A stretch of DNA of 64,000 nt, taken from assembly GCF_900168255.1 (NCBI RefSeq), contig NZ_LT799838.1, positions 496,001 to 560,000 on the forward strand, written 5' to 3'. Origin of the DNA: Psychrobacter sp. DAB_AL43B. GTDB lineage: Bacteria > Pseudomonadota > Gammaproteobacteria > Pseudomonadales > Moraxellaceae. A program made the position numbers and the translations under genes. Positions 1-64,000 of the stretch are shown piece after piece; positions within the stretch are counted from its first letter, which is position 1; each line of letters opens with the position of its first letter. The notes under the pieces were generated by a model. It searched no databases. It was not told where the DNA came from and saw only the letters and a list, made by a program, of their open reading frames with translations.

Positions 1-199
1 TCACATGCCTGCGCGTAGTAATAAGTACTATTAATTAGTAATAAGCGCCATAGGCTTTTAATTTGATAAGATAGTTTCTTAACTTAATACGGTAGTATTA
101 GCGTATTGGCTGATATTAAGTATGAGTGGAGATTCTATTGATTCCATCTAACAGCATTTATTTTCATTACTCCATCCTCCATTATTTAGTAGGCGCTTT
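1..199. other. Non-coding region upstream of lepA
   Basis: This is the window edge and is AT-rich. I see no convincing open frame or sigma-70 promoter in it. The stretch just before lepA has only a weak purine-rich ribosome-binding site. Confidence 0.4.
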
Positions 200-1996
200 G
201 TGACTGCATTAGCCAATATTCGTAACTTTTCTATTATTGCCCACATTGATCATGGCAAGTCGACCCTTGCTGATCGTTTTATTCAGATGTGTGGCGCGCT
301 GCAAGATCGCGAGATGCAGGCGCAAGTCCTCGATTCGATGGATATTGAGCGTGAGCGCGGTATCACGATTAAAGCACAATCGGTGACGCTGTATTATGAC
401 CATCCCAATGGTGAGCGCTATCAGCTGAACTTTATTGATACCCCGGGACACGTCGATTTTTCTTATGAAGTCTCACGTTCATTAGCGGCTTGTGAAGGCG
501 CGCTATTGGTCGTTGATGCGGCGCAAGGTGTGGAAGCACAATCCGTTGCCAACTGTTATACCGCAGTTGATCAAGGTTTAGAGGTAATGGCAGTCTTAAA
601 CAAGATTGACTTACCACAAGTTGAGCCTGAGCGTGTCATCCAAGAGATTGAAGATATCATCGGTATCGATGCCGTTGATGCCCCACGCGTTTCAGCAAAA
701 TCTGGTCTTGGCGTTGATAAATTACTTGAAGCGTTGGTTGAATTTATCCCTGCGCCAACGGGTGATCGTGACGCCCCGCTACAAGCGTTGATTATTGATT
801 CGTGGTTTGATAATTACTTGGGCGTCGTATCATTAGTACGTGTGCGCCAAGGTACGATAAAAAAAGGCGATAAACTTTATATTAAATCTACCAAAGATGC
901 GCATCTAGTCGGCTCAATTGGTGTCTTTACCCCGAAGCCTGTAGATACGGGTATTTTACAAGCGGGTGAAGTGGGCTTTATTATTGCGGGTATCAAGGAC
1001 ATTGCTGGTGCGCCGGTTGGTGATACGATTACTCATGCCAGTACGCCTGATGTTGAGCGTATTCCTGGGTTTAAACAGATTACCCCGCAAGTTTATGCCG
1101 GTATGTTCCCTGTTGAGTCTACTGATTTCGAAAAATTCCGTGAAGCGCTGCAAAAGCTACAGATTAACGATGCGTCGTTATTTTTTGAGCCAGATACTTC
1201 AGATGCACTCGGTTTTGGTTTCCGTTGTGGCTTCCTCGGTATGCTGCATATGGAGATTATCCAAGAGCGTTTAGAGCGCGAATATGACTTGGATTTGATT
1301 ACCACTGCGCCTTCGGTGATTTACGAGATTGTGAAAAAAGATGGCGAGATTATTTACGTTGATAACCCATCAAGATTGCCTGAACCTAATAATATTGAAG
1401 AATTCCGTGAGCCAATTGCCCGTTGTCAGATTTTAGTACCGCAAGATTACTTGGGTAACGTCATGACCTTGTGTATCGAGCGCCGCGGTGTGCAAGTTGA
1501 TATGCGCTTTATGGGTCGCCAAGTGCAACTGATCTTTGATATTCCGATGGGTGAAGTAGTCATGGATTTCTTTGACCGCCTAAAATCAGTCTCACGTGGC
1601 TTTGCTTCGCTTGACTACAATTTTGAGCGTTATCAAGTCGATAAGTTGGTTAAAGTGGACGTACTGATTAATGGCGATAAAGTTGATGCGCTTGCCATGA
1701 TTGTCCATGAAACCCAATCACGCTACCGTGGTAATGCGCTGGTTGGGAAGATGAAAGAGCTGATCCCGCGTCAGATGTTTGATGTGGCGATTCAAGCGGC
1801 GATCGGTAGCCAGATTATTGGACGTAGTACGGTTAAAGCTATGCGTAAAGACGTCTTAGCCAAATGTTATGGCGGTGATGTCTCGCGTAAGAAAAAGCTA
1901 TTGTCTAAGCAAAAAGCCGGTAAAAAACGCATGAAGCAAGTCGGTAATGTGGAGATTCCACAAGAAGCCTTCTTAGCAGTACTTCAAGTAGATTAA
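200..1996 (+). CDS. lepA: Elongation factor 4 (LepA), back-translocating ribosomal GTPase
   Basis: Translational GTPase that binds post-translocation ribosomes and helps recover stalled or mis-translocated complexes. The 598-residue product has the usual family length. Visible features are the G1 loop AHIDHGKS near residue 15, the ERERGITI switch region, DTPGHVDF (G3), NKID (G4), and the C-terminal LepA-specific region ending in a Lys-rich [16 protein letters not shown] segment. The start is GTG, with the conserved N-terminus [17 protein letters not shown] directly after it. It leads a colinear cluster and lepB follows after 80 bp, as in most gammaproteobacteria. Confidence 0.97.
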
Positions 1997-2076
1997 GATA
2001 TTGATATACGCATAACCATCGCTAGTCTTATAAATTAAAATAGTCAGATAAGTAGCTCGCTAATAGGCAATTAAGT

Positions 2077-2979
2077 ATGGATTTTGATTTTAATTTGATT
2101 TTAGTGCCATTAACCATCGGCTTGGGTATTATTTGGCTATTAGATAAGTTGACGCTTAAACAACGTAAAACCCGTGGTCGCGGTAAAGAGAGCTTACTGG
2201 TACGCTGGGCTTATGACTTTTTCCCCGTGTTAGCGGTGGTGCTTATTGTACGCTCGTTCTTAATTGAGCCGTTTAATATTCCTTCATCGTCTATGGTGCC
2301 GACGTTATATACTGGCGATTTTATTGCCGTCAATAAATACGCTTATGGTGTGCGTTTGCCATTAACTTATAATAAAGTAATCGATACTGGCGCGCCTGAA
2401 CATGGCGACGTGGCAGTTTTTCGCTATCCAGAAAACCCGAGTATTTATTATATCAAGCGGGTCATTGGTCTGCCGGGTGATACCGTCAGTTATAACCAAG
2501 GTACGCTTGCGATTAACGACGTCCCTGTGAACACGGTCGCGGTTGATTTTGACGCTAATGCTGAGCTGACATCACAGCTGTATTCCGCAGGTCAAGTGGC
2601 ACCCGGTCAAATGCTCACAGAAGAAAATGCCGCTGCAATGGGCCAGCAAGAAGAAGGCGAAGCACAGTATTTCAAAGAAACCCAAGAGAAGCATGAATAT
2701 GTCGTTCGCTATTTGAAGGGCATGAACAGCTCGCAATATGCACCATTTTTGCAGCAACAGTCGCCAGAAGTGGTTAGCTCAGAAGGTAATGAGTGGCGTA
2801 TTAAGGTACCAGAAGGTCAATATTTTGTGATGGGTGATAACCGCGATCGTAGTGCGGATGGCCGTTTTTGGGGCTTTGTACCGGATGATAATTTAGCGGG
2901 CAAAGCCGTTTATATTTGGATGCATAAACCGCCTGGTCTTAACTTACCGACCTTTAAACGTAACGGTGCTATCGATTAA
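2077..2979 (+). CDS. lepB: Signal peptidase I
   Basis: Inner-membrane serine protease that removes signal peptides from Sec and Tat substrates. The 300-residue protein starts with a membrane segment (residues about 5-22), then a basic cytoplasmic loop and a second membrane segment (about 48-64). The catalytic Ser/Lys dyad is visible: Ser72 in SSSMVPT and Lys127 in YIKRVIGLPGD. The C-terminal boxes GDNRDRSADGR and GFVPDDNLAGKA are intact. Residues about 150-240 form a large Gln/Glu-rich insertion in the periplasmic part, as in longer gammaproteobacterial enzymes. It lies between lepA and the DUF4845 gene on the same strand. Confidence 0.96.
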   Translation: MDFDFNLILVPLTIGLGIIWLLDKLTLKQRKTRGRGKESLLVRWAYDFFPVLAVVLIVRSFLIEPFNIPSSSMVPTLYTGDFIAVNKYAYGVRLPLTYNKVIDTGAPEHGDVAVFRYPENPSIYYIKRVIGLPGDTVSYNQGTLAINDVPVNTVAVDFDANAELTSQLYSAGQVAPGQMLTEENAAAMGQQEEGEAQYFKETQEKHEYVVRYLKGMNSSQYAPFLQQQSPEVVSSEGNEWRIKVPEGQYFVMGDNRDRSADGRFWGFVPDDNLAGKAVYIWMHKPPGLNLPTFKRNGAID

Positions 2980-3139
2980 TATTATCAATACTCGACGGAT
3001 TAAGTTATCGATAATAGTTTTGTGATAATATCATGGCTATTTAAGGCACTACTATCTAGATTATAGATAGGGACTAAAACATGGTAATTTATAAGCATGG
3101 TAAATTATCAATATAGCAACTTTCCCGTTGAGAGGTATT

Positions 3140-3535
3140 ATGGTGCAACAGTTATCTGGTTTGTCTACACAGCGCGGCGCTAGTGTCACTAGCATCGTCT
3201 TTATTATCATCGCTTTAGGCGTGGCTATCAAATTGATCGTTGCTATTGTACCAGCACAAATTGGCGATTATCAATTGAGCAAAACCTTAAACGCTCAGCT
3301 TAAAGAATCCAATAGTAATAAGGAAACCGCCAAACAGTTCGTTGAGCGTGTTGACAAGCAACTGTCTATTAATGCTGATTATGATACTAAGGCAGCAGAG
3401 GTATTTACCTTTACGGATAAAAAAACAGGTCAATTAGCTATTCATAAGAAATATGACATAACCAATAAACTCTTCGGTAATGTAGATATTATTAATCGCT
3501 TCGAAGGTGATATTGATGGTACAACAGCCGAATAA
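3140..3535 (+). CDS. DUF4845 family single-pass membrane protein
   Basis: The 131-residue protein has a short basic N-terminus (QRGAS), one membrane helix (roughly residues 17-38) and a soluble domain predicted to face the periplasm. The family (PF16137) is of unknown function and is typically encoded between lepB and rnc, exactly as here. The N-terminus resembles pilin-like QRG-x-S starts but lacks a prepilin leader. ATG 3140 was chosen over an in-frame TTG at 3128 because the Shine-Dalgarno AGAGG lies between them. No function is assigned. Confidence 0.85.
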   Translation: MVQQLSGLSTQRGASVTSIVFIIIALGVAIKLIVAIVPAQIGDYQLSKTLNAQLKESNSNKETAKQFVERVDKQLSINADYDTKAAEVFTFTDKKTGQLAIHKKYDITNKLFGNVDIINRFEGDIDGTTAE

Positions 3536-3644
3536 CTGGCTTTTTGTATATTTGTATAATAGCTATCTAAAAACAGCTATCTGAAAGCTGGTTTTTTGAA
3601 GTTAATGTTTTTTGAAAAATATTATCATTTAATAAAATTAAACA

Positions 3645-4475
3645 ATGAAATACAAACGGGATAACCATAAGCCACGCATGAAACCAACTTCGCAGTACCC
3701 TCAGGCGGTTCCTAATCCCCAACAAAACAGCCTGTCTGATGACACGCTTGTTATTAGCTCGGAATTTATTCAACGCTTAGCAATATTAACGCGCAAATTG
3801 GGTTATGTGTTTAATGATTTAAGCCTACCAAAGCTGGCACTCACTCATCGCTCGTTCGATAGCAAAAAAAACTACGAGCGTTTAGAGTTTTTGGGTGATG
3901 CGTTATTAGGTATGATTGTCGGTGAGGCGTTATATCATCGTTATCCTAGCCAAAACGAAGGTCGGCTGACCCGTATGCGTGCCACTTTAGTACGGCAAGA
4001 GTCTTTGGTCATCATTGCCCAAAACCTAGAGCTGTCTAATCAGTTAATATTGGGCGTGGGTGAGCGTAAAGGCGGCGGTCGCAATCGCGCTTCTATATTG
4101 GCCGATGCTGTAGAATCATTGATTGGTGCTATCTATTTGGATAGCCAAGATATGAATATTACGCGAGCTTGCGTGCTTTCTTGGTACGGCGACCTCATTG
4201 ATAATGTCAATGATCAAAAAGCCCTAAAAGATGCCAAGAGCCGCTTACAAGAATGGTTACAGTCTAAGCAATTTGATCTGCCGCATTACGAGCTTATGGA
4301 GACACAAGGCAATGCACCGCATCAAGTTTTTGTGGTTCGCTGTCAGGTAAATATCAGCAATTGTCCTGATATTACTGAATCTGGCGAGAGTCGCCGTATT
4401 GCTGAGCAAAAAGCAGCAGAGCTTATGATTAATCAGCTTCATAAATTACCAGGTGTGCCCAAAAAGCGCGCATAA
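3645..4475 (+). CDS. rnc: Ribonuclease III
   Basis: Double-strand-specific endoribonuclease that processes rRNA precursors and structured mRNAs. The 276-residue protein has the signature ERLEFLGDALLG (about residues 77-88), the second acidic cluster ILADAVESLIGAIY, and a C-terminal double-stranded RNA-binding domain ending in AEQKAAELMI. Family members are about 225 residues; the excess is an N-terminal extension of about 45 residues rich in Lys, Gln, Pro and Ser. A later start at about 3678 (MKPTSQ) is possible and would shorten it by 11 residues. era follows, the conserved rnc-era order. Confidence 0.95.
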   Translation: MKYKRDNHKPRMKPTSQYPQAVPNPQQNSLSDDTLVISSEFIQRLAILTRKLGYVFNDLSLPKLALTHRSFDSKKNYERLEFLGDALLGMIVGEALYHRYPSQNEGRLTRMRATLVRQESLVIIAQNLELSNQLILGVGERKGGGRNRASILADAVESLIGAIYLDSQDMNITRACVLSWYGDLIDNVNDQKALKDAKSRLQEWLQSKQFDLPHYELMETQGNAPHQVFVVRCQVNISNCPDITESGESRRIAEQKAAELMINQLHKLPGVPKKRA

Positions 4476-4692
4476 TTGATTTTAAAGTTTGTGAAGCCTA
4501 TTTTAAAGTTCGATTATAAACATAACCTTTAATTTCTACTATTTTATTCAAATACTTGTGGCTTTGAAAATCGATTTTTTGAAGCACTAAGTGTTGAAAT
4601 ACCCAATACTCTTAACTTGATAACAGTTCTGCTGTTTTATTTTATTTAATTTTACAGCAGTTTGACTGATACAACCTCCACAGGATTAACCT

Positions 4693-5871
4693 ATGAGCAA
4701 TCACCCTGACTTGCCATTAAATAATGAAGATAATGCCAAAAATATGACCGAAAATGCCGACCTGAATCTAAGCCAAAACAATACTGAATCGAATGATATT
4801 CAGCTAAATGCTGATAATTTAGAAAATAATGCACTAGAAGACAATTCGTTAGAAGCTAATGCGCTAGAAGAAAACGCAATAGAAAACAATGATCTAGAAA
4901 ACGATTTAGCAATTGAAGAGTTTTTTTCACCAAGTAATAGTGCTCGTACTGCTGAAGGTTTTAAAACCGGCTATGTAGCGATTGTTGGTCGTCCAAATGT
5001 GGGTAAATCGACCTTGATGAATCATTTATTGGGTCAAAAACTGTCTATCACCTCACGTAAACCGCAGACGACTCGTCATCGTATTCACGGTATTTTATCT
5101 AATGATGAAATGCAAGCCGTATTCGTCGACACCCCTGGTATTCATCGTAATGAAGTGCGTGCTATTAATGAACGTATGAATAAAGCCGCCGTGTCTGCCT
5201 TAGTCGATGTTGACTTGGTGTTATTCGTAGTTGATTCAGACCAGTGGCGTGATGATGACCTATTGGTTTTACAAAAACTTGGTAATACGGAGCTGACCGT
5301 TGTATTGGTCATTAATAAAGCAGACACTTTAAAAGATAAAGGCAGTATTCTGCCACTTATCGAAACCTTTAGTGATAGCTTTGACTTTGCCGATATCGTA
5401 CCTGTTTCTGCATTAAAAAATCAAAATCTTAATCGTCTACAAGAAGTGATTGCTTCACATCTCCCAATCGCTGAGCCTATCTATGATACGGAGCAAATCA
5501 CCGATCGTTCAGAGCGATTTTTGGCCAGTGAAATTATCCGTGAAAAAATCATGCGTAGCTCTGGTGATGAAGTACCATACGATTTGACCGTACAGATTGA
5601 CGGATTTAAAGACGAAGCGGCGCATACTGATCCAAAAACAGGTCGCCCACGCAAAGCCTGTACTTTTATTGATGCCACTATCTATGTTGAACGTAGCGGG
5701 CAAAAGGCGATTGTTATTGGCGACAAAGGTCAACGTATCAAACAAGTCGGTATGGACGCGCGTAAGGATATGGAACAACTGTTCGATAAAAAAATTATGT
5801 TAACGCTATGGGTGAAAGTGAAGCGCGGCTGGTCCGATGATGAGCGTGCTTTAACCAGCTTGGGATATTAG
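4693..5871 (+). CDS. era: GTPase Era with repetitive N-terminal extension
   Basis: Essential Ras-like GTPase that binds 16S rRNA and assists 30S maturation. The G1 loop GRPNVGKS is at residues 99-106, DTPG (G3) and NKAD (G4) follow, and the C-terminal KH domain carries the GxxG-type loop IGDKGQRIKQ. The total is 392 residues against about 300 in E. coli. The difference is a roughly 90-residue acidic, Asn/Glu/Leu-rich N-terminal extension containing six degenerate 5-residue units of LExNx type. The ATG follows a purine-rich stretch (CCACAGGATT). The GTPase and KH cores look intact. Confidence 0.96.
   Translation: MSNHPDLPLNNEDNAKNMTENADLNLSQNNTESNDIQLNADNLENNALEDNSLEANALEENAIENNDLENDLAIEEFFSPSNSARTAEGFKTGYVAIVGRPNVGKSTLMNHLLGQKLSITSRKPQTTRHRIHGILSNDEMQAVFVDTPGIHRNEVRAINERMNKAAVSALVDVDLVLFVVDSDQWRDDDLLVLQKLGNTELTVVLVINKADTLKDKGSILPLIETFSDSFDFADIVPVSALKNQNLNRLQEVIASHLPIAEPIYDTEQITDRSERFLASEIIREKIMRSSGDEVPYDLTVQIDGFKDEAAHTDPKTGRPRKACTFIDATIYVERSGQKAIVIGDKGQRIKQVGMDARKDMEQLFDKKIMLTLWVKVKRGWSDDERALTSLGY
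4819..4908 (+). repeat. Six imperfect 15-bp tandem repeats inside era
   Basis: In-frame units of the form (c/t/a)TAGAA-plus-nine begin at 4819, 4834, 4849, 4864, 4879 and 4894, and encode LENNA, LEDNS, LEANA, LEENA, IENND and LENDL. Because the units are 15 bp, gain or loss keeps the reading frame. Confidence 0.9.
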
Positions 5872-5933
5872 TAGCGACCAAAAAACAGCATGTCGATAAT
5901 AGATTTCTATTATTAAAGCTGAGGTAATAATCA

Positions 5934-6791
5934 ATGCGTAACGAAGCGTTAATCGGTTATTTATTACACCAGCGCCCTTATCAAGAAAAGCGCGCCTTAT
6001 ATTATTTATTTTCTCAGCAACACGGGGTGATACATGGTATTGGTAAAAAGGGCGCGCCACTATTTATGCCCTTACAGCTCTTTGCTACTGGCAAACGTGA
6101 TCTTAAAACATTCAGTCAGATTAATATCGCCTTGTTAAGCGTCGTACAGAAACCCATAGAGCAAGAAGATAGTAACGCTAGAGAAAATAGGGATGCTATA
6201 AAAGATAGGGATGCTATAAAAGATAGTGATGCTATAAAAGATAGTGATGCTATAAAAGATAGCAACGCGATAATGTCAGAGGCGTTGCATCACGACAGTA
6301 TCACTGGCCAACATCAGTATGCTGCCCTGTATTTGAATGAAATACTGTGGCGACTACTACCTACTGAAGATCCTATGCCAGTATTATGGCACCATTATCA
6401 AGACAGTCTACGTCAGCTTAAACAGCCCTTAACTGCTGACGAATTACGTTTATGCTTGCGCCACTTTGAGACGTATTTATTTAACGAGTTGGGTTTTTCG
6501 CTAACGTTAAAACATGATAGCCTTGAGAATCCTATTGAGCCTCACTGTGCTTACCGCTTCTTAGCTGATGTAGGTTTAGTGCCTATTGTCCATACTGAAG
6601 ATAATGATAGGGCTATCACTCATACGGTTTTCAGTGGTAGTGAGATATTGATGATGCTGGAGCAAGGAATATCTAATACTACGCTAAACGCATGGTCGCG
6701 CTTGCATCGGCAGCTGATTGATCATTTGCTTGATTATCAGCCGCTACAAAGTCGTTTACTTTGGCAGCAGCAACAGCGTTATCAATCATAG
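5934..6791 (+). CDS. recO: DNA repair protein RecO
   Basis: RecFOR-pathway mediator that loads RecA on SSB-coated single strands and anneals DNA. The N-terminus (EALIGYLLHQRPYQEKRALYYLFSQ, residues 3-27, shown here in parts: EALIGYLLHQRPYQ then EKRALYYLFSQ) matches the OB-fold start of RecO, and the C-terminal half is the usual helical region with LCLRHFETYLFNELGFSLTL. The length of 285 residues exceeds the usual 230-245 because of an Asp/Lys/Ile-rich repeat block at residues about 80-112. It lies 62 bp after era and 65 bp before pdxJ, the common era-recO-pdxJ order. Confidence 0.92.
   Translation: MRNEALIGYLLHQRPYQEKRALYYLFSQQHGVIHGIGKKGAPLFMPLQLFATGKRDLKTFSQINIALLSVVQKPIEQEDSNARENRDAIKDRDAIKDSDAIKDSDAIKDSNAIMSEALHHDSITGQHQYAALYLNEILWRLLPTEDPMPVLWHHYQDSLRQLKQPLTADELRLCLRHFETYLFNELGFSLTLKHDSLENPIEPHCAYRFLADVGLVPIVHTEDNDRAITHTVFSGSEILMMLEQGISNTTLNAWSRLHRQLIDHLLDYQPLQSRLLWQQQQRYQS
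6192..6263 (+). repeat. Four 18-bp tandem repeats inside recO
   Basis: Units start at 6192, 6210, 6228 and 6246. The consensus is GATGCTATAAAAGATAGK; the units differ only in the last base (G, T, T, C). Each encodes DAIKD plus Arg or Ser. The near identity points to recent expansion by slippage. Confidence 0.95.
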
Positions 6792-6856
6792 TTTTGACAA
6801 AGACTTTATAAGCTATTTTTTAGTAAATGATCTACATATTATTAAAAGGATTTTTT

Positions 6857-7657
6857 ATGACTAACGCCGCGCACATAACAGCCTCCAAATTAGAGCAAAC
6901 TTCAGAAAATGCCTCAAAAAAACCGTTATTAGGGGTCAATGTTGACCACGTAGCGACCTTACGCCAAGCACGTGGCGTTAGCTATCCAAGTCCATTAGCA
7001 GCAGCACTTCTATGTGAACAAGCGGGTGCAGATGGGATAACGATTCATTTGCGTGAAGATCGCCGTCATATTCAAGATGCAGATGTTTATGAAATGGCGG
7101 GGCAACTGACCACTAGAATGAATTTAGAGATGGCAGCAACGACTGAAATGCTAGAGATTGCCTGTCAGGTCAAACCATTTTGGGTATGTTTAGTACCAGA
7201 AAAGCGTGCCGAATTGACCACAGAAGGCGGTCTTGATGTCGCAGGACAGCTCACTTGGTTGACAGATTATATCGGTCAGTTACAGGCGGCAGATATCAAA
7301 GTGTCTTTATTTATTGATCCAGAAGATAAGCAGATTGCTGCAGCAGTCAATTGTGGCGCTGATGCTATTGAATTACATACAGGCGCCTATGCGGAGGCAG
7401 GTTTAGCAGATGATATCGATAGGATGAACGCAGAACTGAATCGAATCAAAAATGCAGTGGCCACTGCTAGATTTACTGATGATAAACTTCTAGTCAATGC
7501 AGGCCACGGTCTCACACGTGATAACGTCAATGCTATTGCCCAGATTGATGGTATATATGAGCTGAATATTGGTCATGCTCTTATTGCCGATGCCGTTTTT
7601 GTTGGATTAGAGCAGGCGGTTATTATGATGAAGTCTGCCATGCACCAAAGTATCTAA
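6857..7657 (+). CDS. pdxJ: Pyridoxine 5'-phosphate synthase
   Basis: Condenses 1-deoxyxylulose-5-phosphate with 3-amino-2-oxopropyl phosphate to give pyridoxine 5'-phosphate, the last ring-closing step of DXP-dependent vitamin B6 synthesis. The 266-residue TIM barrel shows [16 protein letters not shown] near the N-terminus, [16 protein letters not shown], and the phosphate-binding ending [12 protein letters not shown] and [12 protein letters not shown] 6857 was chosen because AAAAGGA lies 6-7 bases upstream; the earlier in-frame ATG at 6827 has no such site. It ends the lepA-era-recO cluster and faces the pseudopilin gene only 19 bp away. Confidence 0.96.
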
Positions 7658-7676
7658 GCATCTAATCTCATCATTT

Positions 7677-8264
7677 TTATTGGCCACATTCGGTCGGGTG
7701 GCTTTCATTTGGTTTATAAGTAATGAGACCACCTTGATTGAATGAGATTTGATACATGATTTGATTGTAGGTTGAGGTCGGACAGTATTTAATATGACCA
7801 AAATGTCCGCGCGGACTACCGCTGTCGCCCCAGAACTTAGTGTAATGACGATTATTACCTACGCGTAGATATAAAGTACTATATTTCGGGTTTAGGATCT
7901 GTTCTGCTAGCAAATCATCAATACCAATATCAAAATTTTTATTATTATTCTTATCTGAAAATAACAACAGTGTTTTATAACTGTCTCGATGACAACGTCC
8001 AGCACTGTTCGATAAACAAACAAGTAAATCTTGTCTTCTGATATAACTTTCAGCTTTGGCTAATGTCAGCGTATTTTCTATTTGACCTTCAATACGCTTT
8101 GCTTCCATGCGAGCGAGTTGCTCCATAATAGAAGGAGCAGCAATCATTGCTAATATAGACAAGACTGCGACGGTAACGATCAGCTCTACCAAATTAAAAC
8201 CCTTATCATGATAGGGCTTTTGATTTTTTAACCTATTGAAAGATTCTCTATATGATGCAATCAT
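7677..8264 (-). CDS. FimT/GspH-type minor pseudopilin
   Basis: The 195-residue protein has a class III prepilin signal: a 22-residue basic leader, the cleavage site G|FNLVEL, and a hydrophobic N-terminal helix (LIVTVAVLSILAMIAAPSI). The remaining region has the GspH/FimT pattern of a pilin that primes type IV pili or a type II-like system. Two cysteine pairs in the C-terminal region (LLVCL...GRCH, KYCP...TECGQ) may form disulfides. No other pilus gene is near, so it is an orphan that would be assembled by machinery encoded elsewhere. It is convergent with pdxJ. Confidence 0.85.
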   Translation of the reverse strand: MIASYRESFNRLKNQKPYHDKGFNLVELIVTVAVLSILAMIAAPSIMEQLARMEAKRIEGQIENTLTLAKAESYIRRQDLLVCLSNSAGRCHRDSYKTLLLFSDKNNNKNFDIGIDDLLAEQILNPKYSTLYLRVGNNRHYTKFWGDSGSPRGHFGHIKYCPTSTYNQIMYQISFNQGGLITYKPNESHPTECGQ

Positions 8265-8868
8265 TGAGGACTGTTACCTATATAAAAGGTATGGATAGAA
8301 TAAAATCTTTAAAATTGTCTGATGAAATTGAGTTTTTGTTTCAATATAACTGGTTAATTTTATAATTTACTTAACTTTTCACCCTAATTTCTGAATTACT
8401 CATGATGTAGAAACTGGCGTCTAAGACCACATATTTATCTAGGTAGTGAAACTATGTTTACATTTATGAATATAAACTAAATATATGTCTACTGTCAAAG
8501 AATGTTTCAATTCGTGAATGGAGCGTTTTAGCAATAGAGAAACTAAGCCATTTGTATTAAAATAGTCTTAATCAATAGACATGATTGGTTTCATAATCTA
8601 TTGCGACCTAACATACAAAAGATAAAAAGTGTAAAGTGTGTTAGAGCTCAGTAAGTTAAGCTGGCTAATGTGTTTTAGTTATGACATTATCGTGTAATAA
8701 TGTGTAGCTGGTTAACGAAAAAAGTTGTAAACTGAATTGATAATCGCTAAGCTACTTCTTAATTGGTTTTGCTTTGTAATTTTAATTCGTAAATGATGTC
8801 TATTTTTGGCCATCTTGAGCAGCGGTTTTGCTTAATGCATTACTAAAATTATCCTTTGGAGGAAGTTC
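8265..8868. other. Intergenic region, pseudopilin / ompA divergent spacer
   Basis: An AT-rich 604-bp spacer between divergent genes. It contains one clear hairpin: CAATAGA (8573-8579) pairs with TCTATTG (8597-8603), and inside it ATGA pairs with TCAT around a 6-base loop. I could not place a confident promoter. A strong ribosome-binding site GGAGGAAG lies directly before the ompA-like ATG. No gene is seen. Confidence 0.5.
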
Positions 8869-10038
8869 ATGAAATTAAATAAAATTGCTTTGGCTTTGTT
8901 TGCCATCACGGCAGCCCCACTAGCAGCTAACGCTGGCGTTACTATCAGCCCATTGCTACTTGGTTATCATTACAGTGAAGGCGCTTCTGATGAGCAAGCT
9001 GAAACTATGGGCGCAGGTGGGGTTTATAAAGAGAATGGTTTATACACTGGTGCAGCACTAGGTATCGAGCTAACTCCTTCTACTCAATTTCAAGTAGAGT
9101 ATGGCGTATCAAATACTGATGCTGTAAACGATGCTGGTACTATATCTTTAGATGCTGAACAAGAAATGATTTCTGGTAACTTCTTGATCGGTTTTGAAGA
9201 GTTCAGTGGTTACACTGATAACGCATTTAAGCCATATGTATTAGTTGGTGCTGGTCAATCTAAAATCGAAGTTGAAGATGCAGCTGGCAACTTTGTTACT
9301 GGTTCTAAAGATACTATTGGTAACCTAGGTCTAGGTGCTATGTATCGTATTAACAATGCTTTAAGCCTACGTGGTGAAGCTCGTGCGATTCATAACTTTG
9401 ACGAAAACTGGTGGGAAGGCATGGCCTTGGCCGGTCTAGAAGTTGTACTTGGTGGCCATTTAGCACCTACAGTAGCTGTTCCACCAATGGAAGAGCCTAA
9501 CGTTCAAACTCCACCAATCGTTGTTATTGAATCTGATCTTGATTCTGATGGCGATGGCGTACCTGATAGCATCGATGCTTGCCCAGGCACTCCAATGAAC
9601 GTGGTTGTTGATGAGCGCGGTTGCCCAGTACCAGTAGATATTACTGATGAGCTGAAAATGGAACTTCGTGTATTCTTTGATAACGATAAATCAGCTATCA
9701 AAGCTCAGTACCAACCTGAGATCGCTAAAGTAGCAGAGAAGATGCGTGAGTATCCTAACTCTACCGCTCGTGTTGAAGGTCATGCTTCTAAAACAGGTCC
9801 ATCAGCACGTTATAACCAACGTCTGTCTGAAGCCCGTGCCGTTGCTGTAAAATCTATGTTGACTAACGAATTTGGTATCGCACCAAACCGTCTATCAACA
9901 GTTGGTTATGGTTATGACCAACCAATCGCTGATAACAACACTGAAGAAGGTCGCGCTATGAACCGTCGTGTATATGCCATCATCACTGGTGACAAAACCA
10001 TGACTGTTGAACAAACTAAAGATATGGTTGTTCAATAA
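8869..10038 (+). CDS. OmpA family outer membrane protein (OprF/Omp38-like)
   Basis: Major outer membrane beta-barrel with a periplasmic peptidoglycan-binding domain. The 389-residue precursor has a signal peptide ending APLAANA|G. An eight-stranded barrel region (about 23-200) follows, then a short Pro-rich hinge and a calcium-binding-like thrombospondin type 3 segment (DSDGDGVPDSIDACPGTP). The C-terminal OmpA domain (about 265-375) has VEGHASKTGP, YNQRLSEARA and GRAMNRRV. The very strong ribosome-binding site and a strong terminator fit high expression. OmpA/OprF members of Moraxellaceae have this length and order. Confidence 0.93.
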   Translation: MKLNKIALALFAITAAPLAANAGVTISPLLLGYHYSEGASDEQAETMGAGGVYKENGLYTGAALGIELTPSTQFQVEYGVSNTDAVNDAGTISLDAEQEMISGNFLIGFEEFSGYTDNAFKPYVLVGAGQSKIEVEDAAGNFVTGSKDTIGNLGLGAMYRINNALSLRGEARAIHNFDENWWEGMALAGLEVVLGGHLAPTVAVPPMEEPNVQTPPIVVIESDLDSDGDGVPDSIDACPGTPMNVVVDERGCPVPVDITDELKMELRVFFDNDKSAIKAQYQPEIAKVAEKMREYPNSTARVEGHASKTGPSARYNQRLSEARAVAVKSMLTNEFGIAPNRLSTVGYGYDQPIADNNTEEGRAMNRRVYAIITGDKTMTVEQTKDMVVQ

Positions 10039-10076
10039 GTAATAGCTACTAGTTATGTTATAAACTAATTAGTTAC

Positions 10077-10107
10077 AAAAAAAGCCACCCAATGGGTGGC
10101 TTTTTTT
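10077..10107 (+). terminator. Rho-independent terminator of the ompA-like gene
   Basis: The stem AAAGCCACCC / GGGTGGCTTT has a 3-base loop and a following run of T. It lies 38 bp after the stop codon. Confidence 0.95.
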
Positions 10108-10157
10108 ATTTATGTATCGAGAAAAGTGAGTTATTACATAAATCTATGATGCAATAA

Positions 10158-10200
10158 TGTTATACTAGCTACCCAAACACTTTGTAGATTGACAAAGTGT
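10158..10200 (+). promoter_or_regulatory. Candidate typA promoter with overlapping operator-like palindrome
   Basis: An extended -10 element (TG at 10158-10159, then TATACT at 10161-10166) lies 230 bp upstream of typA. A perfect 9-bp inverted repeat follows, ACACTTTGT (10177-10185) and ACAAAGTGT (10192-10200) with a 6-base spacer. It would sit just after the start of transcription. No good -35 is seen. The regulator, if any, is unknown. Confidence 0.35.
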
Positions 10201-10392
10201 ACATTAGCATAGCTATCTGTACGATGGATTTATCAGCATAGATACTTGATTTTACGCATATTAATTAATCCACCGTGCCTATTGTATGGTCGTTTGATAC
10301 TAGTGTAATTAGGACTATCTGGTTAATGGCAAAAGTTTATCCAGCGGTGCTTACTGCTACTGCATTTTTTTAAGACGAAACGAGCATTTTAT

Positions 10393-12240
10393 ATGGCGAA
10401 CGATATCAAACACCTGCGTAACATTGCAATTATTGCCCACGTTGACCACGGTAAAACAACTTTGGTTGATAAGCTATTACATCAGTCTGGTACTTTTGGC
10501 GATCGTGCAAACATTGCTGAACGTGCGATGGATTCAGGTGATATTGAGCAAGAACGTGGTATTACTATTTTGGCTAAAAATACAGCCATCCGTTGGACTG
10601 ACGATACTGATGGTACTGAATACCGTATCAATATCGTGGACACCCCTGGTCACGCCGACTTTGGTGGCGAAGTTGAGCGTGTGATGTCAATGGTCGACTG
10701 TGTACTTCTAGTTGTGGACGGTGTCGATGGTCCAATGCCTCAGACCCGTTTTGTGACTCAGAAAGCGTTCGAGCAAGGTCTAAAGCCTATTGTTGTTATT
10801 AACAAGATTGACCGTCCAGGCTCACGCCCTGATTGGGTAATGGATCAAATTTTTGATTTGTTTGACAACTTAGGTGCGACTGATGAGCAATTAGATTTCC
10901 CAGTTGTTTATGCTTCAGCATTGAATGGTATTGCCGGTTTAGAAGCTGATAATTTAGCTGATGACATGACACCACTTTTCAAAACTATTGTTGATGTTGT
11001 GCAGCCTCCGCAAGTAGATGCTGATGCTCCGTTCCGTATGCAAATCTCAAGTATTGATTATAATAGCTTCGTTGGTGTTATCGGTATTGGTCGTATTCAA
11101 CGTGGCCGTGTATCTACTAATACGCAAGTGACTGTCATCGATAAAGATGGCGAAACACGTAACGGTCGTATATTGAAGATTATGGGTTATCATGGTCTTG
11201 ATCGTATTGAAGTAGATGATGCGCAAGCAGGTGACATTGTCTGTATTACTGGTGTTGATGCACTTAACATCTCGGATACTATATGTGATCCTAATCATGT
11301 TGAAGCTTTGCCAGCGTTAACGGTTGATGAGCCAACAGTATCTATGACGTTCCAAGTTAATAACTCTCCGTTTGCTGGTCGTGAAGGCAAGTTCGTCACT
11401 TCACGCAACATTCGTGAGCGTCTTGAGCGTGAACTGATTCATAATGTGGCATTGCGTGTAGAAGACACAGAATCTCCTGATAAATTTAAAGTATCAGGTC
11501 GTGGCGAGCTACATCTGTCTGTATTGATTGAAAACATGCGCCGTGAAGGCTATGAGCTTGGTGTATCGCGTCCAGAAGTTATCGTTAAAGAGATTGATGG
11601 TAAGCTACAAGAGCCGTACGAGAATGTAGTCTTTGATGTTGAAGATCAGCATCAAGGTCCAATTATGGAGCAAGTTGGTCTACGCAAAGGCGAAATGACC
11701 AACATGGAGCTTGATGGTAAAGGTCGTATGCGTATCGAAGCGACAATGCCAGCTCGTGGTTTGATTGGTTTCCGTTCTGAGTTTTTAACATTGACTTCAG
11801 GAACAGGTATCCTAACTTCAAGCTTCTCGCATTATGGTCCACAAAAAATTGGTGATGTCGGTGCTCGCTCTAACGGCGTACTCGTTTCTATGACCAAAGG
11901 TGTCTGCTTAGGCTTCGCACTATTTAACCTACAAAAGCGTGGCAAGATGTTTGCTGAGCCACAGCTTGAAGTTTACGAAGGTATGATTGTTGGTTTAAAC
12001 TCACGTAACGATGATATGGCCGTTAACCCAACAACAGCCAAGCAGTTAACCAACGTTCGTGCTAGTGGTACTGATGAAGCGTTGACCTTAACGCCTGCAA
12101 TCAAGTTTACTCTTGAGCAAGCGCTTGAATTCATTCAAGATGATGAGCTAGTAGAAGTTACACCAAAATCTATTCGTCTGCGTAAGCGTTACTTGACTGA
12201 AAGTGAGCGTAAACGTTTTGGACGTAAGAAAGGTGCTTAA
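10393..12240 (+). CDS. typA: Translational GTPase TypA/BipA
   Basis: Ribosome-associated GTPase needed for 50S assembly and growth at low temperature. The 615-residue product has IIAHVDHGKTTL (G1), the EQERGITI switch region, DTPGHADFGGEVERV (G3) and NKIDRPGSRP (G4), then the EF-G-like domains and the BipA-specific C-terminus ending LTESERKRFGRKK. It is transcribed alone, with a terminator on each side. A role in cold growth would suit a psychrotolerant host, but this is family knowledge rather than something the sequence shows. Confidence 0.97.
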   Translation: MANDIKHLRNIAIIAHVDHGKTTLVDKLLHQSGTFGDRANIAERAMDSGDIEQERGITILAKNTAIRWTDDTDGTEYRINIVDTPGHADFGGEVERVMSMVDCVLLVVDGVDGPMPQTRFVTQKAFEQGLKPIVVINKIDRPGSRPDWVMDQIFDLFDNLGATDEQLDFPVVYASALNGIAGLEADNLADDMTPLFKTIVDVVQPPQVDADAPFRMQISSIDYNSFVGVIGIGRIQRGRVSTNTQVTVIDKDGETRNGRILKIMGYHGLDRIEVDDAQAGDIVCITGVDALNISDTICDPNHVEALPALTVDEPTVSMTFQVNNSPFAGREGKFVTSRNIRERLERELIHNVALRVEDTESPDKFKVSGRGELHLSVLIENMRREGYELGVSRPEVIVKEIDGKLQEPYENVVFDVEDQHQGPIMEQVGLRKGEMTNMELDGKGRMRIEATMPARGLIGFRSEFLTLTSGTGILTSSFSHYGPQKIGDVGARSNGVLVSMTKGVCLGFALFNLQKRGKMFAEPQLEVYEGMIVGLNSRNDDMAVNPTTAKQLTNVRASGTDEALTLTPAIKFTLEQALEFIQDDELVEVTPKSIRLRKRYLTESERKRFGRKKGA

Positions 12241-12343
12241 TATCGATAAATAAATGATAGTCATCATTTATTTGTTTGGTAATTAAGAAATATCCTTAAT
12301 ACTAATTAATATATTTTTTTATTATTAAGTAAGATATCTAATG

Positions 12344-12391
12344 AACAGCATAGAATGAGTAGAACATCACTCATTCTATGCTGTTTTTTTT
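12344..12391 (+). terminator. Long-stem terminator after typA
   Basis: A perfect 17-bp stem, AACAGCATAGAATGAGT (12344-12360) with ACTCATTCTATGCTGTT (12369-12385), has an 8-base loop and then a T run. Confidence 0.95.
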
Positions 12392-12538
12392 GTTGCATTT
12401 TTCATGAAATAAAAACACAATAGTTTGATAGAGTTTTTCAAACAACGAAACATTCAATAATTGTCCCTAAAGTCCAATGTCGGATTAACCATTTATATAC
12501 TTATCTTATTGTAGATAAGATTTTTGAGGAAAGAGATT

Positions 12539-12982
12539 ATGAGTATGGTATCTGAATTTAAAGAATTTGCCTTAAAAGGTAATGTCATGGACTTAGCTGT
12601 CGGTGTCATTATTGGTGGAGCGTTCGCTACTATTACGACATCTTTAGTAGAGGATATCATTATGCCTATCGTTGCTTTTATTGCGGGCGGCGAAATCAAC
12701 TTTAAGAATATGTTTTTCATATTAGGGGATGCGCCTGAAGGTGTTGCTAAAACCTATGATGCACTTAAAGCAGCGGGTGTCCCGGTATTGGCTTATGGTA
12801 GTTTTATCACCGTACTTATTAACTTCCTGATTTTAGCGTTTATTATCTTTATGATGATAAAAATGGTCAATAGATTGCGCCGTGCAGATGAGGTGGTAGA
12901 GGAAGTAGCAGGACCTTCAGAAGAAGTGCAGTTGCTGCGTGAGATTAGTGCCAAGCTTGGTAATAGCAATCTTACCAAATAA
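12539..12982 (+). CDS. mscL: Large-conductance mechanosensitive channel MscL
   Basis: Homopentameric inner-membrane channel that opens under membrane tension and releases solutes on osmotic downshock. The 147-residue protein shows the signature [20 protein letters not shown] at the N-terminus and first transmembrane helix. The second helix is [21 protein letters not shown], and a charged C-terminal bundle ends in [12 protein letters not shown] 12539 was chosen because GAGGAAAG lies just upstream; an in-frame TTG at 12524 overlaps that site. The gene stands alone with a terminator behind it. Confidence 0.96.
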
Positions 12983-13015
12983 AGCAATTTTATCTAAAAT
13001 AGGATAATAAAATGC

Positions 13016-13047
13016 AAAAAGGCCAACGTAATGTTAGCCTTTTTTTA
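13016..13047 (+). terminator. Terminator between mscL and the convergent gene
   Basis: AAAAAGGCCAAC pairs with GTTAGCCTTTTT (one mismatch), followed by T residues. The symmetric A and T flanks could also serve the minus-strand gene that ends at 13131. Confidence 0.85.
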
Positions 13048-13130
13048 TTGGATATTGATAAGCTACTAATTTAAAAATCATCAATTGATAAAATAGCTAC
13101 TATCAATAATTTATTAGATAAATTAGCGGT

Positions 13131-13571
13131 TTACGGAGTAACTATAACATAGTCGTTGGTATTAATAAGAATCTCTGATGGTTGATCAACAACAATACGT
13201 ACAACGTTATTGTCAACAACTTGTGATTTGTAATAATTATCCTCAGCAACAGTACAGCCTAAGCAGCGACCCATTGCATTCCATGGCTCAACGAACAACT
13301 TCTGCTGTGCTTGGTCTGCATTACCGCCGATAAGAGAGAAGGGAAGGCTAACGAGATAAGCTGCTGTACCCGCCACTGCTGCTACTAGCTGTAATGGCTT
13401 CCCAACAATGGTATCAACTGCCATGGTCTCATAAGAAGGACCAAAATCAGTTTCATCAATTTCTATCGCTGCCAAAGCGGGCTGCATGCTTGCAAAAACT
13501 AAGCTGGCACTTGCAATCATCGTTAGTAGCTTATATTTAGCGGTGCGTTTGATTTTAGCTTGAGCCGTCAT
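13131..13571 (-). CDS. Exported protein of unknown function
   Basis: I do not recognise a characterised family. The 146-residue protein has a clear signal peptide (basic N-terminus, hydrophobic stretch, cleavage near PALA|A). The mature part includes a conserved-looking hydrophobic segment, VGKPLQLVAAVAGTAAYLVS, which is long enough to enter or lie on a membrane. A CLGC pair near residue 103 and a beta-rich C-terminus follow. The ribosome-binding site AGGACATC precedes the ATG. It is alone, convergent with mscL, and divergent from nothing obvious. Confidence 0.7.
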   Translation of the reverse strand: MTAQAKIKRTAKYKLLTMIASASLVFASMQPALAAIEIDETDFGPSYETMAVDTIVGKPLQLVAAVAGTAAYLVSLPFSLIGGNADQAQQKLFVEPWNAMGRCLGCTVAEDNYYKSQVVDNNVVRIVVDQPSEILINTNDYVIVTP

Positions 13572-13792
13572 AATGATGTCCTAAAACTCATAAATAGTAT
13601 GATGGATAGCTGCTGCTATTTCCCCACAGAAATATCGCGGCAACAATAAATAGATGATATATTACAGATCAATAAACGGTTTGCACTAATTATGTAAGTG
13701 CTGGCACTATTAAAGCAATATGTACGTTAATAAGCAACAAAAATGCGCAAGATTTTTTTCTAAAGCAGTGTTATTAGTCAATATGTTTCAAT

Positions 13793-14776
13793 TTAACGGC
13801 TTGGCTGACAGTGCGGGCAATAAACACTGGCGCGCCCATTGAGCTTAATATTTTCTAATACTGTGTCACAGTGCGGGCAAGCCTCACCTTGTCTGCCGTA
13901 GATATTCAAGGTTTGTTGAAAATATCCTGTTTGTCCACTGGCAACTGTGAAATCACGTAATGTTGAACCACCAAGCGCTATCGCCTTTTGTAAGATAACT
14001 TTGATATGATCAACCAGTACCGTAATCTGCTCGAATGATAACTCATGGGCAGGTGTTGCTGGATGAATACCTGAAAGATATAAACTTTCGGTTGCATAAA
14101 TATTGCCAACGCCAACCACGACTTGTTGCTCCATAATCACTGATTTGATAGCGCGTTTGATCGGTTGTTTAGTGGTAGTGGTTTTACTGATGATTGCCTT
14201 ACTGACTTTGGTTTCATTTGTTAAAGTATCATTAGATGTTTGGCTGGGATTATTGGTACGCTGAATTAGATAATATAAATAGTCAGCAGTAAAGGTTTCT
14301 GATAATGGCTCAGGTCCTAAATGATCTAATAGTTTATGACCATAATCCTCAAGCCATAAGACCGATCCAAAGCGTCTAGGATCATAATAGTGTAACTGGA
14401 TTTGCGTGTTATCAGCGCCAATAAAGGTCATAATCAAATGGTCGTGTTTGCGTTTATCGCTAGCATGACTGTGTTGTTGTAAGCTGCCTGACATGCCAAG
14501 GTGAATTAAAAGTTGGCGCGGCTTTAAAATGTCAGTCTGGAACGTGTCAGACTGGATAGCGCTAGTAGTATGAGCAGCAAATAACGGTATAAAATTGAGG
14601 ATTAAATACTTTGCTCGTCGCTCAACGCTATCCAAAGTGTAGTCAACTAATTGGTTTAAATCATCAGGCATCGACCAACGCAGTTTGGGTTGAAAGACTT
14701 CTACGTTGGTGACCTTACGGCCTAATAGCGGAGTAAGGCTGGTTTTTGTCGTTTCTACTTCGGGCAACTCAGGCAT
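13793..14776 (-). CDS. mutM: Formamidopyrimidine-DNA glycosylase
   Basis: Bifunctional base-excision repair enzyme that removes 8-oxoguanine and formamidopyrimidines and nicks by beta/delta elimination. The catalytic N-terminus MPELPEVETT (Pro2, Glu3), the helix-two-turn-helix around VGVGNIYATESLYLSGIHP, and the zinc finger with CPHC and CPHC pairs are all present. The 327 residues compare with about 270 in E. coli. Two insertions, a roughly 17-residue Thr/Ser stretch near residue 65 and a Thr/Lys/Ser-rich stretch of about 30 residues near 170-200, explain the extra length. It sits 66 bp downstream of relA on the same strand, probably co-transcribed. Confidence 0.95.
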   Translation of the reverse strand: MPELPEVETTKTSLTPLLGRKVTNVEVFQPKLRWSMPDDLNQLVDYTLDSVERRAKYLILNFIPLFAAHTTSAIQSDTFQTDILKPRQLLIHLGMSGSLQQHSHASDKRKHDHLIMTFIGADNTQIQLHYYDPRRFGSVLWLEDYGHKLLDHLGPEPLSETFTADYLYYLIQRTNNPSQTSNDTLTNETKVSKAIISKTTTTKQPIKRAIKSVIMEQQVVVGVGNIYATESLYLSGIHPATPAHELSFEQITVLVDHIKVILQKAIALGGSTLRDFTVASGQTGYFQQTLNIYGRQGEACPHCDTVLENIKLNGRASVYCPHCQPSR

Positions 14777-14842
14777 AGTATTTTTTATGAAAACTCTATT
14801 ATTAATTGAAGGTGTTTTTGGGAAATTTTGATCACTTTATCA

Positions 14843-17395
14843 TCAAGCAACGGCACGACGGGCATGTAAGATGCCGTGCTGCTGTTCGAGCTTGGCAAGT
14901 AGCTTTGATAAATGCGCCAATCCTGAAACCTCAATATGAAATTTTAAAAAGGCAATATTGTCATCATTACTCAGCGTTTCAACTTGGCGAATATTGACGT
15001 TTTCTTTATCAATAATTTGGGTCAAGTCGCGTAAAAGTCCGCGCCTATCGTACGCCTCTACATGAATATCTACCGGCTGATAGCGACCTGATTTAACTTT
15101 CCAAGCCGCTTCGATTTCGCGCTCAGGGTCACGCTCAATCAGACGTAGATACTCGGGGCAGCCCCGATTATGCACGCTAACACCGCGCGACAACGTAATA
15201 TAACCAGCGATCGGCTCACCATGTACGGGATGGCAACAGCCTGCCAAATTAATCTCGATATTGTCCAAGCCATCGATATGAATTTTATAGGCATCACGTT
15301 GCCCTGAGTCTCTTGTATCGATATTAGGTGAGAAATCTTCTTCAGGTTTTTCAGGCTCTAGATGCAACTGACGAGAAATATGGCTGGTGAGTTGGTTGAG
15401 TCCAATCTCACCTGTTACTAGACCGACGACGATATCATCGGTATTGTTGACATGAAAATGCTGGATATAGTCATTTAAATCAATGCTATTAGGATGCACC
15501 GATAAGCGCTCAAGCTCTTTACTCAGCATATGCCGACCAATCTCGATATTTTTATCGCGATCTTGTTTATTAAACCACTGACGCAGTTTTGAGCGTGCGC
15601 GGTTGGTATGAATGTAGCCCAGTGAAGCAACCAGCCAATCACGGTTAGGCTCACGTGACGCTTTGGTAATGATCTCAACCTGTTCGCCAGTCTTGAGCTG
15701 ATAGGTCAGCGGCACATAGCGCTGATTGACTCGCGCCGCTTGAGCACGATTACCAACTTGCGTGTGCACATAATAAGCAAAATCCAGCACAGTCGCGCCT
15801 TTTGGTAGCTCAGTAATATCACCATCACGACTAAAGATATAAATACGTTCGAGCTCATCGAAATCAACCAGTTGTTCTTCGTCATCAAACTCGATTTCTT
15901 CTAGCTCTTCGCCTGTCAATAATGACGAGCGTGGCTGATTACGCGTTTCATTATTAATAGAGAGCAGTTGGCGTAATGAGCTGATCCTTTGATTGAGATA
16001 GTTGTCTTTCTTATTTTTGAGACCTTCTTTGTAATTGACATGGGCACACATGCCAAGCTCGGCTTCAAAGTGCATTTCATGAGTACGGATTTGTACTTCA
16101 AGTGATTTATTTTCAGCAATCACTGCCGTATGCAATGAGCGATAACCATTAGACTTTGGATTGGTAATATAATCATCGAATTGTTCGGGGATATAACGCC
16201 ACAAGCCATGTACCAGTCCTAAAACATGATAGCAATCTGAAGGGTTGGTGACTAATACCCGCAAGGCGCGAATGTCATAAAGCTGATCAAATGATAAGCC
16301 TTTTAACTTCATTTTTCGATAAATGGAGTAGATGTGCTTAACGCGTCCTGAAACTTCACCTTCAATACTAGCTTCTGCCAAGGATTCATTTAGCTTGTCT
16401 TGCACGCGCTGAATATAGGACTCACGTTCACTACGTTTTTCCGATAATAGCTTGGCAATTTCTTTATAGCGATCTGGCGCAAGGTAGCGAAACGCTAAGT
16501 CTTCAAGCTCCCATTTAAGCTGGGCGATACCCAAGCGGTGCGATAATGGGGCATAAATCGTCATAACCTCACGTGCGACACGATTTTGCCGTTCTGCATT
16601 AGAAAAGGTCAATTCACGCATGGCAAAAGTACGTTCAGCCAGCTTGATGAGTACCACGCGCACATCATTGGTGACGGAGATGAGCATGCTATAAATGTTT
16701 GATAGCTGATCACGCTGGTTATTAACAAAGTGATCTTCTAGGCGCTTATTGCTCTCGATAATCTCAGACAGCTTACCCATCGCCAAGGTATCTTTGACTA
16801 AGGTTGATATATCAGCACCGAAGTTTTTTTCAATATCAGCGAGGCTAATGATTTCCTTACGCGCACTGCGATAAAGCATAGCAGCAACAAGGGCATCTTC
16901 ATCTTGGTAAAGGTAAGTCAAGATGTCCGTCATAGCAATACCTGTCACGTAAGCGCCTGAACGCTCAGATTCACTAGTATTCATATGACTGCGAATAAAC
17001 TCACAGGCAACACTGAGATTGGGTACAGATTCTTGACCGATACGCTTAGCTACATTGTCTAGCCAAGTAGGTACGTCAATATTTATCTGATCCAAATCAA
17101 TCGCTTCAAGTTCTTTTTCTGAAAGCGTCGAGGATTCATTGAGAAGTTTATTGTCTAAATACTCGTTTTTAAGGTTCGGGTCATGACTATGATAAGCATA
17201 CTGTGCGGAGCGATCAAAGGTAGTATGTAGTTTATGAGTGGACAGCTGATGTTTGATATCGAGGGGAATTTGGGCATAACTGTTGGCAGACTGATGAGAG
17301 CGTTGACTCGCGACCAGTTGTGCCGCTAGGGTGGCACTGTCAGCTTGCGTGGTCTGTCCATCCACCAGCGGTAATCCTTCACGAATTTTTACCAT
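14843..17395 (-). CDS. relA: (p)ppGpp synthetase RelA
   Basis: Ribosome-activated GTP/GDP 3'-pyrophosphokinase of the stringent response. The 850 residues show a long RelA/SpoT layout with a pseudo-hydrolase domain (about 120-300). The HD motif expected in the LHDVVEDT position is replaced by LYRSARKE, so hydrolysis is probably lost. The synthetase has QFDDYITNPKSNGYRSLHTAV and EVQIRTHEMH; the FDD triad is of the RelA type rather than the SpoT RxKD type. TGS, zinc-finger-like (CCHP...CPEY) and ACT domains follow. A strong site GAGGAG precedes the ATG. Confidence 0.95.
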   Translation of the reverse strand: MVKIREGLPLVDGQTTQADSATLAAQLVASQRSHQSANSYAQIPLDIKHQLSTHKLHTTFDRSAQYAYHSHDPNLKNEYLDNKLLNESSTLSEKELEAIDLDQINIDVPTWLDNVAKRIGQESVPNLSVACEFIRSHMNTSESERSGAYVTGIAMTDILTYLYQDEDALVAAMLYRSARKEIISLADIEKNFGADISTLVKDTLAMGKLSEIIESNKRLEDHFVNNQRDQLSNIYSMLISVTNDVRVVLIKLAERTFAMRELTFSNAERQNRVAREVMTIYAPLSHRLGIAQLKWELEDLAFRYLAPDRYKEIAKLLSEKRSERESYIQRVQDKLNESLAEASIEGEVSGRVKHIYSIYRKMKLKGLSFDQLYDIRALRVLVTNPSDCYHVLGLVHGLWRYIPEQFDDYITNPKSNGYRSLHTAVIAENKSLEVQIRTHEMHFEAELGMCAHVNYKEGLKNKKDNYLNQRISSLRQLLSINNETRNQPRSSLLTGEELEEIEFDDEEQLVDFDELERIYIFSRDGDITELPKGATVLDFAYYVHTQVGNRAQAARVNQRYVPLTYQLKTGEQVEIITKASREPNRDWLVASLGYIHTNRARSKLRQWFNKQDRDKNIEIGRHMLSKELERLSVHPNSIDLNDYIQHFHVNNTDDIVVGLVTGEIGLNQLTSHISRQLHLEPEKPEEDFSPNIDTRDSGQRDAYKIHIDGLDNIEINLAGCCHPVHGEPIAGYITLSRGVSVHNRGCPEYLRLIERDPEREIEAAWKVKSGRYQPVDIHVEAYDRRGLLRDLTQIIDKENVNIRQVETLSNDDNIAFLKFHIEVSGLAHLSKLLAKLEQQHGILHARRAVA

Positions 17396-17790
17396 AGCCC
17401 ACTCCTCTTAGCTATTCTAAATTGACGATAACCTCATCTACAATGCATGTGGTGAGCTTGCTATTTGTGAATAGTCAGTTATAAATCAATACAGCCGCTA
17501 AAAAATCCTTTTTTAGCAGCTATAAAATTAAACGTATGAATAATACATACAATTATGAGTACGTATACTTGCTACATTTTTATTAAAAAATGAAAGCACT
17601 GACTATTATTATCGCATGTTGCGATGACAAATCAAGCGAGCCTCTGTAATGATAATTTCAGGCTCAATAACATAGCGGCTTATTTACGCGCATATCGTCG
17701 ATTTTCTTTAAGCACAATATGGCTAATTTATTTTAAAAAAAACACCTTAACGCTTTTATGTATCAAAAAATAAACGCGAAAAAACGGACG
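17396..17790. other. Intergenic region between rlmD and relA
   Basis: A 395-bp spacer between two minus-strand genes. It holds one perfect AT-rich hairpin, GCTAAAAAA (17497-17505) with TTTTTTAGC (17509-17517), in what may be the relA leader or promoter region. No gene or confident promoter is seen. Confidence 0.4.
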
Positions 17791-19332
17791 CTAAGCTGAC
17801 ACTTTCTCAAAGCGAGCGATTGACTCAACATGACCGGTATGGCAAAACATATCCATCACGCCAGCATGAGTCAAACGATAGCCTTGTTCTAGCAAAGCTT
17901 TAGTATCACGAGCGAGGGTAGCAGGGTTACATGAAACATAGACAATACGCTCTGCATTAAACTTTGGCAAATACTGCATGATTTCCCATGCGCCAGAACG
18001 TGGTGGATCAATAAGCAGCGCATCAAATCCTTGATTGGCCCAAGGTTTATCCGTACAGTCCTGAGTTAAGTCTTGGCTATAAAATTCAGTATTATTAATG
18101 CCATTGCGACGCGCATTATCAGCGGCGCGAGCAGTCATAGCTTCACTACCTTCAACACCAACAACTGAGCCAGTTTCACCAACCAAACGCGCAAGTGGTA
18201 AGCTAAAATTACCCAAGCCGCTAAATAAATCCAGCACCCGCTCACCTGCTTTTAAATCCAACAAATCACAAGCAAGTTTGGTCATCTGACGATTTACGGA
18301 TAGGTTGACTTGGGTAAAATCTGTCGGGATAAATTCAAAAGTAAGGTCATATTCGGGTAATTGATAATATAAGCGTCCAAATTGTTCACTTAAATCATCA
18401 GCATCCGTCAAGGCAATACGTTGAATGCTATCGACACCTTTTGATTGCAAATATAACTGCCAATTGCGAGCAGCAAAGAAGCCTTTTAGTTTATCTATAT
18501 CAGCTTCTGATAATGGCGCTAGGTTGCGCACAATCAGTGCCACTGGTTGATCACCATCAGGTAGCTCTGGCAAATACTCACCCATAGCCAATTCAAGCTG
18601 GGCAATCTTGTCACGGCTTTCTAAGGTGCTGATAAGGGTTTTTAAGTTTTCAATCTCAAAGCCAATACGCGGATCTAAGATATGACACTCATTTAACTCA
18701 GCCAAGAAGTTACTTGAGCGCTCACGAAAGCCTACCAGCGCGGTTTCTTTTTTGGCAACATAACGTACGCCAAGTCGCGCCTTGGTACGATAGCCGAGTT
18801 GATCTCCGACTATGGGTGTTAGCCAATTATCAGGCTGAACGTGGGCTTGGTGTTCTAACATTTCAGCAAGGACAGACTGCTTAAAATTAATCTGCGCATC
18901 CGGTTGCCAATGCTGTAAGTTACAACCACCACAAACCCCAAAGTGTGGGCAGGGCGGTACAGCGCGTTCAGGATTTGGGTTGGCAGTGATGCTAATGGCA
19001 TCGCCTTCTTCAAAGCTGGTACGACTATTAGTGATTTTGACCAAGGCGCTTTCACCCGGTAATGCAAAGCTGACAAAGATTTTTTTGCCATGCTTATCTG
19101 TGATGTGTCCTTCGGCTTCTCCAAAGCCATTACCGTATACGGCAACGCCGCGACCATCATGCGATAAGCCATCAACAGTAAAGGGTAGTGGCTCAGCATC
19201 TTTTAGACGACGGCGTGTCTTCGATGATGGCTTAGATTTTTTCTTATTAGGCGGGATAGTAATGGTCTGAGTCTCGTTAGTTTGCTGTGTGGTATCAGGT
19301 GCTGTAGAAGTGTTTGAATCGGTGGGTTGCAT
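17791..19332 (-). CDS. rlmD: 23S rRNA (uracil-1939-C5)-methyltransferase RlmD
   Basis: SAM-dependent enzyme that methylates U1939 of 23S rRNA. The 513-residue protein has a basic N-terminal tail of about 45 residues and a TRAM domain (about 50-115). The iron-sulfur cluster cysteines appear in [15 protein letters not shown], with the fourth in ELNECHIL. The Rossmann methyltransferase core has [16 protein letters not shown], the motif DPPRSG, and the catalytic cysteine in [12 protein letters not shown]. It is colinear with the exonuclease upstream (79 bp) and relA downstream. Confidence 0.95.
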
Positions 19333-19411
19333 AAACCTGCCTTAATAATAAATGATAAATAAAAATAGCTAAAAAAATGAGGATAGAACAAATTGCTTAT
19401 AACCGTATTTT

Positions 19412-20236
19412 CTATAATTTGGGCGCAGATGACCAATCAGCAATAAATTCTTGGTGACGTGGACTGCCGTCCGCTTGGGTAAATTTGGCTAAATAGTCAT
19501 GGCTTTGCTGCTGCCAAGCATCGAAATCGGGTAAGGATAGTTGTCCGGTTAGACGCAGCCAGCGCAAATATATCAACCAGGTATTCATCACATCAGACTC
19601 ACAATATATCGATAGCGTCTGCCAGTCATTATTGCTGACGAGGTCGCCAACCATGCTGCCATCGACATCCGTCTTACCAGGCAAGCCGTATAAGCTTGCG
19701 ACGACATCCATGGCCTCACGGCGGCTGGCACCGTATTGGCTAAATCTGTCCATCAAATCAAGGTGGCGCGTGTGAAAGCGATTCACATAATTATCAAAAC
19801 GCATGTTTTTGATGCGCTCGCCTTCTTCAAATAACCATGGCGCTGACAAATCATATTGCATAGCACGATATATCAGCACCGGAATATCAAAGCCCGAACC
19901 ATTCCAGCTAATCAGTTTAGGCAGTTTTTCAAGATCACTAAACGCCCGAAAAAACTTGGCAAGAATTTCCTTTTCACTAAACTTATCTGCGGTTAAAGAA
20001 AATAAAGAAAACGTACCGTCTTTAATATAGAGCGCAGAAATACAGACAATGCGCTGCAACGGCAAACGCATAAAGTCGTGTCCCGCTTCTTGTATTCGAA
20101 TAGCCGTTAATGCGCTCAATGCGTCCGCATCGTTTAGCTCAGCCAATTGCGGATAAATACGGCGGGCAGCATCGGTATCCGCGACGGTCTCAATATCAAA
20201 GACCAGTATAGGATTGGACGAGAAGGCTTGTGACAT
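19412..20236 (-). CDS. Predicted 3'-5' exonuclease, PolB-like (PF10108 type)
   Basis: DnaQ-fold exonuclease resembling the proofreading domain of family B polymerases. The 274-residue protein has the ExoI motif VFDIETVAD (Asp and Glu metal ligands). ExoII-like ISWNGSGFDIPVL and ExoIII-like YCESDVMNTWLIYLR follow, so all four acidic ligands appear present. The substrate is not known; such proteins are small stand-alone nucleases in many proteobacteria. It lies between cysM (24 bp upstream) and rlmD on the same strand, so the three may be one transcript. Confidence 0.88.
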   Translation of the reverse strand: MSQAFSSNPILVFDIETVADTDAARRIYPQLAELNDADALSALTAIRIQEAGHDFMRLPLQRIVCISALYIKDGTFSLFSLTADKFSEKEILAKFFRAFSDLEKLPKLISWNGSGFDIPVLIYRAMQYDLSAPWLFEEGERIKNMRFDNYVNRFHTRHLDLMDRFSQYGASRREAMDVVASLYGLPGKTDVDGSMVGDLVSNNDWQTLSIYCESDVMNTWLIYLRWLRLTGQLSLPDFDAWQQQSHDYLAKFTQADGSPRHQEFIADWSSAPKL

Positions 20237-20260
20237 AGATAATTCTACCTAGTGGTTGGC

Positions 20261-21229
20261 TTATAGAGCTGCGTTGTCAGCATTTTCTATGCTGTCATCG
20301 ACATTATATAGTCCAGTGGACAAATAACGATCACCGCGATCACAGACAATAAAGGCTATGACAGCGTCAGGGTTCTCTTTCGCTACTTGTATGGCGGCCC
20401 ATGCAGCTGCACCTGAAGATACCCCAGCAAAAATCCCTTCGGTTTTGGCAAGCTTACGCATATAAACTTCAGCGACGCGTTGATCAATATCCATGATGTC
20501 ATCAACCAAGTCCGCTTCAAAAATACCCGGCATATAAGCGGCAGGCCAACGGCGAATACCAGCGATAGATGCTTCTTCATCAGGCTGTAAACCGATAATT
20601 TTCACCGCAGGATTTTGCTCTTTTAGATATTGTGCGACACCGGTGATGGTGCCAGTGGTACCCATAGAGCTGATAAAGTGAGTGATTTTACCGTCAGTTT
20701 GTGTCCATAGTTCAGGACCTGTGGTCAGATAATGCGCCTGTTTATTATCAGGGTTATTAAATTGATCTAGCACAATGCCTTTACCCTCAGTCTGCATCTG
20801 TAATGCCAAATCGCGCGCCGCTTCTATACCGTCATCCACTTCGATTAACGTGGCACCATAAGCAATCATGGCGTCTTTACGTTCTTGGGTTGAGTTGGTC
20901 GGCATAAATAAAGTAATCGGATAGCCACGCATCGCCGCGACCATGGCTAAAGCAATGCCGGTATTGCCGCTGGTCGCTTCAATCAACATATCACCAGGCT
21001 TTATATCACCACGCTGCTCAGCTTGATAAATCATGTTAAATGCAGGACGGTCTTTTACAGAACCGGCAGGATTGTTACCTTCGAGCTTGGCTAGCAATAC
21101 CGCACCATTGGCAATCTGCTCTTGCTCAGGCAAACGCTGCAATTTGACCAATGGCGTTTGACCGACACAATCAGCAAGCTTAGTGATTTGAGTAATAAAG
21201 TTGGCGTTTGACTTGGCCGTAGCGGACAT
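20261..21229 (-). CDS. cysM: Cysteine synthase B (O-acetylserine sulfhydrylase)
   Basis: PLP enzyme that makes cysteine from O-acetylserine and sulfide or thiosulfate. The 322-residue protein shows the PLP lysine in NPAGSVKDRPA, the substrate loop EATSGNTGIALA and the phosphate-binding loop SMGTTGTITGVA. KIIGLQPDEEASIAGIRRW is typical of the CysM rather than the CysK branch. The start has AAGGATACCTT before ATG. It heads the minus-strand run with the exonuclease and rlmD and is divergent from the GacS-like gene. Confidence 0.94.
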   Translation of the reverse strand: MSATAKSNANFITQITKLADCVGQTPLVKLQRLPEQEQIANGAVLLAKLEGNNPAGSVKDRPAFNMIYQAEQRGDIKPGDMLIEATSGNTGIALAMVAAMRGYPITLFMPTNSTQERKDAMIAYGATLIEVDDGIEAARDLALQMQTEGKGIVLDQFNNPDNKQAHYLTTGPELWTQTDGKITHFISSMGTTGTITGVAQYLKEQNPAVKIIGLQPDEEASIAGIRRWPAAYMPGIFEADLVDDIMDIDQRVAEVYMRKLAKTEGIFAGVSSGAAAWAAIQVAKENPDAVIAFIVCDRGDRYLSTGLYNVDDSIENADNAAL

Positions 21230-21705
21230 AAGGTATCCTTATTAATTTTTTAAAGAATGTTCTCTTAAAAGAACTGTCTGTTAAAAGAACAATCTCTTAA
21301 ATGATAGTAGGGCATTCATTCGCCTTTTAAACGGCGATTTTATGATCAAAATGCGTTTTTATTATTTGACAATAGGGTCATACCACCATGTTCAATCACC
21401 ATTTATTAATAGTGTGCCAACAATAATAAGTGAATAGATTACGACTGTCAGGTGTTTATTGTGGCAAATGAAAATTTGCGCCATTATATCATTTTGTTTT
21501 CAGCTGCGCTTAGCGCATAAAGCTTTATCAATGATTGTTTAACAGCCGCTTATAGAATCCTGTTAAGATAATCTCAAACGATATTTAATGGTTTTTGCTT
21601 ATTAAGCACTTATCTGAATAATTGATTAATAAATCATGAATAGTTCGTTAATAAGCGCCTCATAAAATATCTGTCGCAAAAATATCAGTGGAGATTGAAT
21701 CTAGC
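21230..21705. other. Divergent control region between cysM and gacS
   Basis: A 476-bp spacer. Close to cysM there is a 16-bp imperfect palindrome, GTTCTCTTAAAAGAAC (21259-21274). It is followed by a partial second copy at 21276-21290 (GTCTGTTAAAAGAAC) and a remnant CTCTTAA at about 21294. This spaced repeat could be an operator in the cysM leader. No gene is seen in the rest. Confidence 0.45.
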
Positions 21706-24700
21706 ATGGCTTACAAAAAGCGTTTTGATACCAGTAGTGCCTATGGTCAGCTGATTATATTGGTGTTTTTGCCAATTTGTTTACTGGCGGCAGTAGGTGG
21801 TATTTTGGTGTTTCATGAAACCATGCGAGCCAGTGATTCAGAGCAAGAAGTATTGGCCGAGGCGGTACTCATCCGTTATACACCAACGATTGTGGAGCTT
21901 ATTCCGGAACTATTGGAGCAAGAGCGTGAAAAGGCAGAATCGGAGAGAGGCAACAGTAATACAGATAGTACTTCGCCAGCCGCGATGGCGGCGCTAAAAA
22001 GTATTCAAGATAGGTTAGGGCGCTTGCAGTCGGAGCAGCATGTGCAGCGTATCGCCATTATTAATCAGAATAATCAAGTACTGGCAACGGTGGGTTATGG
22101 TACTGATGAGGCGTGGCCAGAGATAGACCCATCAGAGCGTTTTTTATCACAAAAACCAACGCCCATCGGTACCGCTTACGGCAGCGTATTGGACGAGTTT
22201 GACGGTCAGCAGTTGTGGTTATTGATTGATATGGATAATGAGCCGCTTTATATCGCCCGCTATCGTATCGCGATGGCATTGGTAATTACTGGCTTATTCA
22301 CTATTTTAATCTTGCTGCTGAGCTTGAATATCTATTCAAAACGTTGGATAGCGCCAATCTATGAGCTACGTTTGCAGCTGCAACGTACCCATGTCGACAA
22401 TCTATACCAACCCATTCCGGTTGAATCGAATGGTGAGCTGAATTTGTTACAACAAGATTTGGTTAGAACATTACGCCGTTTACATGGGAGCTTTCAAGAG
22501 CTTAAAGACCATGCGGAGCAAACGGAAGATGATTTACGTTTGGCTTTTGATGAAATGGAAATGCAAAACATCTCTATTCGCAATGCGCGTGATGCGGCAA
22601 TCTCAACCAGCCAAGCCAAATCGGCATTTTTAGCCAATATTAGCCATGAACTGCGTACGCCATTGAATAGTATTGATGGTTTTATTAATTTGCTTGCGCG
22701 TCACGGTGAGCTCAATCCTGAACAAGACTTGTATGTACAAACCATACGCAAATCGTCCGCACACTTACTGGCGTTAGTGAATGATGTGTTGGATTTTTCC
22801 AAGATTGAAGCAGGTAAATTGGTACTTGATCGTCATGAATTTGATCTTTATGAAACCATCTATGATGTGGTCGATATGCTGTCACCGGTATCTGCAGAAA
22901 AAGGTCTGCGCATGGCGGTACTGTTTTATAACGATGTACCGATGCGTATCAATGGTGATGCCTTACGACTCAAGCAAGTACTGACCAATATCGTCGGTAA
23001 TGCGATTAAATTCACTGACAGTGGTGATGTGGTGGTGCGCGTCAGCTTAGATGACCATCAGGACAATTATTTGATGATTAGCGTGCAAGATAGTGGCAAA
23101 GGTATTTCACTGTCTGATCAAAAGATGCTTTTTCAAAGCTTTAGCCAAGGAGATCCTTCAATCACGCGCCAATATGGTGGGACAGGATTGGGTCTGGTCA
23201 TCTCCAAGCAATTGACACGACTGATGGGCGGCGATATTGGTTTTTATGATAATGTGCAAGAAAATATCTCTAATCAAGGGGCGACGTTTTGGTTTCGCAT
23301 GCCAGCGCATGTCGATGTGTTAGAGGCTGCTACTGGTCAAACCATTGAGCTACCGGTTCTAGCACCACTGGCGAGCGCGACCGATGAGTTTAATGTCTTA
23401 ATCTGGATCAATCATACTGCCTCTATACAAGTACTCAAAGCCAGCTTGCAGCACTTGCCGATTAAACTGACCCAAGCAAACTCATTGCCGGGCGTGCTTG
23501 AGTCGCTAAAAGAGCAGGGAAATTATTGGGATTGGGTTATCGTTGATGATGACACCCAAGACGATATGATGGCGCTGCTTAAACAAATTCGCCTGCATTA
23601 TCAAGGTAAGCTTGCGGTATTTGGTTATCAAGTTGCCGCTGACCAAGCACTGCTCAATCGCTACCATGCCAATATATTGTATGAACCATTAGATAAAAGA
23701 CAGCTATATGCCATGCTTGATACGCAAAAGCGTAGCGCACCGACAGGTATCCCAGAACCACGTTGGAAAGGCGTTACCGTATTGGCAGTTGATGATCATT
23801 TGCCAAACCTACTGGTGCTAGATGCCCTGCTGAGTGAGCTTGGCATTCATGTAATCACAGTGAGTAGTGGTTTTGACGCGATAGAACTTATTAGCAAGCA
23901 GCAAACCAAGAATATTAAAACCGCCAAAACTGAAAAACAAAGTCTGTCGAAAAAGACCCAGATATCTAAAGCTGAAACGCGCGATGATGTTAATAAAACA
24001 GCGGCTGGCTCGCTACATCTTGAAGACGTCACTATAGAGGAGAAAGGCGCTGTGCAGCATAAAGACAGTATTGATCTTATCTTTATGGATATTCAAATGC
24101 CGCGTATGTCAGGACACGAAGCGGCGCGGCAAATTCGCAATATTGAAGCGGCTGACAGCCATATTCCTATTATTGCATTGACCGCACATGGACTAGCTGA
24201 TGAGCGTGATAAATTAATCGCCAGTGGCATTAATGACTATGTGGGTAAGCCTATTAGTCAGCCACAGTTGCTACAAGTGCTGCAAAAATGGCTTGGGCGC
24301 ACTGCATCGCCTTCACCATTAACGGCAGTAAACGAAAATATTCCAAAAAATAACGGTGAACAAAGCAGTAATTTACAAGCTTTGGAATCGAAAACCAACC
24401 ATTCTCAAAATGCTGGTTTACAGAGTACTGATTCCAAAGGTACTGATTTGCAAAATGCGATGACGCAACCTTCTTCAGCTGCATATTCAGACGCTACAAC
24501 GCCTATTTATCAAATGATTAAAAGGAATGAGGCAAATAGTGATAATGCTGCCAAGATACGCAGTCGGCAAAAGATTACTCGCCCTTTATCACTGAAGAAA
24601 ATTCGTGATGACTATTTGCGTGACAGTCAGCCGCGTGAGGATTATAGGCGTGAAACCTTGCGTGAAAATCAGCCACGCTATGAAAATCTGCGCTATCAAG

Positions 24701-25212
24701 AGCAGGGGCAAGCACCATTGAAGACGCACGCTTTCCAAACGGTCGACAGTATTAAAGATGAAGTATTAGAAAATACAGGCTTAAACGCACGCGTGTTTGA
24801 TAGCTTGGATATTCTAAACTGGCAAGATGCACTGACTCGCTCAGCCAATAAACCGGATCTCGCTGCCAAGCTGATTATTATGATGCTCGATACCATTAAT
24901 GATGAAAAGCAGGCATTGACGCAAGCATGGGAAACGCGCAATCGTAGTATGCTTGGGCAAATTGCTCACCGTATATTGGGCGGCAGTCGTTATACTGGAG
25001 TGCCGCAGTTACGCCAAGCCAGCCAAGATCTAGAGGATAAGTGCTTACTAAACATCCAACATACCACGCCTGCGCAGTTTGCGATGCTTGAGCCTTATTA
25101 TGAGGCCTTGTTATTAGCGTTAAATAATTTGCAAACGCTTGATTTGTCCTCTTATCCGCAGCTGAACTATCATCGTCTGAGCGAAAATGACATGACTTGG
25201 AAAATGATTTAA
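21706..25212 (+). CDS. gacS: Tripartite hybrid sensor histidine kinase, GacS/BarA type
   Basis: Inner-membrane sensor that would phosphorylate a GacA/UvrY-type regulator by His-Asp-His relay. There are two membrane helices (about 14-38 and 185-208) around a periplasmic domain, then a HAMP linker. HisKA has His314 in NISHELRTPLNS, and HATPase has GNAIKF and GGTGLGL. A receiver has Asp795 in FMDIQMPRMSG, and a C-terminal HPt has His1088 in IAHRILGG. The receiver carries an unusual insertion of about 50 residues, and about 150 low-complexity residues separate receiver and HPt. GTG 21688 is an alternative start; ATG 21706 was preferred because GGAG lies before it. Confidence 0.92.
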   Translation: MAYKKRFDTSSAYGQLIILVFLPICLLAAVGGILVFHETMRASDSEQEVLAEAVLIRYTPTIVELIPELLEQEREKAESERGNSNTDSTSPAAMAALKSIQDRLGRLQSEQHVQRIAIINQNNQVLATVGYGTDEAWPEIDPSERFLSQKPTPIGTAYGSVLDEFDGQQLWLLIDMDNEPLYIARYRIAMALVITGLFTILILLLSLNIYSKRWIAPIYELRLQLQRTHVDNLYQPIPVESNGELNLLQQDLVRTLRRLHGSFQELKDHAEQTEDDLRLAFDEMEMQNISIRNARDAAISTSQAKSAFLANISHELRTPLNSIDGFINLLARHGELNPEQDLYVQTIRKSSAHLLALVNDVLDFSKIEAGKLVLDRHEFDLYETIYDVVDMLSPVSAEKGLRMAVLFYNDVPMRINGDALRLKQVLTNIVGNAIKFTDSGDVVVRVSLDDHQDNYLMISVQDSGKGISLSDQKMLFQSFSQGDPSITRQYGGTGLGLVISKQLTRLMGGDIGFYDNVQENISNQGATFWFRMPAHVDVLEAATGQTIELPVLAPLASATDEFNVLIWINHTASIQVLKASLQHLPIKLTQANSLPGVLESLKEQGNYWDWVIVDDDTQDDMMALLKQIRLHYQGKLAVFGYQVAADQALLNRYHANILYEPLDKRQLYAMLDTQKRSAPTGIPEPRWKGVTVLAVDDHLPNLLVLDALLSELGIHVITVSSGFDAIELISKQQTKNIKTAKTEKQSLSKKTQISKAETRDDVNKTAAGSLHLEDVTIEEKGAVQHKDSIDLIFMDIQMPRMSGHEAARQIRNIEAADSHIPIIALTAHGLADERDKLIASGINDYVGKPISQPQLLQVLQKWLGRTASPSPLTAVNENIPKNNGEQSSNLQALESKTNHSQNAGLQSTDSKGTDLQNAMTQPSSAAYSDATTPIYQMIKRNEANSDNAAKIRSRQKITRPLSLKKIRDDYLRDSQPREDYRRETLRENQPRYENLRYQEQGQAPLKTHAFQTVDSIKDEVLENTGLNARVFDSLDILNWQDALTRSANKPDLAAKLIIMMLDTINDEKQALTQAWETRNRSMLGQIAHRILGGSRYTGVPQLRQASQDLEDKCLLNIQHTTPAQFAMLEPYYEALLLALNNLQTLDLSSYPQLNYHRLSENDMTWKMI

Positions 25213-25345
25213 AGCAGGCGTTTTTATGATATTAATGATTAACCGTATCGTAGCAGTCAGTTATTGATAAGGTAGCGTAGGTGCAAGGCTGTTAATATCA
25301 GTTTGTTCACGAACTATTATATTTATTTTATTATTAAGGATGATT

Positions 25346-26158
25346 ATGCATACTATCGCCACCTATCAGTATGAAACATTACAAGTCAGCGCGACCGACA
25401 ATATATTAACCGTGACCATCAATCGACCAGAGAAAAAAAATGCCATGAGCTTTAAGGTGGTCAATGAGTTGATTGCGGTAGCAGGCCGCATCAGTAAAGA
25501 CAAAACGATACGTGCGGTTATTCTTAATGGTGCAGAGGGGACATTTTGTGCCGGTATTGATTTAGGCGATTTAAACCACCCAAAAAATCAAGCATTTGCT
25601 CTATGGGAGCTTGTCAAGCCTTGGCAGAGTCTATTCCAGCGCGTTTGCTTGGTTTGGCGTGATGTTCCAGTGCCAGTCATTGCCGTATTAGAAGGATATT
25701 GCATTGGTGCAGGCTTACAACTGGCGCTGGCTTGTGATGTACGTATTAGCCATCCTGATTGTAAATTGTCTATTATGGAGGCCAAATGGGGTTTAGTGCC
25801 TGATATGGGCTTGACGCAATCTGGCTTTGGCGTGGTACGAGCTGACGTCTTAAAAGAGCTGGCAATGAGTGCGCGTACTATCGATGCAGAGCAGGGTAAA
25901 GCGTTGGGGCTAGTCAGTCATTGTAGCGAGACGCCGTTAGAGCAGGCACAACAGCTCGCTGCTGAGTTTGCTGAACGTTCTCCAGATGCGGTGCTGGCAA
26001 GTAAGCGTGTCGTCAATGCCATGTTCCAGCAGTCAGCGACGACATTATATAAAGAAAAAGTATGGCAATTAAAAATGATGTTTGGTCGTAACCGTAAGCT
26101 TGCGCTTAGAAAAGCGAAGCAAGCCAGCACCGTATTTAGCAAACGCCAATTCCGTTAG
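25346..26158 (+). CDS. Crotonase/enoyl-CoA hydratase-like protein, possible dienoyl-CoA isomerase
   Basis: Crotonase-fold acyl-CoA enzyme, 270 residues. The oxyanion-hole segments are GTFCAGIDLGDL and YCIGAGLQLALACDVRI. The acidic residues in MEAKWGLVPDMG are a Glu and an Asp eight residues apart. This matches the Glu/Asp pair of delta3,5-delta2,4-dienoyl-CoA isomerases better than the two-Glu pair of true hydratases, so isomerase activity on unsaturated fatty acids is an inference worth testing. ATG 25346 has AAGGA five bases upstream; an ATG at 25340 overlaps that site. It follows the kinase gene by 133 bp. Confidence 0.85.
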   Translation: MHTIATYQYETLQVSATDNILTVTINRPEKKNAMSFKVVNELIAVAGRISKDKTIRAVILNGAEGTFCAGIDLGDLNHPKNQAFALWELVKPWQSLFQRVCLVWRDVPVPVIAVLEGYCIGAGLQLALACDVRISHPDCKLSIMEAKWGLVPDMGLTQSGFGVVRADVLKELAMSARTIDAEQGKALGLVSHCSETPLEQAQQLAAEFAERSPDAVLASKRVVNAMFQQSATTLYKEKVWQLKMMFGRNRKLALRKAKQASTVFSKRQFR

Positions 26159-26236
26159 GAAAAATTCGACATATATTGACTAATGATTTTAGTTGTGGGT
26201 TTTTGTTTTATTCACATGATACCTCTATTGAATTAT

Positions 26237-26268
26237 AAGCAGACAGTGCGATATAAGACTGTCTGCTT
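26237..26268. repeat. Perfect 11-bp hairpin without T tract
   Basis: AAGCAGACAGT (26237-26247) is the exact reverse complement of ACTGTCTGCTT (26258-26268), with a 10-base loop. No run of T follows, so it is not a standard terminator, although it lies 79 bp after the crotonase stop. Confidence 0.6.
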
Positions 26269-26307
26269 GCGTAGCGGTACATCGATATGCCTGATTGTTT
26301 TTAAAAG

Positions 26308-26362
26308 CTGATAGCAGTAGCACGTTAATATAAGCGTGTTTTTTTGTTTTGAGCTGACTATA
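26308..26362 (+). repeat. Truncated copy of the 147-bp palindromic intergenic element
   Basis: The sequence from TAGCAGTAGCACGTT to GAGCTGACTATA matches the right-hand part of the full elements (for example TAGCAATAGCACGTT to GAACTGACTATA at 49472-49503). The left half and the loop are missing. It lies 57 bp upstream of the MFS gene and may carry part of its promoter region. Confidence 0.7.
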
Positions 26363-26419
26363 TGAAACAATCAATTCACTAATAATAAAATAATAATCAC
26401 TATACCAAATGGTTTAAAT

Positions 26420-27679
26420 ATGTCTGCTCCAAAATCTCCCCTTCCCAATAAACCGATTGTTGCTGACCGAGTGCGCTCTGCCGATTTGCCTGTCGCATGG
26501 ATTATGATGCTTGGTCTTATCGTTGCGGTAGGGCCATTATCGATTGATATGTATCTGCCAGCGTTACCGTCAATGGCAGATGACTTTGGCGTATCGACCG
26601 CATTTATGGCCAACTCGGTACCCGCCTATTTCATAGGTTTGGTATTTGGGCAGCTATTTTATGGTCCATTGAGTGATCGTATTGGCCGTGTTAAACCGTT
26701 ATATTTTGGTATGACTTTATATGTCATTGCCTCGATTATTTGCGCGACGACTAACAACGAATATGTGCTGTTTGCGGGGCGTACCTTACAGGCGCTCGGT
26801 GCTTGTGTAGGCGCGGTTGTTACCCGTGCAGCAATCCGTGATCGCCTGACTGCCAAGCAAACTGCCAAAGCTTTTTCTATCATGATATTGGTGATGGGTT
26901 TGGCACCGATATTAGCGCCGTCACTCGGTGCTGTATTTTTACAGTTTTTTAGCTGGCACTCTATCTTTTGGTTTTTAGCCGCTTTTGGTACGTTTAATTT
27001 ATTACTCACTAAGTTTTTCTTCTTTGAGACGCTTAGCGAAGAAAACCGTAACGTACGTCCTGCCAAAGAAATACTCAGTCAATACTGGGATTTATTAAAG
27101 GATCCTACCTTTAACTACCCAGCGATTGGCGGCGGGTTATTGATGGGGGCGATGTTTGTCTATATCAGCTCTGCTTCTGAATTAATCATGGACACTTATG
27201 GCATGTCAGCTACGCATTTTGGCTGGCTTTTTGGTATGAATGCGGCAGGGTTTGTGGGATTGACGCAGCTGAACCAATGGTTGACCAACCGTTTTCGTAT
27301 TTTGAGTATTCTGCGTTTTGGTGCGATGATGCAAGTCATCTCAGCAGGAGCACTATTTACGCTCGGTATTATGTTTGGTACAGATGCTTGGTTGCCACTG
27401 GTATTGGCCTGTATTTTCTTTTGTATTGCCGGTTTAGGTTTGACTCAGCCCAACTCGTCAGCGATTGCGCTGGCCTTTCAGAAGCGCCGTGCTGGTATGG
27501 CCAGTGCCTTGCAAGGCTCTTTAATGTTTTCAGTGGGTATTTTCGGTGGGTTAATATTAAACTTATTCCCAGTGAATCCCGTACTGAAAATCGGTATTGC
27601 GATGTTTGCGCTAATGAGTCTTGGTTGCTATCTGATTTGGCAGATAGATAGTAACCTGAACCTTGATAATGCGGATTAA
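26420..27679 (+). CDS. Bcr/CflA-type MFS drug exporter
   Basis: Proton-driven efflux protein of the 12-helix drug:H+ antiporter family. The 419-residue protein has a hydrophilic start, then helix 1 with the family signature GPLSIDMYLPALPSM and the A-motif GPLSDRIGRVKPL between helices 2 and 3. RTLQALGACVGAVVTRAAIRD follows in helices 4-5. The remaining hydrophobic segments complete 12 helices. The family exports bicyclomycin, chloramphenicol or sulfonamides; the substrate here is not predictable. It is a single gene with its own terminator. Confidence 0.92.
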   Translation: MSAPKSPLPNKPIVADRVRSADLPVAWIMMLGLIVAVGPLSIDMYLPALPSMADDFGVSTAFMANSVPAYFIGLVFGQLFYGPLSDRIGRVKPLYFGMTLYVIASIICATTNNEYVLFAGRTLQALGACVGAVVTRAAIRDRLTAKQTAKAFSIMILVMGLAPILAPSLGAVFLQFFSWHSIFWFLAAFGTFNLLLTKFFFFETLSEENRNVRPAKEILSQYWDLLKDPTFNYPAIGGGLLMGAMFVYISSASELIMDTYGMSATHFGWLFGMNAAGFVGLTQLNQWLTNRFRILSILRFGAMMQVISAGALFTLGIMFGTDAWLPLVLACIFFCIAGLGLTQPNSSAIALAFQKRRAGMASALQGSLMFSVGIFGGLILNLFPVNPVLKIGIAMFALMSLGCYLIWQIDSNLNLDNAD

Positions 27680-27719
27680 TTAGCTGGTAGATTCTACTTA
27701 TTGACATTTATTCATTATT

Positions 27720-27761
27720 AAAAAAGCATTCATACGTTTGTTACGTATTGAATGCTTTTTT
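27720..27761 (+). terminator. Terminator of the MFS gene
   Basis: AAAAGCATTCATACGT pairs with ACGTATTGAATGCTTTT (one bulge), followed by T residues, 41 bp after the stop. Confidence 0.93.
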
Positions 27762-28053
27762 AATGTCTGGTTCTGTCTTATTTTTAGCATATAGTAATTT
27801 GTTAATACAAGCCTTGCTACTACTAAGTTGTTGAGTCATTAGTCTTATTATCACATGAAGATGTTGTATGTAATTATTACTATATATAAACATTTGTATG
27901 GCATTGCCAAACAAAGTTATTGCAATGCATGAGTTGCTAGATTATCATCTAACGTAATTTTCTGTAATTAAGTGTTGTTAAGACTTTACCTGACTTTGCA
28001 GGATTGTTTTTATCACTGACTTTCAGAACAACGTCGAGATTTAAGGACAACAG
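27762..28053. other. Promoter-bearing spacer before the five-gene signalling operon
   Basis: AT-rich, non-coding, 292 bp. I see no repeat or confident sigma-70 hexamers. AAGGACA precedes the first ATG. Confidence 0.35.
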
Positions 28054-28926
28054 ATGAAGCAGTTATATAGAGTGTTACCGATTGTATTGAGTGTTGGCTT
28101 ATTTGGGTGCGGTAATTCTGCGACTCAGAGCGATAGCAGTTCAGCTAATAAAGCAATCTCAGAAAATAAAGAAGCGTTTGTCAGTCAATTACCCGACACA
28201 GCACCAGTTATTAAGGTTGCAACAACGGGTACCATGCCGCCGTTTTCGTTCCAAGATGACTACGGCAATATGCAAGGCATTGATATCGATTCAATCCGTG
28301 CTATCGGTGAAGCGCAGGGTTTCAAGGTCGAGTTTTATAAAGAGACTTGGCAGGATATGTTTGACAGTGTTGAGTCTGGCGGTCGTGATTTAGCGATTTC
28401 AGGTATCTCTTATAAAGTCGATCGTGATCAGAGATATGGTCTTTCAAATTCTTATTTCTTTAACCCTTCTGCGGTTATGTATGAGAAAAAGAATTTGACC
28501 ATTAATAGCTTGAATGACTTAAAAGGTTTACATGTCGCTGGTATGGAAGGAACCAAACAAGTTGATCAAGTCAGGGAAATGGGTGGGTATAGTGAACTGT
28601 CCACTACCATAACAACCTTTTTGTTATTTGAGGACTTGATGCAAGGTAAGGTTGATGCGATTGTTCAAGACTTACCTTTATTACAATATACGGCAGCTAA
28701 CCACCCTGAACATAAAGTGGTAATCGTGCCTTATGAGGATGAAAATAACCCATCAGCGCAGCAAGTAATCTTGATGGCAAAAGGGAATGGCAAGCTTATT
28801 AATACTGTTAATGAGGGTATTACTAAGTTGAAAGACAAAGGAATATTTAAAGAAATTGAACAAAAATGGTTAGGTGGGACAGCTCCTGCTACTACTAGCA
28901 ACACTACCAATCAACAAACGAACTAA
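28054..28926 (+). CDS. Solute-binding lipoprotein (SBP_bac_3 family), putative sensor partner
   Basis: Periplasmic binding protein of the polar amino-acid type (PF00497), 290 residues. The signal peptide ends in the lipobox LFG|C, so it is probably anchored to a membrane by acylated Cys19. The domain begins PVIKVATTGTMPPFSFQDDYGNMQGIDID and includes GGRDLAISGISYKVDRDQRYG and a hinge region with LHVAGMEGTKQ. No ABC permease or ATPase gene follows. Instead the CheA-like kinase starts 14 bp downstream, so a role as ligand receptor for that kinase is inferred. The ligand is unknown. Confidence 0.9.
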   Translation: MKQLYRVLPIVLSVGLFGCGNSATQSDSSSANKAISENKEAFVSQLPDTAPVIKVATTGTMPPFSFQDDYGNMQGIDIDSIRAIGEAQGFKVEFYKETWQDMFDSVESGGRDLAISGISYKVDRDQRYGLSNSYFFNPSAVMYEKKNLTINSLNDLKGLHVAGMEGTKQVDQVREMGGYSELSTTITTFLLFEDLMQGKVDAIVQDLPLLQYTAANHPEHKVVIVPYEDENNPSAQQVILMAKGNGKLINTVNEGITKLKDKGIFKEIEQKWLGGTAPATTSNTTNQQTN

Positions 28927-28940
28927 GGGGTTAAGATAAG

Positions 28941-31172
28941 ATGGCAACCACACCTAATATTGACAATAAACGCTATCGCAGTCTAATTGTTTCAATTGCA
29001 CTGTTTTTATCTTTGATTGGCGCTTTGCTAGCGTTTACTTTCTACACATCAAGCTTACTCGAAAGAAATACAGTTTTAATTGACCAAACCAACCAAGTGG
29101 CTAATAGTGCACAAGCGGTAATTAAAGACCTTTTTGACTTAGACAGTAGTTATGGTGAAGATACCAGCTCGCCACATATCCAGCGAGTTTTAGAGCGTTT
29201 GGAACAAAATACAACGCTTATTACAGGCTCTATCAGTGCGATCGAAAAAGGTGGAAAAATCACTGATATCGCTGGTAATAGTTATAACTTACCAAAGATT
29301 AATAACAAGTCTCAAACTCAAATTGCAGCAGCCAATGAGCAGTGGAAAGCGTTAGAGCCTAAGATTCAAGCATATCTCAAAGATGCTGATAACATCATGA
29401 TTGATTCCTCTGATGAATTGACCCAAGCCGTTGAGCAGGCAAAAACTTCAAGTTTGTTGATTAATGATTCATTAGATCAGCTCACCGATGAAGTGTTTAT
29501 TAACGCTGAACGTCAAGCAACGACTATTCGTCTTGTTCAGATACTGGGTGTTGCAGCCATTTTTGCTTACTTTTTGATCTTTGTATTCTTCTTTGTGCGT
29601 CGTTTACGTGATACCGATGCTGAAGCATTGGCCGCTCGCCGTGAAACACAAGAAATCATGGAAACGGTAAATACCGGTCTGTTTTTGCTAGATAAAGATT
29701 TGAATATTGGACAGCAGCATTCTCGCGCACTGAATGGCATTATTGGTGCGGACAGATTGTCAGGAGAAAACTTTGCCGATGTACTGCGCGGTCGTATTTC
29801 AGATAAAGATTTGAAAACCACCCGTCAGTTTATTGAGCAATTATATAACCCACGTGTGAAAGAAAAACTGGTTGATTCTTTAAATCCATTGCATAAAGTG
29901 ATGCTACACAATACATCTGGCGAAGACAGTGCGACCAGCCGCTTCTTAGACTTTAAGTTTTCACGCGTTTATGAAGATAAAGATATTGCGCGTATTTTGG
30001 TCAACGTCAATGACGTCTCAGATGCGGTTTATTTAGAGCAGCGCCTAGAGAAAGAACGCTCGCAAAACGATATGCAGATTGAGATGTTGACCACTATCTT
30101 AAACGTTAATCCAAAAATTATTAACGAGTTTATTAGCAATACCAAAACCCATATCGATAAGATGAACAACATTTTGAAAAACCCTGGTAGCTCACAATTT
30201 GAGCTCGAAGGTAAATTAAAGGCTATCTATCGTGAAATGCACAGCTTAAAAGGTGAGGCTTCTGCGCTTAAACTGCATAGCTTTACTAAAATCGCGTCAG
30301 ACGCTGAAGACAAGCTTGATGCGTTGCAAAATCAAGGTAAGTTATCTGGTAATAACTTCTTACCACTAGCGGTACATTTGGATGACTTACTCAGTCTGTC
30401 GAACACCATTGAGACGTTGGGTGAGCGTATCAATCAAGCCGCCCCAAAGGCTGCAAGTATTGCTAAGTCAGTAGCGCCAATGACGACTGCATCAGTTGCT
30501 GAGACGTTAAAAACCAGTACGCCACAACCAATCGTTACCAATCATGCATCAGTAGATAGCGCTATCAATAGTATGAGTATTAACGGTGATAATGAAATTG
30601 ATTTGAGTGATGAGTCAGATGATGAGCAGTTGTCTTATTATCAAGATTTTGCCCAAGACATCGCAGTAAGACAAGGTAAGCAAATACAGCTTAACGGTCA
30701 TAATTTGGCGCACGTAAACATACCTGCACACCTTAAGCAGCCGATTAAAGAAATCAGTATTCAATTGTTACGTAATGCAGTGGTACATGGTATCGAATCA
30801 CCTGAAGCGCGTCAGTCAGCAGGTAAATCTGTGGTCGGTAGTATCGACTTAAAGATGCAACGTGACAGTCAAAACTTAATCATTGCGCTACAAGATGACG
30901 GTCAAGGTATCGACTATGAAGGCATTCGTCATAAGCTAGTTGCAGATGGTCGCTTTGAGCAAGATGCTGCCAGTCAGCTGACTCAGGGTGACTTACTCAA
31001 AACATTATTTGCTTCTGGCTTCTCTACTAAAGAGCATGCCGATGAAGATGGTGGACGCGGTGTGGGCTTAGATGTCATCAAGGCGTTAGTTAAAGAATAT
31101 AACGGTAAGCTCAATGTTAATAGTGAGCTTGGTCAGATGACACGTTTTGTCATTACGCTACCTGCTGCTTAA
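28941..31172 (+). CDS. Membrane-bound CheA-like histidine kinase with HPt domain
   Basis: Predicted receptor kinase, 743 residues. Two membrane helices (about 14-36 and 197-220) enclose a roughly 160-residue helical periplasmic domain. A PAS-like region (about 232-345) has a vestigial motif LFLLDKDLNIG. An HPt domain has the phospho-acceptor His434 in MHSLKGEA. A CheA-type HATPase has the N box LLRNAVVHGIES, DDGQGID and GGRGVGLDVIKA. It lacks the CheA P3 dimerisation and P5 CheW-like domains. Unlike ordinary sensor kinases the phosphorylated His is in HPt, so phosphotransfer to the next gene's receiver is likely. Confidence 0.88.
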   Translation: MATTPNIDNKRYRSLIVSIALFLSLIGALLAFTFYTSSLLERNTVLIDQTNQVANSAQAVIKDLFDLDSSYGEDTSSPHIQRVLERLEQNTTLITGSISAIEKGGKITDIAGNSYNLPKINNKSQTQIAAANEQWKALEPKIQAYLKDADNIMIDSSDELTQAVEQAKTSSLLINDSLDQLTDEVFINAERQATTIRLVQILGVAAIFAYFLIFVFFFVRRLRDTDAEALAARRETQEIMETVNTGLFLLDKDLNIGQQHSRALNGIIGADRLSGENFADVLRGRISDKDLKTTRQFIEQLYNPRVKEKLVDSLNPLHKVMLHNTSGEDSATSRFLDFKFSRVYEDKDIARILVNVNDVSDAVYLEQRLEKERSQNDMQIEMLTTILNVNPKIINEFISNTKTHIDKMNNILKNPGSSQFELEGKLKAIYREMHSLKGEASALKLHSFTKIASDAEDKLDALQNQGKLSGNNFLPLAVHLDDLLSLSNTIETLGERINQAAPKAASIAKSVAPMTTASVAETLKTSTPQPIVTNHASVDSAINSMSINGDNEIDLSDESDDEQLSYYQDFAQDIAVRQGKQIQLNGHNLAHVNIPAHLKQPIKEISIQLLRNAVVHGIESPEARQSAGKSVVGSIDLKMQRDSQNLIIALQDDGQGIDYEGIRHKLVADGRFEQDAASQLTQGDLLKTLFASGFSTKEHADEDGGRGVGLDVIKALVKEYNGKLNVNSELGQMTRFVITLPAA

Positions 31173-31192
31173 TTAAGGAAAATAGATAAGCT

Positions 31193-31555
31193 ATGTACAA
31201 ATTAATGATTGTTGATGATTCCAATATTATTCGCAACCGTATTCAGCGCGCTTATGATTCTGGTCAGTTTATGTTGGTTGCTACGGCAACCAGCGGTGTC
31301 CAGGCCATTGAGAAATTCAATATACATCGTCCTGATGTGGTTACGATGGACTTAACCATGCCGCAAATGGATGGGCTTGAGTGTATTGAAAAAATCATTG
31401 CGATTGACCCTAATGTCCGCATTTTAGTGGTATCAGCGTTGTCTGATAAATCCACTGGGATTGAAGCCTTATCATTGGGTGCTAGCGGATTTTTATGTAA
31501 GCCTTTTTCAGAAGAAGAGCTGGTAGAGTCTTTGTATGAGTTGGTACAAGACTGA
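31193..31555 (+). CDS. Single-domain response regulator, CheY-like
   Basis: A stand-alone receiver of 120 residues with no output domain. The acidic pocket is IVDDS (residues 7-9), the phospho-acceptor is Asp53 in VTMDLTMPQMDG, and the switch and lysine residues occur in VVSALSD and FLCKPFSEEE. It starts 20 bp after the kinase gene. Output must be through protein binding or through loss of phosphate by the neighbouring CheX proteins. Motor genes are absent from this window. Confidence 0.93.
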   Translation: MYKLMIVDDSNIIRNRIQRAYDSGQFMLVATATSGVQAIEKFNIHRPDVVTMDLTMPQMDGLECIEKIIAIDPNVRILVVSALSDKSTGIEALSLGASGFLCKPFSEEELVESLYELVQD

Positions 31556-31601
31556 TATTGTCCAATAATTTAAGTAAATATCTTATTAAAGAACACACAT
31601 T

Positions 31602-32051
31602 ATGAAAGAGCAAAAGTTACAAGTTTTTGTGAGTATTATCACCAACTATTTTAATCAGTTTGGTAATGAAGAGCTTATTGTAGATACGCCTTATTTGCTA
31701 GAAAATCAACAACCTAAAGTTCACGATTATACCGGCGTCATCGGCATATCAGGGGTTCAAAAAGGGGTGGTTTATTTTTCTGCTACCAGCGCGCTATTGG
31801 ATAACATCCTAGATAGCATGGGCGAGACAGATAAAAGTGAGGATAATTTAGTAGACCTAGTAGGCGAGGTTGCTAATACCATTTCGGGTAATGCTCGTAA
31901 TGAGTTTGGCTCAGAATTCCATATTTCTGTACCCTTCGTATGCAAAGGCTCACCGCAAAGTATTATTTTGCCTAAAAGTGGACGCTCTTTTATCATTCCA
32001 GTGAGTTGGCGCGGTCAAATCGGGGAGATTGTGGTTTGTTTGCAGGACTAA
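31602..32051 (+). CDS. CheX-type phosphatase, paralogue 1
   Basis: The 149-residue protein has the CheC/CheX/FliY fold features: an N-terminal helix, a strand-rich region (YTGVIGISGVQKGVVYFSA) and the catalytic ExxN motif in GEVANTISGNARNEFG. CheX proteins dephosphorylate CheY. Only one ExxN motif is seen, as in CheX rather than CheC. It follows the CheY-like gene by 46 bp, so that receiver is the likely substrate. It resembles the next gene along its whole length. Confidence 0.9.
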   Translation: MKEQKLQVFVSIITNYFNQFGNEELIVDTPYLLENQQPKVHDYTGVIGISGVQKGVVYFSATSALLDNILDSMGETDKSEDNLVDLVGEVANTISGNARNEFGSEFHISVPFVCKGSPQSIILPKSGRSFIIPVSWRGQIGEIVVCLQD

Positions 32052-32100
32052 ATACAATACCTCGTGACGATAAATATGTAAATATGGACGATGAACTATT

Positions 32101-32550
32101 ATGGTTAATGTAGAAAAGTTAGGCGTCTTTTTAAGCTCAATCAGCGCATTCTTTGCGCAGATTGACGATGAGCCAGTGGTGATTGATACGCCTTATTTGC
32201 ATAGCAATAAAAATGCCGTGGGTTACGATTATAGCGGCATGATTAAGATATCTGGCCCTCTTGAAGGCTGCGTTTATGTCAGCGCCCCTAGCAACTTGTT
32301 GCGCGAAGTGATCAAAGTCATGGGTGAGCCTGATTCATCAATTACGATGATGAAAGACTTATTGGGTGAAATGGCAAATACCATTTCAGGTAACGCCCGT
32401 GCTGAGTTTGGCGCAGATTTTATTATCTCACCGCCCAAGATTATTGAGGGAATACCCAGTATTCCTTATTTACCAAGAGATCGTCAAAGCTATGTGACGC
32501 CATTTACATGGCGTGGCTACAAGGCCGTCATAGGTATCTGCATCGCTTAA
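32101..32550 (+). CDS. CheX-type phosphatase, paralogue 2
   Basis: The 149-residue product is the same length as the previous one and similar over its whole length. Shared segments are IDTPYL, YDYSGMIKISGPLEGCVYVSAP and GEMANTISGNARAEFG (catalytic ExxN intact), and the ends are FTWRGY here and VSWRGQ in the first paralogue. The arrangement points to tandem duplication with divergence. CheX enzymes act as dimers, so homo- or heterodimers are both possible. It ends the operon, before a strong terminator. Confidence 0.9.
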   Translation: MVNVEKLGVFLSSISAFFAQIDDEPVVIDTPYLHSNKNAVGYDYSGMIKISGPLEGCVYVSAPSNLLREVIKVMGEPDSSITMMKDLLGEMANTISGNARAEFGADFIISPPKIIEGIPSIPYLPRDRQSYVTPFTWRGYKAVIGICIA

Positions 32551-32585
32551 TCTAAAGCTGCGAGCTGCTTCTTTTTTTTCTGAAT

Positions 32586-32613
32586 AAAAACGACGTTGAG
32601 ACGTCGTTTTTTT
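32586..32613 (+). terminator. Terminator of the signalling operon
   Basis: AAAAACGACGT (32586-32596) pairs with ACGTCGTTTTT (32601-32611) around a TGAG tetraloop, followed by T residues. Confidence 0.95.
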
Positions 32614-32670
32614 ATGCATTATCATCACCTTAAACCTTATAATAGCGCTAGCAGTCGCTAAGCGTTATAT

Positions 32671-32922
32671 GATAAAATACAGCCCAGCTATTTTTATCCT
32701 ACAGTATTCTGTATGTTCAAATCATAGCTCAATTTTTTTAAACAAACCCATCAACCAATGACACACACATCATGGCAAAAAATTGCTGGGTGTTTGGCGA
32801 CTTGATTAATTTGCTTCACGGCTAGGTGTTTTATTGATATACCTAACCAATAGCAAATGCGTGTCGCTAGATAGGCAGTTTTTGTGATGTGGAGGCATAA
32901 CCCAACCAACAGGACATTTAAC
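32671..32922 (+). promoter_or_regulatory. rpsB promoter and structured leader (candidate S2 autoregulatory leader)
   Basis: An extended -10 (TG then TAAAAT at 32673-32678) precedes a leader of about 235 bases. The leader holds small hairpins such as ACAG/CTGT near 32702-32713 and TAGGT (32823-32827) with ACCTA (32841-32845). In gammaproteobacteria rpsB-tsf is autoregulated by ribosomal protein S2 at a leader structure (t44/rpsB leader). I did not recognise the conserved core, so this is context-based. Confidence 0.35.
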
Positions 32923-33723
32923 ATGGCTACAAAGAATCCAACCAAAATCGAAATGCGCGACCTATTACAAGCCGGCGCTCACTTTGGTCACCAAACACGT
33001 TTTTGGAATCCAAAAATGGGTCCATATATCTTTGGTGCCCGTAACAAGATTCATATCATTAACCTAGAGCACACCGTAAAAGCGTTTAACGAAGCATTGA
33101 CTTACGTAAACGGCTTAGCTGCTAAGAAAAACAAAGTATTGTTTGTTGGTACTAAACGCGCTGCAAGTGGTGTTATCCGTGAGCAAGCAGCACGCGCTGG
33201 CATGCCTTATGTTGACCATCGCTGGTTAGGTGGTATGTTGACTAACTGGAAAACACTACGCCAGTCAATCAATCGTCTAAAAGAGCTTGAGAAACAAGCA
33301 GAAGACGGTACTTTCGCTAAGCTAACCAAACGTGAAGCGCTAGAGCGTACTCGTGATATGGAAAAACTTGAGCGTTCACTAGGCGGTATTAAAGACATGG
33401 GCGGCCTACCTGACGCTATCTTCGTTGTAGACGTAGATCACGAAGCGATTGCTATCAAAGAAGCTAAAAATCTAGGTATCCCAGTTATCGGTATCGTTGA
33501 TACCAACTCTAACCCAGATAACGTTGATTACATCATCCCAGCAAACGATGATGCTATCCGTGCCGTGACTTTGTATGTAACTTCTATGGCTGATGCAATC
33601 ATCGCTGGTAAAGAATACGCACAAACTCAAGCCGGTGGTAAAGCTGAGCAAGAAGCGCCTGCTGCTACTGAAGAAGCACCAGCTGAAGCTAAAACTGAAG
33701 AAGCTGCTACTCCAGCAGAATAA
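32923..33723 (+). CDS. rpsB: 30S ribosomal protein S2
   Basis: Essential small-subunit protein that bridges 30S and S1. The 266-residue sequence begins [18 protein letters not shown] and contains the family marks [28 protein letters not shown] and [14 protein letters not shown]. The last 30 residues are an Ala/Glu/Thr-rich acidic tail not present in E. coli S2. The start is fixed by AGGA nine bases upstream; an in-frame ATG at 32884 is part of the leader. tsf follows after 226 bp. Confidence 0.98.
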
Positions 33724-33949
33724 ATCGCTGACCGATATGGTTTAACTTTGTAAGGATGCCTTGATAGTTTATCTATTGGCAGCCATATAACGTTACTAAC
33801 AGCATGGAAGTTTATAATAGGCATGATGTAGTTTTACTCGTCATGCCTTATTATTAAGCCGCCAAACAGAATTTAAATGTGTAATGTATTTAGATATCGT
33901 GCACTCCCATACATAACAATACTCACATACATAATAAAAGGTAACTCTT

Positions 33950-34834
33950 ATGTCAGAAGTAAAAGTATCTGCCAAAATGGTAAAAGAATTGCGTGACCGT
34001 ACTGGTCTTGGCATGATGGAATGTAAAAAAGCGTTAGAAGAATCAAACGGCGATGTTGAAACTGCCATTGATAACCTACGTAAATCTGGTCAAGCGAAAG
34101 CCGCTAAAAAAGCCGGTAATATCGCAGCTGACGGCGCTATCATTATCGCTCAAGGCGACAACAAAGCTTTCTTGTTAGAAGTGAACTGCCAAACTGATTT
34201 CGTTGCAAAAGATGAAAACTTTACAGCATTTGCAGAAAAAGCGGCTAACCTTGCGTTAGAAAATAATGTGACTGACGTCGCTGCTATCTCTGCATTGCCT
34301 TATGGCGATGGTCAAACAGTTGAAGAAGCGCGCGTATCTTTAGTACAAAAAATCGGTGAGAATATCCAAATTCGCCGTGTTGAAGTACTTGAAGGTGCTA
34401 ACATTGCATCATACCGTCATGGTCTACGTATCGGTGTTGTGGTTTCTTATGAAGGTGGCTCTGCAGAAACTGGCAAAAACCTTGCCATGCATATCGCTGC
34501 ATTCAACCCTGTTGCAGTAGATGATGAAAGCGTAGATGCTGATGTACTAGCACGCGAAAAAGACATCATCGACGCAAAAGCTCGTGAATCTGGCAAGCCT
34601 GACAATATCGTCGAAAAAATGATCGAAGGTGGCTTACGTAAGTACCTAGACGAAGTAACTTTACTACGTCAGCCATACGTCATGGACAATGAGAAAAAAG
34701 TCGGCGACGTACTAAAAGCTGAAGGCGTAAAAGTACTGGGCTTTAAACGTTTGGAAGTTGGTGAAGGTATTGAGAAAAAACAAGAAGACTTCGCGGCTGA
34801 AGTTGCAGCGACACAAGCATTAGCTAACAAGTAA
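33950..34834 (+). CDS. tsf: Elongation factor Ts
   Basis: Guanine nucleotide exchange factor for EF-Tu. The 294-residue protein has the N-terminal UBA-like module [20 protein letters not shown] and [20 protein letters not shown]. The EF-Tu-contacting [10 protein letters not shown] motif and a coiled-coil and C-terminal module ending in [15 protein letters not shown] follow. The ribosome-binding site AAAAGGTAA precedes the ATG. The usual rpsB-tsf order ends here with a strong terminator; frr and pyrH are not next in this genome. Confidence 0.98.
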
Positions 34835-34943
34835 TTTATATATTTTGTTATGAGTACTGATGGTATTTTTGCTCAGTACTTATAGGTTTGCTTTATAGTT
34901 GTTTCACGTATATTAATTTAATAACTATGAAGCAGCCACGCAC

Positions 34944-34979
34944 AAAAAAAGCCCGTTATTTATTTAACGGGCTTTTTTT
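34944..34979 (+). terminator. Terminator after tsf
   Basis: AGCCCGTTA (34950-34958) pairs with TAACGGGCT (34965-34973), with a run of A before and of T after. It is followed at once by the first full palindromic element. Confidence 0.95.
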
Positions 34980-35000
34980 ATGCTTCATTTTTAAGCTGTT

Positions 35001-35144
35001 TATAGTGGAATCACTTTAAAAACGATACCGTGCTATGGCTATAACTTTTCTTGCTTGCTGTTCGCAGGCGTGACAGAGGCTGCAAAAATTTATAGCCGTA
35101 GCACGTCACTACCATCGTATCGCTTTTATTTCGAACGGACTATA
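35001..35144 (+). repeat. Palindromic intergenic element, copy A (loop inverted)
   Basis: Ends are TATAGT and ACTATA. Inner arms CGTGCTATGGCTATAA and the complement of TTATAGCCGTAGCACG pair almost fully. The 35-base loop reads CTTGCTTGCTGTTCGCAGGC onward, which is the reverse complement of the loop in copy C relative to the same outer ends. It lies between tsf and the convergent lytic transglycosylase gene, and is the only structure downstream of the latter. Confidence 0.85.
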
Positions 35145-35165
35145 GTATGGTGCCAAGTATCAATA

Positions 35166-36035
35166 CTAACGTAATGCCAAATAAGCAGAATTGGCATAAC
35201 TGGCGCCATTACTATTACTACTGGTACCGTAACTGACGTTTTGCATGCCACTAGCGTTATTGCTATTAGTAGAATTGCTGTTATTAGCGTTCATCGTATT
35301 GCCAGATAGCCCTGAGTCGTTTTTATATAAACTATGATAACGGCTCATCACACTTTTGACATAATTACGTGTTTCTTTAAAAGGTGGAATGCCCTTATAT
35401 TTATCAACGTTACCTTCACCCGCATTATAGCCGGCAACCGCAAACTCTACGTTGTTATTAAAACGTTTCATTAGCCAAGCGATATATTTGGCTGAGCCTT
35501 CAATATTATCAGCAGGGCTCCAAGGATTACTCACCTTGAATCGACGTGCCGTTGCTGGCATCAGCTGCATCAAACCTTGTGCACCGACTGGTGAGCGAGC
35601 GTTAGGATTAAAGGCAGATTCAGTATGCATCATGGCTTTCATAAGTGCCGGATCGACACCGTGGCGCTGGGCTGAGGCAAGAATATAGCTATCATAAGAG
35701 TTGCGAGTACCGCTGCTGCTTGCAGAGCTACTGCCATAGTTATTGCTGCTAGCGCTGCTGCTTCCACTATCATATAGATTAGAGTCTTTATAATAAGTGA
35801 CTTTTACTTTTTTGGTAAATTTATCAAAATTACCACTGGGATTGACGTTGGTTAGGAGTACTTGACCACCTTTATCTTTATAGATGTACATATTGCCTGC
35901 TTGAGCGGCAATCGGTAGGCTAGATAGGACGACGGTGGTGAGTAAAATAGGTGACAAGCAGCGGGTGACTAGAGGTGCAATATTTATCATAGGGTTATCA
36001 CTTTTTATCGAGTAGTAGCAAATTGCCTTGCTCAT
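35166..36035 (-). CDS. Lytic transglycosylase, SLT family
   Basis: Periplasmic or outer-membrane murein hydrolase that cleaves MurNAc-GlcNAc bonds with 1,6-anhydro product. The 289-residue form has a signal peptide (hydrophobic segment ending PIAAQAG), a DUF4124-like segment (MYIYKDKGGQVLLTNV), and a Ser-rich linker. The SLT core has the catalytic Glu in HTESAFNPNARSPVGAQGLMQLMP and the AGYNAGEGNV motif. A Ser/Asn-rich tail closes it. The signal peptide fits a start at 35990 (MINIAP) better than 36035, but neither has a clear ribosome-binding site. Confidence 0.9.
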   Translation of the reverse strand: MSKAICYYSIKSDNPMINIAPLVTRCLSPILLTTVVLSSLPIAAQAGNMYIYKDKGGQVLLTNVNPSGNFDKFTKKVKVTYYKDSNLYDSGSSSASSNNYGSSSASSSGTRNSYDSYILASAQRHGVDPALMKAMMHTESAFNPNARSPVGAQGLMQLMPATARRFKVSNPWSPADNIEGSAKYIAWLMKRFNNNVEFAVAGYNAGEGNVDKYKGIPPFKETRNYVKSVMSRYHSLYKNDSGLSGNTMNANNSNSTNSNNASGMQNVSYGTSSNSNGASYANSAYLALR

Positions 36036-36577
36036 GGACGCATCGGTTTGCGCAACAAAGCGGTTATCCTGTCTGCAAGATTTGTAGTCACCAACCTTTA
36101 GTGCTACAACGCAAAACCACGGCTAACAAAACCAATTGCAATAGATACAAAAAATAATAGTTGCTTACTATAACATAAAATAACTTATGACTATATCTGA
36201 TTGCCGCTATAAACTGCCGAAACAGATATTTAAATTGTAAAAATTTTTAATGAAATCAATATGCTATTACAAGGTACTTGATTAAGGATCGATGTACAGC
36301 TATATCATTGCTGTTGTCAGTATAAGATAAAATAAATGTGTTGCTAGCTATGTGCTACTGAGAAAAATTCTTTTTGCTTACTGTTTACAAACTTAGTTCA
36401 ATAGAAAAAAGTGATTTCAGCAGCATTTTTTTGTTGAAGTAAGCCGATTCTATAAAAATACTGATTATCTAAAGCATCGTAGATATTTTGGACTTTACAA
36501 TTACTCTATTTAAACAGGTAAAGAGTATTGAAAGCAGATTAACGAGCTTAAGCGCATAGTGCAGTCATAAAGTGAGC
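36036..36577. other. Non-coding region upstream of the lytic transglycosylase
   Basis: 542 bp, AT-rich. I see no gene, repeat or terminator. It should contain the promoter of the transglycosylase gene. Confidence 0.5.
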
Positions 36578-37267
36578 TTAAACAGTTAGGGCAGTAATAA
36601 AAATAGGTACCCAAACAGCGGTGACCAAACCATTGACTGCCAAGCCAAATGCCGCGTAACGTCCAGCTGTATGACTGATCTGCCAGGCTTCTACCGTACC
36701 AAATGCATGAGCGGCCAAGCCAAGCGCTAAGCCTTTGGCACGGTCGTCATCGATGCCAAGAAACAAGAAGCGCGCTAACGTACCGCCAATGATCCCTGAG
36801 ACTATAATAATCAGATTCGCCATCGCTAGAGGCGCTTTGATCAAATCTGCGATACTCAAACCAATCGGTGTGGTCACTGAACGGGTGGCAAAAGCCAATA
36901 TCGTATCGTTGCTCAGTGAAAATAGATAGGCCAATGACATCGGTAACAACGCCCCAACTAGACTAGCCATCGCGACAATCATAGTAAGTTTTTTGACTGG
37001 TAAGCCTTTAAAGTTCATGGCTGCCAGTGGCACGGCTAATAATACTGTGACGTAGCCTAACAGATGATCAAATACAGGTTTGGCTGCGCTATAATAATCA
37101 TTATAATCCCATTGTAGAATGAACAAAAACAACACCACCAATGCCAGTGCTGTAATCACCATTGGCAACCATGATAGTTTGCGTGCCAGTACGCGAGCGA
37201 TTACATGTGCTGTCAAAGTTAATAATATCGCAGCAAAGGTCGCCAAAAACACACTATCAAAATTCAT
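36578..37267 (-). CDS. lrgB: LrgB family membrane protein
   Basis: Partner of LrgA in a holin/antiholin-like pair tied to murein hydrolase export and, in some bacteria, to metabolite transport. The 229-residue protein has several membrane helices and the LrgB block AFATRSVTTPIGLSIADLI, then ALGLAAHAFGTVEAWQI and a hydrophobic C-terminus. ATG 37267 follows AAAGGAATCTT and gives the typical family length; an upstream start at 37363 would overlap lrgA and lacks support. It starts 22 bp after lrgA ends. Confidence 0.93.
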   Translation of the reverse strand: MNFDSVFLATFAAILLTLTAHVIARVLARKLSWLPMVITALALVVLFLFILQWDYNDYYSAAKPVFDHLLGYVTVLLAVPLAAMNFKGLPVKKLTMIVAMASLVGALLPMSLAYLFSLSNDTILAFATRSVTTPIGLSIADLIKAPLAMANLIIIVSGIIGGTLARFLFLGIDDDRAKGLALGLAAHAFGTVEAWQISHTAGRYAAFGLAVNGLVTAVWVPIFITALTV

Positions 37268-37289
37268 AAGATTCCTTTGTTCATACAGC

Positions 37290-37745
37290 TTAATGCTGTC
37301 CCGTCTGCTTGTTGGTAGTGGTGCTATCACTACTAGCATCGCGATTGAGCCAGCGGTTGGCAAGTATCGCCAGTCCCCAAAGTGGTATGAGCGTACTAAT
37401 AATCATTGTTAGCATTACCCCCCATAGCTCATCACCTAAGGCGAATAACAGCAAACCTGCACCCGCAGATACCGGTAAAAAAGCAAAGCCACTATCAACC
37501 AATAAAGTATTGCTAGCTCGGGTGAGCCAGCTAGGTAGACCTTTAATGAGTCGCCAAACGATCAGGATAGAAAACATCGTTAGCATACCGACGATATTGG
37601 CAGCTTTTTCGATTCCTGCCCACTGACAGACAATCACTGCTGACTCACGAACAATGATGATCATCGTTAGTGTCAACAGCAATGCCATCCATAAGGGCAT
37701 TTTTGAAGAATGGGTAGACTTCATAAGCAATTTCGGCCAAGTCAT
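37290..37745 (-). CDS. lrgA: LrgA/CidA family holin-like protein
   Basis: Small membrane protein, 151 residues, with four hydrophobic helices. The CidA/LrgA block DSGFAFLPVSAGAGLLL is recognisable and the C-terminus is hydrophilic. The family acts with LrgB in control of lysis, murein hydrolase activity or pyruvate-type metabolite uptake; which of these applies here cannot be told. lrgA-lrgB form an operon, next to the lytic transglycosylase gene on the same strand. Confidence 0.9.
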   Translation of the reverse strand: MTWPKLLMKSTHSSKMPLWMALLLTLTMIIIVRESAVIVCQWAGIEKAANIVGMLTMFSILIVWRLIKGLPSWLTRASNTLLVDSGFAFLPVSAGAGLLLFALGDELWGVMLTMIISTLIPLWGLAILANRWLNRDASSDSTTTNKQTGQH

Positions 37746-37938
37746 AGATAGATGAGAGAGAGTTGAAAGGTGAGCATGGTCTTATAAATAGGGTATAAAA
37801 AATCGAGTTATTTATACTAAGCGTATTGTTTCTTATTTTAAAGGTATAAAAAGCGATTATATAGAGAGTGGCTTAACTAATAAAGTTTATAGGATAAAGC
37901 ACTTTCTATCACTTTGGACGGACTGTGACATTTAGTAC

Positions 37939-38086
37939 TATAGTTAATACACTTTAAAAAGAATATAGCGTTGCTGGAATAAATTTTTCGAAGCCTCTGG
38001 AGTGCAAAGCGCACAGCAAGCGAGGAAAGTTTATACCAGCAACGCACTGTTTGACTTGTATCTTTTTTTATTTAGAGCTGACTATA
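37939..38086 (+). repeat. Palindromic intergenic element, copy B (divergent)
   Basis: Ends are TATAGT and ACTATA. The inner arms are GCGTTGCTGG-ATAAA and the complement of TTTATACCAGCAACGC. The arm sequence differs from copies A, C and D on both sides, so pairing is kept. The loop begins AAGCCTCTGG and ends CAGCAAGCGAGG, the same orientation as copy C. It lies between hflX and lrgA. Confidence 0.8.
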
Positions 38087-38096
38087 TATACCCTAT

Positions 38097-38132
38097 AAAA
38101 AATGGACGATATCAATTGATACCGTCCATTTA
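38097..38132 (-). terminator. Terminator of hflX
   Basis: On the minus strand AAATGGACGGTATCAA pairs with TTGATATCGTCCATTT (one mismatch), followed by T residues, 51 bp after the hflX stop. Confidence 0.85.
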
Positions 38133-38182
38133 TAGTTAACCACACCATTTTAAGCAGCCAGCTATTTTAGCAAACTGATTAT

Positions 38183-39670
38183 TTAGCGCTGTGAATTAAG
38201 AGTTGACGTTGCTTCCACTTCAGACCCTAGATTATTTTCAGTTAGAGCTTCCGAAGTGAATGGTTCAGAATTCAGGGCATCAAATTCATCAAACGCTTTT
38301 TCTTCTGCTTCGGTCATCGTCTGCTCTTCATCTTCATCAGGCTTTTCAAACTCTTCAAGTATCGGCATCAGTAAGGTCGCTTGCGCCAATGGCAATACAT
38401 CCGAAGGCTCTAAATTTGCTTGACCAAGTAGCTGTCTCAGCCTATCGCTTGGCAAGCGAATCGTTAAGCACTCATGACCGCTGTCATCGTAGCTCTCTTC
38501 TTGAATAACGCCCAGCTCATACAAGGCGTTTTTTAACTGACCCGCATTATAAGGTAGCGTCAAATCAAACGTGGTCAATGTGCCAGTAAGTAGCTGCTGG
38601 ACGGCTAATGACAACTCTTCCATGCCTAGATTTTCTTTAGAAGAAACATATACACGGTTAGGTAAACCTTCGCTAGCATAGCCGATATGTGCAGGCTCAT
38701 CGGTTAAGTCGATTTTATTATAGACATTGAGCACGGGTACATCGTTATCGATTTTAGACAACACGTCTTTGACCGCTTGAATTTGCTCATGCATATCTTC
38801 ACTGGAGGAATCGATAACATGTAGCAATAAGTCTGCTTCTAAGGTCTCTTCTAATGTTGCATGGAAAGATTCGACTAACTCATGTGGTAAATGACGGACG
38901 AAACCAACGGTATCGACCAATACCACACGACCAACACCTTGCCAATCTAAACGGCGTAAAGTGGGGTCGAGCGTTGCAAACAGTTTATCAGCAGCATAGA
39001 TATTTTCATCGACTAAGCGATTGAATAAAGTAGACTTGCCAGCGTTGGTATAACCAACGAGCGAAATGGTTGGCACGTCTGACTTTTGCCGTCTGGCTCG
39101 ACCTTGCGCACGTGTCTGTCTGACTTTCTCAATTCTAGATTTAAGCTGAGTTACTCGCACTTGTAGTAAGCGACGATCGGTCTCAAGCTGGGTTTCACCT
39201 GGTCCACGCAGACCAATACCACCTTTTTGACGCTCCAAATGCGTCCAACCACGCACCAAACGCGTCGACAAATGGTTAAGCTGTGCCAGCTCTACTTGTA
39301 GCTTACCTTCATAAGTACGGGCTCGCTGAGCGAAAATATCCAAAATCAAACCAGTACGATCAAGTACGCGACATTTTACCAAGGCCTCAATATTACGCTC
39401 TTGTGATGGCGATAAGCTGTGGTTAAAAAGGACAATGTCGGCATCATGTTCGCGTACCAATTCTGCTATTTCTTCTGCTTTACCGCTACCAACGAAGTAT
39501 CTAGCATCTGGTCTTTGGCGTGAGCCTGTGACCAGCGCCAAACGATCAGCCCCTGCTGAGTCTGCTAATAGCTCAAATTCACCTAGATCATCAGGATCTT
39601 GGATTTGGCGGATGTCTAAATGTACTATAATGGCGCGTTCGCCACCTTCGTGTCTTTCAAAATAATCCAA
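38183..39670 (-). CDS. hflX: Ribosome-associated GTPase HflX
   Basis: GTPase that splits or rescues stalled 70S ribosomes under stress. The 495-residue protein has the N-terminal HflX domain (ALVTGSRQRPDARYFVGSGK, FNHSLSPSQERN). A GERQKGGIGLRGPGE-like region reads RQKGGIGLRGPGETQLETDRR. GTPase motifs are GYTNAGKSTLFN, DTVGFVRHLP and NKID. A roughly 55-residue acidic tail follows the conserved region. The start is TTG, supported by AGGTGA eight bases upstream and by the match of MDYFERHEGGERAIIVH to the family N-terminus. hfq is not adjacent. Confidence 0.95.
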   Translation of the reverse strand: MDYFERHEGGERAIIVHLDIRQIQDPDDLGEFELLADSAGADRLALVTGSRQRPDARYFVGSGKAEEIAELVREHDADIVLFNHSLSPSQERNIEALVKCRVLDRTGLILDIFAQRARTYEGKLQVELAQLNHLSTRLVRGWTHLERQKGGIGLRGPGETQLETDRRLLQVRVTQLKSRIEKVRQTRAQGRARRQKSDVPTISLVGYTNAGKSTLFNRLVDENIYAADKLFATLDPTLRRLDWQGVGRVVLVDTVGFVRHLPHELVESFHATLEETLEADLLLHVIDSSSEDMHEQIQAVKDVLSKIDNDVPVLNVYNKIDLTDEPAHIGYASEGLPNRVYVSSKENLGMEELSLAVQQLLTGTLTTFDLTLPYNAGQLKNALYELGVIQEESYDDSGHECLTIRLPSDRLRQLLGQANLEPSDVLPLAQATLLMPILEEFEKPDEDEEQTMTEAEEKAFDEFDALNSEPFTSEALTENNLGSEVEATSTLNSQR

Positions 39671-40037
39671 AGAGTATCACCTATTCAATAAATTAAATAT
39701 ATCGCTATTATCAATTCAGTAAACGTCGATATAGCGTTCATATGACCATATATATGTGGTCTCATCACTTAATATTAAAGCGTACTAGCACAATTAGCGA
39801 TGGTTTTATGTTACAAGGTTAATTATTAAATGTTCTGTCGTCATAGTGGCTACTACCATTATTAGCTTTTTTAATGATGATAAAATACAAATTGAGCGAT
39901 AGGAGACTGAATCAAAGCGCTAACAAAAACCATTCATAACTCAGTGAACAAATCGTCACTGACTGAATAAACTTTGTTATACTCATTGCGCTTGTTTACG
40001 ATATATAATCATAAGTTTTCAACCACGAGGGACACAG
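39671..40037. other. Divergent spacer between hflX and the acyltransferase gene
   Basis: 367 bp. On the plus strand an extended -10 (TG then TATACT at 39978-39983) lies 55 bp before the acyltransferase start; no good -35 is visible. GAGGGACA provides the ribosome-binding site. No gene is seen. Confidence 0.4.
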
Positions 40038-40838
40038 ATGAGCCAATCTAAGTCAGGCTTTTCACTCAAACAGCAATTGGGTCGCGGCAAACAAATTGCT
40101 GGCATGACCACGACTATCGCTGGCGGACTGCGCGCCGCCCAACGTATCGGGGCTTTTAAACAGCCACCACGCGAAACACTGCCACGCTATATCCAAACTT
40201 TTTGCCGAAAAATGGCAGGCTCTTTTGGTGTAAAGGTCATTGCCGTTGAGCGGGTAGAGCAACATCATGGGCTATGGGTGTCTAATCACGTGTCATGGAT
40301 GGACATCCCTGTGGTCGGTACGGTAAGCCCTGCCTTCTTTTTATCCAAAGCTGAAATTGGTGATTGGCCTATATTTGGTAAGTTGGCGCAGGCGGCAGGC
40401 ACGGTTTTTATTGAGCGTGGTTCTGGTGATGCAGGCTCGGTTGCAGCGCAAATTGCCAGTTTTTTAACTAAAGGCTTCTCAGTAATGTTTTTTCCTGAGG
40501 CAACCACGACAGACGGTAAAAAAATTAAGCGTATTCATGGTACCTTATTACAAGCGGCGATAGATGCTGACGTACCTGTGCGCCCGCTGGTAATTGCTTA
40601 TGTCAATAAAGACGGCACCCTGAGTGAAGCATTACCTTATTTCGGTAAGCTTACGATGAAAGAGAGCATAAAAAAGGTGCTCGATACTAAGGATGTTACC
40701 GCCTATGTATTGCCACTTGAGCCAATAGATCCCAAAGGGTTGAATAAAAGTCAGCTGACGAATTTATTACAGTCACGTATGCAAGAAGGCTTAGCTGAAC
40801 TACATTCGCGAGTATTAACGAAAGTAGTAAAAGCATAA
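40038..40838 (+). CDS. 1-acyl-sn-glycerol-3-phosphate acyltransferase-like protein (PlsC family)
   Basis: Membrane-associated acyltransferase that would acylate lysophosphatidate or a related lysolipid. The 266 residues show motif I SNHVSWMDIPV (HX4D), motif II/III region KLAQAAGTVFIERG, and motif III FFPEATTTDGKKIKRIHGTL. PVRPLVIAYV follows as motif IV. The first 60 residues are basic with little hydrophobic character. It is transcribed alone and has its own terminator. Genomes of this group carry several PlsC paralogues, so the exact substrate is uncertain. Confidence 0.88.
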   Translation: MSQSKSGFSLKQQLGRGKQIAGMTTTIAGGLRAAQRIGAFKQPPRETLPRYIQTFCRKMAGSFGVKVIAVERVEQHHGLWVSNHVSWMDIPVVGTVSPAFFLSKAEIGDWPIFGKLAQAAGTVFIERGSGDAGSVAAQIASFLTKGFSVMFFPEATTTDGKKIKRIHGTLLQAAIDADVPVRPLVIAYVNKDGTLSEALPYFGKLTMKESIKKVLDTKDVTAYVLPLEPIDPKGLNKSQLTNLLQSRMQEGLAELHSRVLTKVVKA

Positions 40839-40870
40839 GATTTTTTTAAGACTGGTAAAAGAGCAGGAGA

Positions 40871-40915
40871 AAGGCGCAAATCGCAGTGATAGACCTAGCG
40901 ATTTGCGCCTTTTTC
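40871..40915 (+). terminator. Terminator of the acyltransferase gene
   Basis: AAGGCGCAAATCGC (40871-40884) pairs with GCGATTTGCGCCTT (40898-40911), followed by T residues. Confidence 0.95.
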
Positions 40916-40969
40916 TTTGCACTATGACTGATTTAATCCTCAGGTTATGAGCGTCTAAGTTGTATTAAA

Positions 40970-42010
40970 CTAAGGTGATGGATTAGGGTGCTGCGTATGT
41001 ACCGCTTCGATAGCCTCTAATACATCTGAGCTTAACGTTACATGGATACTATCAATATTAGATTTTAGCTGCTCAATAGTGGTAGCACCAATGATGTTGC
41101 TTGTGACAAACGAGCGCGAATTGACAAAAGCTAATGCCATTTGCGCCATATCTAAACCGGCATCCGCCGCGATTTTGGCATATTGAGCAGTGGCTGACAG
41201 TGCTTGCTCATTGGTATAACGCGCAAAGCGATCATACATAGTGAGCCGCGCGCCGGTTGGGCGTTTGCCATCAAGATATTTGCCAGACAATACGCCAAAG
41301 CCAAGCGGTGAGTAAGCGAGTAAACCAACATTCTCACGATGCGCAATTTCTGCCATAGCAACTTCATATAAGCGATTTAATAAACTATAAGGATTTTGCA
41401 CAGTAATAGGCGCAATTAAGCCATTTTTATCCGCTTCCCATAAATAACGCATCAGTCCCCAAGCGGTATCATTCGACAACCCATAAGCACGAATACGACC
41501 TTTTTTAATCTCATTATTTAACGCTTGAATGGTCTCTAAAAAGGGCGTTAAATCGTCCAGTGATTGCGCTACCATCTCTTCAGTATAACCGCGTTGGCTA
41601 AAAAAGTTTGCTTGACGTTCAGGCCAATGCAGTTGATAGATATCGATATAATCAGTTTGCAAACGCTCAAGATTGCCATCGATGGCGCTACTAATGTGTT
41701 CAGCATTAAAACGCGTCTGCCCATCACGTAAGAAATCCATCGGTGACATCTTGCTGGCGAGAATGACTTTGTCGCGCTGTTTGGTTTTATGAAACCAAGT
41801 ACCCATAAAGCGTTCGGTATCACCTTGTTTGTCTTTATCCGGCGGTGACGGATACATCTCGGCGGTGTCCCAAAAGTTCACGCCTTCGCTGAGCGCCACA
41901 TCCATTTGCGCATGTGCATCGCTTTCGCTGTTTTGTTGGCCCCAAGTCATCGTCCCTAAGCAAATTTTGGAAACTTTTTCATCAAGTTGTGGCAGTGTTT
42001 GATATTGCAT
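40970..42010 (-). CDS. Aldo/keto reductase, Tas-like
   Basis: NADPH-dependent reductase with a TIM-barrel fold, 346 residues. Features are LGTMTWGQQNSESDAHAQMD, the catalytic tetrad Asp/Tyr in FWDTAEMYPSPP, Lys in VILASKMSP, and His in IYQLHWPER. The N-terminus MQYQTLPQLDEKVSKICLG and the NSRSFVTSNIIGATT ending are of the Tas/YajO branch. ATG 42010 follows AAGGATAAACAG; an upstream in-frame ATG at 42043 would only add a Lys-rich stretch. The substrate is unknown. It follows the FKBP gene by 42 bp. Confidence 0.92.
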   Translation of the reverse strand: MQYQTLPQLDEKVSKICLGTMTWGQQNSESDAHAQMDVALSEGVNFWDTAEMYPSPPDKDKQGDTERFMGTWFHKTKQRDKVILASKMSPMDFLRDGQTRFNAEHISSAIDGNLERLQTDYIDIYQLHWPERQANFFSQRGYTEEMVAQSLDDLTPFLETIQALNNEIKKGRIRAYGLSNDTAWGLMRYLWEADKNGLIAPITVQNPYSLLNRLYEVAMAEIAHRENVGLLAYSPLGFGVLSGKYLDGKRPTGARLTMYDRFARYTNEQALSATAQYAKIAADAGLDMAQMALAFVNSRSFVTSNIIGATTIEQLKSNIDSIHVTLSSDVLEAIEAVHTQHPNPSP

Positions 42011-42052
42011 CTGTTTATCCTTTTTTATTCTAATATAAATCAATTTTTCATT

Positions 42053-42550
42053 CTAAATTAGCTTGATACCAGTGACACCCGGTGGCGTTACTTGAAAGAC
42101 TTTAATTTTAAATAGCACGGATTGTCCAGCAAGAGGGTGGTTAAAATCCACTTCGATTTCGTCATCATTGATAGCGCTAATCGTACCAGGCAGGGTGTTT
42201 TTACCTTTGTCTTCAAACTCTATCAGCATGCCAATCTCAGGATTTTCAGCGATGAGCGCAAACTGGGTAGGGCTAAAGCGTTGGATATTGTTAGAATTCC
42301 ACTCACCAAACGCTTGCTCTGGCTCAAGGTGAGCGGAGCGCGTATCACCAGCACGCAGGTTCATTAGAACTTGCTCAAAACCGGGTAACAAGCTTTCATC
42401 GCCTATGGTCAAGGTGACAGGCGTGTCACGGCTAAAGGTTGAGTCAATCACCGTACCATTTTCTAATGATACTTCAAAATGTAGCTTAACGAGGCTGCCA
42501 AAGGTGATACGTGTGTCTTCATTGGGAGTGATAAATTGTGAGTCGGACAT
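42053..42550 (-). CDS. fkpB: FKBP-type peptidyl-prolyl isomerase, SlpA/FkpB-like
   Basis: Peptidyl-prolyl cis-trans isomerase with chaperone insert, 165 residues. The FKBP core reads VKLHFEVSLENGTVIDSTF, LLPGFEQVLMNLRAGD and EPEQAFGEW. The insert-in-flap region (about 80-125) follows and the C-terminal strand closes the fold. In enterobacteria fkpB is in the ileS-lspA-fkpB-ispH operon. Here it lies on the same strand as ileS-lspA but is split off by an oppositely directed gene. It probably forms an operon with the aldo/keto reductase downstream. Confidence 0.93.
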   Translation of the reverse strand: MSDSQFITPNEDTRITFGSLVKLHFEVSLENGTVIDSTFSRDTPVTLTIGDESLLPGFEQVLMNLRAGDTRSAHLEPEQAFGEWNSNNIQRFSPTQFALIAENPEIGMLIEFEDKGKNTLPGTISAINDDEIEVDFNHPLAGQSVLFKIKVFQVTPPGVTGIKLI

Positions 42551-42697
42551 AGTAAAAGCTACCTCTTGTTAGAATAGGGAGTCGGGTTGAGAATACTGTA
42601 AGAAATGATAAGCCATCTGCGAAAGCATGTAAGCGTAAATAGTGTAACGCAAATAGTGTAATATGTTTGGCGAATCTAAAAGAGGGCGGGCATATCG

Positions 42698-43357
42698 ATG
42701 GCAAATAAACAACAAGGTCAGATTAAAAAATGGCAAGATGATAAGGGCTTTGGCTTTATTGAAACTGAGAATGGTGACTCAGTGTTTTTTCATATCAATG
42801 AGTTTAAAGCACGCCGTCGACCTAATATCGGTGAGCAGGTCGTCTTTACGTCTGGGCAAGACAATCAAGGGCGCATGCAGGCCAAAGACGTACAAGAGCT
42901 GAGCTTTGTACAACAAAAAATGGCACAAAAAAACAAACAAATCCGCCAGCGTAATCATAAACGTAGTGCGCAAGCAGAGTTTGAAGCAGGACAAAAGAAA
43001 CGCTTGTTCCTCGGTGTTGGCTTTTATGGCGTCTTAATTTTATTGACGGTCATGAATAAGCTAAGCTGGCTAGTCGTTGCTTGGTATGCGGCATTGGGAA
43101 TCATAACCTATGCAATGTATGCCAAAGACAAAGCTGCCGCTCAAAATAACGATTGGCGCACGTCTGAATCAACCTTGCATCTGTTAAGTGCGCTTGGTGG
43201 CTGGGTCGGTGCAATGGTCGCACAAACTTACTTGAGGCATAAGTCACAAAAGCCTGAGTTTCGTATCGCTTATTATTTAACCGTAATGATTAATATGGCG
43301 GGGTTGTTGTTTATATTGGCGGGCGGTGGTCGGGCGTTTTTTGCAGGGTTGTTGTGA
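42698..43357 (+). CDS. Cold-shock domain and DUF1294 membrane fusion protein
   Basis: The 219-residue protein starts with a cold-shock domain (KKWQDDKGFGFIETENGDSV with RNP1-like KGFGFI and RNP2-like VFFHI). A basic helical linker (about 70-100) follows, and the C-terminal DUF1294 has three or four membrane helices. This is a known bacterial architecture with no assigned function; binding of nucleic acid at the membrane is an inference. It is divergent from fkpB and convergent with lspA. Confidence 0.92.
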   Translation: MANKQQGQIKKWQDDKGFGFIETENGDSVFFHINEFKARRRPNIGEQVVFTSGQDNQGRMQAKDVQELSFVQQKMAQKNKQIRQRNHKRSAQAEFEAGQKKRLFLGVGFYGVLILLTVMNKLSWLVVAWYAALGIITYAMYAKDKAAAQNNDWRTSESTLHLLSALGGWVGAMVAQTYLRHKSQKPEFRIAYYLTVMINMAGLLFILAGGGRAFFAGLL

Positions 43358-43416
43358 GCAAGAATTGGTTCTTTATTAAATTTTTAGGGGCTGTAGTAGA
43401 TAAGGATCAAACTCTT

Positions 43417-43457
43417 ATAAAAAAGCCCCGCCATAGCATTCTATGACGGGGCTTTTA
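43417..43457. terminator. Bidirectional terminator between DUF1294 and lspA genes
   Basis: AAAAGCCCCGCCATAG pairs with CTATGACGGGGCTTTT (one mismatch), with A and T runs on the two sides, so it can serve both convergent genes. Confidence 0.92.
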
Positions 43458-43482
43458 TTTTCGCTAATTGACATCAATTTAC

Positions 43483-44100
43483 TTATTTATTACGCTTACC
43501 TTCCAAAAACAGCATATCAATAATAATCAGTGCGACACCAATAGAAATGCCAATATCAGCAATATTAAAAATAGGATAATGCCAAACGTCCGCGTAATGT
43601 ACATGAATAAAGTCGATGACGTGACCATGTAGCAAGCGGTCAATCAAATTACCTATCGCACCACCAAGTACTAAGGCCAAACCGATAGATAACAGCTTAG
43701 CTTGGCGTGGCGCTTTGATGAGATAACCGATTAAGAATAATGACATCACCAGTGCGAGACCAGAAAAAAACCACTTTTGCCAACCGCCAGCATCTGCCAA
43801 AAAGCTAAAGGCAGCGCCGTAGTTATATGCCAATGTCCAATTAAGAAAAGGTTCGATGACAGGCACTGGCTCATGAAAGGTCAGCTTGGTTTCAGCCAGC
43901 CATTTCGTCCACTGATCAAAGATGATTACGACCAGCGACAGTAGATACCAGACAAAGGCGCGACTGCCATTAGCAACAATCTTTGGCGTCTTATTCAGCC
44001 GTCCTTTAGGTATCGATGAGTTACCTGTTGTCGCATGCGCAGGCTTAGGTGTATTGTCGACTGCAACATGCGGCTTATTGTTTTCTGTTGAATTAGGCAT
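43483..44100 (-). CDS. lspA: Lipoprotein signal peptidase (signal peptidase II)
   Basis: Inner-membrane aspartyl protease that cleaves prolipoproteins after diacylglyceryl modification. The 205-residue product has four membrane helices with [20 protein letters not shown], and the catalytic Asp pair in [19 protein letters not shown] and [12 protein letters not shown]. It is about 40 residues longer than usual, owing to an N-terminal Asn/Thr/Pro-rich extension. ATG 44100 overlaps the ileS stop by 8 bp and has GAGG upstream, so the genes are translationally coupled. An upstream start at 44208 would lie within ileS and is not needed. Confidence 0.95.
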
Positions 44101-46951
44101 AGTGACGCACCTCGCCATCGCCGCTGACGTTGGTTGCGCAGCGGGCACATAATTCTGGATGCGTGCTATCGGTACCAATGTCATCACGGATGTGCCAACA
44201 GCGCACACACTTGGTGCCAGCTGCAGCGCTGACCTCTACTACTAAGTCGACGACCGCTGTGCTACTGCTGTCTGCTTGCTCGTCTGTGCTTACTGCATTA
44301 ACAGGGGCAGCGCTCAAAGGCTTTAAGGTTGCATTACTGGTAATAAGTACAAAGCGCAGCTCTTCACCAAGCTTGGCTAGACTTTCATGCATGGCGCCAT
44401 CAGCATAAAGACTGACGTCGGCAGATAGGTTAGCGTTGATGATTTTTTCACCGCGCGCCGTTTCGATATGCTTATTAACCATATCTTTCGCCAGCATGAT
44501 ACGTTGCCAGTCATCGTTGCTGATAGCGCTTAGCTCAAACTCTGGGAATACATACCACTCTTCCGTAAATACATAGCCGGCTTCACCACCATTGTTACCT
44601 TGCAATACTTCCCACGCTTCTTGCGCAGTGAATGACAAAATCGGTGTGATCCAGCGAATGAGTGCTTGGACGATATGATAAATAGCCGTTTGCGCAGAGC
44701 GGCGCGGTTGACCATCGGTTTGAGTAGTGTATTGACGGTCTTTAATAATATCTAAATAGAAGCTGCCCAAATCTTGCGAACAAAACGCCGTGATATGTTG
44801 CGTGACTTGGTGAAAGTCCATCGCATCATAAGCACTAATGATTTGTGCTTGTACCGTTTGCGCACGTTCAATGATAAACTTATCAAGGCTGACCAATTCA
44901 TTGATATCGACGCTGTTGGTTGCTGGATCAAAATCATCGGTATTGGCAAGCAAGAAACGCAGGGTATTACGGATGCGGCGATACATATCGATTGCACCTT
45001 TAAACACCGTTTTACCAGCGTTCATCTCATAACGGTAATCGCTAGACGCAATCCATAGGCGTAACATATCCGCACCGGTTTTATTAATCTCTTCTTGCGG
45101 GGTGATGATATTGCCAAGTGACTTACTCATCTTGCGACCATTTTCGTCGACGACAAAACCGTGAGTCAATACTTGCTTAAACGGCGGGCGTCCGTACATG
45201 GCTTCTGAGGTCAGTAATGACGTCTGGAACCAGCCACGATGTTGATCAGAGCCTTCTAAATACAAATCAGCTGGATTGGTCAACTCGTCACGTTGTTCAA
45301 GTACGGCAAAATGCGTCGTACCTGAGTCAAACCAAACGTCCAACGTATCAGTCGCTTTATCATAGTCAGCGGCCTCGCTGCCCAAGAAATCTTCACAGCT
45401 GGCATCAAACCAAGCTTCAACACCGCCTTCTGCGATTTTCTGTGCGGCAGTTTCCATTAACTCTAGGGTATTTGGATGCAGCTCGCCTGTTTCTTTATGG
45501 GTAAAGAAAGCAATCGGTACACCCCATGTACGCTGGCGCGAAATACACCAGTCTGGGCGACCATTCATCATGGATTCAATGCGATTTTGTCCCCATGCTG
45601 GTGTCCAATTGACTGTTGGAATATCGGCAAGCGCACGCTCACGTAAGCCTTTGGTTTCCATGCTGATAAACCACTGCGGCGTCGCACGGAAGATAATAGG
45701 CGACTTATGACGCCAGCAATGCGGATAGCTGTGCTCAATTTTAGTATGATTGATTAAGTGACCGTTATCATGTAGAGCCGCGATGATTTTTGGATTGGCT
45801 TTATAAATGTGCTCACCAGCAAATACCGCCGCGCTTTCTAGATAGACGCCCGTACCACTAACCGGATTTTCAACAGGCAAGTCATATTTTAGACCAACGA
45901 TATAATCGTCAAGACCATGACCAGGTGCGGTATGTACCAGACCAGTACCGCTGTCAGTCGTCACGTGATCGCCTAAGATTAATGGCACTTGGCGTTCTGT
46001 AATTAATGGATGCTGAGCATGCAGACCTTCAAGCTCGCGACCTGATACCGTAGCTAGGATGCCTTTATTATCAAGTTTAAATTCACTTAACGCCGACTCG
46101 ACCAAGTCAGTTGCCAGTAGTAAGTTGCCGTTTTCAGTGGCGACCACACTATAGTCATGCTCAGGATGTACCGAGATGGCTTGGTTAGCTGGTAAAGTCC
46201 AAGGCGTCGTCGTCCAGATAACGGCAGCGATGTTGCCATCTATCTCAGCCAATGCCGTAACCTTGTCGCTGTCTACAATATCAAAGCTGACATAAATAGC
46301 GTCAGAAACTTTATCTTGATATTCAACTTCGGCCTCAGCTAAAGCAGAGCTACAGTCCAAGCACCAGTTGACCGGCTTCATACCGCGAGTCACATGACCA
46401 TTGTCATGAATTTTGGCAAGCGCGCGGACGATGTTGGCCTCTTGATGGAAGTTCATGGTTAGATAAGGATTGTCCCAATCACCAAACACGCCAAGACGTT
46501 TGAAGTCTGCCTTTTGTAGCTCAATCTGCGTACTGGCATATTCACGGCACAAACCACGAAATTCGGTTGCAGAAACCTTTTGTCCAACTTTACCGTGTTT
46601 GGCTTCAACTTTTTGCTCGATAGGCAAACCATGACAGTCCCAACCAGGCACATAAGGTGCATCAAAACCAGACAAGGTTTTTGACTTGACGATAATGTCT
46701 TTTAGTACTTTATTGACCGCGTGACCCAAGTGAATCTGACCATTGGCGTAGGGAGGGCCATCGTGCAAAATATATTTGGTCGCCCCAGTACGTGCCTGAC
46801 GAATTTTACCGTACACATCATCCGCTTCCCAAGCAGCTAGCCAATCAGGCTCACGTTTGGCAAGGTTTGCGCGCATCGCAAATGGCGTATCGGCAAGATT
46901 TAAGGTGTCTTTATAATCGTGGCTTGGTGTATCAGAACTTTTATCAGTCAT
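44093..46951 (-). CDS. ileS: Isoleucyl-tRNA synthetase
   Basis: Class Ia aminoacyl-tRNA synthetase that charges tRNA-Ile with editing of valine. The 952-residue sequence has the HIGH motif as [11 protein letters not shown], an editing domain with [20 protein letters not shown], and the C-terminal zinc finger with CVRCWH and CARC. The length matches the bacterial E. coli-type enzyme. It is followed by lspA in the same operon. Long spacer DNA lies upstream. No T-box or other leader is recognised. Confidence 0.97.
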
Positions 46952-47620
46952 AGAAGGCGTCTTTTAAAATAGTGATGAAAATGTAAATTGAAAAATTTGT
47001 TTAAAGGTGGTTGCAAAACTCAAGCTAATACTGGGATTGATGTTTAATAACAGGGGTCTTTTTTACTTATCAGTTGCTTATAAAATAATCAAATCAATCA
47101 TAAATGCTCATGAGATGAATGCAACATAACATACAGCTATTAAAACAGGCGGAAAGTAGATAAAGATAACGTCAGCTATTATATGACAAAAACAGTAGGG
47201 TAAAAAGAGCTGACCAGTATCGCAATTACGTCCGCCAAAACCAGTCACAAAATTTAAGTAACTAGCGATTGCTACTTATTTTATATCTGCTACGCTAATA
47301 AAAGTGATAATAAAGATAGAGCAATCAATATCTAAGCTGTTTTTAAGTGCAAGACAGCATCATATCACTATCCTCAGATAATCCCTACTCCCAGTAGTTT
47401 ATCGTCGTTTTTGATTGAAGCGTTTTTTATTCATTAATTTTAATCCACATTAATTATCATATCCGATTTAATTCGATTTAAAGAAATACAACATACGCCT
47501 ACTAGTATGGATTTTTTGTAGCGTCTAGCGCGCATGGGAGCATTAATTAAAAAATAATGCTCGTAGCACGTTGCTATGAATTTATCTATTTTATCTTAAA
47601 TAATATAACATGGAGCAGTT
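46952..47620. other. Divergent spacer between ileS and ald
   Basis: 669 bp, non-coding. The only clear structure is an 8-bp hairpin GAGCATTA (47538-47545) with TAATGCTC (47555-47562), about 60 bp before the ald start. Promoters for both genes are expected here but I could not place them. Confidence 0.45.
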
Positions 47621-48736
47621 ATGAAAATAGGTATTCCGAAGGAAACAAAGAATAACGAAAACCGCATTGGTCTAACCCCAAACGGCGTCAGTGCTTTGGT
47701 CGATGATGGTCATGACGTCATTGTCGAGACTGAGGCCGGTATGGGATCGCAGTTTACGGATGATGACTATAAAGAAGCGGGCGCAACCATTGCGAATAGC
47801 GCTGCTGAAGTATGGGACGTAGAGCTGATTATTAAAGTAAAAGAACCACAAGCTGACGAATATCAATACTTAACGGACGACTTAATCTTATTTACCTATT
47901 TGCATTTGGCTAATGAACCAGAGCTTGCCAAGGTATTAATTGACAATAAAGTCACGGCAATTGGCTATGAGACAGTACAGCTGGCGGATAACTCGTTGCC
48001 GCTATTGACGCCGATGAGTGAGATCGCTGGACGGATGAGTACGCAGATAGGCGCGCAGTTTTTGCAGTCTTTTTATGGCGGTAAAGGCATGCTGCTCGGC
48101 GGCGTGCCAGGCGTAAAAAAGGGTAGGGTTACCATTATAGGCGGCGGTGTATCGGGTACTGAAGCGGCAAAAATCGCGGTTGGTCTACATGCTAGCGTCA
48201 CCATTCTGGATCTTGATCCCAAGCGCCTTAAACAACTATCGGAGATGTTTGGCAATAATGTGCAGACGCTGATATCCAACAAAGTCAATATCGCCGATAG
48301 CGTGAGAGACAGTGATTTGGTCATTGGCGCGGTATTAATTCCGGGTGCGGCCACACCGAAGCTGGTCACTGAACAGATGGTTAAAGATATGAATGATGGC
48401 GGTGTTATTATCGATATTGCGATTGATCAGGGCGGTTTATTTGAAACCACGGATCGAATCACCACTCATGATAATCCGACTTATACCAAGCATGGCATTA
48501 TTCATTACGCCGTGGCGAATATTCCTGGGGCAGTACCACGCACCTCAACCATAGCGTTGTCTAACGTTACCTTACCGTATATACAAGCCCTTGCCAAAAA
48601 AGGCTTTAAAAAGGCTTGTAATGACAATGCCGCTTTGGCAAAAGGCGTAAATACCACTCAAGGTCATATGACTTATAAAGCAGTTGCAGAGGCGCTGGAT
48701 TATGAGTATAAGCAGCTTGATTCGTTAGTTAGCTAG
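47621..48736 (+). CDS. ald: Alanine dehydrogenase
   Basis: NAD-dependent enzyme that interconverts L-alanine with pyruvate and ammonia. The 371 residues have the N-terminal [20 protein letters not shown] and [11 protein letters not shown]. The Rossmann [15 protein letters not shown] and the C-terminal [18 protein letters not shown] with GDDID-like catalytic region IDIAIDQGG are also visible. GGAG precedes the ATG. It is a single gene. In many bacteria Lrp-type regulators control it; none is encoded here. Confidence 0.97.
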
Positions 48737-48765
48737 CATATTATTAAATACGCCCTAAGTATATG

Positions 48766-48801
48766 AAAAACCTGCCAGTCAAATGATTGGCAGGTTTTTA
48801 G
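48766..48801. terminator. Bidirectional terminator after ald
   Basis: AAAAACCTGCCAGTC pairs with GATTGGCAGGTTTTT around AAAT, with T on both outer sides; it can also serve the minus-strand LprI-like gene. Confidence 0.93.
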
Positions 48802-48842
48802 TTTGAGATTCAGTTTTTGATATGTTTCAGAAGAATATCTTT

Positions 48843-49250
48843 TTAAAAGTTTTCTGAGAAATTCATTAATTCTTCAGCGCGCTCTTTATTTTTAGATGAT
48901 ACACAAAGCGGCAGTGCTGGACTACCAATATACATCCCTTCTAGACCACACTGTTGATCACGATAATCTAGCCAACCGAGCTGTGATTTTTCAAAACTTT
49001 CTGCATCAGTGGAATCTCGTCCATTAACTTTAAGAGATTTATAGATTTTATTGTAAGCCTTATTCATCGTACTTTTGTATTTTTGATCGGCATATCCAGT
49101 ACATTCATAAATTTTAGAATTATTTATAGTCTTATATTTGCTCATACATTCACTATAATAATCTTTAAGTTCAGCATTTGCTGAAGTCACGCTTAAGATG
49201 CTAATGAACACAGCAGTAACTATTGTGATACCAGTATTCTTAAAATTCAT
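48843..49250 (-). CDS. LprI/DUF1311-like exported protein
   Basis: The 135-residue precursor has a signal peptide ending SANA|E and four cysteines. The mature region has the pattern CMSKYKTINN...ECTGYADQKYKSTMNKAYNKI and SQLGWLDYRDQQCGLE of the lysozyme-inhibitor LprI-like N-terminal family (PF07007). Some members bind lysozyme, others are uncharacterised, so inhibition is only a possibility. ATG 49250 has GAGG seven bases upstream; a TTG at 49256 is the alternative. Palindromic element copy C is directly upstream. Confidence 0.82.
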   Translation of the reverse strand: MNFKNTGITIVTAVFISILSVTSANAELKDYYSECMSKYKTINNSKIYECTGYADQKYKSTMNKAYNKIYKSLKVNGRDSTDAESFEKSQLGWLDYRDQQCGLEGMYIGSPALPLCVSSKNKERAEELMNFSENF

Positions 49251-49356
49251 TTTCAAACCTCAAATCCATTATTAAGATTAAACGAAAGTTTATTATAGCA
49301 AATGTTTGCCAATTAATGAGCTTGGGCTTTCTATCATTTATTTAAAATGAAGTAGA

Positions 49357-49503
49357 TATAGTAGATTCATTTTAAAAAAGATACAGTGCTATTGGCTATA
49401 AATTTTTTGCAGCCTCTGTCACGCCTGCGAACAGCAAGCAAGAAAAAATTATAGCAATAGCACGTTATTACAATCGTATCGCTTTTATTTTGAACTGACT
49501 ATA
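49357..49503 (+). repeat. Palindromic intergenic element, copy C
   Basis: Ends are TATAGT and ACTATA. Inner arms GTGCTATTGGCTATAA and the complement of TTATAGCAATAGCAC pair almost fully. The loop TGCAGCCTCTGTCACGCCTG onward holds a small CTG-CGAA-CAG hairpin. It is about 95% identical by eye to copy D when one is reversed. It lies between the LprI-like gene and the thioredoxin gene. Confidence 0.87.
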
Positions 49504-49551
49504 GAGGTAAATCAAAAATGCCATCAGCATAGTAAAACTGATTTTTGAAAA

Positions 49552-50103
49552 TTAAAAAACTGACGACAGCCATAATCGCAATTTCAGTGACCATTTAGGC
49601 TGAATACCAGTAAGCCCTTGGGTCATTTCACCATCTTTTAATATCACATAAGAAGGCGTGACTTGTCCTTGCCAATCGTCAAAGATAAGCCCTTCTTGAT
49701 CATTAATCGTCGTAAAGTTATAGTTATGCTCATTGAGATAACTGTCTAGCTCTTGGTCAGAGCCTGACTTTATGGCGATAGTGACGATAGGATAATTATT
49801 TTCTGCTGCCAACGTATTAATAGTCGGCGAGGTGACACGGCATACAGGGCACCAAGTTCCCCAAAAATATACCAGTGTTGGTTTATCCTGACTCAGCGCT
49901 GCCAAATCAACGGTCTGCCCTTGATAGTCTGTTAATTGCAACTGCGGATTGGCGGGCGTGACCGGCTGTCGCCACCAGTTGATGGCGGTATAAATCACCA
50001 TAAATACCAAGCCATATAACAGCACAGTTTTAATGATCGACAATGCTTTTTGCTTAGGTGTCTTGTTAGGTTTTTCTTTTTTGCTTTCAATATCAGTCGT
50101 CAT
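49552..50103 (-). CDS. Membrane-anchored thioredoxin-fold protein (TlpA/ScsD-like)
   Basis: Predicted periplasmic disulfide oxidoreductase. The 183-residue form has a basic cytoplasmic start, one membrane helix (about 24-42), and a thioredoxin domain with the active site WGTWCPVCR. The CPVC dipeptide and the cis-Pro segment VTPSYVILKDG resemble ScsD and related reductases. ATG 50103 fits the family length; an in-frame GTG at 50178 adds a poorly conserved segment. It lies 132 bp downstream of the GNAT-nitrilase gene, so co-transcription is possible. Confidence 0.88.
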   Translation of the reverse strand: MTTDIESKKEKPNKTPKQKALSIIKTVLLYGLVFMVIYTAINWWRQPVTPANPQLQLTDYQGQTVDLAALSQDKPTLVYFWGTWCPVCRVTSPTINTLAAENNYPIVTIAIKSGSDQELDSYLNEHNYNFTTINDQEGLIFDDWQGQVTPSYVILKDGEMTQGLTGIQPKWSLKLRLWLSSVF

Positions 50104-50235
50104 AGTGGCTGCTTTTTTGCTCTCAGTGTTTTTTAATAGATAAAAATAAACGGCTGAAGGGTCAGCCGTATTATTCACAAATGCTATTAGGTAGTTTTTA
50201 GTACAAGGTTAATGTACGACTTTTAAATGAACCAA

Positions 50236-51873
50236 TTAAGACTTTTGCGCGCGGTCTTGTAATGGATCACCAAGAAGGACACTGCCAGAGTTTTCAAGGC
50301 GTTCTTTGTCCGTTAATTTGCTCGCTGAAATTTTGGCTTTTCGTTTCCATTTCAAACTATACAAATCATCACGGCGGTCAAGAAGGTTATGTACCGAGCC
50401 TTCGTTGCGCACGTGGATAAGCTTGTCTAAGTTCAAGTCAGAGAAGAATACCATTTCAGTGTTCGCCGTTGTTTCCGCCATAATCGCATCATGTGGGAAG
50501 GCAAAATCTGATGGTGAAAAAATAGACGACTGTGCATACTGAATATCTAAACTTTCAACTTGCGGTAAGTTACCTACTGAACCGCAAATCATCACATAGC
50601 ATTCGTTTTCAATCGCGCGTGCCTGCGCACAGTGGCGTACACGTAAATAGCCGTTTTGGGTATCTGTCCAAAATGGTACGAACAAAATATCCATATCATC
50701 GAGTGCCATTAGGCGGGCAAGCTCAGGGAACTCGACGTCATAGCAAACCAAGATGCCAATACGACCGGCATCAGTATCAAATACTTTTACCTCATCACCG
50801 CCTTCGATGACCCAAGCGTTACGCTCATGTGGGGTAATATGAATTTTTCGCTGCTCTTCAACCGTACCATCGCGGCGGCAAAGATAGCTGACATTGTACA
50901 AGGTATCATCTTCATCGAGCAGAGGCATAGAGCCGCAGATCACGTTGACGTTATAGCTGACGGCCAGATGCGATATCTCGTTTTTGAACCACTCGGTATA
51001 TCCTGCCAAAAAGCGAATGGCGACGTTTTGATCCGTCGATTCACATAACCCCATCAATGGCGCGTTAAAAAACTCGGGTAGGCAGGCAAAGTCAGAGTTA
51101 TAATCAGCCATAATATCGACAAAGAACTCAACTTGTTGCAGTAGCTCTTCAGGTGACTCAACCTCACGCATCTGCCACTGAATCCCGCCAATACGTACCT
51201 CAGATTTGCGAGTATTAGGCTTATAGTCTTTTGGCTCATAATAAATATTTGCCCACTCAAGTAAGGTCGCAAAGCCTTTAGATTGTTTGTCATCAGGCAA
51301 ATAAGCAGTCAAAATACGTTTGACGATAAAACCATTTGATAATTGAAAAGACAGCGCAGAGTCGTGAATCTCACGAGCCGCAACGGCCTCAATATATTCG
51401 CCCGGTGTGAGGTCTTGATGATTATGATAATTAGGGATACGACCACCGGCCAAAATAGCGCGGAAATTCAGCTGACGGCATAGCTCTTTACGTGCATCAT
51501 AAAGCCTACGACCTAGGCGATAACCACGATATTCAGGGTCAATGAGTGCATCTAGACCATATATTGCATCGCCTTCAGGATTATCTCTAATAATTTCTTT
51601 TTGCCCAATTAAATCATCGTAGGTATGCGGATTAGAAAACTTGGTGTAATCGACGCGCATGGATAGTACGATACCAATCAGCTTATCATGGTCAAACAAA
51701 GCGATCTGACCTTCAGGGAACGCATCAATCAAGGTATTGATCGTTGTTTTAGACCATGAACCGCCTAAGTTTACATAGACGCGATCCATCAATGCTTTTA
51801 ATTGTGGGTAGTCTTTTTTCTTAATCTCAGCAATCGTTAGATGAAAGTCATCTGGTTTTTCTATCTTGCTCAT
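50236..51873 (-). CDS. GNAT acetyltransferase fused to nitrilase-family amidohydrolase
   Basis: The 545-residue protein joins a GNAT domain (about 10-215, with YRGYRLGRRLYDARKELC as the acetyl-CoA loop) to a carbon-nitrogen hydrolase (about 225-520). The Glu-Lys-Cys triad is in CLPEFFNAP, EEQRKIHITPHE and GILVCYDVEFPEL. The fusion is a known, poorly characterised bacterial architecture. A plausible role is to acetylate and deamidate or hydrolyse the same small metabolite. ATG 51873 follows AGGAACATT; an upstream frame to 52005 lacks conservation. Confidence 0.92.
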   Translation of the reverse strand: MSKIEKPDDFHLTIAEIKKKDYPQLKALMDRVYVNLGGSWSKTTINTLIDAFPEGQIALFDHDKLIGIVLSMRVDYTKFSNPHTYDDLIGQKEIIRDNPEGDAIYGLDALIDPEYRGYRLGRRLYDARKELCRQLNFRAILAGGRIPNYHNHQDLTPGEYIEAVAAREIHDSALSFQLSNGFIVKRILTAYLPDDKQSKGFATLLEWANIYYEPKDYKPNTRKSEVRIGGIQWQMREVESPEELLQQVEFFVDIMADYNSDFACLPEFFNAPLMGLCESTDQNVAIRFLAGYTEWFKNEISHLAVSYNVNVICGSMPLLDEDDTLYNVSYLCRRDGTVEEQRKIHITPHERNAWVIEGGDEVKVFDTDAGRIGILVCYDVEFPELARLMALDDMDILFVPFWTDTQNGYLRVRHCAQARAIENECYVMICGSVGNLPQVESLDIQYAQSSIFSPSDFAFPHDAIMAETTANTEMVFFSDLNLDKLIHVRNEGSVHNLLDRRDDLYSLKWKRKAKISASKLTDKERLENSGSVLLGDPLQDRAQKS

Positions 51874-52391
51874 AATGTTCCTGTCTGTTGTTTCAATAAC
51901 GGGTGTTAATAAATTAATGTTAATAAATAAGGGATCACACGCCGTGGTATTACTCTTTAGGTGAATGCAATCGCTAAAGGCAACCCCAAGGGCACAGTTT
52001 TTCATGTAACAATGCCAAGAAATGTCGAGAAAATTATACCAATACTCTTAGAGAATCGTTACAATCATTTATCTCTGTATTTACAATGAGTTATAAAACC
52101 TCAATCTCATATCATTAATTTTAATGAGGTGTCTTTGCCAGTTTGCAAGTGGCATTTTCTTACTTTTAAAGTGAATCGACCATACTTTCAGTTCTGACTG
52201 CGATGGGTATGATACCAAGCTCATTCGTCAATGACAGTCAAGCGTCGTAAATATTTGCTAGGTTTTTGTGAATCACTATTTTTTATGAGTTTAGTATTTT
52301 GTTGACGCAGTAGTTTATTAGCTCAGGCGTAATTTTATTTAGCTTATTTTTTCGGTCATATTTAACAGTGACCTTTTAAGGATTTTAAACG
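51874..52391. other. Divergent spacer between the GNAT-nitrilase and BLUF genes
   Basis: 518 bp, non-coding. At 52162-52184 ACTTTTAAAGTGAATCGACCATA recalls the outer end of the palindromic elements, but no arm or loop accompanies it. The BLUF gene has AAGGATTTT as ribosome-binding site. Confidence 0.4.
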
Positions 52392-53018
52392 ATGCCATCT
52401 CACACTACTGCACTTAGCAAATTAGACAAAATAGAAGACGCCGCACTGGTGCAGTTGGTGTATGTCAGCAGCCTGACGATTGGATCACGTTTGAATGCGA
52501 CGATATTTGACGAGGTAGAAGGTCATGCGCGTGATTACAATGAGCGGCAAGGCATTACAGGAACGTTATGTTACGGCAATGGGCATTTTCTACAATGTAT
52601 CGAAGGTGAAAAAGAAAAAGTATCGGCCTTAACGCAGAATATTTTTGCTGATAAACGCCACAAAAATGTTCAGGTACTATTACTAAAAGCCATCAAACAG
52701 CGTAGCTTCTCTGACTGGCGTATGCGCTTATTGTTTTTGGAGCGTTGGCTATGGTCGCCCGCTACCAAGAAACAAGCCGCGCAGCTGTCACCATTTTTAC
52801 CGTTTGCGCCTCATGGTTGGACGCCTGAGCGTACTGAGCAGTTTTTGCAAACCATTAAAGCCTTTGATAGTCCACCGCATATCAATGCAGCAGGCATTAC
52901 TTATAACGCGATGGGCAATATGATGCGTCATATCGCTGCGCCACACCAAGCCTTTTTAATCGTTCAAGGCTTTTTAAGCGTGTTACTGGTGGTGGCGCTG
53001 ATATTGTTATATTTATAG
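52392..53018 (+). CDS. BLUF-domain blue-light sensor with C-terminal membrane helix
   Basis: Flavin-binding photoreceptor, 208 residues. The BLUF core (about 17-115) has the conserved Tyr in QLVYVSS. The Gln follows in GTLCYGNGHFLQCIEGE and the Trp/Met segment in SDWRMRL, as in AppA. The N/D positions around IFDEVEGHARDYNERQGITG are also typical. A linker of about 70 residues then leads to a hydrophobic C-terminal helix (about 187-207), so the protein is probably tail-anchored. No EAL or cyclase output is present. The gene stands alone. Confidence 0.92.
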   Translation: MPSHTTALSKLDKIEDAALVQLVYVSSLTIGSRLNATIFDEVEGHARDYNERQGITGTLCYGNGHFLQCIEGEKEKVSALTQNIFADKRHKNVQVLLLKAIKQRSFSDWRMRLLFLERWLWSPATKKQAAQLSPFLPFAPHGWTPERTEQFLQTIKAFDSPPHINAAGITYNAMGNMMRHIAAPHQAFLIVQGFLSVLLVVALILLYL

Positions 53019-53094
53019 CGTTATAAATATAATTCATATGGCGAAAATGACCATTTAGATTGTATAAAAGTTATCTTATAAAAGTGACCGAATA

Positions 53095-53132
53095 AAAAAG
53101 ACGCTAAACCATTATGTTTAGCGTCATTTTTT
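53095..53132. terminator. Bidirectional terminator between BLUF and D2HGDH genes
   Basis: GACGCTAAAC (53100-53109) pairs with GTTTAGCGTC (53116-53125) with A and T runs outside, so it serves both convergent genes. Confidence 0.93.
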
Positions 53133-53171
53133 ATGCCAGCTTGTTCATTACTTTAATAATTAAATGAATAC

Positions 53172-54614
53172 TCACATATCAAAAATTTTCCCACGGTTCA
53201 TAATATTATTGGGATCAAAGACTTTTTTGACCTCTCTTAAATAATCAATCTCAGTCTCGCTGCGGCTATAATTGAGATACGGTTTTTTGGTCATACCAAC
53301 GCCATGCTCAGCAGATACTGAGCCACCATATTTTTTTACCGTTTCAAACACATATTTATTAACGATCTGACATTCTGCAAAGAAATCGTCTTTACTCATG
53401 TTTTCAGGCTTTAAGATATTCAGATGCAAATTACCATCGCCGATATGACCGAACCAGCAAACTTCAAAGTCAGGGTAGTTGCTGCTGACAATATGATCAA
53501 TCTCATTGATAAAGTCGGGTACATAGCTGATGAGTACGGATACATCGTTCTTATAAGGTGTAAATACTGAGATGGTTTCAGAGATATATTCGCGTAGCTT
53601 CCATAGCTCCTCGGCTTGCGCCAAGCTTTGGCTCATGACCCCATCAACGACCCAGCCTTGCTCCATGCAATCCTCAAATATCGCCATTGCTTTATCCATG
53701 ATAGGCTCGTATGGCGCTTCAAACTCTAGCAGTGTATAAAACTTGGTACGCGACTCAAACGGCTCTTGTACTTGACCATGTGCCATGAGCTTATCAATCG
53801 CCACATCATCAAAAAATTCAAAAGCGGTTAAATCAATTTTCGCTTGAAAGGCTGATAGGACATTCATGACATCGGTAAAGCTGTCCATGCCAAGCACCAT
53901 AACGTTTAAGTCTTGCGGCTGACGCTCAAGCTTGATTTGAGCATGAGTCACCAACCCCAGCGTACCTTCACTACCGATAAACAATTGACGCAAGTCATAG
54001 CCCGTAGCGTTTTTCACCATACCGCGATTGAGGTGCAAGATATCGCCTTTACCAGTGACAACGGTCAGCCCCATGATCCATTGACGGGTCATGCCATAGC
54101 GAATAACCTTGATACCACCGGCATTGGTGCCGATATTACCGCCGATTTGACTTGAGCCTGCTGAAGCAAAGTCGACAGGGTAGTAAAGGTCTTTTGATTC
54201 AGCAAACTGTTGCAACTGCTGAGTGACCACACCTGCTTCAATCTCAACCATGCGATCGGCAGGATAGAATTTTCCAATATGGTTCATTTTATCCATACTG
54301 ACGACAATCTCGCCATTAGCGGCGACTGCGCCCGCAGACAAGCCAGTACGACCACCACTTGGCGTCAAGACCACATTGTGCTCATTGGCAAGTAGCACAA
54401 TCGCTTGTACTTGCTCGGTGGTTTTTGGAAAGACAATAGCCGCAGCAGCAGGCGCGAAATGCTTGGTCCAGTCCTTGCCCCAATGCTCTAAGCTTTCATT
54501 GTCAGTTTTGATTTGGCTGGCATCAAATTGATGGCTATCAATCAACGTGTTTAGAATAGTTTGAACAGCGGCTGCATGGGTGTCAGATAGGGTTTGGCTA
54601 GATAAAGAGGTCAT
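53172..54614 (-). CDS. FAD-linked D-2-hydroxyglutarate dehydrogenase-like oxidoreductase
   Basis: VAO-family flavoprotein of the GlcD/DLD/D2HGDH group, 480 residues. The FAD-binding domain has TPSGGRTGLSAGAV and GIKVIRYG with LGLVTHAQI. The C-terminal cap has WFGHIGDGNLHLNI and SAEHGVGMTKKPYL. The divergent neighbour is serA. In Pseudomonas the homologue beside serA oxidises the D-2-hydroxyglutarate made by SerA from 2-oxoglutarate, driving serine synthesis. That role is inferred here from context. ATG 54614 was chosen; TTG 54620 is the alternative. Confidence 0.9.
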   Translation of the reverse strand: MTSLSSQTLSDTHAAAVQTILNTLIDSHQFDASQIKTDNESLEHWGKDWTKHFAPAAAAIVFPKTTEQVQAIVLLANEHNVVLTPSGGRTGLSAGAVAANGEIVVSMDKMNHIGKFYPADRMVEIEAGVVTQQLQQFAESKDLYYPVDFASAGSSQIGGNIGTNAGGIKVIRYGMTRQWIMGLTVVTGKGDILHLNRGMVKNATGYDLRQLFIGSEGTLGLVTHAQIKLERQPQDLNVMVLGMDSFTDVMNVLSAFQAKIDLTAFEFFDDVAIDKLMAHGQVQEPFESRTKFYTLLEFEAPYEPIMDKAMAIFEDCMEQGWVVDGVMSQSLAQAEELWKLREYISETISVFTPYKNDVSVLISYVPDFINEIDHIVSSNYPDFEVCWFGHIGDGNLHLNILKPENMSKDDFFAECQIVNKYVFETVKKYGGSVSAEHGVGMTKKPYLNYSRSETEIDYLREVKKVFDPNNIMNRGKIFDM

Positions 54615-55001
54615 GGTCAAATCTCGGTATAAACGTAAGCGCTATGCATAAAGGGGATTATTATATAACTAAATGGCTATAACTGAACGTGTGTAGCTGT
54701 GTGTATTATTAGTCTGATATAAAAGATGTATATTATTGGAATTTAGCGGATGTAGCAACGAGAGAGCGATATGAGCTTGCATCTATCTATGGCTTCAAAG
54801 CATAAAAAGATTGTTGAATCACCTTTGGATAGAATTATTCACTATAGCATAAAAAGTTTTCAGGCTTGATAACCAATAATTCATCTAATCTGCTAACATA
54901 GCTGTCGAATTTTGTGTAAGATATCCGGACTGTTTTCGTTTCATCCATCATAGCTTATCCCACTGATGATTTTTATAAGACAATTATAGGACAGTTCTCA
55001 T
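54615..55001. other. Divergent spacer between D2HGDH-like gene and serA
   Basis: 387 bp, non-coding. No repeat or confident promoter is seen. AGGACAG precedes the serA ATG. Confidence 0.4.
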
Positions 55002-56228
55002 ATGGCGTTATCACTCCAAAAAGACAAAATCCGGTTTTTATTGCTTGAAGGTCTGCACGACAATGCCTTAAAAATATTGCAAAATGCTGGTTATCAAAAC
55101 ATCGAAAATATCAGCCATGCATTGGATCAAGATGAGCTAATCGAAAAGATTAAAGATGCTCATTTTATCGGCATTCGCTCACGTACCCAGTTGACCCGTG
55201 AAGTGCTTGCGCATGCAGAAAAACTGATCGGTATTGGCTGCTTTTGTATCGGTACTAACCAAGTAGACTTGGACGCCGCTCGTGAGTTCGGTATTCCGGT
55301 CTTTAACGCTCCTTATTCAAATACCCGTTCGGTCGCTGAATTAGTACTTGCCGAAGCCATCATGCTATATCGCGGTATCCCTGAAAAGAATGCGACCGTT
55401 CATCGTGGCGGTTGGGGTAAGTCGGCGACTAACTCACATGAAGTGCGCGGCAAAACCATCGGTATCGTCGGTTACGGCTCTATTGGTTCGCAGTTGTCTG
55501 TATTGGCCGAAAGCTTTGGTATGAAAGTCATTTACCATGATGTCTTAACCAAGCTACCATTGGGTAATGCGGTACAAGTTGGCAGCTTAGAAGAGCTACT
55601 ATCTACCGCTGACATCGTGACCTTGCACGTACCTGATGTAGCAAGCACACGCTATATGATGAAAGCTGAGCAGTTCGCGCAAATGAAAGACGGCAGCTAC
55701 TTTATCAACGCCGCTCGCGGTACTTGTGTCGAGATTGATGATCTTGCCGACGTGCTTGAGTCTGGTAAAGTGTTAGGCGCAGCGATTGATGTGTTCCCAA
55801 AAGAGCCAAAATCTGCTGACGAAGAGTTTGAATCGCCATTACGTAAGTTTGATAATGTCATCTTGACTCCGCATATCGGCGGTTCAACGCAAGAAGCGCA
55901 AGCCAATATCGGACTAGAAGTGGCAGAGAAGTTCGTGAGATATTCTGACCAAGGCGATACTGCGACTGCCGTCAACTTCCCAGAAGTTTCTGTACCGTTT
56001 AAAGAGGGCTCGCATCGTCTGCTGCATATCCATAAAAACGTCCCAGGCGTACTGTCACAGATTAACCGCTTGTTTGCTGAGGCGCATATTAATATCTTAG
56101 CACAAAGCCTGATGACCGAAGGTGATGTCGGCTACCTCGTTATGGATGTAGATTATAACGACTCAACAGCTGCTCTAGACCAACTTAAAGATGTTGAAGA
56201 AACGATTCGCGTGCGTATTTTGTTTTAG
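55002..56228 (+). CDS. serA: D-3-phosphoglycerate dehydrogenase
   Basis: First enzyme of the phosphorylated serine pathway. The 408-residue protein is the short E. coli-type form with an ACT domain. Features are IGIRSRTQLTREVLAHAEK and GCFCIGTNQVDL. The NAD-binding GIVGYGSIGSQLS, the catalytic Arg/Glu/His region (NAARGT, PHIGGSTQEAQ) and the ACT segment HIHKNVPGVLSQINRLF follow. The gene is divergent from the D2HGDH-like gene and is closed by a terminator. Confidence 0.97.
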   Translation: MALSLQKDKIRFLLLEGLHDNALKILQNAGYQNIENISHALDQDELIEKIKDAHFIGIRSRTQLTREVLAHAEKLIGIGCFCIGTNQVDLDAAREFGIPVFNAPYSNTRSVAELVLAEAIMLYRGIPEKNATVHRGGWGKSATNSHEVRGKTIGIVGYGSIGSQLSVLAESFGMKVIYHDVLTKLPLGNAVQVGSLEELLSTADIVTLHVPDVASTRYMMKAEQFAQMKDGSYFINAARGTCVEIDDLADVLESGKVLGAAIDVFPKEPKSADEEFESPLRKFDNVILTPHIGGSTQEAQANIGLEVAEKFVRYSDQGDTATAVNFPEVSVPFKEGSHRLLHIHKNVPGVLSQINRLFAEAHINILAQSLMTEGDVGYLVMDVDYNDSTAALDQLKDVEETIRVRILF

Positions 56229-56289
56229 GCATATCTTTTGTTTGAAGCACATCTATAGCTAATTTGCACTTATCGTCGTTATATGAATG

Positions 56290-56323
56290 GCAGGCAATTT
56301 AATAAATTGTCTGCTATTTTTTT
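56290..56323 (+). terminator. Terminator of serA
   Basis: GCAGGCAATTT (56290-56300) pairs with AAATTGTCTGC (56304-56314), with a G-T pair and a 3-base loop, followed by a T run. Confidence 0.85.
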
Positions 56324-56577
56324 GTCTTAAATAATCGTTAATACAAATATTACTTACCATGAAACTTCATCATATAAGTTAACATTTTCTTTACAATAAC
56401 GCAGCTATGATAACTTATACTAAACGCCTGTATCGCTAATATGCTTAATATTTAGGTCTTATAATAGCTAGAAGATAAGTATTTTTATCGAATTACTTTA
56501 TAAGTAAATTTTTATGATTAGTCCTTAGTGTTCTCAAATCAAAAGTGTTCTCAAATTAAACTTAGATAGGGGTTTTT
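56324..56577. other. Spacer before the exported hydroxyisourate hydrolase gene
   Basis: Non-coding. Just upstream of the gene, AGTGTTCTCAAAT is repeated directly at 56527-56539 and 56544-56556 (17 bp apart), followed by GATAGGGG as ribosome-binding site. Confidence 0.45.
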
Positions 56578-57009
56578 ATGAAAGCAAGTATAATTAAAGC
56601 GGCTGCGCTTGGTAGCGTATTGGCTATGACGGCGACAGCAAGTTACGCGGCAGGCGATCAAGACAAGTATCAGTTATCTAGCCATATTTTAGATATCAGT
56701 ACGGGCAAGCCTGCACCGGACGTCAATGTAAGATTGATGATGCAAGAGAAGACTGGTAGCTGGAAACTAGTGAATACGCAAAAGACCGATGCCAATGGTC
56801 GTATTGGGACTTTTTTGCCTAATGAAGCTGGCGTACAGCATGATGGTACTTATAAACTGATTTTTGAAACCACGCCATATTTTCAAGATAAAGGTTTAAA
56901 GTCGTTTTATCCTTATGTTGAAGTGAACTTCAATATCGAAGGCGACAAGCATTACCATGTGCCAATTACTTTATCAGCCTATGGCTATAGTACTTATCGC
57001 GGCAGCTGA
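56578..57009 (+). CDS. Exported 5-hydroxyisourate hydrolase (transthyretin-like)
   Basis: Hydrolyses 5-hydroxyisourate, the product of urate oxidase. The 143-residue precursor has a signal peptide ending TASYA|A, then a 119-residue transthyretin fold. The family N-terminal block is LSSHILDISTGKPAPDV with its His. HYHVPITLSAYGYSTYRGS is the diagnostic C-terminus (YRGS). The cytoplasmic form is common in purine-utilisation operons; here it is exported and no uricase, OHCU decarboxylase or transport gene is near. Periplasmic variants occur in some gammaproteobacteria. Confidence 0.92.
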   Translation: MKASIIKAAALGSVLAMTATASYAAGDQDKYQLSSHILDISTGKPAPDVNVRLMMQEKTGSWKLVNTQKTDANGRIGTFLPNEAGVQHDGTYKLIFETTPYFQDKGLKSFYPYVEVNFNIEGDKHYHVPITLSAYGYSTYRGS

Positions 57010-57039
57010 TCGTATTCGATAAAACGCATTGTAAACGTC

Positions 57040-57073
57040 AAAAAGAGGGGCTTAATTGAGCGTCTCTTTTTTT
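57040..57073 (+). terminator. Terminator of the hydroxyisourate hydrolase gene
   Basis: AAAAGAGGGGC pairs with GCGTCTCTTTT (one mismatch, one G-T), with T residues after it. Confidence 0.7.
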
Positions 57074-57307
57074 ATGCTGGGTATCATTATAAGCAGTAAA
57101 GGTTTAGGTCACTCTACTTTGCTTTGATCAGTTTTGCCGCGTTAGCAGCCTTTGACCATGATAGTCCTACAAAAGTCCTACTGATTGAGCAAGTTCAAGC
57201 TGGTTAATATTGAATGAGCAAAACCATTGGACAATTCAGGATAAGACCATGCAGAACAAGACTATAACAGCAAAATTCAAAACGACAATGCGACAATGGC
57301 TTAACTC

Positions 57308-57841
57308 ATGACCACCACATTTTATACGATTGGACATTCGACCCGTAGCCTTGATGAGCTGATTGACATGCTTCAAGCAGCCGATATCGAACTGCTCGTT
57401 GATGTGCGCAGCTTTCCCCGTTCTCGCACCAACCCTGATTTTAATATCGATACTTTTCCGCAAGCGCTCAGTCAAGTTGGCATCAGTTATCAGCACTGCG
57501 CCGACCTTGGTGGGCGACGTCCAAAACAAAAACAAGTCGATGAACACATTAATAATCTATGGCGCGTGCAAGCTTTTCATAACTATGCGGATTATGCGTT
57601 AAGTGATACTTTTCAAGCGGCCCTTGACCAACTCATTCAACTCGGGAAAAAACAGCGCCTTACCCTTATGTGTTCTGAAGCGGTATGGTGGCGTTGTCAT
57701 CGGCGTATCATTACCGATTATTTACTGCTTAGAGGCAATAGGGTAGAGCATATTATGGGCGTTGGTCGCTTAGATCCTGCCAAGCCAACACTAGGGGCTG
57801 AGCTAAATAGTCAAGGCCAGGTGGTTTATCCAGCGGTATAA
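57308..57841 (+). CDS. DUF488 family protein
   Basis: The 177-residue protein shows the DUF488 signature YTIGHSTRSLDELIDML, VDVRSFPRSRTNP, CADLGGRR and LMCSEAVWWRCHRRIITDYL. The fold is Rossmann-like with conserved Cys, His and Arg residues, but no reaction is established; some members are annotated as regulators or DNA-processing proteins without proof. It is a single gene between terminators and convergent with trhO. About 230 bp of uncharacterised DNA separates it from the previous terminator. Confidence 0.9.
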   Translation: MTTTFYTIGHSTRSLDELIDMLQAADIELLVDVRSFPRSRTNPDFNIDTFPQALSQVGISYQHCADLGGRRPKQKQVDEHINNLWRVQAFHNYADYALSDTFQAALDQLIQLGKKQRLTLMCSEAVWWRCHRRIITDYLLLRGNRVEHIMGVGRLDPAKPTLGAELNSQGQVVYPAV

Positions 57842-57858
57842 TATAAATAAAAGAGACA

Positions 57859-57889
57859 AAAAAAAGAGGCGCTAGTGACCTCTTTTTTT
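57859..57889. terminator. Bidirectional terminator between DUF488 gene and trhO
   Basis: AAAAAAGAGG pairs with CCTCTTTTTT around a 9-base loop; the symmetry suits both convergent genes. Confidence 0.85.
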
Positions 57890-57919
57890 ACAATTATTAT
57901 TCAATAAACCTCAACGCCG

Positions 57920-58975
57920 TTAAGCTTTGGCTTTATTGGCAGCTTCCGCTTGACGGCGAGCTTCGATTTTAGCCGCTTTACGCTTCTCAATCACGTCAAT
58001 TACATCGCTACCGATATGCGCCTCACCACGTTTTTTCGCCAGCTGCATTTGATGCTCACGCTCACGGAAGCGTGCTTTTTGCTCTTCGGTCGCTTTATCG
58101 ATACAGTGCGGGCACGATTCGCCTTTGATATAGGCGGGGCTTTGTATCTCATCTTGAGTAATCGGCATACGACAAGCAAAACACTGCTCATAACTGCCTT
58201 TTTCTAAGTTGTGATTGACTGACACACGGTTGTCAAAAACGAAGCAATCGCCTTCCCACATAGATTCACTGGCAGGGATTTCTTCTAGATATTTTAAAAT
58301 ACCGCCTTCTAGATGATACACCTCTTCAAAGCCTTGCTCACGCATAAACGCCGTAGACTTTTCACAGCGGATACCACCAGTACAGAACATGGCGACTTTT
58401 TTATGTTTAGTCGGATCTAGCTCTTTTGCTACGTATTCTGGGAACTCGCGGAACGTTTCTGTATTTGGATTGACCGCATTTTTGAAAGTACCAATTTGCA
58501 CTTCATAGTCGTTACGCGTGTCAATGAGGATAACGTCAGGATCTGAGATTAGCGCATTCCAATCGCTTGGTTTGACATAGCGCCCAACCGATTGTAATGG
58601 GTCAATATTCTCTACGCCCATGGTGACGATTTCTTTTTTTAGCTTCACTTTAGTGCGATAAAAAGGCTGGGCGTCGGTATAAGATTCTTTAAAAGTAAAG
58701 CTGCCAATTGCATCGATACTACGCAGATATTCAAGGACGTGATCAATCCCTTGGCGGGTGCCAGAAATCGTGCCGTTAATGCCTTCGCTTGCGATTAATA
58801 AGGTACCTTTGACATCGTTATCAAGCATATTATTTAAAATTGGCTCGCGATACTGCTCAAAGTCGGCAAAGCGCGTAAATTTATATAAAGCGGCAACCAC
58901 GATGTTATTAGTGACGCTGTCGTATTCAGTCGCATGGGTTGGTGCTTTGACGTTAGTAGTCTGTGAGGTACTCAT
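57920..58975 (-). CDS. trhO: tRNA uridine-34 hydroxylase TrhO (rhodanese-like)
   Basis: Oxygen-dependent enzyme that makes 5-hydroxyuridine at the wobble position of tRNA. The 351-residue protein has an acylphosphatase-like N-domain ([14 protein letters not shown]). The rhodanese domain with the catalytic Cys is in [20 protein letters not shown]-terminal Cys pair region is [13 protein letters not shown] and CPHCID. A Lys/Ala-rich tail follows. ATG 58975 has GGAG upstream and MSTSQTT begins the recognised sequence; an upstream frame to 59161 shows no conservation. It matches E. coli YceA. Confidence 0.95.
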
Positions 58976-59212
58976 GTTTTTCTCCTGCTGGCTAGGTCGC
59001 AAACCTAGTGCATTGGGTTTAAGGTGTTTGATGGTTTTATAACATTGGCGCAATTGTGGAATTGCAAAATACTGGCGCAGTGTAGCAAATTTTGAAGGGT
59101 TTTTATAGATTTGTCGAAATGTTTTATTCAACTTAGATTGAGTAGAGCAACTATAGAACACAAAAAAGCCCAGTAAAAAACTTAGCTTTCTATAAATATT
59201 CTAGTGGCTGTA

Positions 59213-60340
59213 TTAATATTCCTTATAAATATGTTCTCTATGGTATTGCAGGTACTTTTCATGTTCAGGTGAAATAATTGATAATTTCATATCTTTGTTA
59301 ATCGATAAAGCTTCAAGATCGGTTATATTCATTTTATGCGAAATTAGTATATGACCTAGATTATCAAAACTGATGAAACCAGCGTCAAAACATAAATCTA
59401 AATTGGGTGATAAAAGTAAACCATTATAAAGACTAAGGCGTTCTATATCTTCAGACTTTGACCATGGTTTAATATGCGATGCTCTTAATAGCTTTTGTTC
59501 CTCACAGCCGGTAACAGCACAAGCAGACCAATAATTTATAAGACTTTGTCTGAATTGACCCTGACCAATACGCGATTTTATAATAGAGTCTCTTTCAGTA
59601 CGGCTAAGATTTAAATAGCCACTAACATCTGTAAGAGCATTTTCTTTTTCCATTTGTGCAGAAAGCATCCAAGTAAATGAGTGAGCATCTAACAAACTAA
59701 CTTCATTTTCAAGCTCTTCAATTAACATCGTCTTAATAGTATTAATCAATTTTAAATAAACAAAGTAATTTTCCCATGAACAACGTTTATTTGTTTTAAA
59801 ATCTGCCCCTAATAGGGCAAACGCTTTATCAAAATATGTAGGCGCGATAGGTAGGTATTTCGAAGAGTCTTTAATAAAGTATAGGTAAGCTAAAATAGAA
59901 TAATTTCTTCCAAAAATTTTAATTATCTCATTAAATGAGTTTTCATCATTCGATGTGTGGTAAAGATTAAATAAGGCAGTTTCAATTTCTTTTACCTTTG
60001 CAGAGTCGTTAGCCGCTTCATAAAGTGGTTGATGTGGCCGATTTTTATCGCCATAGCGGTTTTGCCATGGAACTAAATTATTATTTTGAAATTCAATGGC
60101 TTCAATAGTGGCCGATATAATTTCACCATTTCCGATATCAGTAATTTTCCATGCTTGAAAAGAAAGCTTATCGCGAGCAGCTCTATATATTTGGTACTTA
60201 TATCCCTCTTGTTCATCAGTATAGGGATGGGAAGCAAATGACACAAAAGGTACACCTGACTTTTCTTCTACAAATTTCGTAAAAGCTTCGTATTGTTTTT
60301 CAAAAAGGTACGGATCTATTGTTGGTGTGGCTGCTGTCAT
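59213..60340 (-). CDS. HNH endonuclease-domain protein of unknown role
   Basis: The 375-residue protein has an uncharacterised N-terminal domain of about 260 residues. A C-terminal HNH nuclease of the HNH_2 (PF13391) type follows: CAVTGCEEQKLLRASHIKPW, then YNGLLLSPNLDLCFDAGFISF and DNLGHILIS. The His of ASHIKPW, the Asn of YNGLLLSPN and the Asp of NLDLCFDAG fit the nuclease pattern. Such genes resemble type IV restriction or toxin-like nucleases, but nothing next to it is a methylase or antitoxin. It is more AT-rich than its neighbours and lies beside palindromic element copy D. AAGGAATCTC precedes the ATG. Confidence 0.82.
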   Translation of the reverse strand: MTAATPTIDPYLFEKQYEAFTKFVEEKSGVPFVSFASHPYTDEQEGYKYQIYRAARDKLSFQAWKITDIGNGEIISATIEAIEFQNNNLVPWQNRYGDKNRPHQPLYEAANDSAKVKEIETALFNLYHTSNDENSFNEIIKIFGRNYSILAYLYFIKDSSKYLPIAPTYFDKAFALLGADFKTNKRCSWENYFVYLKLINTIKTMLIEELENEVSLLDAHSFTWMLSAQMEKENALTDVSGYLNLSRTERDSIIKSRIGQGQFRQSLINYWSACAVTGCEEQKLLRASHIKPWSKSEDIERLSLYNGLLLSPNLDLCFDAGFISFDNLGHILISHKMNITDLEALSINKDMKLSIISPEHEKYLQYHREHIYKEY

Positions 60341-60420
60341 GAGATTCCTTTAATTTATCGTATGAGAAAATGGTGTGGGTTTAGAGGTACTATTTAGTTG
60401 AGGTTTGTCCACCCAGTTAA

Positions 60421-60568
60421 TATAGTCAGTTCAAAATAAAAGCGATACGATTGTAATAACGTCCTATTGACTATATTTTTTTCTTGCTTGCTGTTCGCAG
60501 GCGTGACAGAGGCTGCAAAAAATTTATAGCCAATAGCACTGTATCTTTTTTAAAGTGAATCTACTATA
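60421..60568 (-). repeat. Palindromic intergenic element, copy D
   Basis: In reverse orientation to copy C and close to it in sequence. The plus-strand left end is TATAGTCAGTTCAAAATAAA and the right end is AAAGTGAATCTACTATA. The inner arm carries a few changes (GGACGTTATT and CAATAGGACG) and the loop has the same polarity relative to its ends as copy C. It lies between the HNH gene and the Sel1 gene. Confidence 0.87.
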
Positions 60569-60574
60569 GATAAT

Positions 60575-60603
60575 AAAAAATCCAGCTCAAAGGCTGGATT
60601 TTT
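60575..60603. terminator. Terminator of the Sel1-repeat gene
   Basis: AAAAAATCCAGC pairs with GCTGGATTTTT around TCAAAG, next to the outer end of copy D. It reads as a terminator on the minus strand 23 bp after the Sel1 stop, and on the plus strand also. Confidence 0.9.
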
Positions 60604-60626
60604 CTATTTACTAAGTGTTTTAAAAC

Positions 60627-61208
60627 TTACTTACTCTGAAACCAAGTATCTGCTTTACTACGAGCGCTAGCAATGTCTGAGCTTGATAAGTTCAATGCCA
60701 ACTGACCAATTTTACCGCGAGCTTTGTTACGGACTTTTTCGTCTAACATGCCATCACGAGCAGCCAAGTCGTACCATTTATAAGCATCAACGAGATTCTT
60801 TTGCTTCTCGTCTAACAATGCAAGCGTATAGCTGGCACGGTTATCGCCACGCATTGCCGCTTTTTCTAACCAAACACGGGCTTGTTGTAGGTTTGGTTGG
60901 ACACCTTCGCCGCGCAAGTACATGATGGCAAGATTCAGTTGAGCAGGGGCAACGCCTTGCTGCGCAGCTTTGGTATACCACTGAACAGCTTGTTGGGTAT
61001 TTTGAGCAATACCTTCGCCTTTCTGTAGGCGCTTGGCTAAATAGAACTGAGCGTGATCATTACCTTGAGCAGCACGATTGGATAATTCACTGACAGGCAT
61101 CAGCTCAAAACGTGAGGTATCAAGTGGCACGTTTGATATTAACTCAGCGTTGGCAAAACCTGCACAAGAAAACAATGCAGTGAACAACGCAGCTTTTAAT
61201 AATTTCAT
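60627..61208 (-). CDS. Exported Sel1-repeat protein
   Basis: The 193-residue precursor has a signal peptide ending GFANA|E. Tandem Sel1-like TPR repeats follow, for example AQFYLAKRLQKGEGIAQN, AQLNLAIMYLRGEGVQPN and ASYTLALLDEKQKN. Such repeats are protein-interaction scaffolds; the partner is unknown. Strong GGAGCTGCT precedes the ATG. It is on the same strand as the HNH gene but the palindromic element and the terminator separate them. Confidence 0.88.
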   Translation of the reverse strand: MKLLKAALFTALFSCAGFANAELISNVPLDTSRFELMPVSELSNRAAQGNDHAQFYLAKRLQKGEGIAQNTQQAVQWYTKAAQQGVAPAQLNLAIMYLRGEGVQPNLQQARVWLEKAAMRGDNRASYTLALLDEKQKNLVDAYKWYDLAARDGMLDEKVRNKARGKIGQLALNLSSSDIASARSKADTWFQSK

Positions 61209-61595
61209 AGCAGCTCCAAAATTAGGCAGTTAATAAGCAAAAAAAGTTGCACCGCTAAAGGAGTTTAGGCGGCGATAACAATTAGGTGAAATCTTGCAAT
61301 ACAAACTTACCTAATTATTAGCAATATATTTAATCGTTGTGTGTGGCAATAGACCTTCATCGAACCGATAAATGGTCATAAATGGGGTGCGATTGACACT
61401 ATTTTGCTAGCTTAACACCCAAGCTTACGAAACTCAAATACTAATTACATGACTTAATGCTTACTTATACCTCATTGTCCTCAACAAAATCATAGAGTTA
61501 CCTGAGCGTAAGAATAAGTTAACAATATATTAAGGTTAGAATGGTACTGATGAGCGCTAATATTACCTTTAATAAATAGTACAAAAACTCGAATA
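61209..61595. other. Spacer between the Sel1 gene and metW
   Basis: 387 bp, non-coding. It contains the metW terminator candidate at its right end and should hold the Sel1 promoter. Nothing else is recognised. Confidence 0.45.
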
Positions 61596-61609
61596 TCATT
61601 CAGGTTTTT
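61583..61609 (-). terminator. Terminator overlapping the end of metW
   Basis: On the minus strand AAACCTGAAT pairs with ATTCGAGTTT (one mismatch, one G-T) around GAT, then T residues. The stem includes the last codons of metW. Confidence 0.45.
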
Positions 61610-62213
61610 GTTTGCTCACCCGATAAATAGCAACATCTGCCAACAGATTGGGCGCTTGGCGTATCAACGCTGTCATCAGCGGTGAATGCCCTTTTTCAGA
61701 ATCACTGACAGCAAAGCGATTAATAATATGAATATCATGTTGGGCGCAGAGTTTTTCGAAATCCTTAAAGGTACACAAATGGATATTTGGCGTGTTGTAC
61801 CATTCATACGGCAGTGCCTCTGAAACTGGCATGATACCTTTAAGTCCTAAATGAATACGGTTTTGCCAATGGGCAAAGTTTGGAAAGGTAATAACGGCCT
61901 CACGGGCAACCCGTAGCATATCGAGTAATAATATATCAGGAGATTTAACCGCTTGTAGTGCGCGCGCCATGACGACAGTGTCAAAGCTATTATCAGCGAA
62001 ACGCGCCAAACCATCATTCAAATCTTGCTCGACAATCGATAAACCATTAGCAATCGCCTCATTGATTTTTTCTTCGTCAATCTCAAGCCCGTAGCCCGTT
62101 ACGCCACGATTTTTTTGCAAGTGAGCGAGCAGCTCGCCATTACCACAGCCTAAGTCCAGCACATGTGAGTGCGGTGCGATCCAGCGCTCAGCCAATTGAT
62201 GATCCATTCTCAT
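61596..62213 (-). CDS. metW: Methionine biosynthesis protein MetW
   Basis: SAM-methyltransferase-fold protein, 205 residues. Motif I is [15 protein letters not shown], and [18 protein letters not shown] MARALQAVK and [18 protein letters not shown] are diagnostic of MetW. It is encoded with metX in many proteobacteria and is needed for, or boosts, MetX activity in methionine synthesis. The ATG overlaps the metX stop by 4 bp (ATGA), so translation is coupled. Confidence 0.95.
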
Positions 62214-63637
62214 GAGCGCTCTCCTGCTTTTTGATGACTGCTTTGATGGTTTTTTTGACGATTGTTTTCTACTTGGTTATCAGTCATAAATGGTGCGGTC
62301 AAAAAACCTCTGACAGCACCCATATAACGCGGAATATCAAATAAGAATGAGTCATGGCCATGTGGCGCATCGATATTAATATAGCTGACCGGCTTGCCAG
62401 TAGCCATCAATGCATCGACAATCTCTTGCGAGCGCTCCGGTGCAAAACGCCAATCAGTGGTAAATGACACGATTAGATATTGGCACTGAGTATGAGCAAA
62501 GGCTGCTTTAAGCGCGGTAAGTTCTTGGTGATTGTTCTCACTCATGTTGTCGATATCAGTGCTGCCGGCTAAGGTTTCTGCAATCTCATTCTCGCTAGAA
62601 TCTACTTTTACAGAATCAGAATTAGATGAGGTTAACGGATAATCACGCGTCGGGTCAAAATAGTCTAGAGCTTTGGTCATAAGCAAATAGGTATTGGCAT
62701 CGAAGTTTTCGCTAAAGCGTTCGCCTTGATAGCGGAGATAGCTTTCGACTTGGAACTCAACATCGTAACCATACATAAACTTGCCCGATTTTAAATCACG
62801 GCCGAATTTTGCTTTCATCGCGTCATCGGTTAAATAGGTAATATGCCCAACCATCCGCGCCAAAATAAGCCCGCGACGAGGGTAGGTACCGGCTTGCAGG
62901 TAGCGTCCCTCTTTAAAATCAGGATCCGATAAAATCGACTGGCGTGCGACTTCGTTAAAGGCGATGTTTTGTGCGGAGAGCTTTGGTGTACAGGCAATCA
63001 CCACACAGCGCTTAAGTCGATCAGGATAATCGACTGCCCATTGCATGGCTTGCATACCGCCCATTGAGCCACCGACGATGGCATGCCAAACGTCAATGCC
63101 CAAACGGTCTGAGAGCATAGCTTGGGTCTTTACCCAATCTTTAATCGTGACCAGTGGAAAGTCGGGACCATAAGCGCGTCCTTCATCGCCATCGGCTGTA
63201 CTGTCAGGATTAATGGTTGTTGGACCTGTCGATCCAAAGCAGCTGCCGATATTATTCACACAGACGACAAAAAACCGATTGGTATCAATAGCTTTATTAG
63301 GACCAATCATATTGTCCCACCAGCCTGATTTTTTATCATCGGCACTATGAAAACCTGCTGCATGATGACTGCCAGATAAGGCATGACAAATCAGCACCGC
63401 GTTTGATTTAGCGCTATTCAGCGTGCCATAAGTTTCGACTATCAGGTCAAACGAGGGCAGGGTACGGTTGCACTCCAAGGTTAATGGCTCAGCGAAATGA
63501 AAAGTCTGTGGCGTGACAATGCCAACTGAGCCAACTGGGCCAACTGAGCTAACTGAATCAGCATCGTTAACTGAGCTAACAGAATGTGGTTTTTCTTTGG
63601 AGAACTGGTCACTGGTATTATCAGGGCGTGCGTTCAA
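62210..63637 (-). CDS. metX: Homoserine O-acyltransferase MetX
   Basis: Acylates homoserine (acetyl- or succinyl-CoA) as the first committed step of methionine synthesis. The 475-residue alpha/beta hydrolase has the nucleophile Ser in [12 protein letters not shown], the Asp in [14 protein letters not shown] and the His in [12 protein letters not shown]. Tandem 9-bp repeats near the N-terminus encode a Ser/Val/Gly linker. A roughly 40-residue acidic insertion ([16 protein letters not shown]) splits the C-terminal lid region. The start is TTG 63637, with GAGG five bases upstream. Whether the acyl donor is acetyl or succinyl cannot be told by eye. Confidence 0.93.
63515..63583 (-). repeat. Degenerate 9-bp tandem repeats in the 5' part of metX
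   Basis: Units related to CTCAGTTGG encode SSV, GPV, GSV and GIV runs ahead of the conserved enzyme. Changes by whole units would preserve the frame. Confidence 0.75.
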
Positions 63638-64000
63638 AGCTACCTCGCAAGACAACAATCATCAATAAAATAAGAAGGGCAATCTATCGACAAATCGTTT
63701 TGCCGATATTTTTTAAATGGTTTAAGCTAAAAGCGTTTTATTTACACTATTCTTTTGATAATGTGCTCGCCTATTGTATGGCGATGCGCATATGAGTACA
63801 ACCTTCGAGCGCAGTCTTTCAAGCTTAGTTTTTATAGTGGCTAAATAACGAATGGAATGCATAGGCTGCAGCTGCGTATCAAATTGTATAAGTGCACTTT
63901 TGCGATGCGTTATTAATGGATAAAATGCTACACTAACAGAGCGTTAATTTAACACTGACTTAACAATCTTTTATCTCATATTTTCTTTAATTAACCTAAT
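63638..64000. other. Non-coding window end upstream of metX
   Basis: 363 bp. The short open frames here show no family pattern or ribosome-binding site. This is probably the metX promoter region and the approach to a gene beyond the window. Confidence 0.4.

Follow-up and report, generated by a model that had tools for sequence, protein, structure and literature searches.

A five-gene operon of Psychrobacter sp. DAB_AL43B quite probably encodes a solute-sensing system in which an orphan solute-binding lipoprotein (SBP) would be the ligand-binding half of a receptor and the four-helix bundle of a membrane kinase the other half. Judged from sequence comparison, the bacterium appears to read a nutrient via a dedicated binding protein in place of a chemoreceptor, and SBP and sensor appear to be traded among relatives as a matched cassette. 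The operon lies at 28054..32550 (+) of the window, i.e. the whole 64,000-nucleotide stretch analysed (NZ_LT799838.1, positions 496,001 to 560,000). If this reading is true, it illustrates how flagella-less bacteria put components of chemotaxis to new use in a nutrient receptor that stands on its own.

Layout of the operon and its products

The five open reading frames (ORFs) are intact, and their coordinates and Pfam matches (Table 1) bear out the first-pass annotation of five genes separated by gaps of 14, 20, 46 and 49 bp. The operon is flanked by an MFS gene and rpsB-tsf, with no assimilation genes alongside. A hairpin with a T run 3' of CheX2 is likely the intrinsic terminator, as had been proposed, and a second such structure behind the upstream MFS gene sets the operon apart. 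Both assignments are based on folding: the consensus terminator scan listed neither hairpin and its yield was not above that of shuffled sequences, and the consensus promoter scan likewise performed no better than on shuffled sequence.

Table 1. Features of the operon and its flanks (window coordinates)
Feature	Position	Strand	Evidence
Hairpin + T run 3' of upstream MFS gene	27718..27763	+	-21.5 kcal/mol, z -8.2 by folding
Orphan solute-binding lipoprotein (SBP), SBP_bac_3 family, 290 aa, lipobox LFGC with Cys19	28054..28926	+	Pfam 8.3e-31
SBP Arg124	28423..28425	+	invariant 63/63; aligned with PDB amino-acid-binding proteins
SBP Asp206	28669..28671	+	invariant 63/63; aligned with PDB amino-acid-binding proteins
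Membrane sensor kinase, 743 aa: TM1, four-helix periplasmic sensor, TM2, PAS-like, Hpt, linker, CheA-like ATPase	28941..31172	+	Pfam, sequence, model
Kinase periplasmic sensor, residues 38-195, predicted four-helix bundle	29052..29525	+	exchanged jointly with SBP
PAS-like domain, residues 246-358	29676..30014	+	alpha/beta pattern in model; no Pfam PAS match
Hpt domain, residues 391-500; phospho-acceptor His434 at 30240-30242	30111..30440	+
CheA P4-type ATPase domain, residues 560-742	30618..31166	+
Single-domain response regulator (CheY-like), Asp53 at 31349-31351	31193..31555	+	Pfam Response_reg 2.3e-28; best PDB match 1tmy, a CheY
CheX1 phosphatase, E89-x-x-N92 (31866-31877)	31602..32051	+	Pfam CheX 4.5e-21
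CheX2 phosphatase, E90-x-x-N93 (32368-32379)	32101..32550	+	Pfam CheX 9.7e-20
Candidate operon terminator, hairpin + T run	32586..32611	+	-12 kcal/mol, z -3.3 by folding

The SBP resembles 48 PDB sequences at E<=1e-10, the majority of which are amino-acid-binding proteins. Its Arg124 and Asp206 align with the residues of amino-acid-binding proteins that hold the ligand carboxylate and the ligand amino group, respectively, and family and residues together suggest that the ligand is probably amino-acid-like. The lipoprotein had been described as lacking a transporter, which agrees with the absence of any ABC-transporter component (permease, ATPase) among the seven Pfam-scanned neighbours of the operon; membership in a nearby ABC system is thereby rejected. 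The residue following the lipobox Cys is a Gly, which by the rule established in E. coli could route a lipoprotein to the outer membrane. Such a location could apply to the SBP and was counted against the proposed reading.

The two CheX proteins are 46% identical, and both the family match and the ExxN pair place them in the CheX family (PF13690). This pair is invariant in both proteins in 72/72 genus loci, as are D8/D9/D53/S81/K103 of CheY, which, together with the Pfam matches, confirms the earlier assignment of a lone receiver and two CheX proteins. From families and residues we infer both the phosphate flow set out below and the phosphatase role of CheX.

A membrane kinase with CheA-type modules

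The kinase shows Pfam matches to Hpt (1.4e-6) and HATPase_c (1.2e-14), and these domains match P1 and P4 of CheA at the level of both sequence and fold; His434 of the Hpt is invariant in 74/74 genus kinases. No match to a CheW domain or to the CheA dimerisation domain was obtained at E up to 1, and P4 forms the C-terminus, with no CheW/P5 domain beyond it (Pfam, model). P3, which HMMER often misses according to passages of PMC10542144, gave no Pfam match at E<=1, and residues 503-558 between Hpt and P4 are disordered in the model. The composition given at first pass, HPt plus CheA-type ATPase without CheW or P3, is thus upheld as far as Pfam detects, as is the claim that the kinase carries its own sensor, a predicted periplasmic four-helix bundle between TM1 and TM2. 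The label "PAS-like" was taken from the model and the sequence pattern because a Pfam PAS match is absent. This domain was missing from the first account, as were the variable or missing SBPs of relatives and the MCP/CheW/CheA-like set elsewhere in the genome.

In the survey passages of PMC10542144, all CheA sequences (100%) contained CheW; the kinase lacks this domain and is therefore not a CheA. The identity of a CheA without receptor is rejected on this ground, and the designation "receptor-less chemosensory operon" fell with it, as the operon is not a stripped CheA/CheW/MCP system. By its domain make-up the kinase is a two-component-style kinase predicted to act with the lone CheY and two CheX phosphatases.

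In the proposed mechanism, an amino-acid-like solute would be bound by the SBP, which in its liganded form would dock on the periplasmic sensor of the kinase. The signal would then cross TM2, run on via the PAS-like domain and reach the CheA-type ATPase. This would phosphorylate His434 of the kinase's own Hpt, and the phosphate would move on to Asp53 of CheY. CheX1 and CheX2 would strip the phosphate from CheY, yielding a fast and reversible signal, while CheY~P would exert its effect through contact with a target protein whose gene lies elsewhere.

Co-inheritance of binding protein and sensor

Of 100 genomes sampled from the genus, 78 contain the kinase, counted as rows whose best E is <= 4.2e-167. 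Of the 79 loci in the genus set, five (L063, L134-L137) were set aside because the kinase is broken or truncated. Among the 74 intact ones, 63 have a full-length SBP immediately 5' of the kinase. By type of sensor and SBP, 55 loci are A/A and 8 are B/B, seven combine a missing SBP with an unrelated sensor, and none is mixed (0/63 of those having a full SBP). The remaining four consist of three with a short or split SBP ORF (ORFs of <270 aa, in L104, L106 and L107, were scored as no full SBP) and one (L035) with a type-B sensor and the SBP elsewhere. In the gaps of the seven SBP-less loci, no ORF of >=30 codons is common to more than two loci, the sole shared piece being an 18-residue match between L077 and L080; a small gene replacing the SBP is thus rejected.

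Divergence of SBP and sensor is coupled as well. Their partial correlation is 0.74 (61 loci), with |r|<=0.17 for the other kinase segments, and the partial Mantel statistic is 0.69, a value reached by 0/999 permutations (highest 0.41; 38 dereplicated loci). Near-identical operons differ chiefly in the SBP-plus-sensor block, and at the DNA level (L102/L073 and L105/L130) the divergent block starts within the SBP gene and reaches approximately as far as the kinase's TM2. Comparison of the loci shows that the SBP and the periplasmic sensor form a single co-inherited module, with the core kinase-CheY-CheX conserved around it. Seven loci hold 2-3 full SBPs, and in five of these an SBP of type B stands beside a sensor of type A; the pairing is therefore not strictly one-to-one.

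The suggestion that the kinase senses through the binding protein stands in part: comparison supports it through co-inheritance, but the SBP is one exchangeable input among several of the kinase family, as the 7/74 loci without SBP illustrate. Alternatively, the kinase could sense alone, the SBP being a neighbour with another job (e.g. scavenging for an unlinked transporter) and the co-swap a recombination by-product of adjacency. The swapped blocks do cover adjacent DNA, so that linkage alone can co-swap genes, and some family members have no adjacent SBP; the five loci joining a type-B SBP to a type-A sensor point the same way. Furthermore, structure comparison shows the sensor fold to resemble a chemoreceptor domain, and the chemoreceptor domain of that fold binds small ligands directly. 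This explanation is nevertheless considered improbable. In each of the seven intact loci of the genus whose sensor is unrelated, the SBP is missing, with no commonly shared ORF of >=30 codons in its place, and the association of SBP with sensor type extends to unlinked genes. Among 149 related family genomes, some with SBP and kinase genes unlinked, a close SBP relative occurs in 35/36 with this sensor type vs 0/113 others. The unlinked cases answer the linkage objection only in part, and the Fisher p for these counts carries no correction for phylogeny.

The first-pass annotation had named unlinked genes in relatives as an objection to its reading. The SBP is indeed unlinked in five genomes and in G150; there the SBP still accompanies the sensor type, and such co-occurrence without linkage argues for a partnership of the two. 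On a further objection raised, a binding protein belonging to an ABC system elsewhere, seven unlinked SBPs from three relatives (G088, G108, G179) have 10 Pfam-scanned neighbours, none of them an ABC component. Some genomes speak against the partnership: in G108, the best unlinked SBP is interrupted by an internal stop, though two further SBPs are open; G145 has an SBP-type sensor (about 44%) and no close SBP (best 94 bits); and G468 is intermediate (sensor 37%, best SBP 113 bits). Linked to or co-inherited with the sensor, the SBP makes the kinase a putative SBP-coupled sensor kinase, in which the SBP would bind the periplasmic domain and control the kinase.

Kinase relatives, candidate outputs and known systems

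The kinase-CheY-CheX family extends over Beta- and Gammaproteobacteria, with some members within nitrate-assimilation clusters. A class-wide search of 274 sampled genomes gave 9 matches at E <= 1e-35 including the window kinase, from which no frequency is drawn. Of the five-gene order sought in relatives, kinase-CheY-CheX recurs in other genera, while the SBP is variable or absent; a CheY-like ORF is found somewhere in the stretch in 60 and a CheX-like ORF in 52 of 61 loci fetched outside Psychrobacter. Ribose-type SBP genes lie directly 5' of 10 sister kinases (four SBPs Pfam-checked). The N-box, [IVL]-[ND]-x-A-G-x-Q-R-M-L-[ST]-Q, occurs in 26/73, 0/68 and 0/10 members of the kinase sets, with identical sequences removed and close relatives retained; the 68 are the SBP_bac_3-coupled kinases including that of the window, for which strict and relaxed patterns agree. 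An Arg occupies the N-box column in 40/73, but that count includes SBP-less sensors, in which the column is not truly comparable, and the motif counts are preferred for this reason.

The recurrent neighbours of the kinase loci yield, in their annotated part, only nitrate genes as a lead to the output. Fourteen kinases adjoin >=1 nitrate gene, and all carry the N-box (13 by pattern, L211 by alignment). At the level of the family, one idea is that a branch with the N-box senses nitrate directly whereas a different branch senses through binding proteins.

Regarding the output, FliG was not found in the genome; a flagellar output is rejected here on that one family, and the host appears to be without flagella. 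The statement that no MCP is near holds for the locus, which contains neither MCP nor CheW partner, and not for the genome, which encodes one MCP in a separate Chp-like cluster. This set comprises a 2318-aa protein (CheA-type ATPase plus CheW), the MCP and one further CheW; the genome's two CheW matches both lie at 2.80-2.81 Mb, and MCP and CheW matches occur only there. The first guess for a CheY~P target, a tentative one, is type IV pilus control, in which CheY would feed the Pil-Chp machinery for surface taxis without an MCP. The Chp-like set as sole site of CheW/MCP matches and the missing FliG speak for it, but no pilus gene is recognised around the operon, and in other loci annotation covers a minority of the neighbours. 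Moreover, CheA-type ATPase matches persist in 18/22 sampled genus genomes without the kinase, and therefore no dependence is seen.

A second and rather doubtful candidate is nutrient uptake or assimilation, where CheY~P would target transport or metabolism and not movement. The N-box kinases beside nitrate genes favour it, as do two individual loci: in L188, nitrate-type SBP and permease genes, kinase, CheY, CheX, and nitrite-reductase-like and nitrate-reductase-like genes follow one another on one strand, and in L031 an ammonium transporter gene lies 3' of the triad. However, the Psychrobacter operon is located away from assimilation genes, and siting beside nutrient genes could equally serve taxis toward that nutrient.

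Possibly, though this is held with less than even confidence, the family forms a distinct signalling class between two-component systems and chemotaxis: a CheA-engine membrane receptor-kinase with CheY and CheX, onto whose unchanged core a plug-in SBP/sensor cassette would be recombined. In some species several orphan SBPs, tandem or scattered, would report to one kinase hub reading several nutrients without an MCP. Because SBP/sensor alleles occur naturally on kinase cores that hardly differ, they would offer a clean system for studying how a binding protein signals to a four-helix-bundle sensor.

The first-pass annotation knew of no characterised system with exactly this make-up, and none appeared among the matches listed for queries of open-licence PMC full text, several of which were aimed at side questions. 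As described in passages of PMC11113362, the P. aeruginosa kinases AgtS and AruS have SBP genes near the kinase genes, like the operon; unlike here, the AgtS sensor itself is annotated SBP_bac_3 and bound neither of two SBPs tested with it. McpN and NarX-type nitrate sensors are characterised, in the relevant parts of PMC6381276 and PMC8199190, by a PilJ domain and the N-box. Kinase relatives near nitrate genes likewise have a PilJ match or N-box, whereas the N-box is absent from the kinase of the window and from every SBP-coupled relative examined (0/78). The operon shares with the Thermotoga-type CheA/CheY/CheX core the P1/P4-like Hpt and ATPase, a CheY with 1tmy as best PDB match and CheX with ExxN, but differs in having no CheW/P5, no detected P3 and no MCP in the locus, and in possessing its own membrane sensor and PAS-like domain. 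In LuxPQ, TorT-TorS and ChvE-VirA, a binding-protein gene lies beside that of a membrane kinase, and the kinases have HisKA-type phospho-acceptor domains. The operon shares this adjacency, with the SBP likely a co-receptor, and is distinguished from these systems by its CheA-type Hpt and ATPase, its lone CheY with CheX, and binding proteins of family 3 or ribose type in exchangeable cassettes.

The operon and its conservation in Psychrobacter

The five closely spaced genes described in the first-pass annotation were recovered as open reading frames (ORFs) with gaps of 14, 20, 46 and 49 bp, headed by the gene for a solute-binding protein (SBP). According to folding, a strong hairpin separates the operon from the upstream MFS gene and a second one lies 3' of CheX2. 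Its neighbours are a hybrid histidine kinase, an enoyl-CoA hydratase, an MFS transporter, rpsB, tsf, a transglycosylase and an LrgB-like gene, and a Pfam scan of these detected no ABC component. The genome is a single contig of 3.31 Mb.

Coordinates and gene content of the operon and of loci discussed in the text
Feature	Position	Strand	Content
Five-gene operon	28054-32550	same strand	290-aa SBP_bac_3 lipoprotein, 743-aa kinase, 120-aa receiver, two 149-aa CheX
Hybrid histidine kinase	21688-25212		1174 aa (HisKA, HATPase, receiver, Hpt); three genes upstream of the operon
Kinase locus L031	L031:6411-10584		Kinase-CheY-CheX, ammonium transporter gene 3'
Kinase locus L025	L025:8927-13357		Kinase-CheY-CheX, receiver-Ser/Thr protein kinase fusion 4 bp after it
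Kinase locus L188		one strand	NMT1_2 binding protein, permease, kinase, CheY, CheX, nitrite-reductase-like, molybdopterin-reductase-like gene

The named close relatives of the window kinase belong to Psychrobacter, in which it was found in 78 of the 100 sampled genomes. These loci and that of genome G201 form a set of 79, with the window standing for its own genome (G000). The kinase is intact in 74 of the 79, of which 63 carry a full SBP gene directly 5'. In L134, the kinase gene is split by a pair of ORFs of 435 and 132 aa that may be a mobile element. G088 (L035, L036) carries a distant sister kinase in three copies, located on contigs C8, C19 and C32, that score equally against the window kinase. 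The catalytic residues of the operon proteins are invariant across the genus loci. Furthermore, SBP Arg124 and Asp206, invariant in all 63 genus SBPs, align with an Arg and an Asp that are conserved in amino-acid-binding proteins and contact the ligand there.

Association of the binding protein with the kinase sensor

Both the SBP and the sensor, the periplasmic four-helix domain of the kinase, fall into types A and B. Among the 74 intact loci, 55 combine A with A, 8 combine B with B and 7 have an unrelated sensor and no SBP; in three of the other four the SBP ORF is short or split, and the last, L035, has a sensor of type B but no SBP gene next to its kinase. In the seven SBP-less loci (L035 and the three damaged ones excluded), the periplasmic domain is just 11-16% identical to that of the window, and identity rises to 80-99% across the PAS-like and Hpt parts. 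SBP and sensor identities are correlated (Spearman 0.79, or 0.74 as a partial correlation controlling for the other segments; 61 loci, 1830 pairs), and SBP identity hardly follows the other kinase parts (|r| <= 0.17, same 61 loci). For 38 dereplicated loci, the partial Mantel value was 0.69 for SBP and sensor, a level reached by none of 999 permutations, and 0.22 for SBP and core (PAS-Hpt-ATPase plus CheY/CheX/CheX) given the sensor.

Individual pairs display the exchange directly. Between L073 and L102, core identity rounds to 100%, with 48% for the sensor and 43% for the SBP; for L130-132 and their nearest relatives the values are 99%, 46-47% and 40-42%, and for L077 against L065 they are 97% and 13%, the SBP being absent from L077. 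DNA identity was profiled in 150-base bins for three pairs only. In L102/L073 and L105/L130 it is about 90-99% upstream, weakens to 70-85% just before and at the SBP start, drops to 46-65% over a stretch that begins within the SBP gene and ends around kinase codon 165-215, and returns to 91-100% thereafter. In L065/L077, a 42-63% block extends from about 290 nt 5' of the SBP to near kinase codon 210-260. These comparisons support the view that SBP and sensor travel together as a pair. Tandem SBP genes precede one kinase in L100 and L125 (three each) and in L120, L121, L128, L071 and L076 (two each), possibly allowing several ligands to be read by one receptor.

Physical linkage does not appear to account fully for this association. 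G088, G108, G168, G173 and G179 have an SBP-type sensor, no adjacent SBP and a close SBP elsewhere in the genome (best unlinked match 182-242 bits, 38-46%); the best one in G108 carries an internal stop, and two further SBPs there are open. No ABC component was detected among ten Pfam-scanned neighbours of seven unlinked SBPs (G088, G108, G179). Where the sensor is swapped, in G042 and G024, only distant SBPs occur (63-68 bits), comparable to the second-best match in the window's own genome (66 bits). Across 149 Moraxellaceae genomes, a close SBP (E <= 1e-35) occurs in 35 of 36 with an SBP-type sensor, G145 being the sole exception, and in none of the remaining 113, although a significance value for this contrast is not a fair probability because the genomes are related. 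Of the 36, the 27 from Psychrobacter had their sensor type confirmed individually (47-100% identity), and the other nine were typed separately. Among the 113, 100 show no match to the kinase at E <= 1e-30, and in 13 the match is broken, carries another sensor or leaves the sensor region uncovered.

Related kinases and their inputs

The wider family was collected by a named-genome scan (best 80 loci of a longer list) and a class search, in which 9 of 274 genomes, the window's included, matched at E <= 1e-35. Among the matches listed, the kinase also occurs in Moraxella, Cardiobacteriaceae, Neisseriaceae, Cellvibrionaceae, Polaromonas, Ramlibacter, Steroidobacter and others. The 61 non-Psychrobacter loci, some from one organism, contain a CheY-like ORF in 60 cases and a CheX-like ORF in 52. 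The receiver-kinase fusion of L025 is a candidate output protein.

Directly 5' of ten sister kinases lies the gene for a ribose-type binding lipoprotein (Peripla_BP_4 in the four Pfam-checked), and CheX lies within 1.3 kb in just one of the ten. One to three such lipoproteins precede the kinase in Cardiobacteriaceae (L164, L165, L196) and Moraxella kin (L037, L040, L046, L050, L055, L057), mostly without CheX. On a quick core tree of 98 kinases, with several long branches, a root for drawing only and adjacency losses scored as changes, the label 'SBP_bac_3 adjacent' requires 11 changes, at least 8 of these forced by starred branches; repeated exchange or loss of kinase inputs therefore seems likely.

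Fourteen kinases of the family lie with one or more nitrate genes (for L188, the names nrt, nir and nas were assigned here from domains). The N-box, the nitrate-binding motif of PilJ-type sensors, matches in 13 of these, 2 in the published strict form and 11 in a relaxed form devised in this analysis; in the fourteenth, L211, it lies further along the sequence. Among the 73 kinases that lack a neighbouring SBP, 26 match it, and neither pattern was found in the 68 with SBP_bac_3 or the 10 with a ribose-type SBP. Kinase-CheY-CheX with an N-box sensor stands beside nitrate-assimilation genes in L188, L203, L214, L195, L200, L028 and others. Nitrate binding by the N-box is described for McpN (PMC6381276), and a similar motif is reported to mark nitrate-sensing kinases (PMC8199190). 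The kinase loci with nitrate-assimilation genes may represent an unrecognised nitrate-sensing system of Burkholderiales and other proteobacteria.

Proposed signalling route and known systems

A solute would bind the SBP, which would act on the kinase sensor and, through the PAS-like domain, on the ATPase, from which phosphate would move via Hpt His434 to CheY Asp53, with CheX1 and CheX2 acting as phosphatases. Sequence comparison supports SBP and sensor belonging together; the phosphate route is predicted from family knowledge and invariant residues, and ligand and output we infer. Because the lone receiver has dedicated phosphatases, a fast, contact-type output is suggested. The window's genome has no FliG match, and its single MCP match and two CheW matches, one of them inside a 2318-aa CheA-like protein, all lie at 2.80-2.81 Mb; a flagellar output is therefore unlikely. 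Control of the type IV pilus can be put forward tentatively as the output, and control of nutrient uptake with somewhat less confidence.

CheA, CheY and CheX are parts already known, and sensor kinases with SBP genes nearby have a precedent (PMC11113362). In a full-text search of open-licence PMC, neither the gene combination nor the cassette exchange appeared in a title or abstract start among the matches listed.
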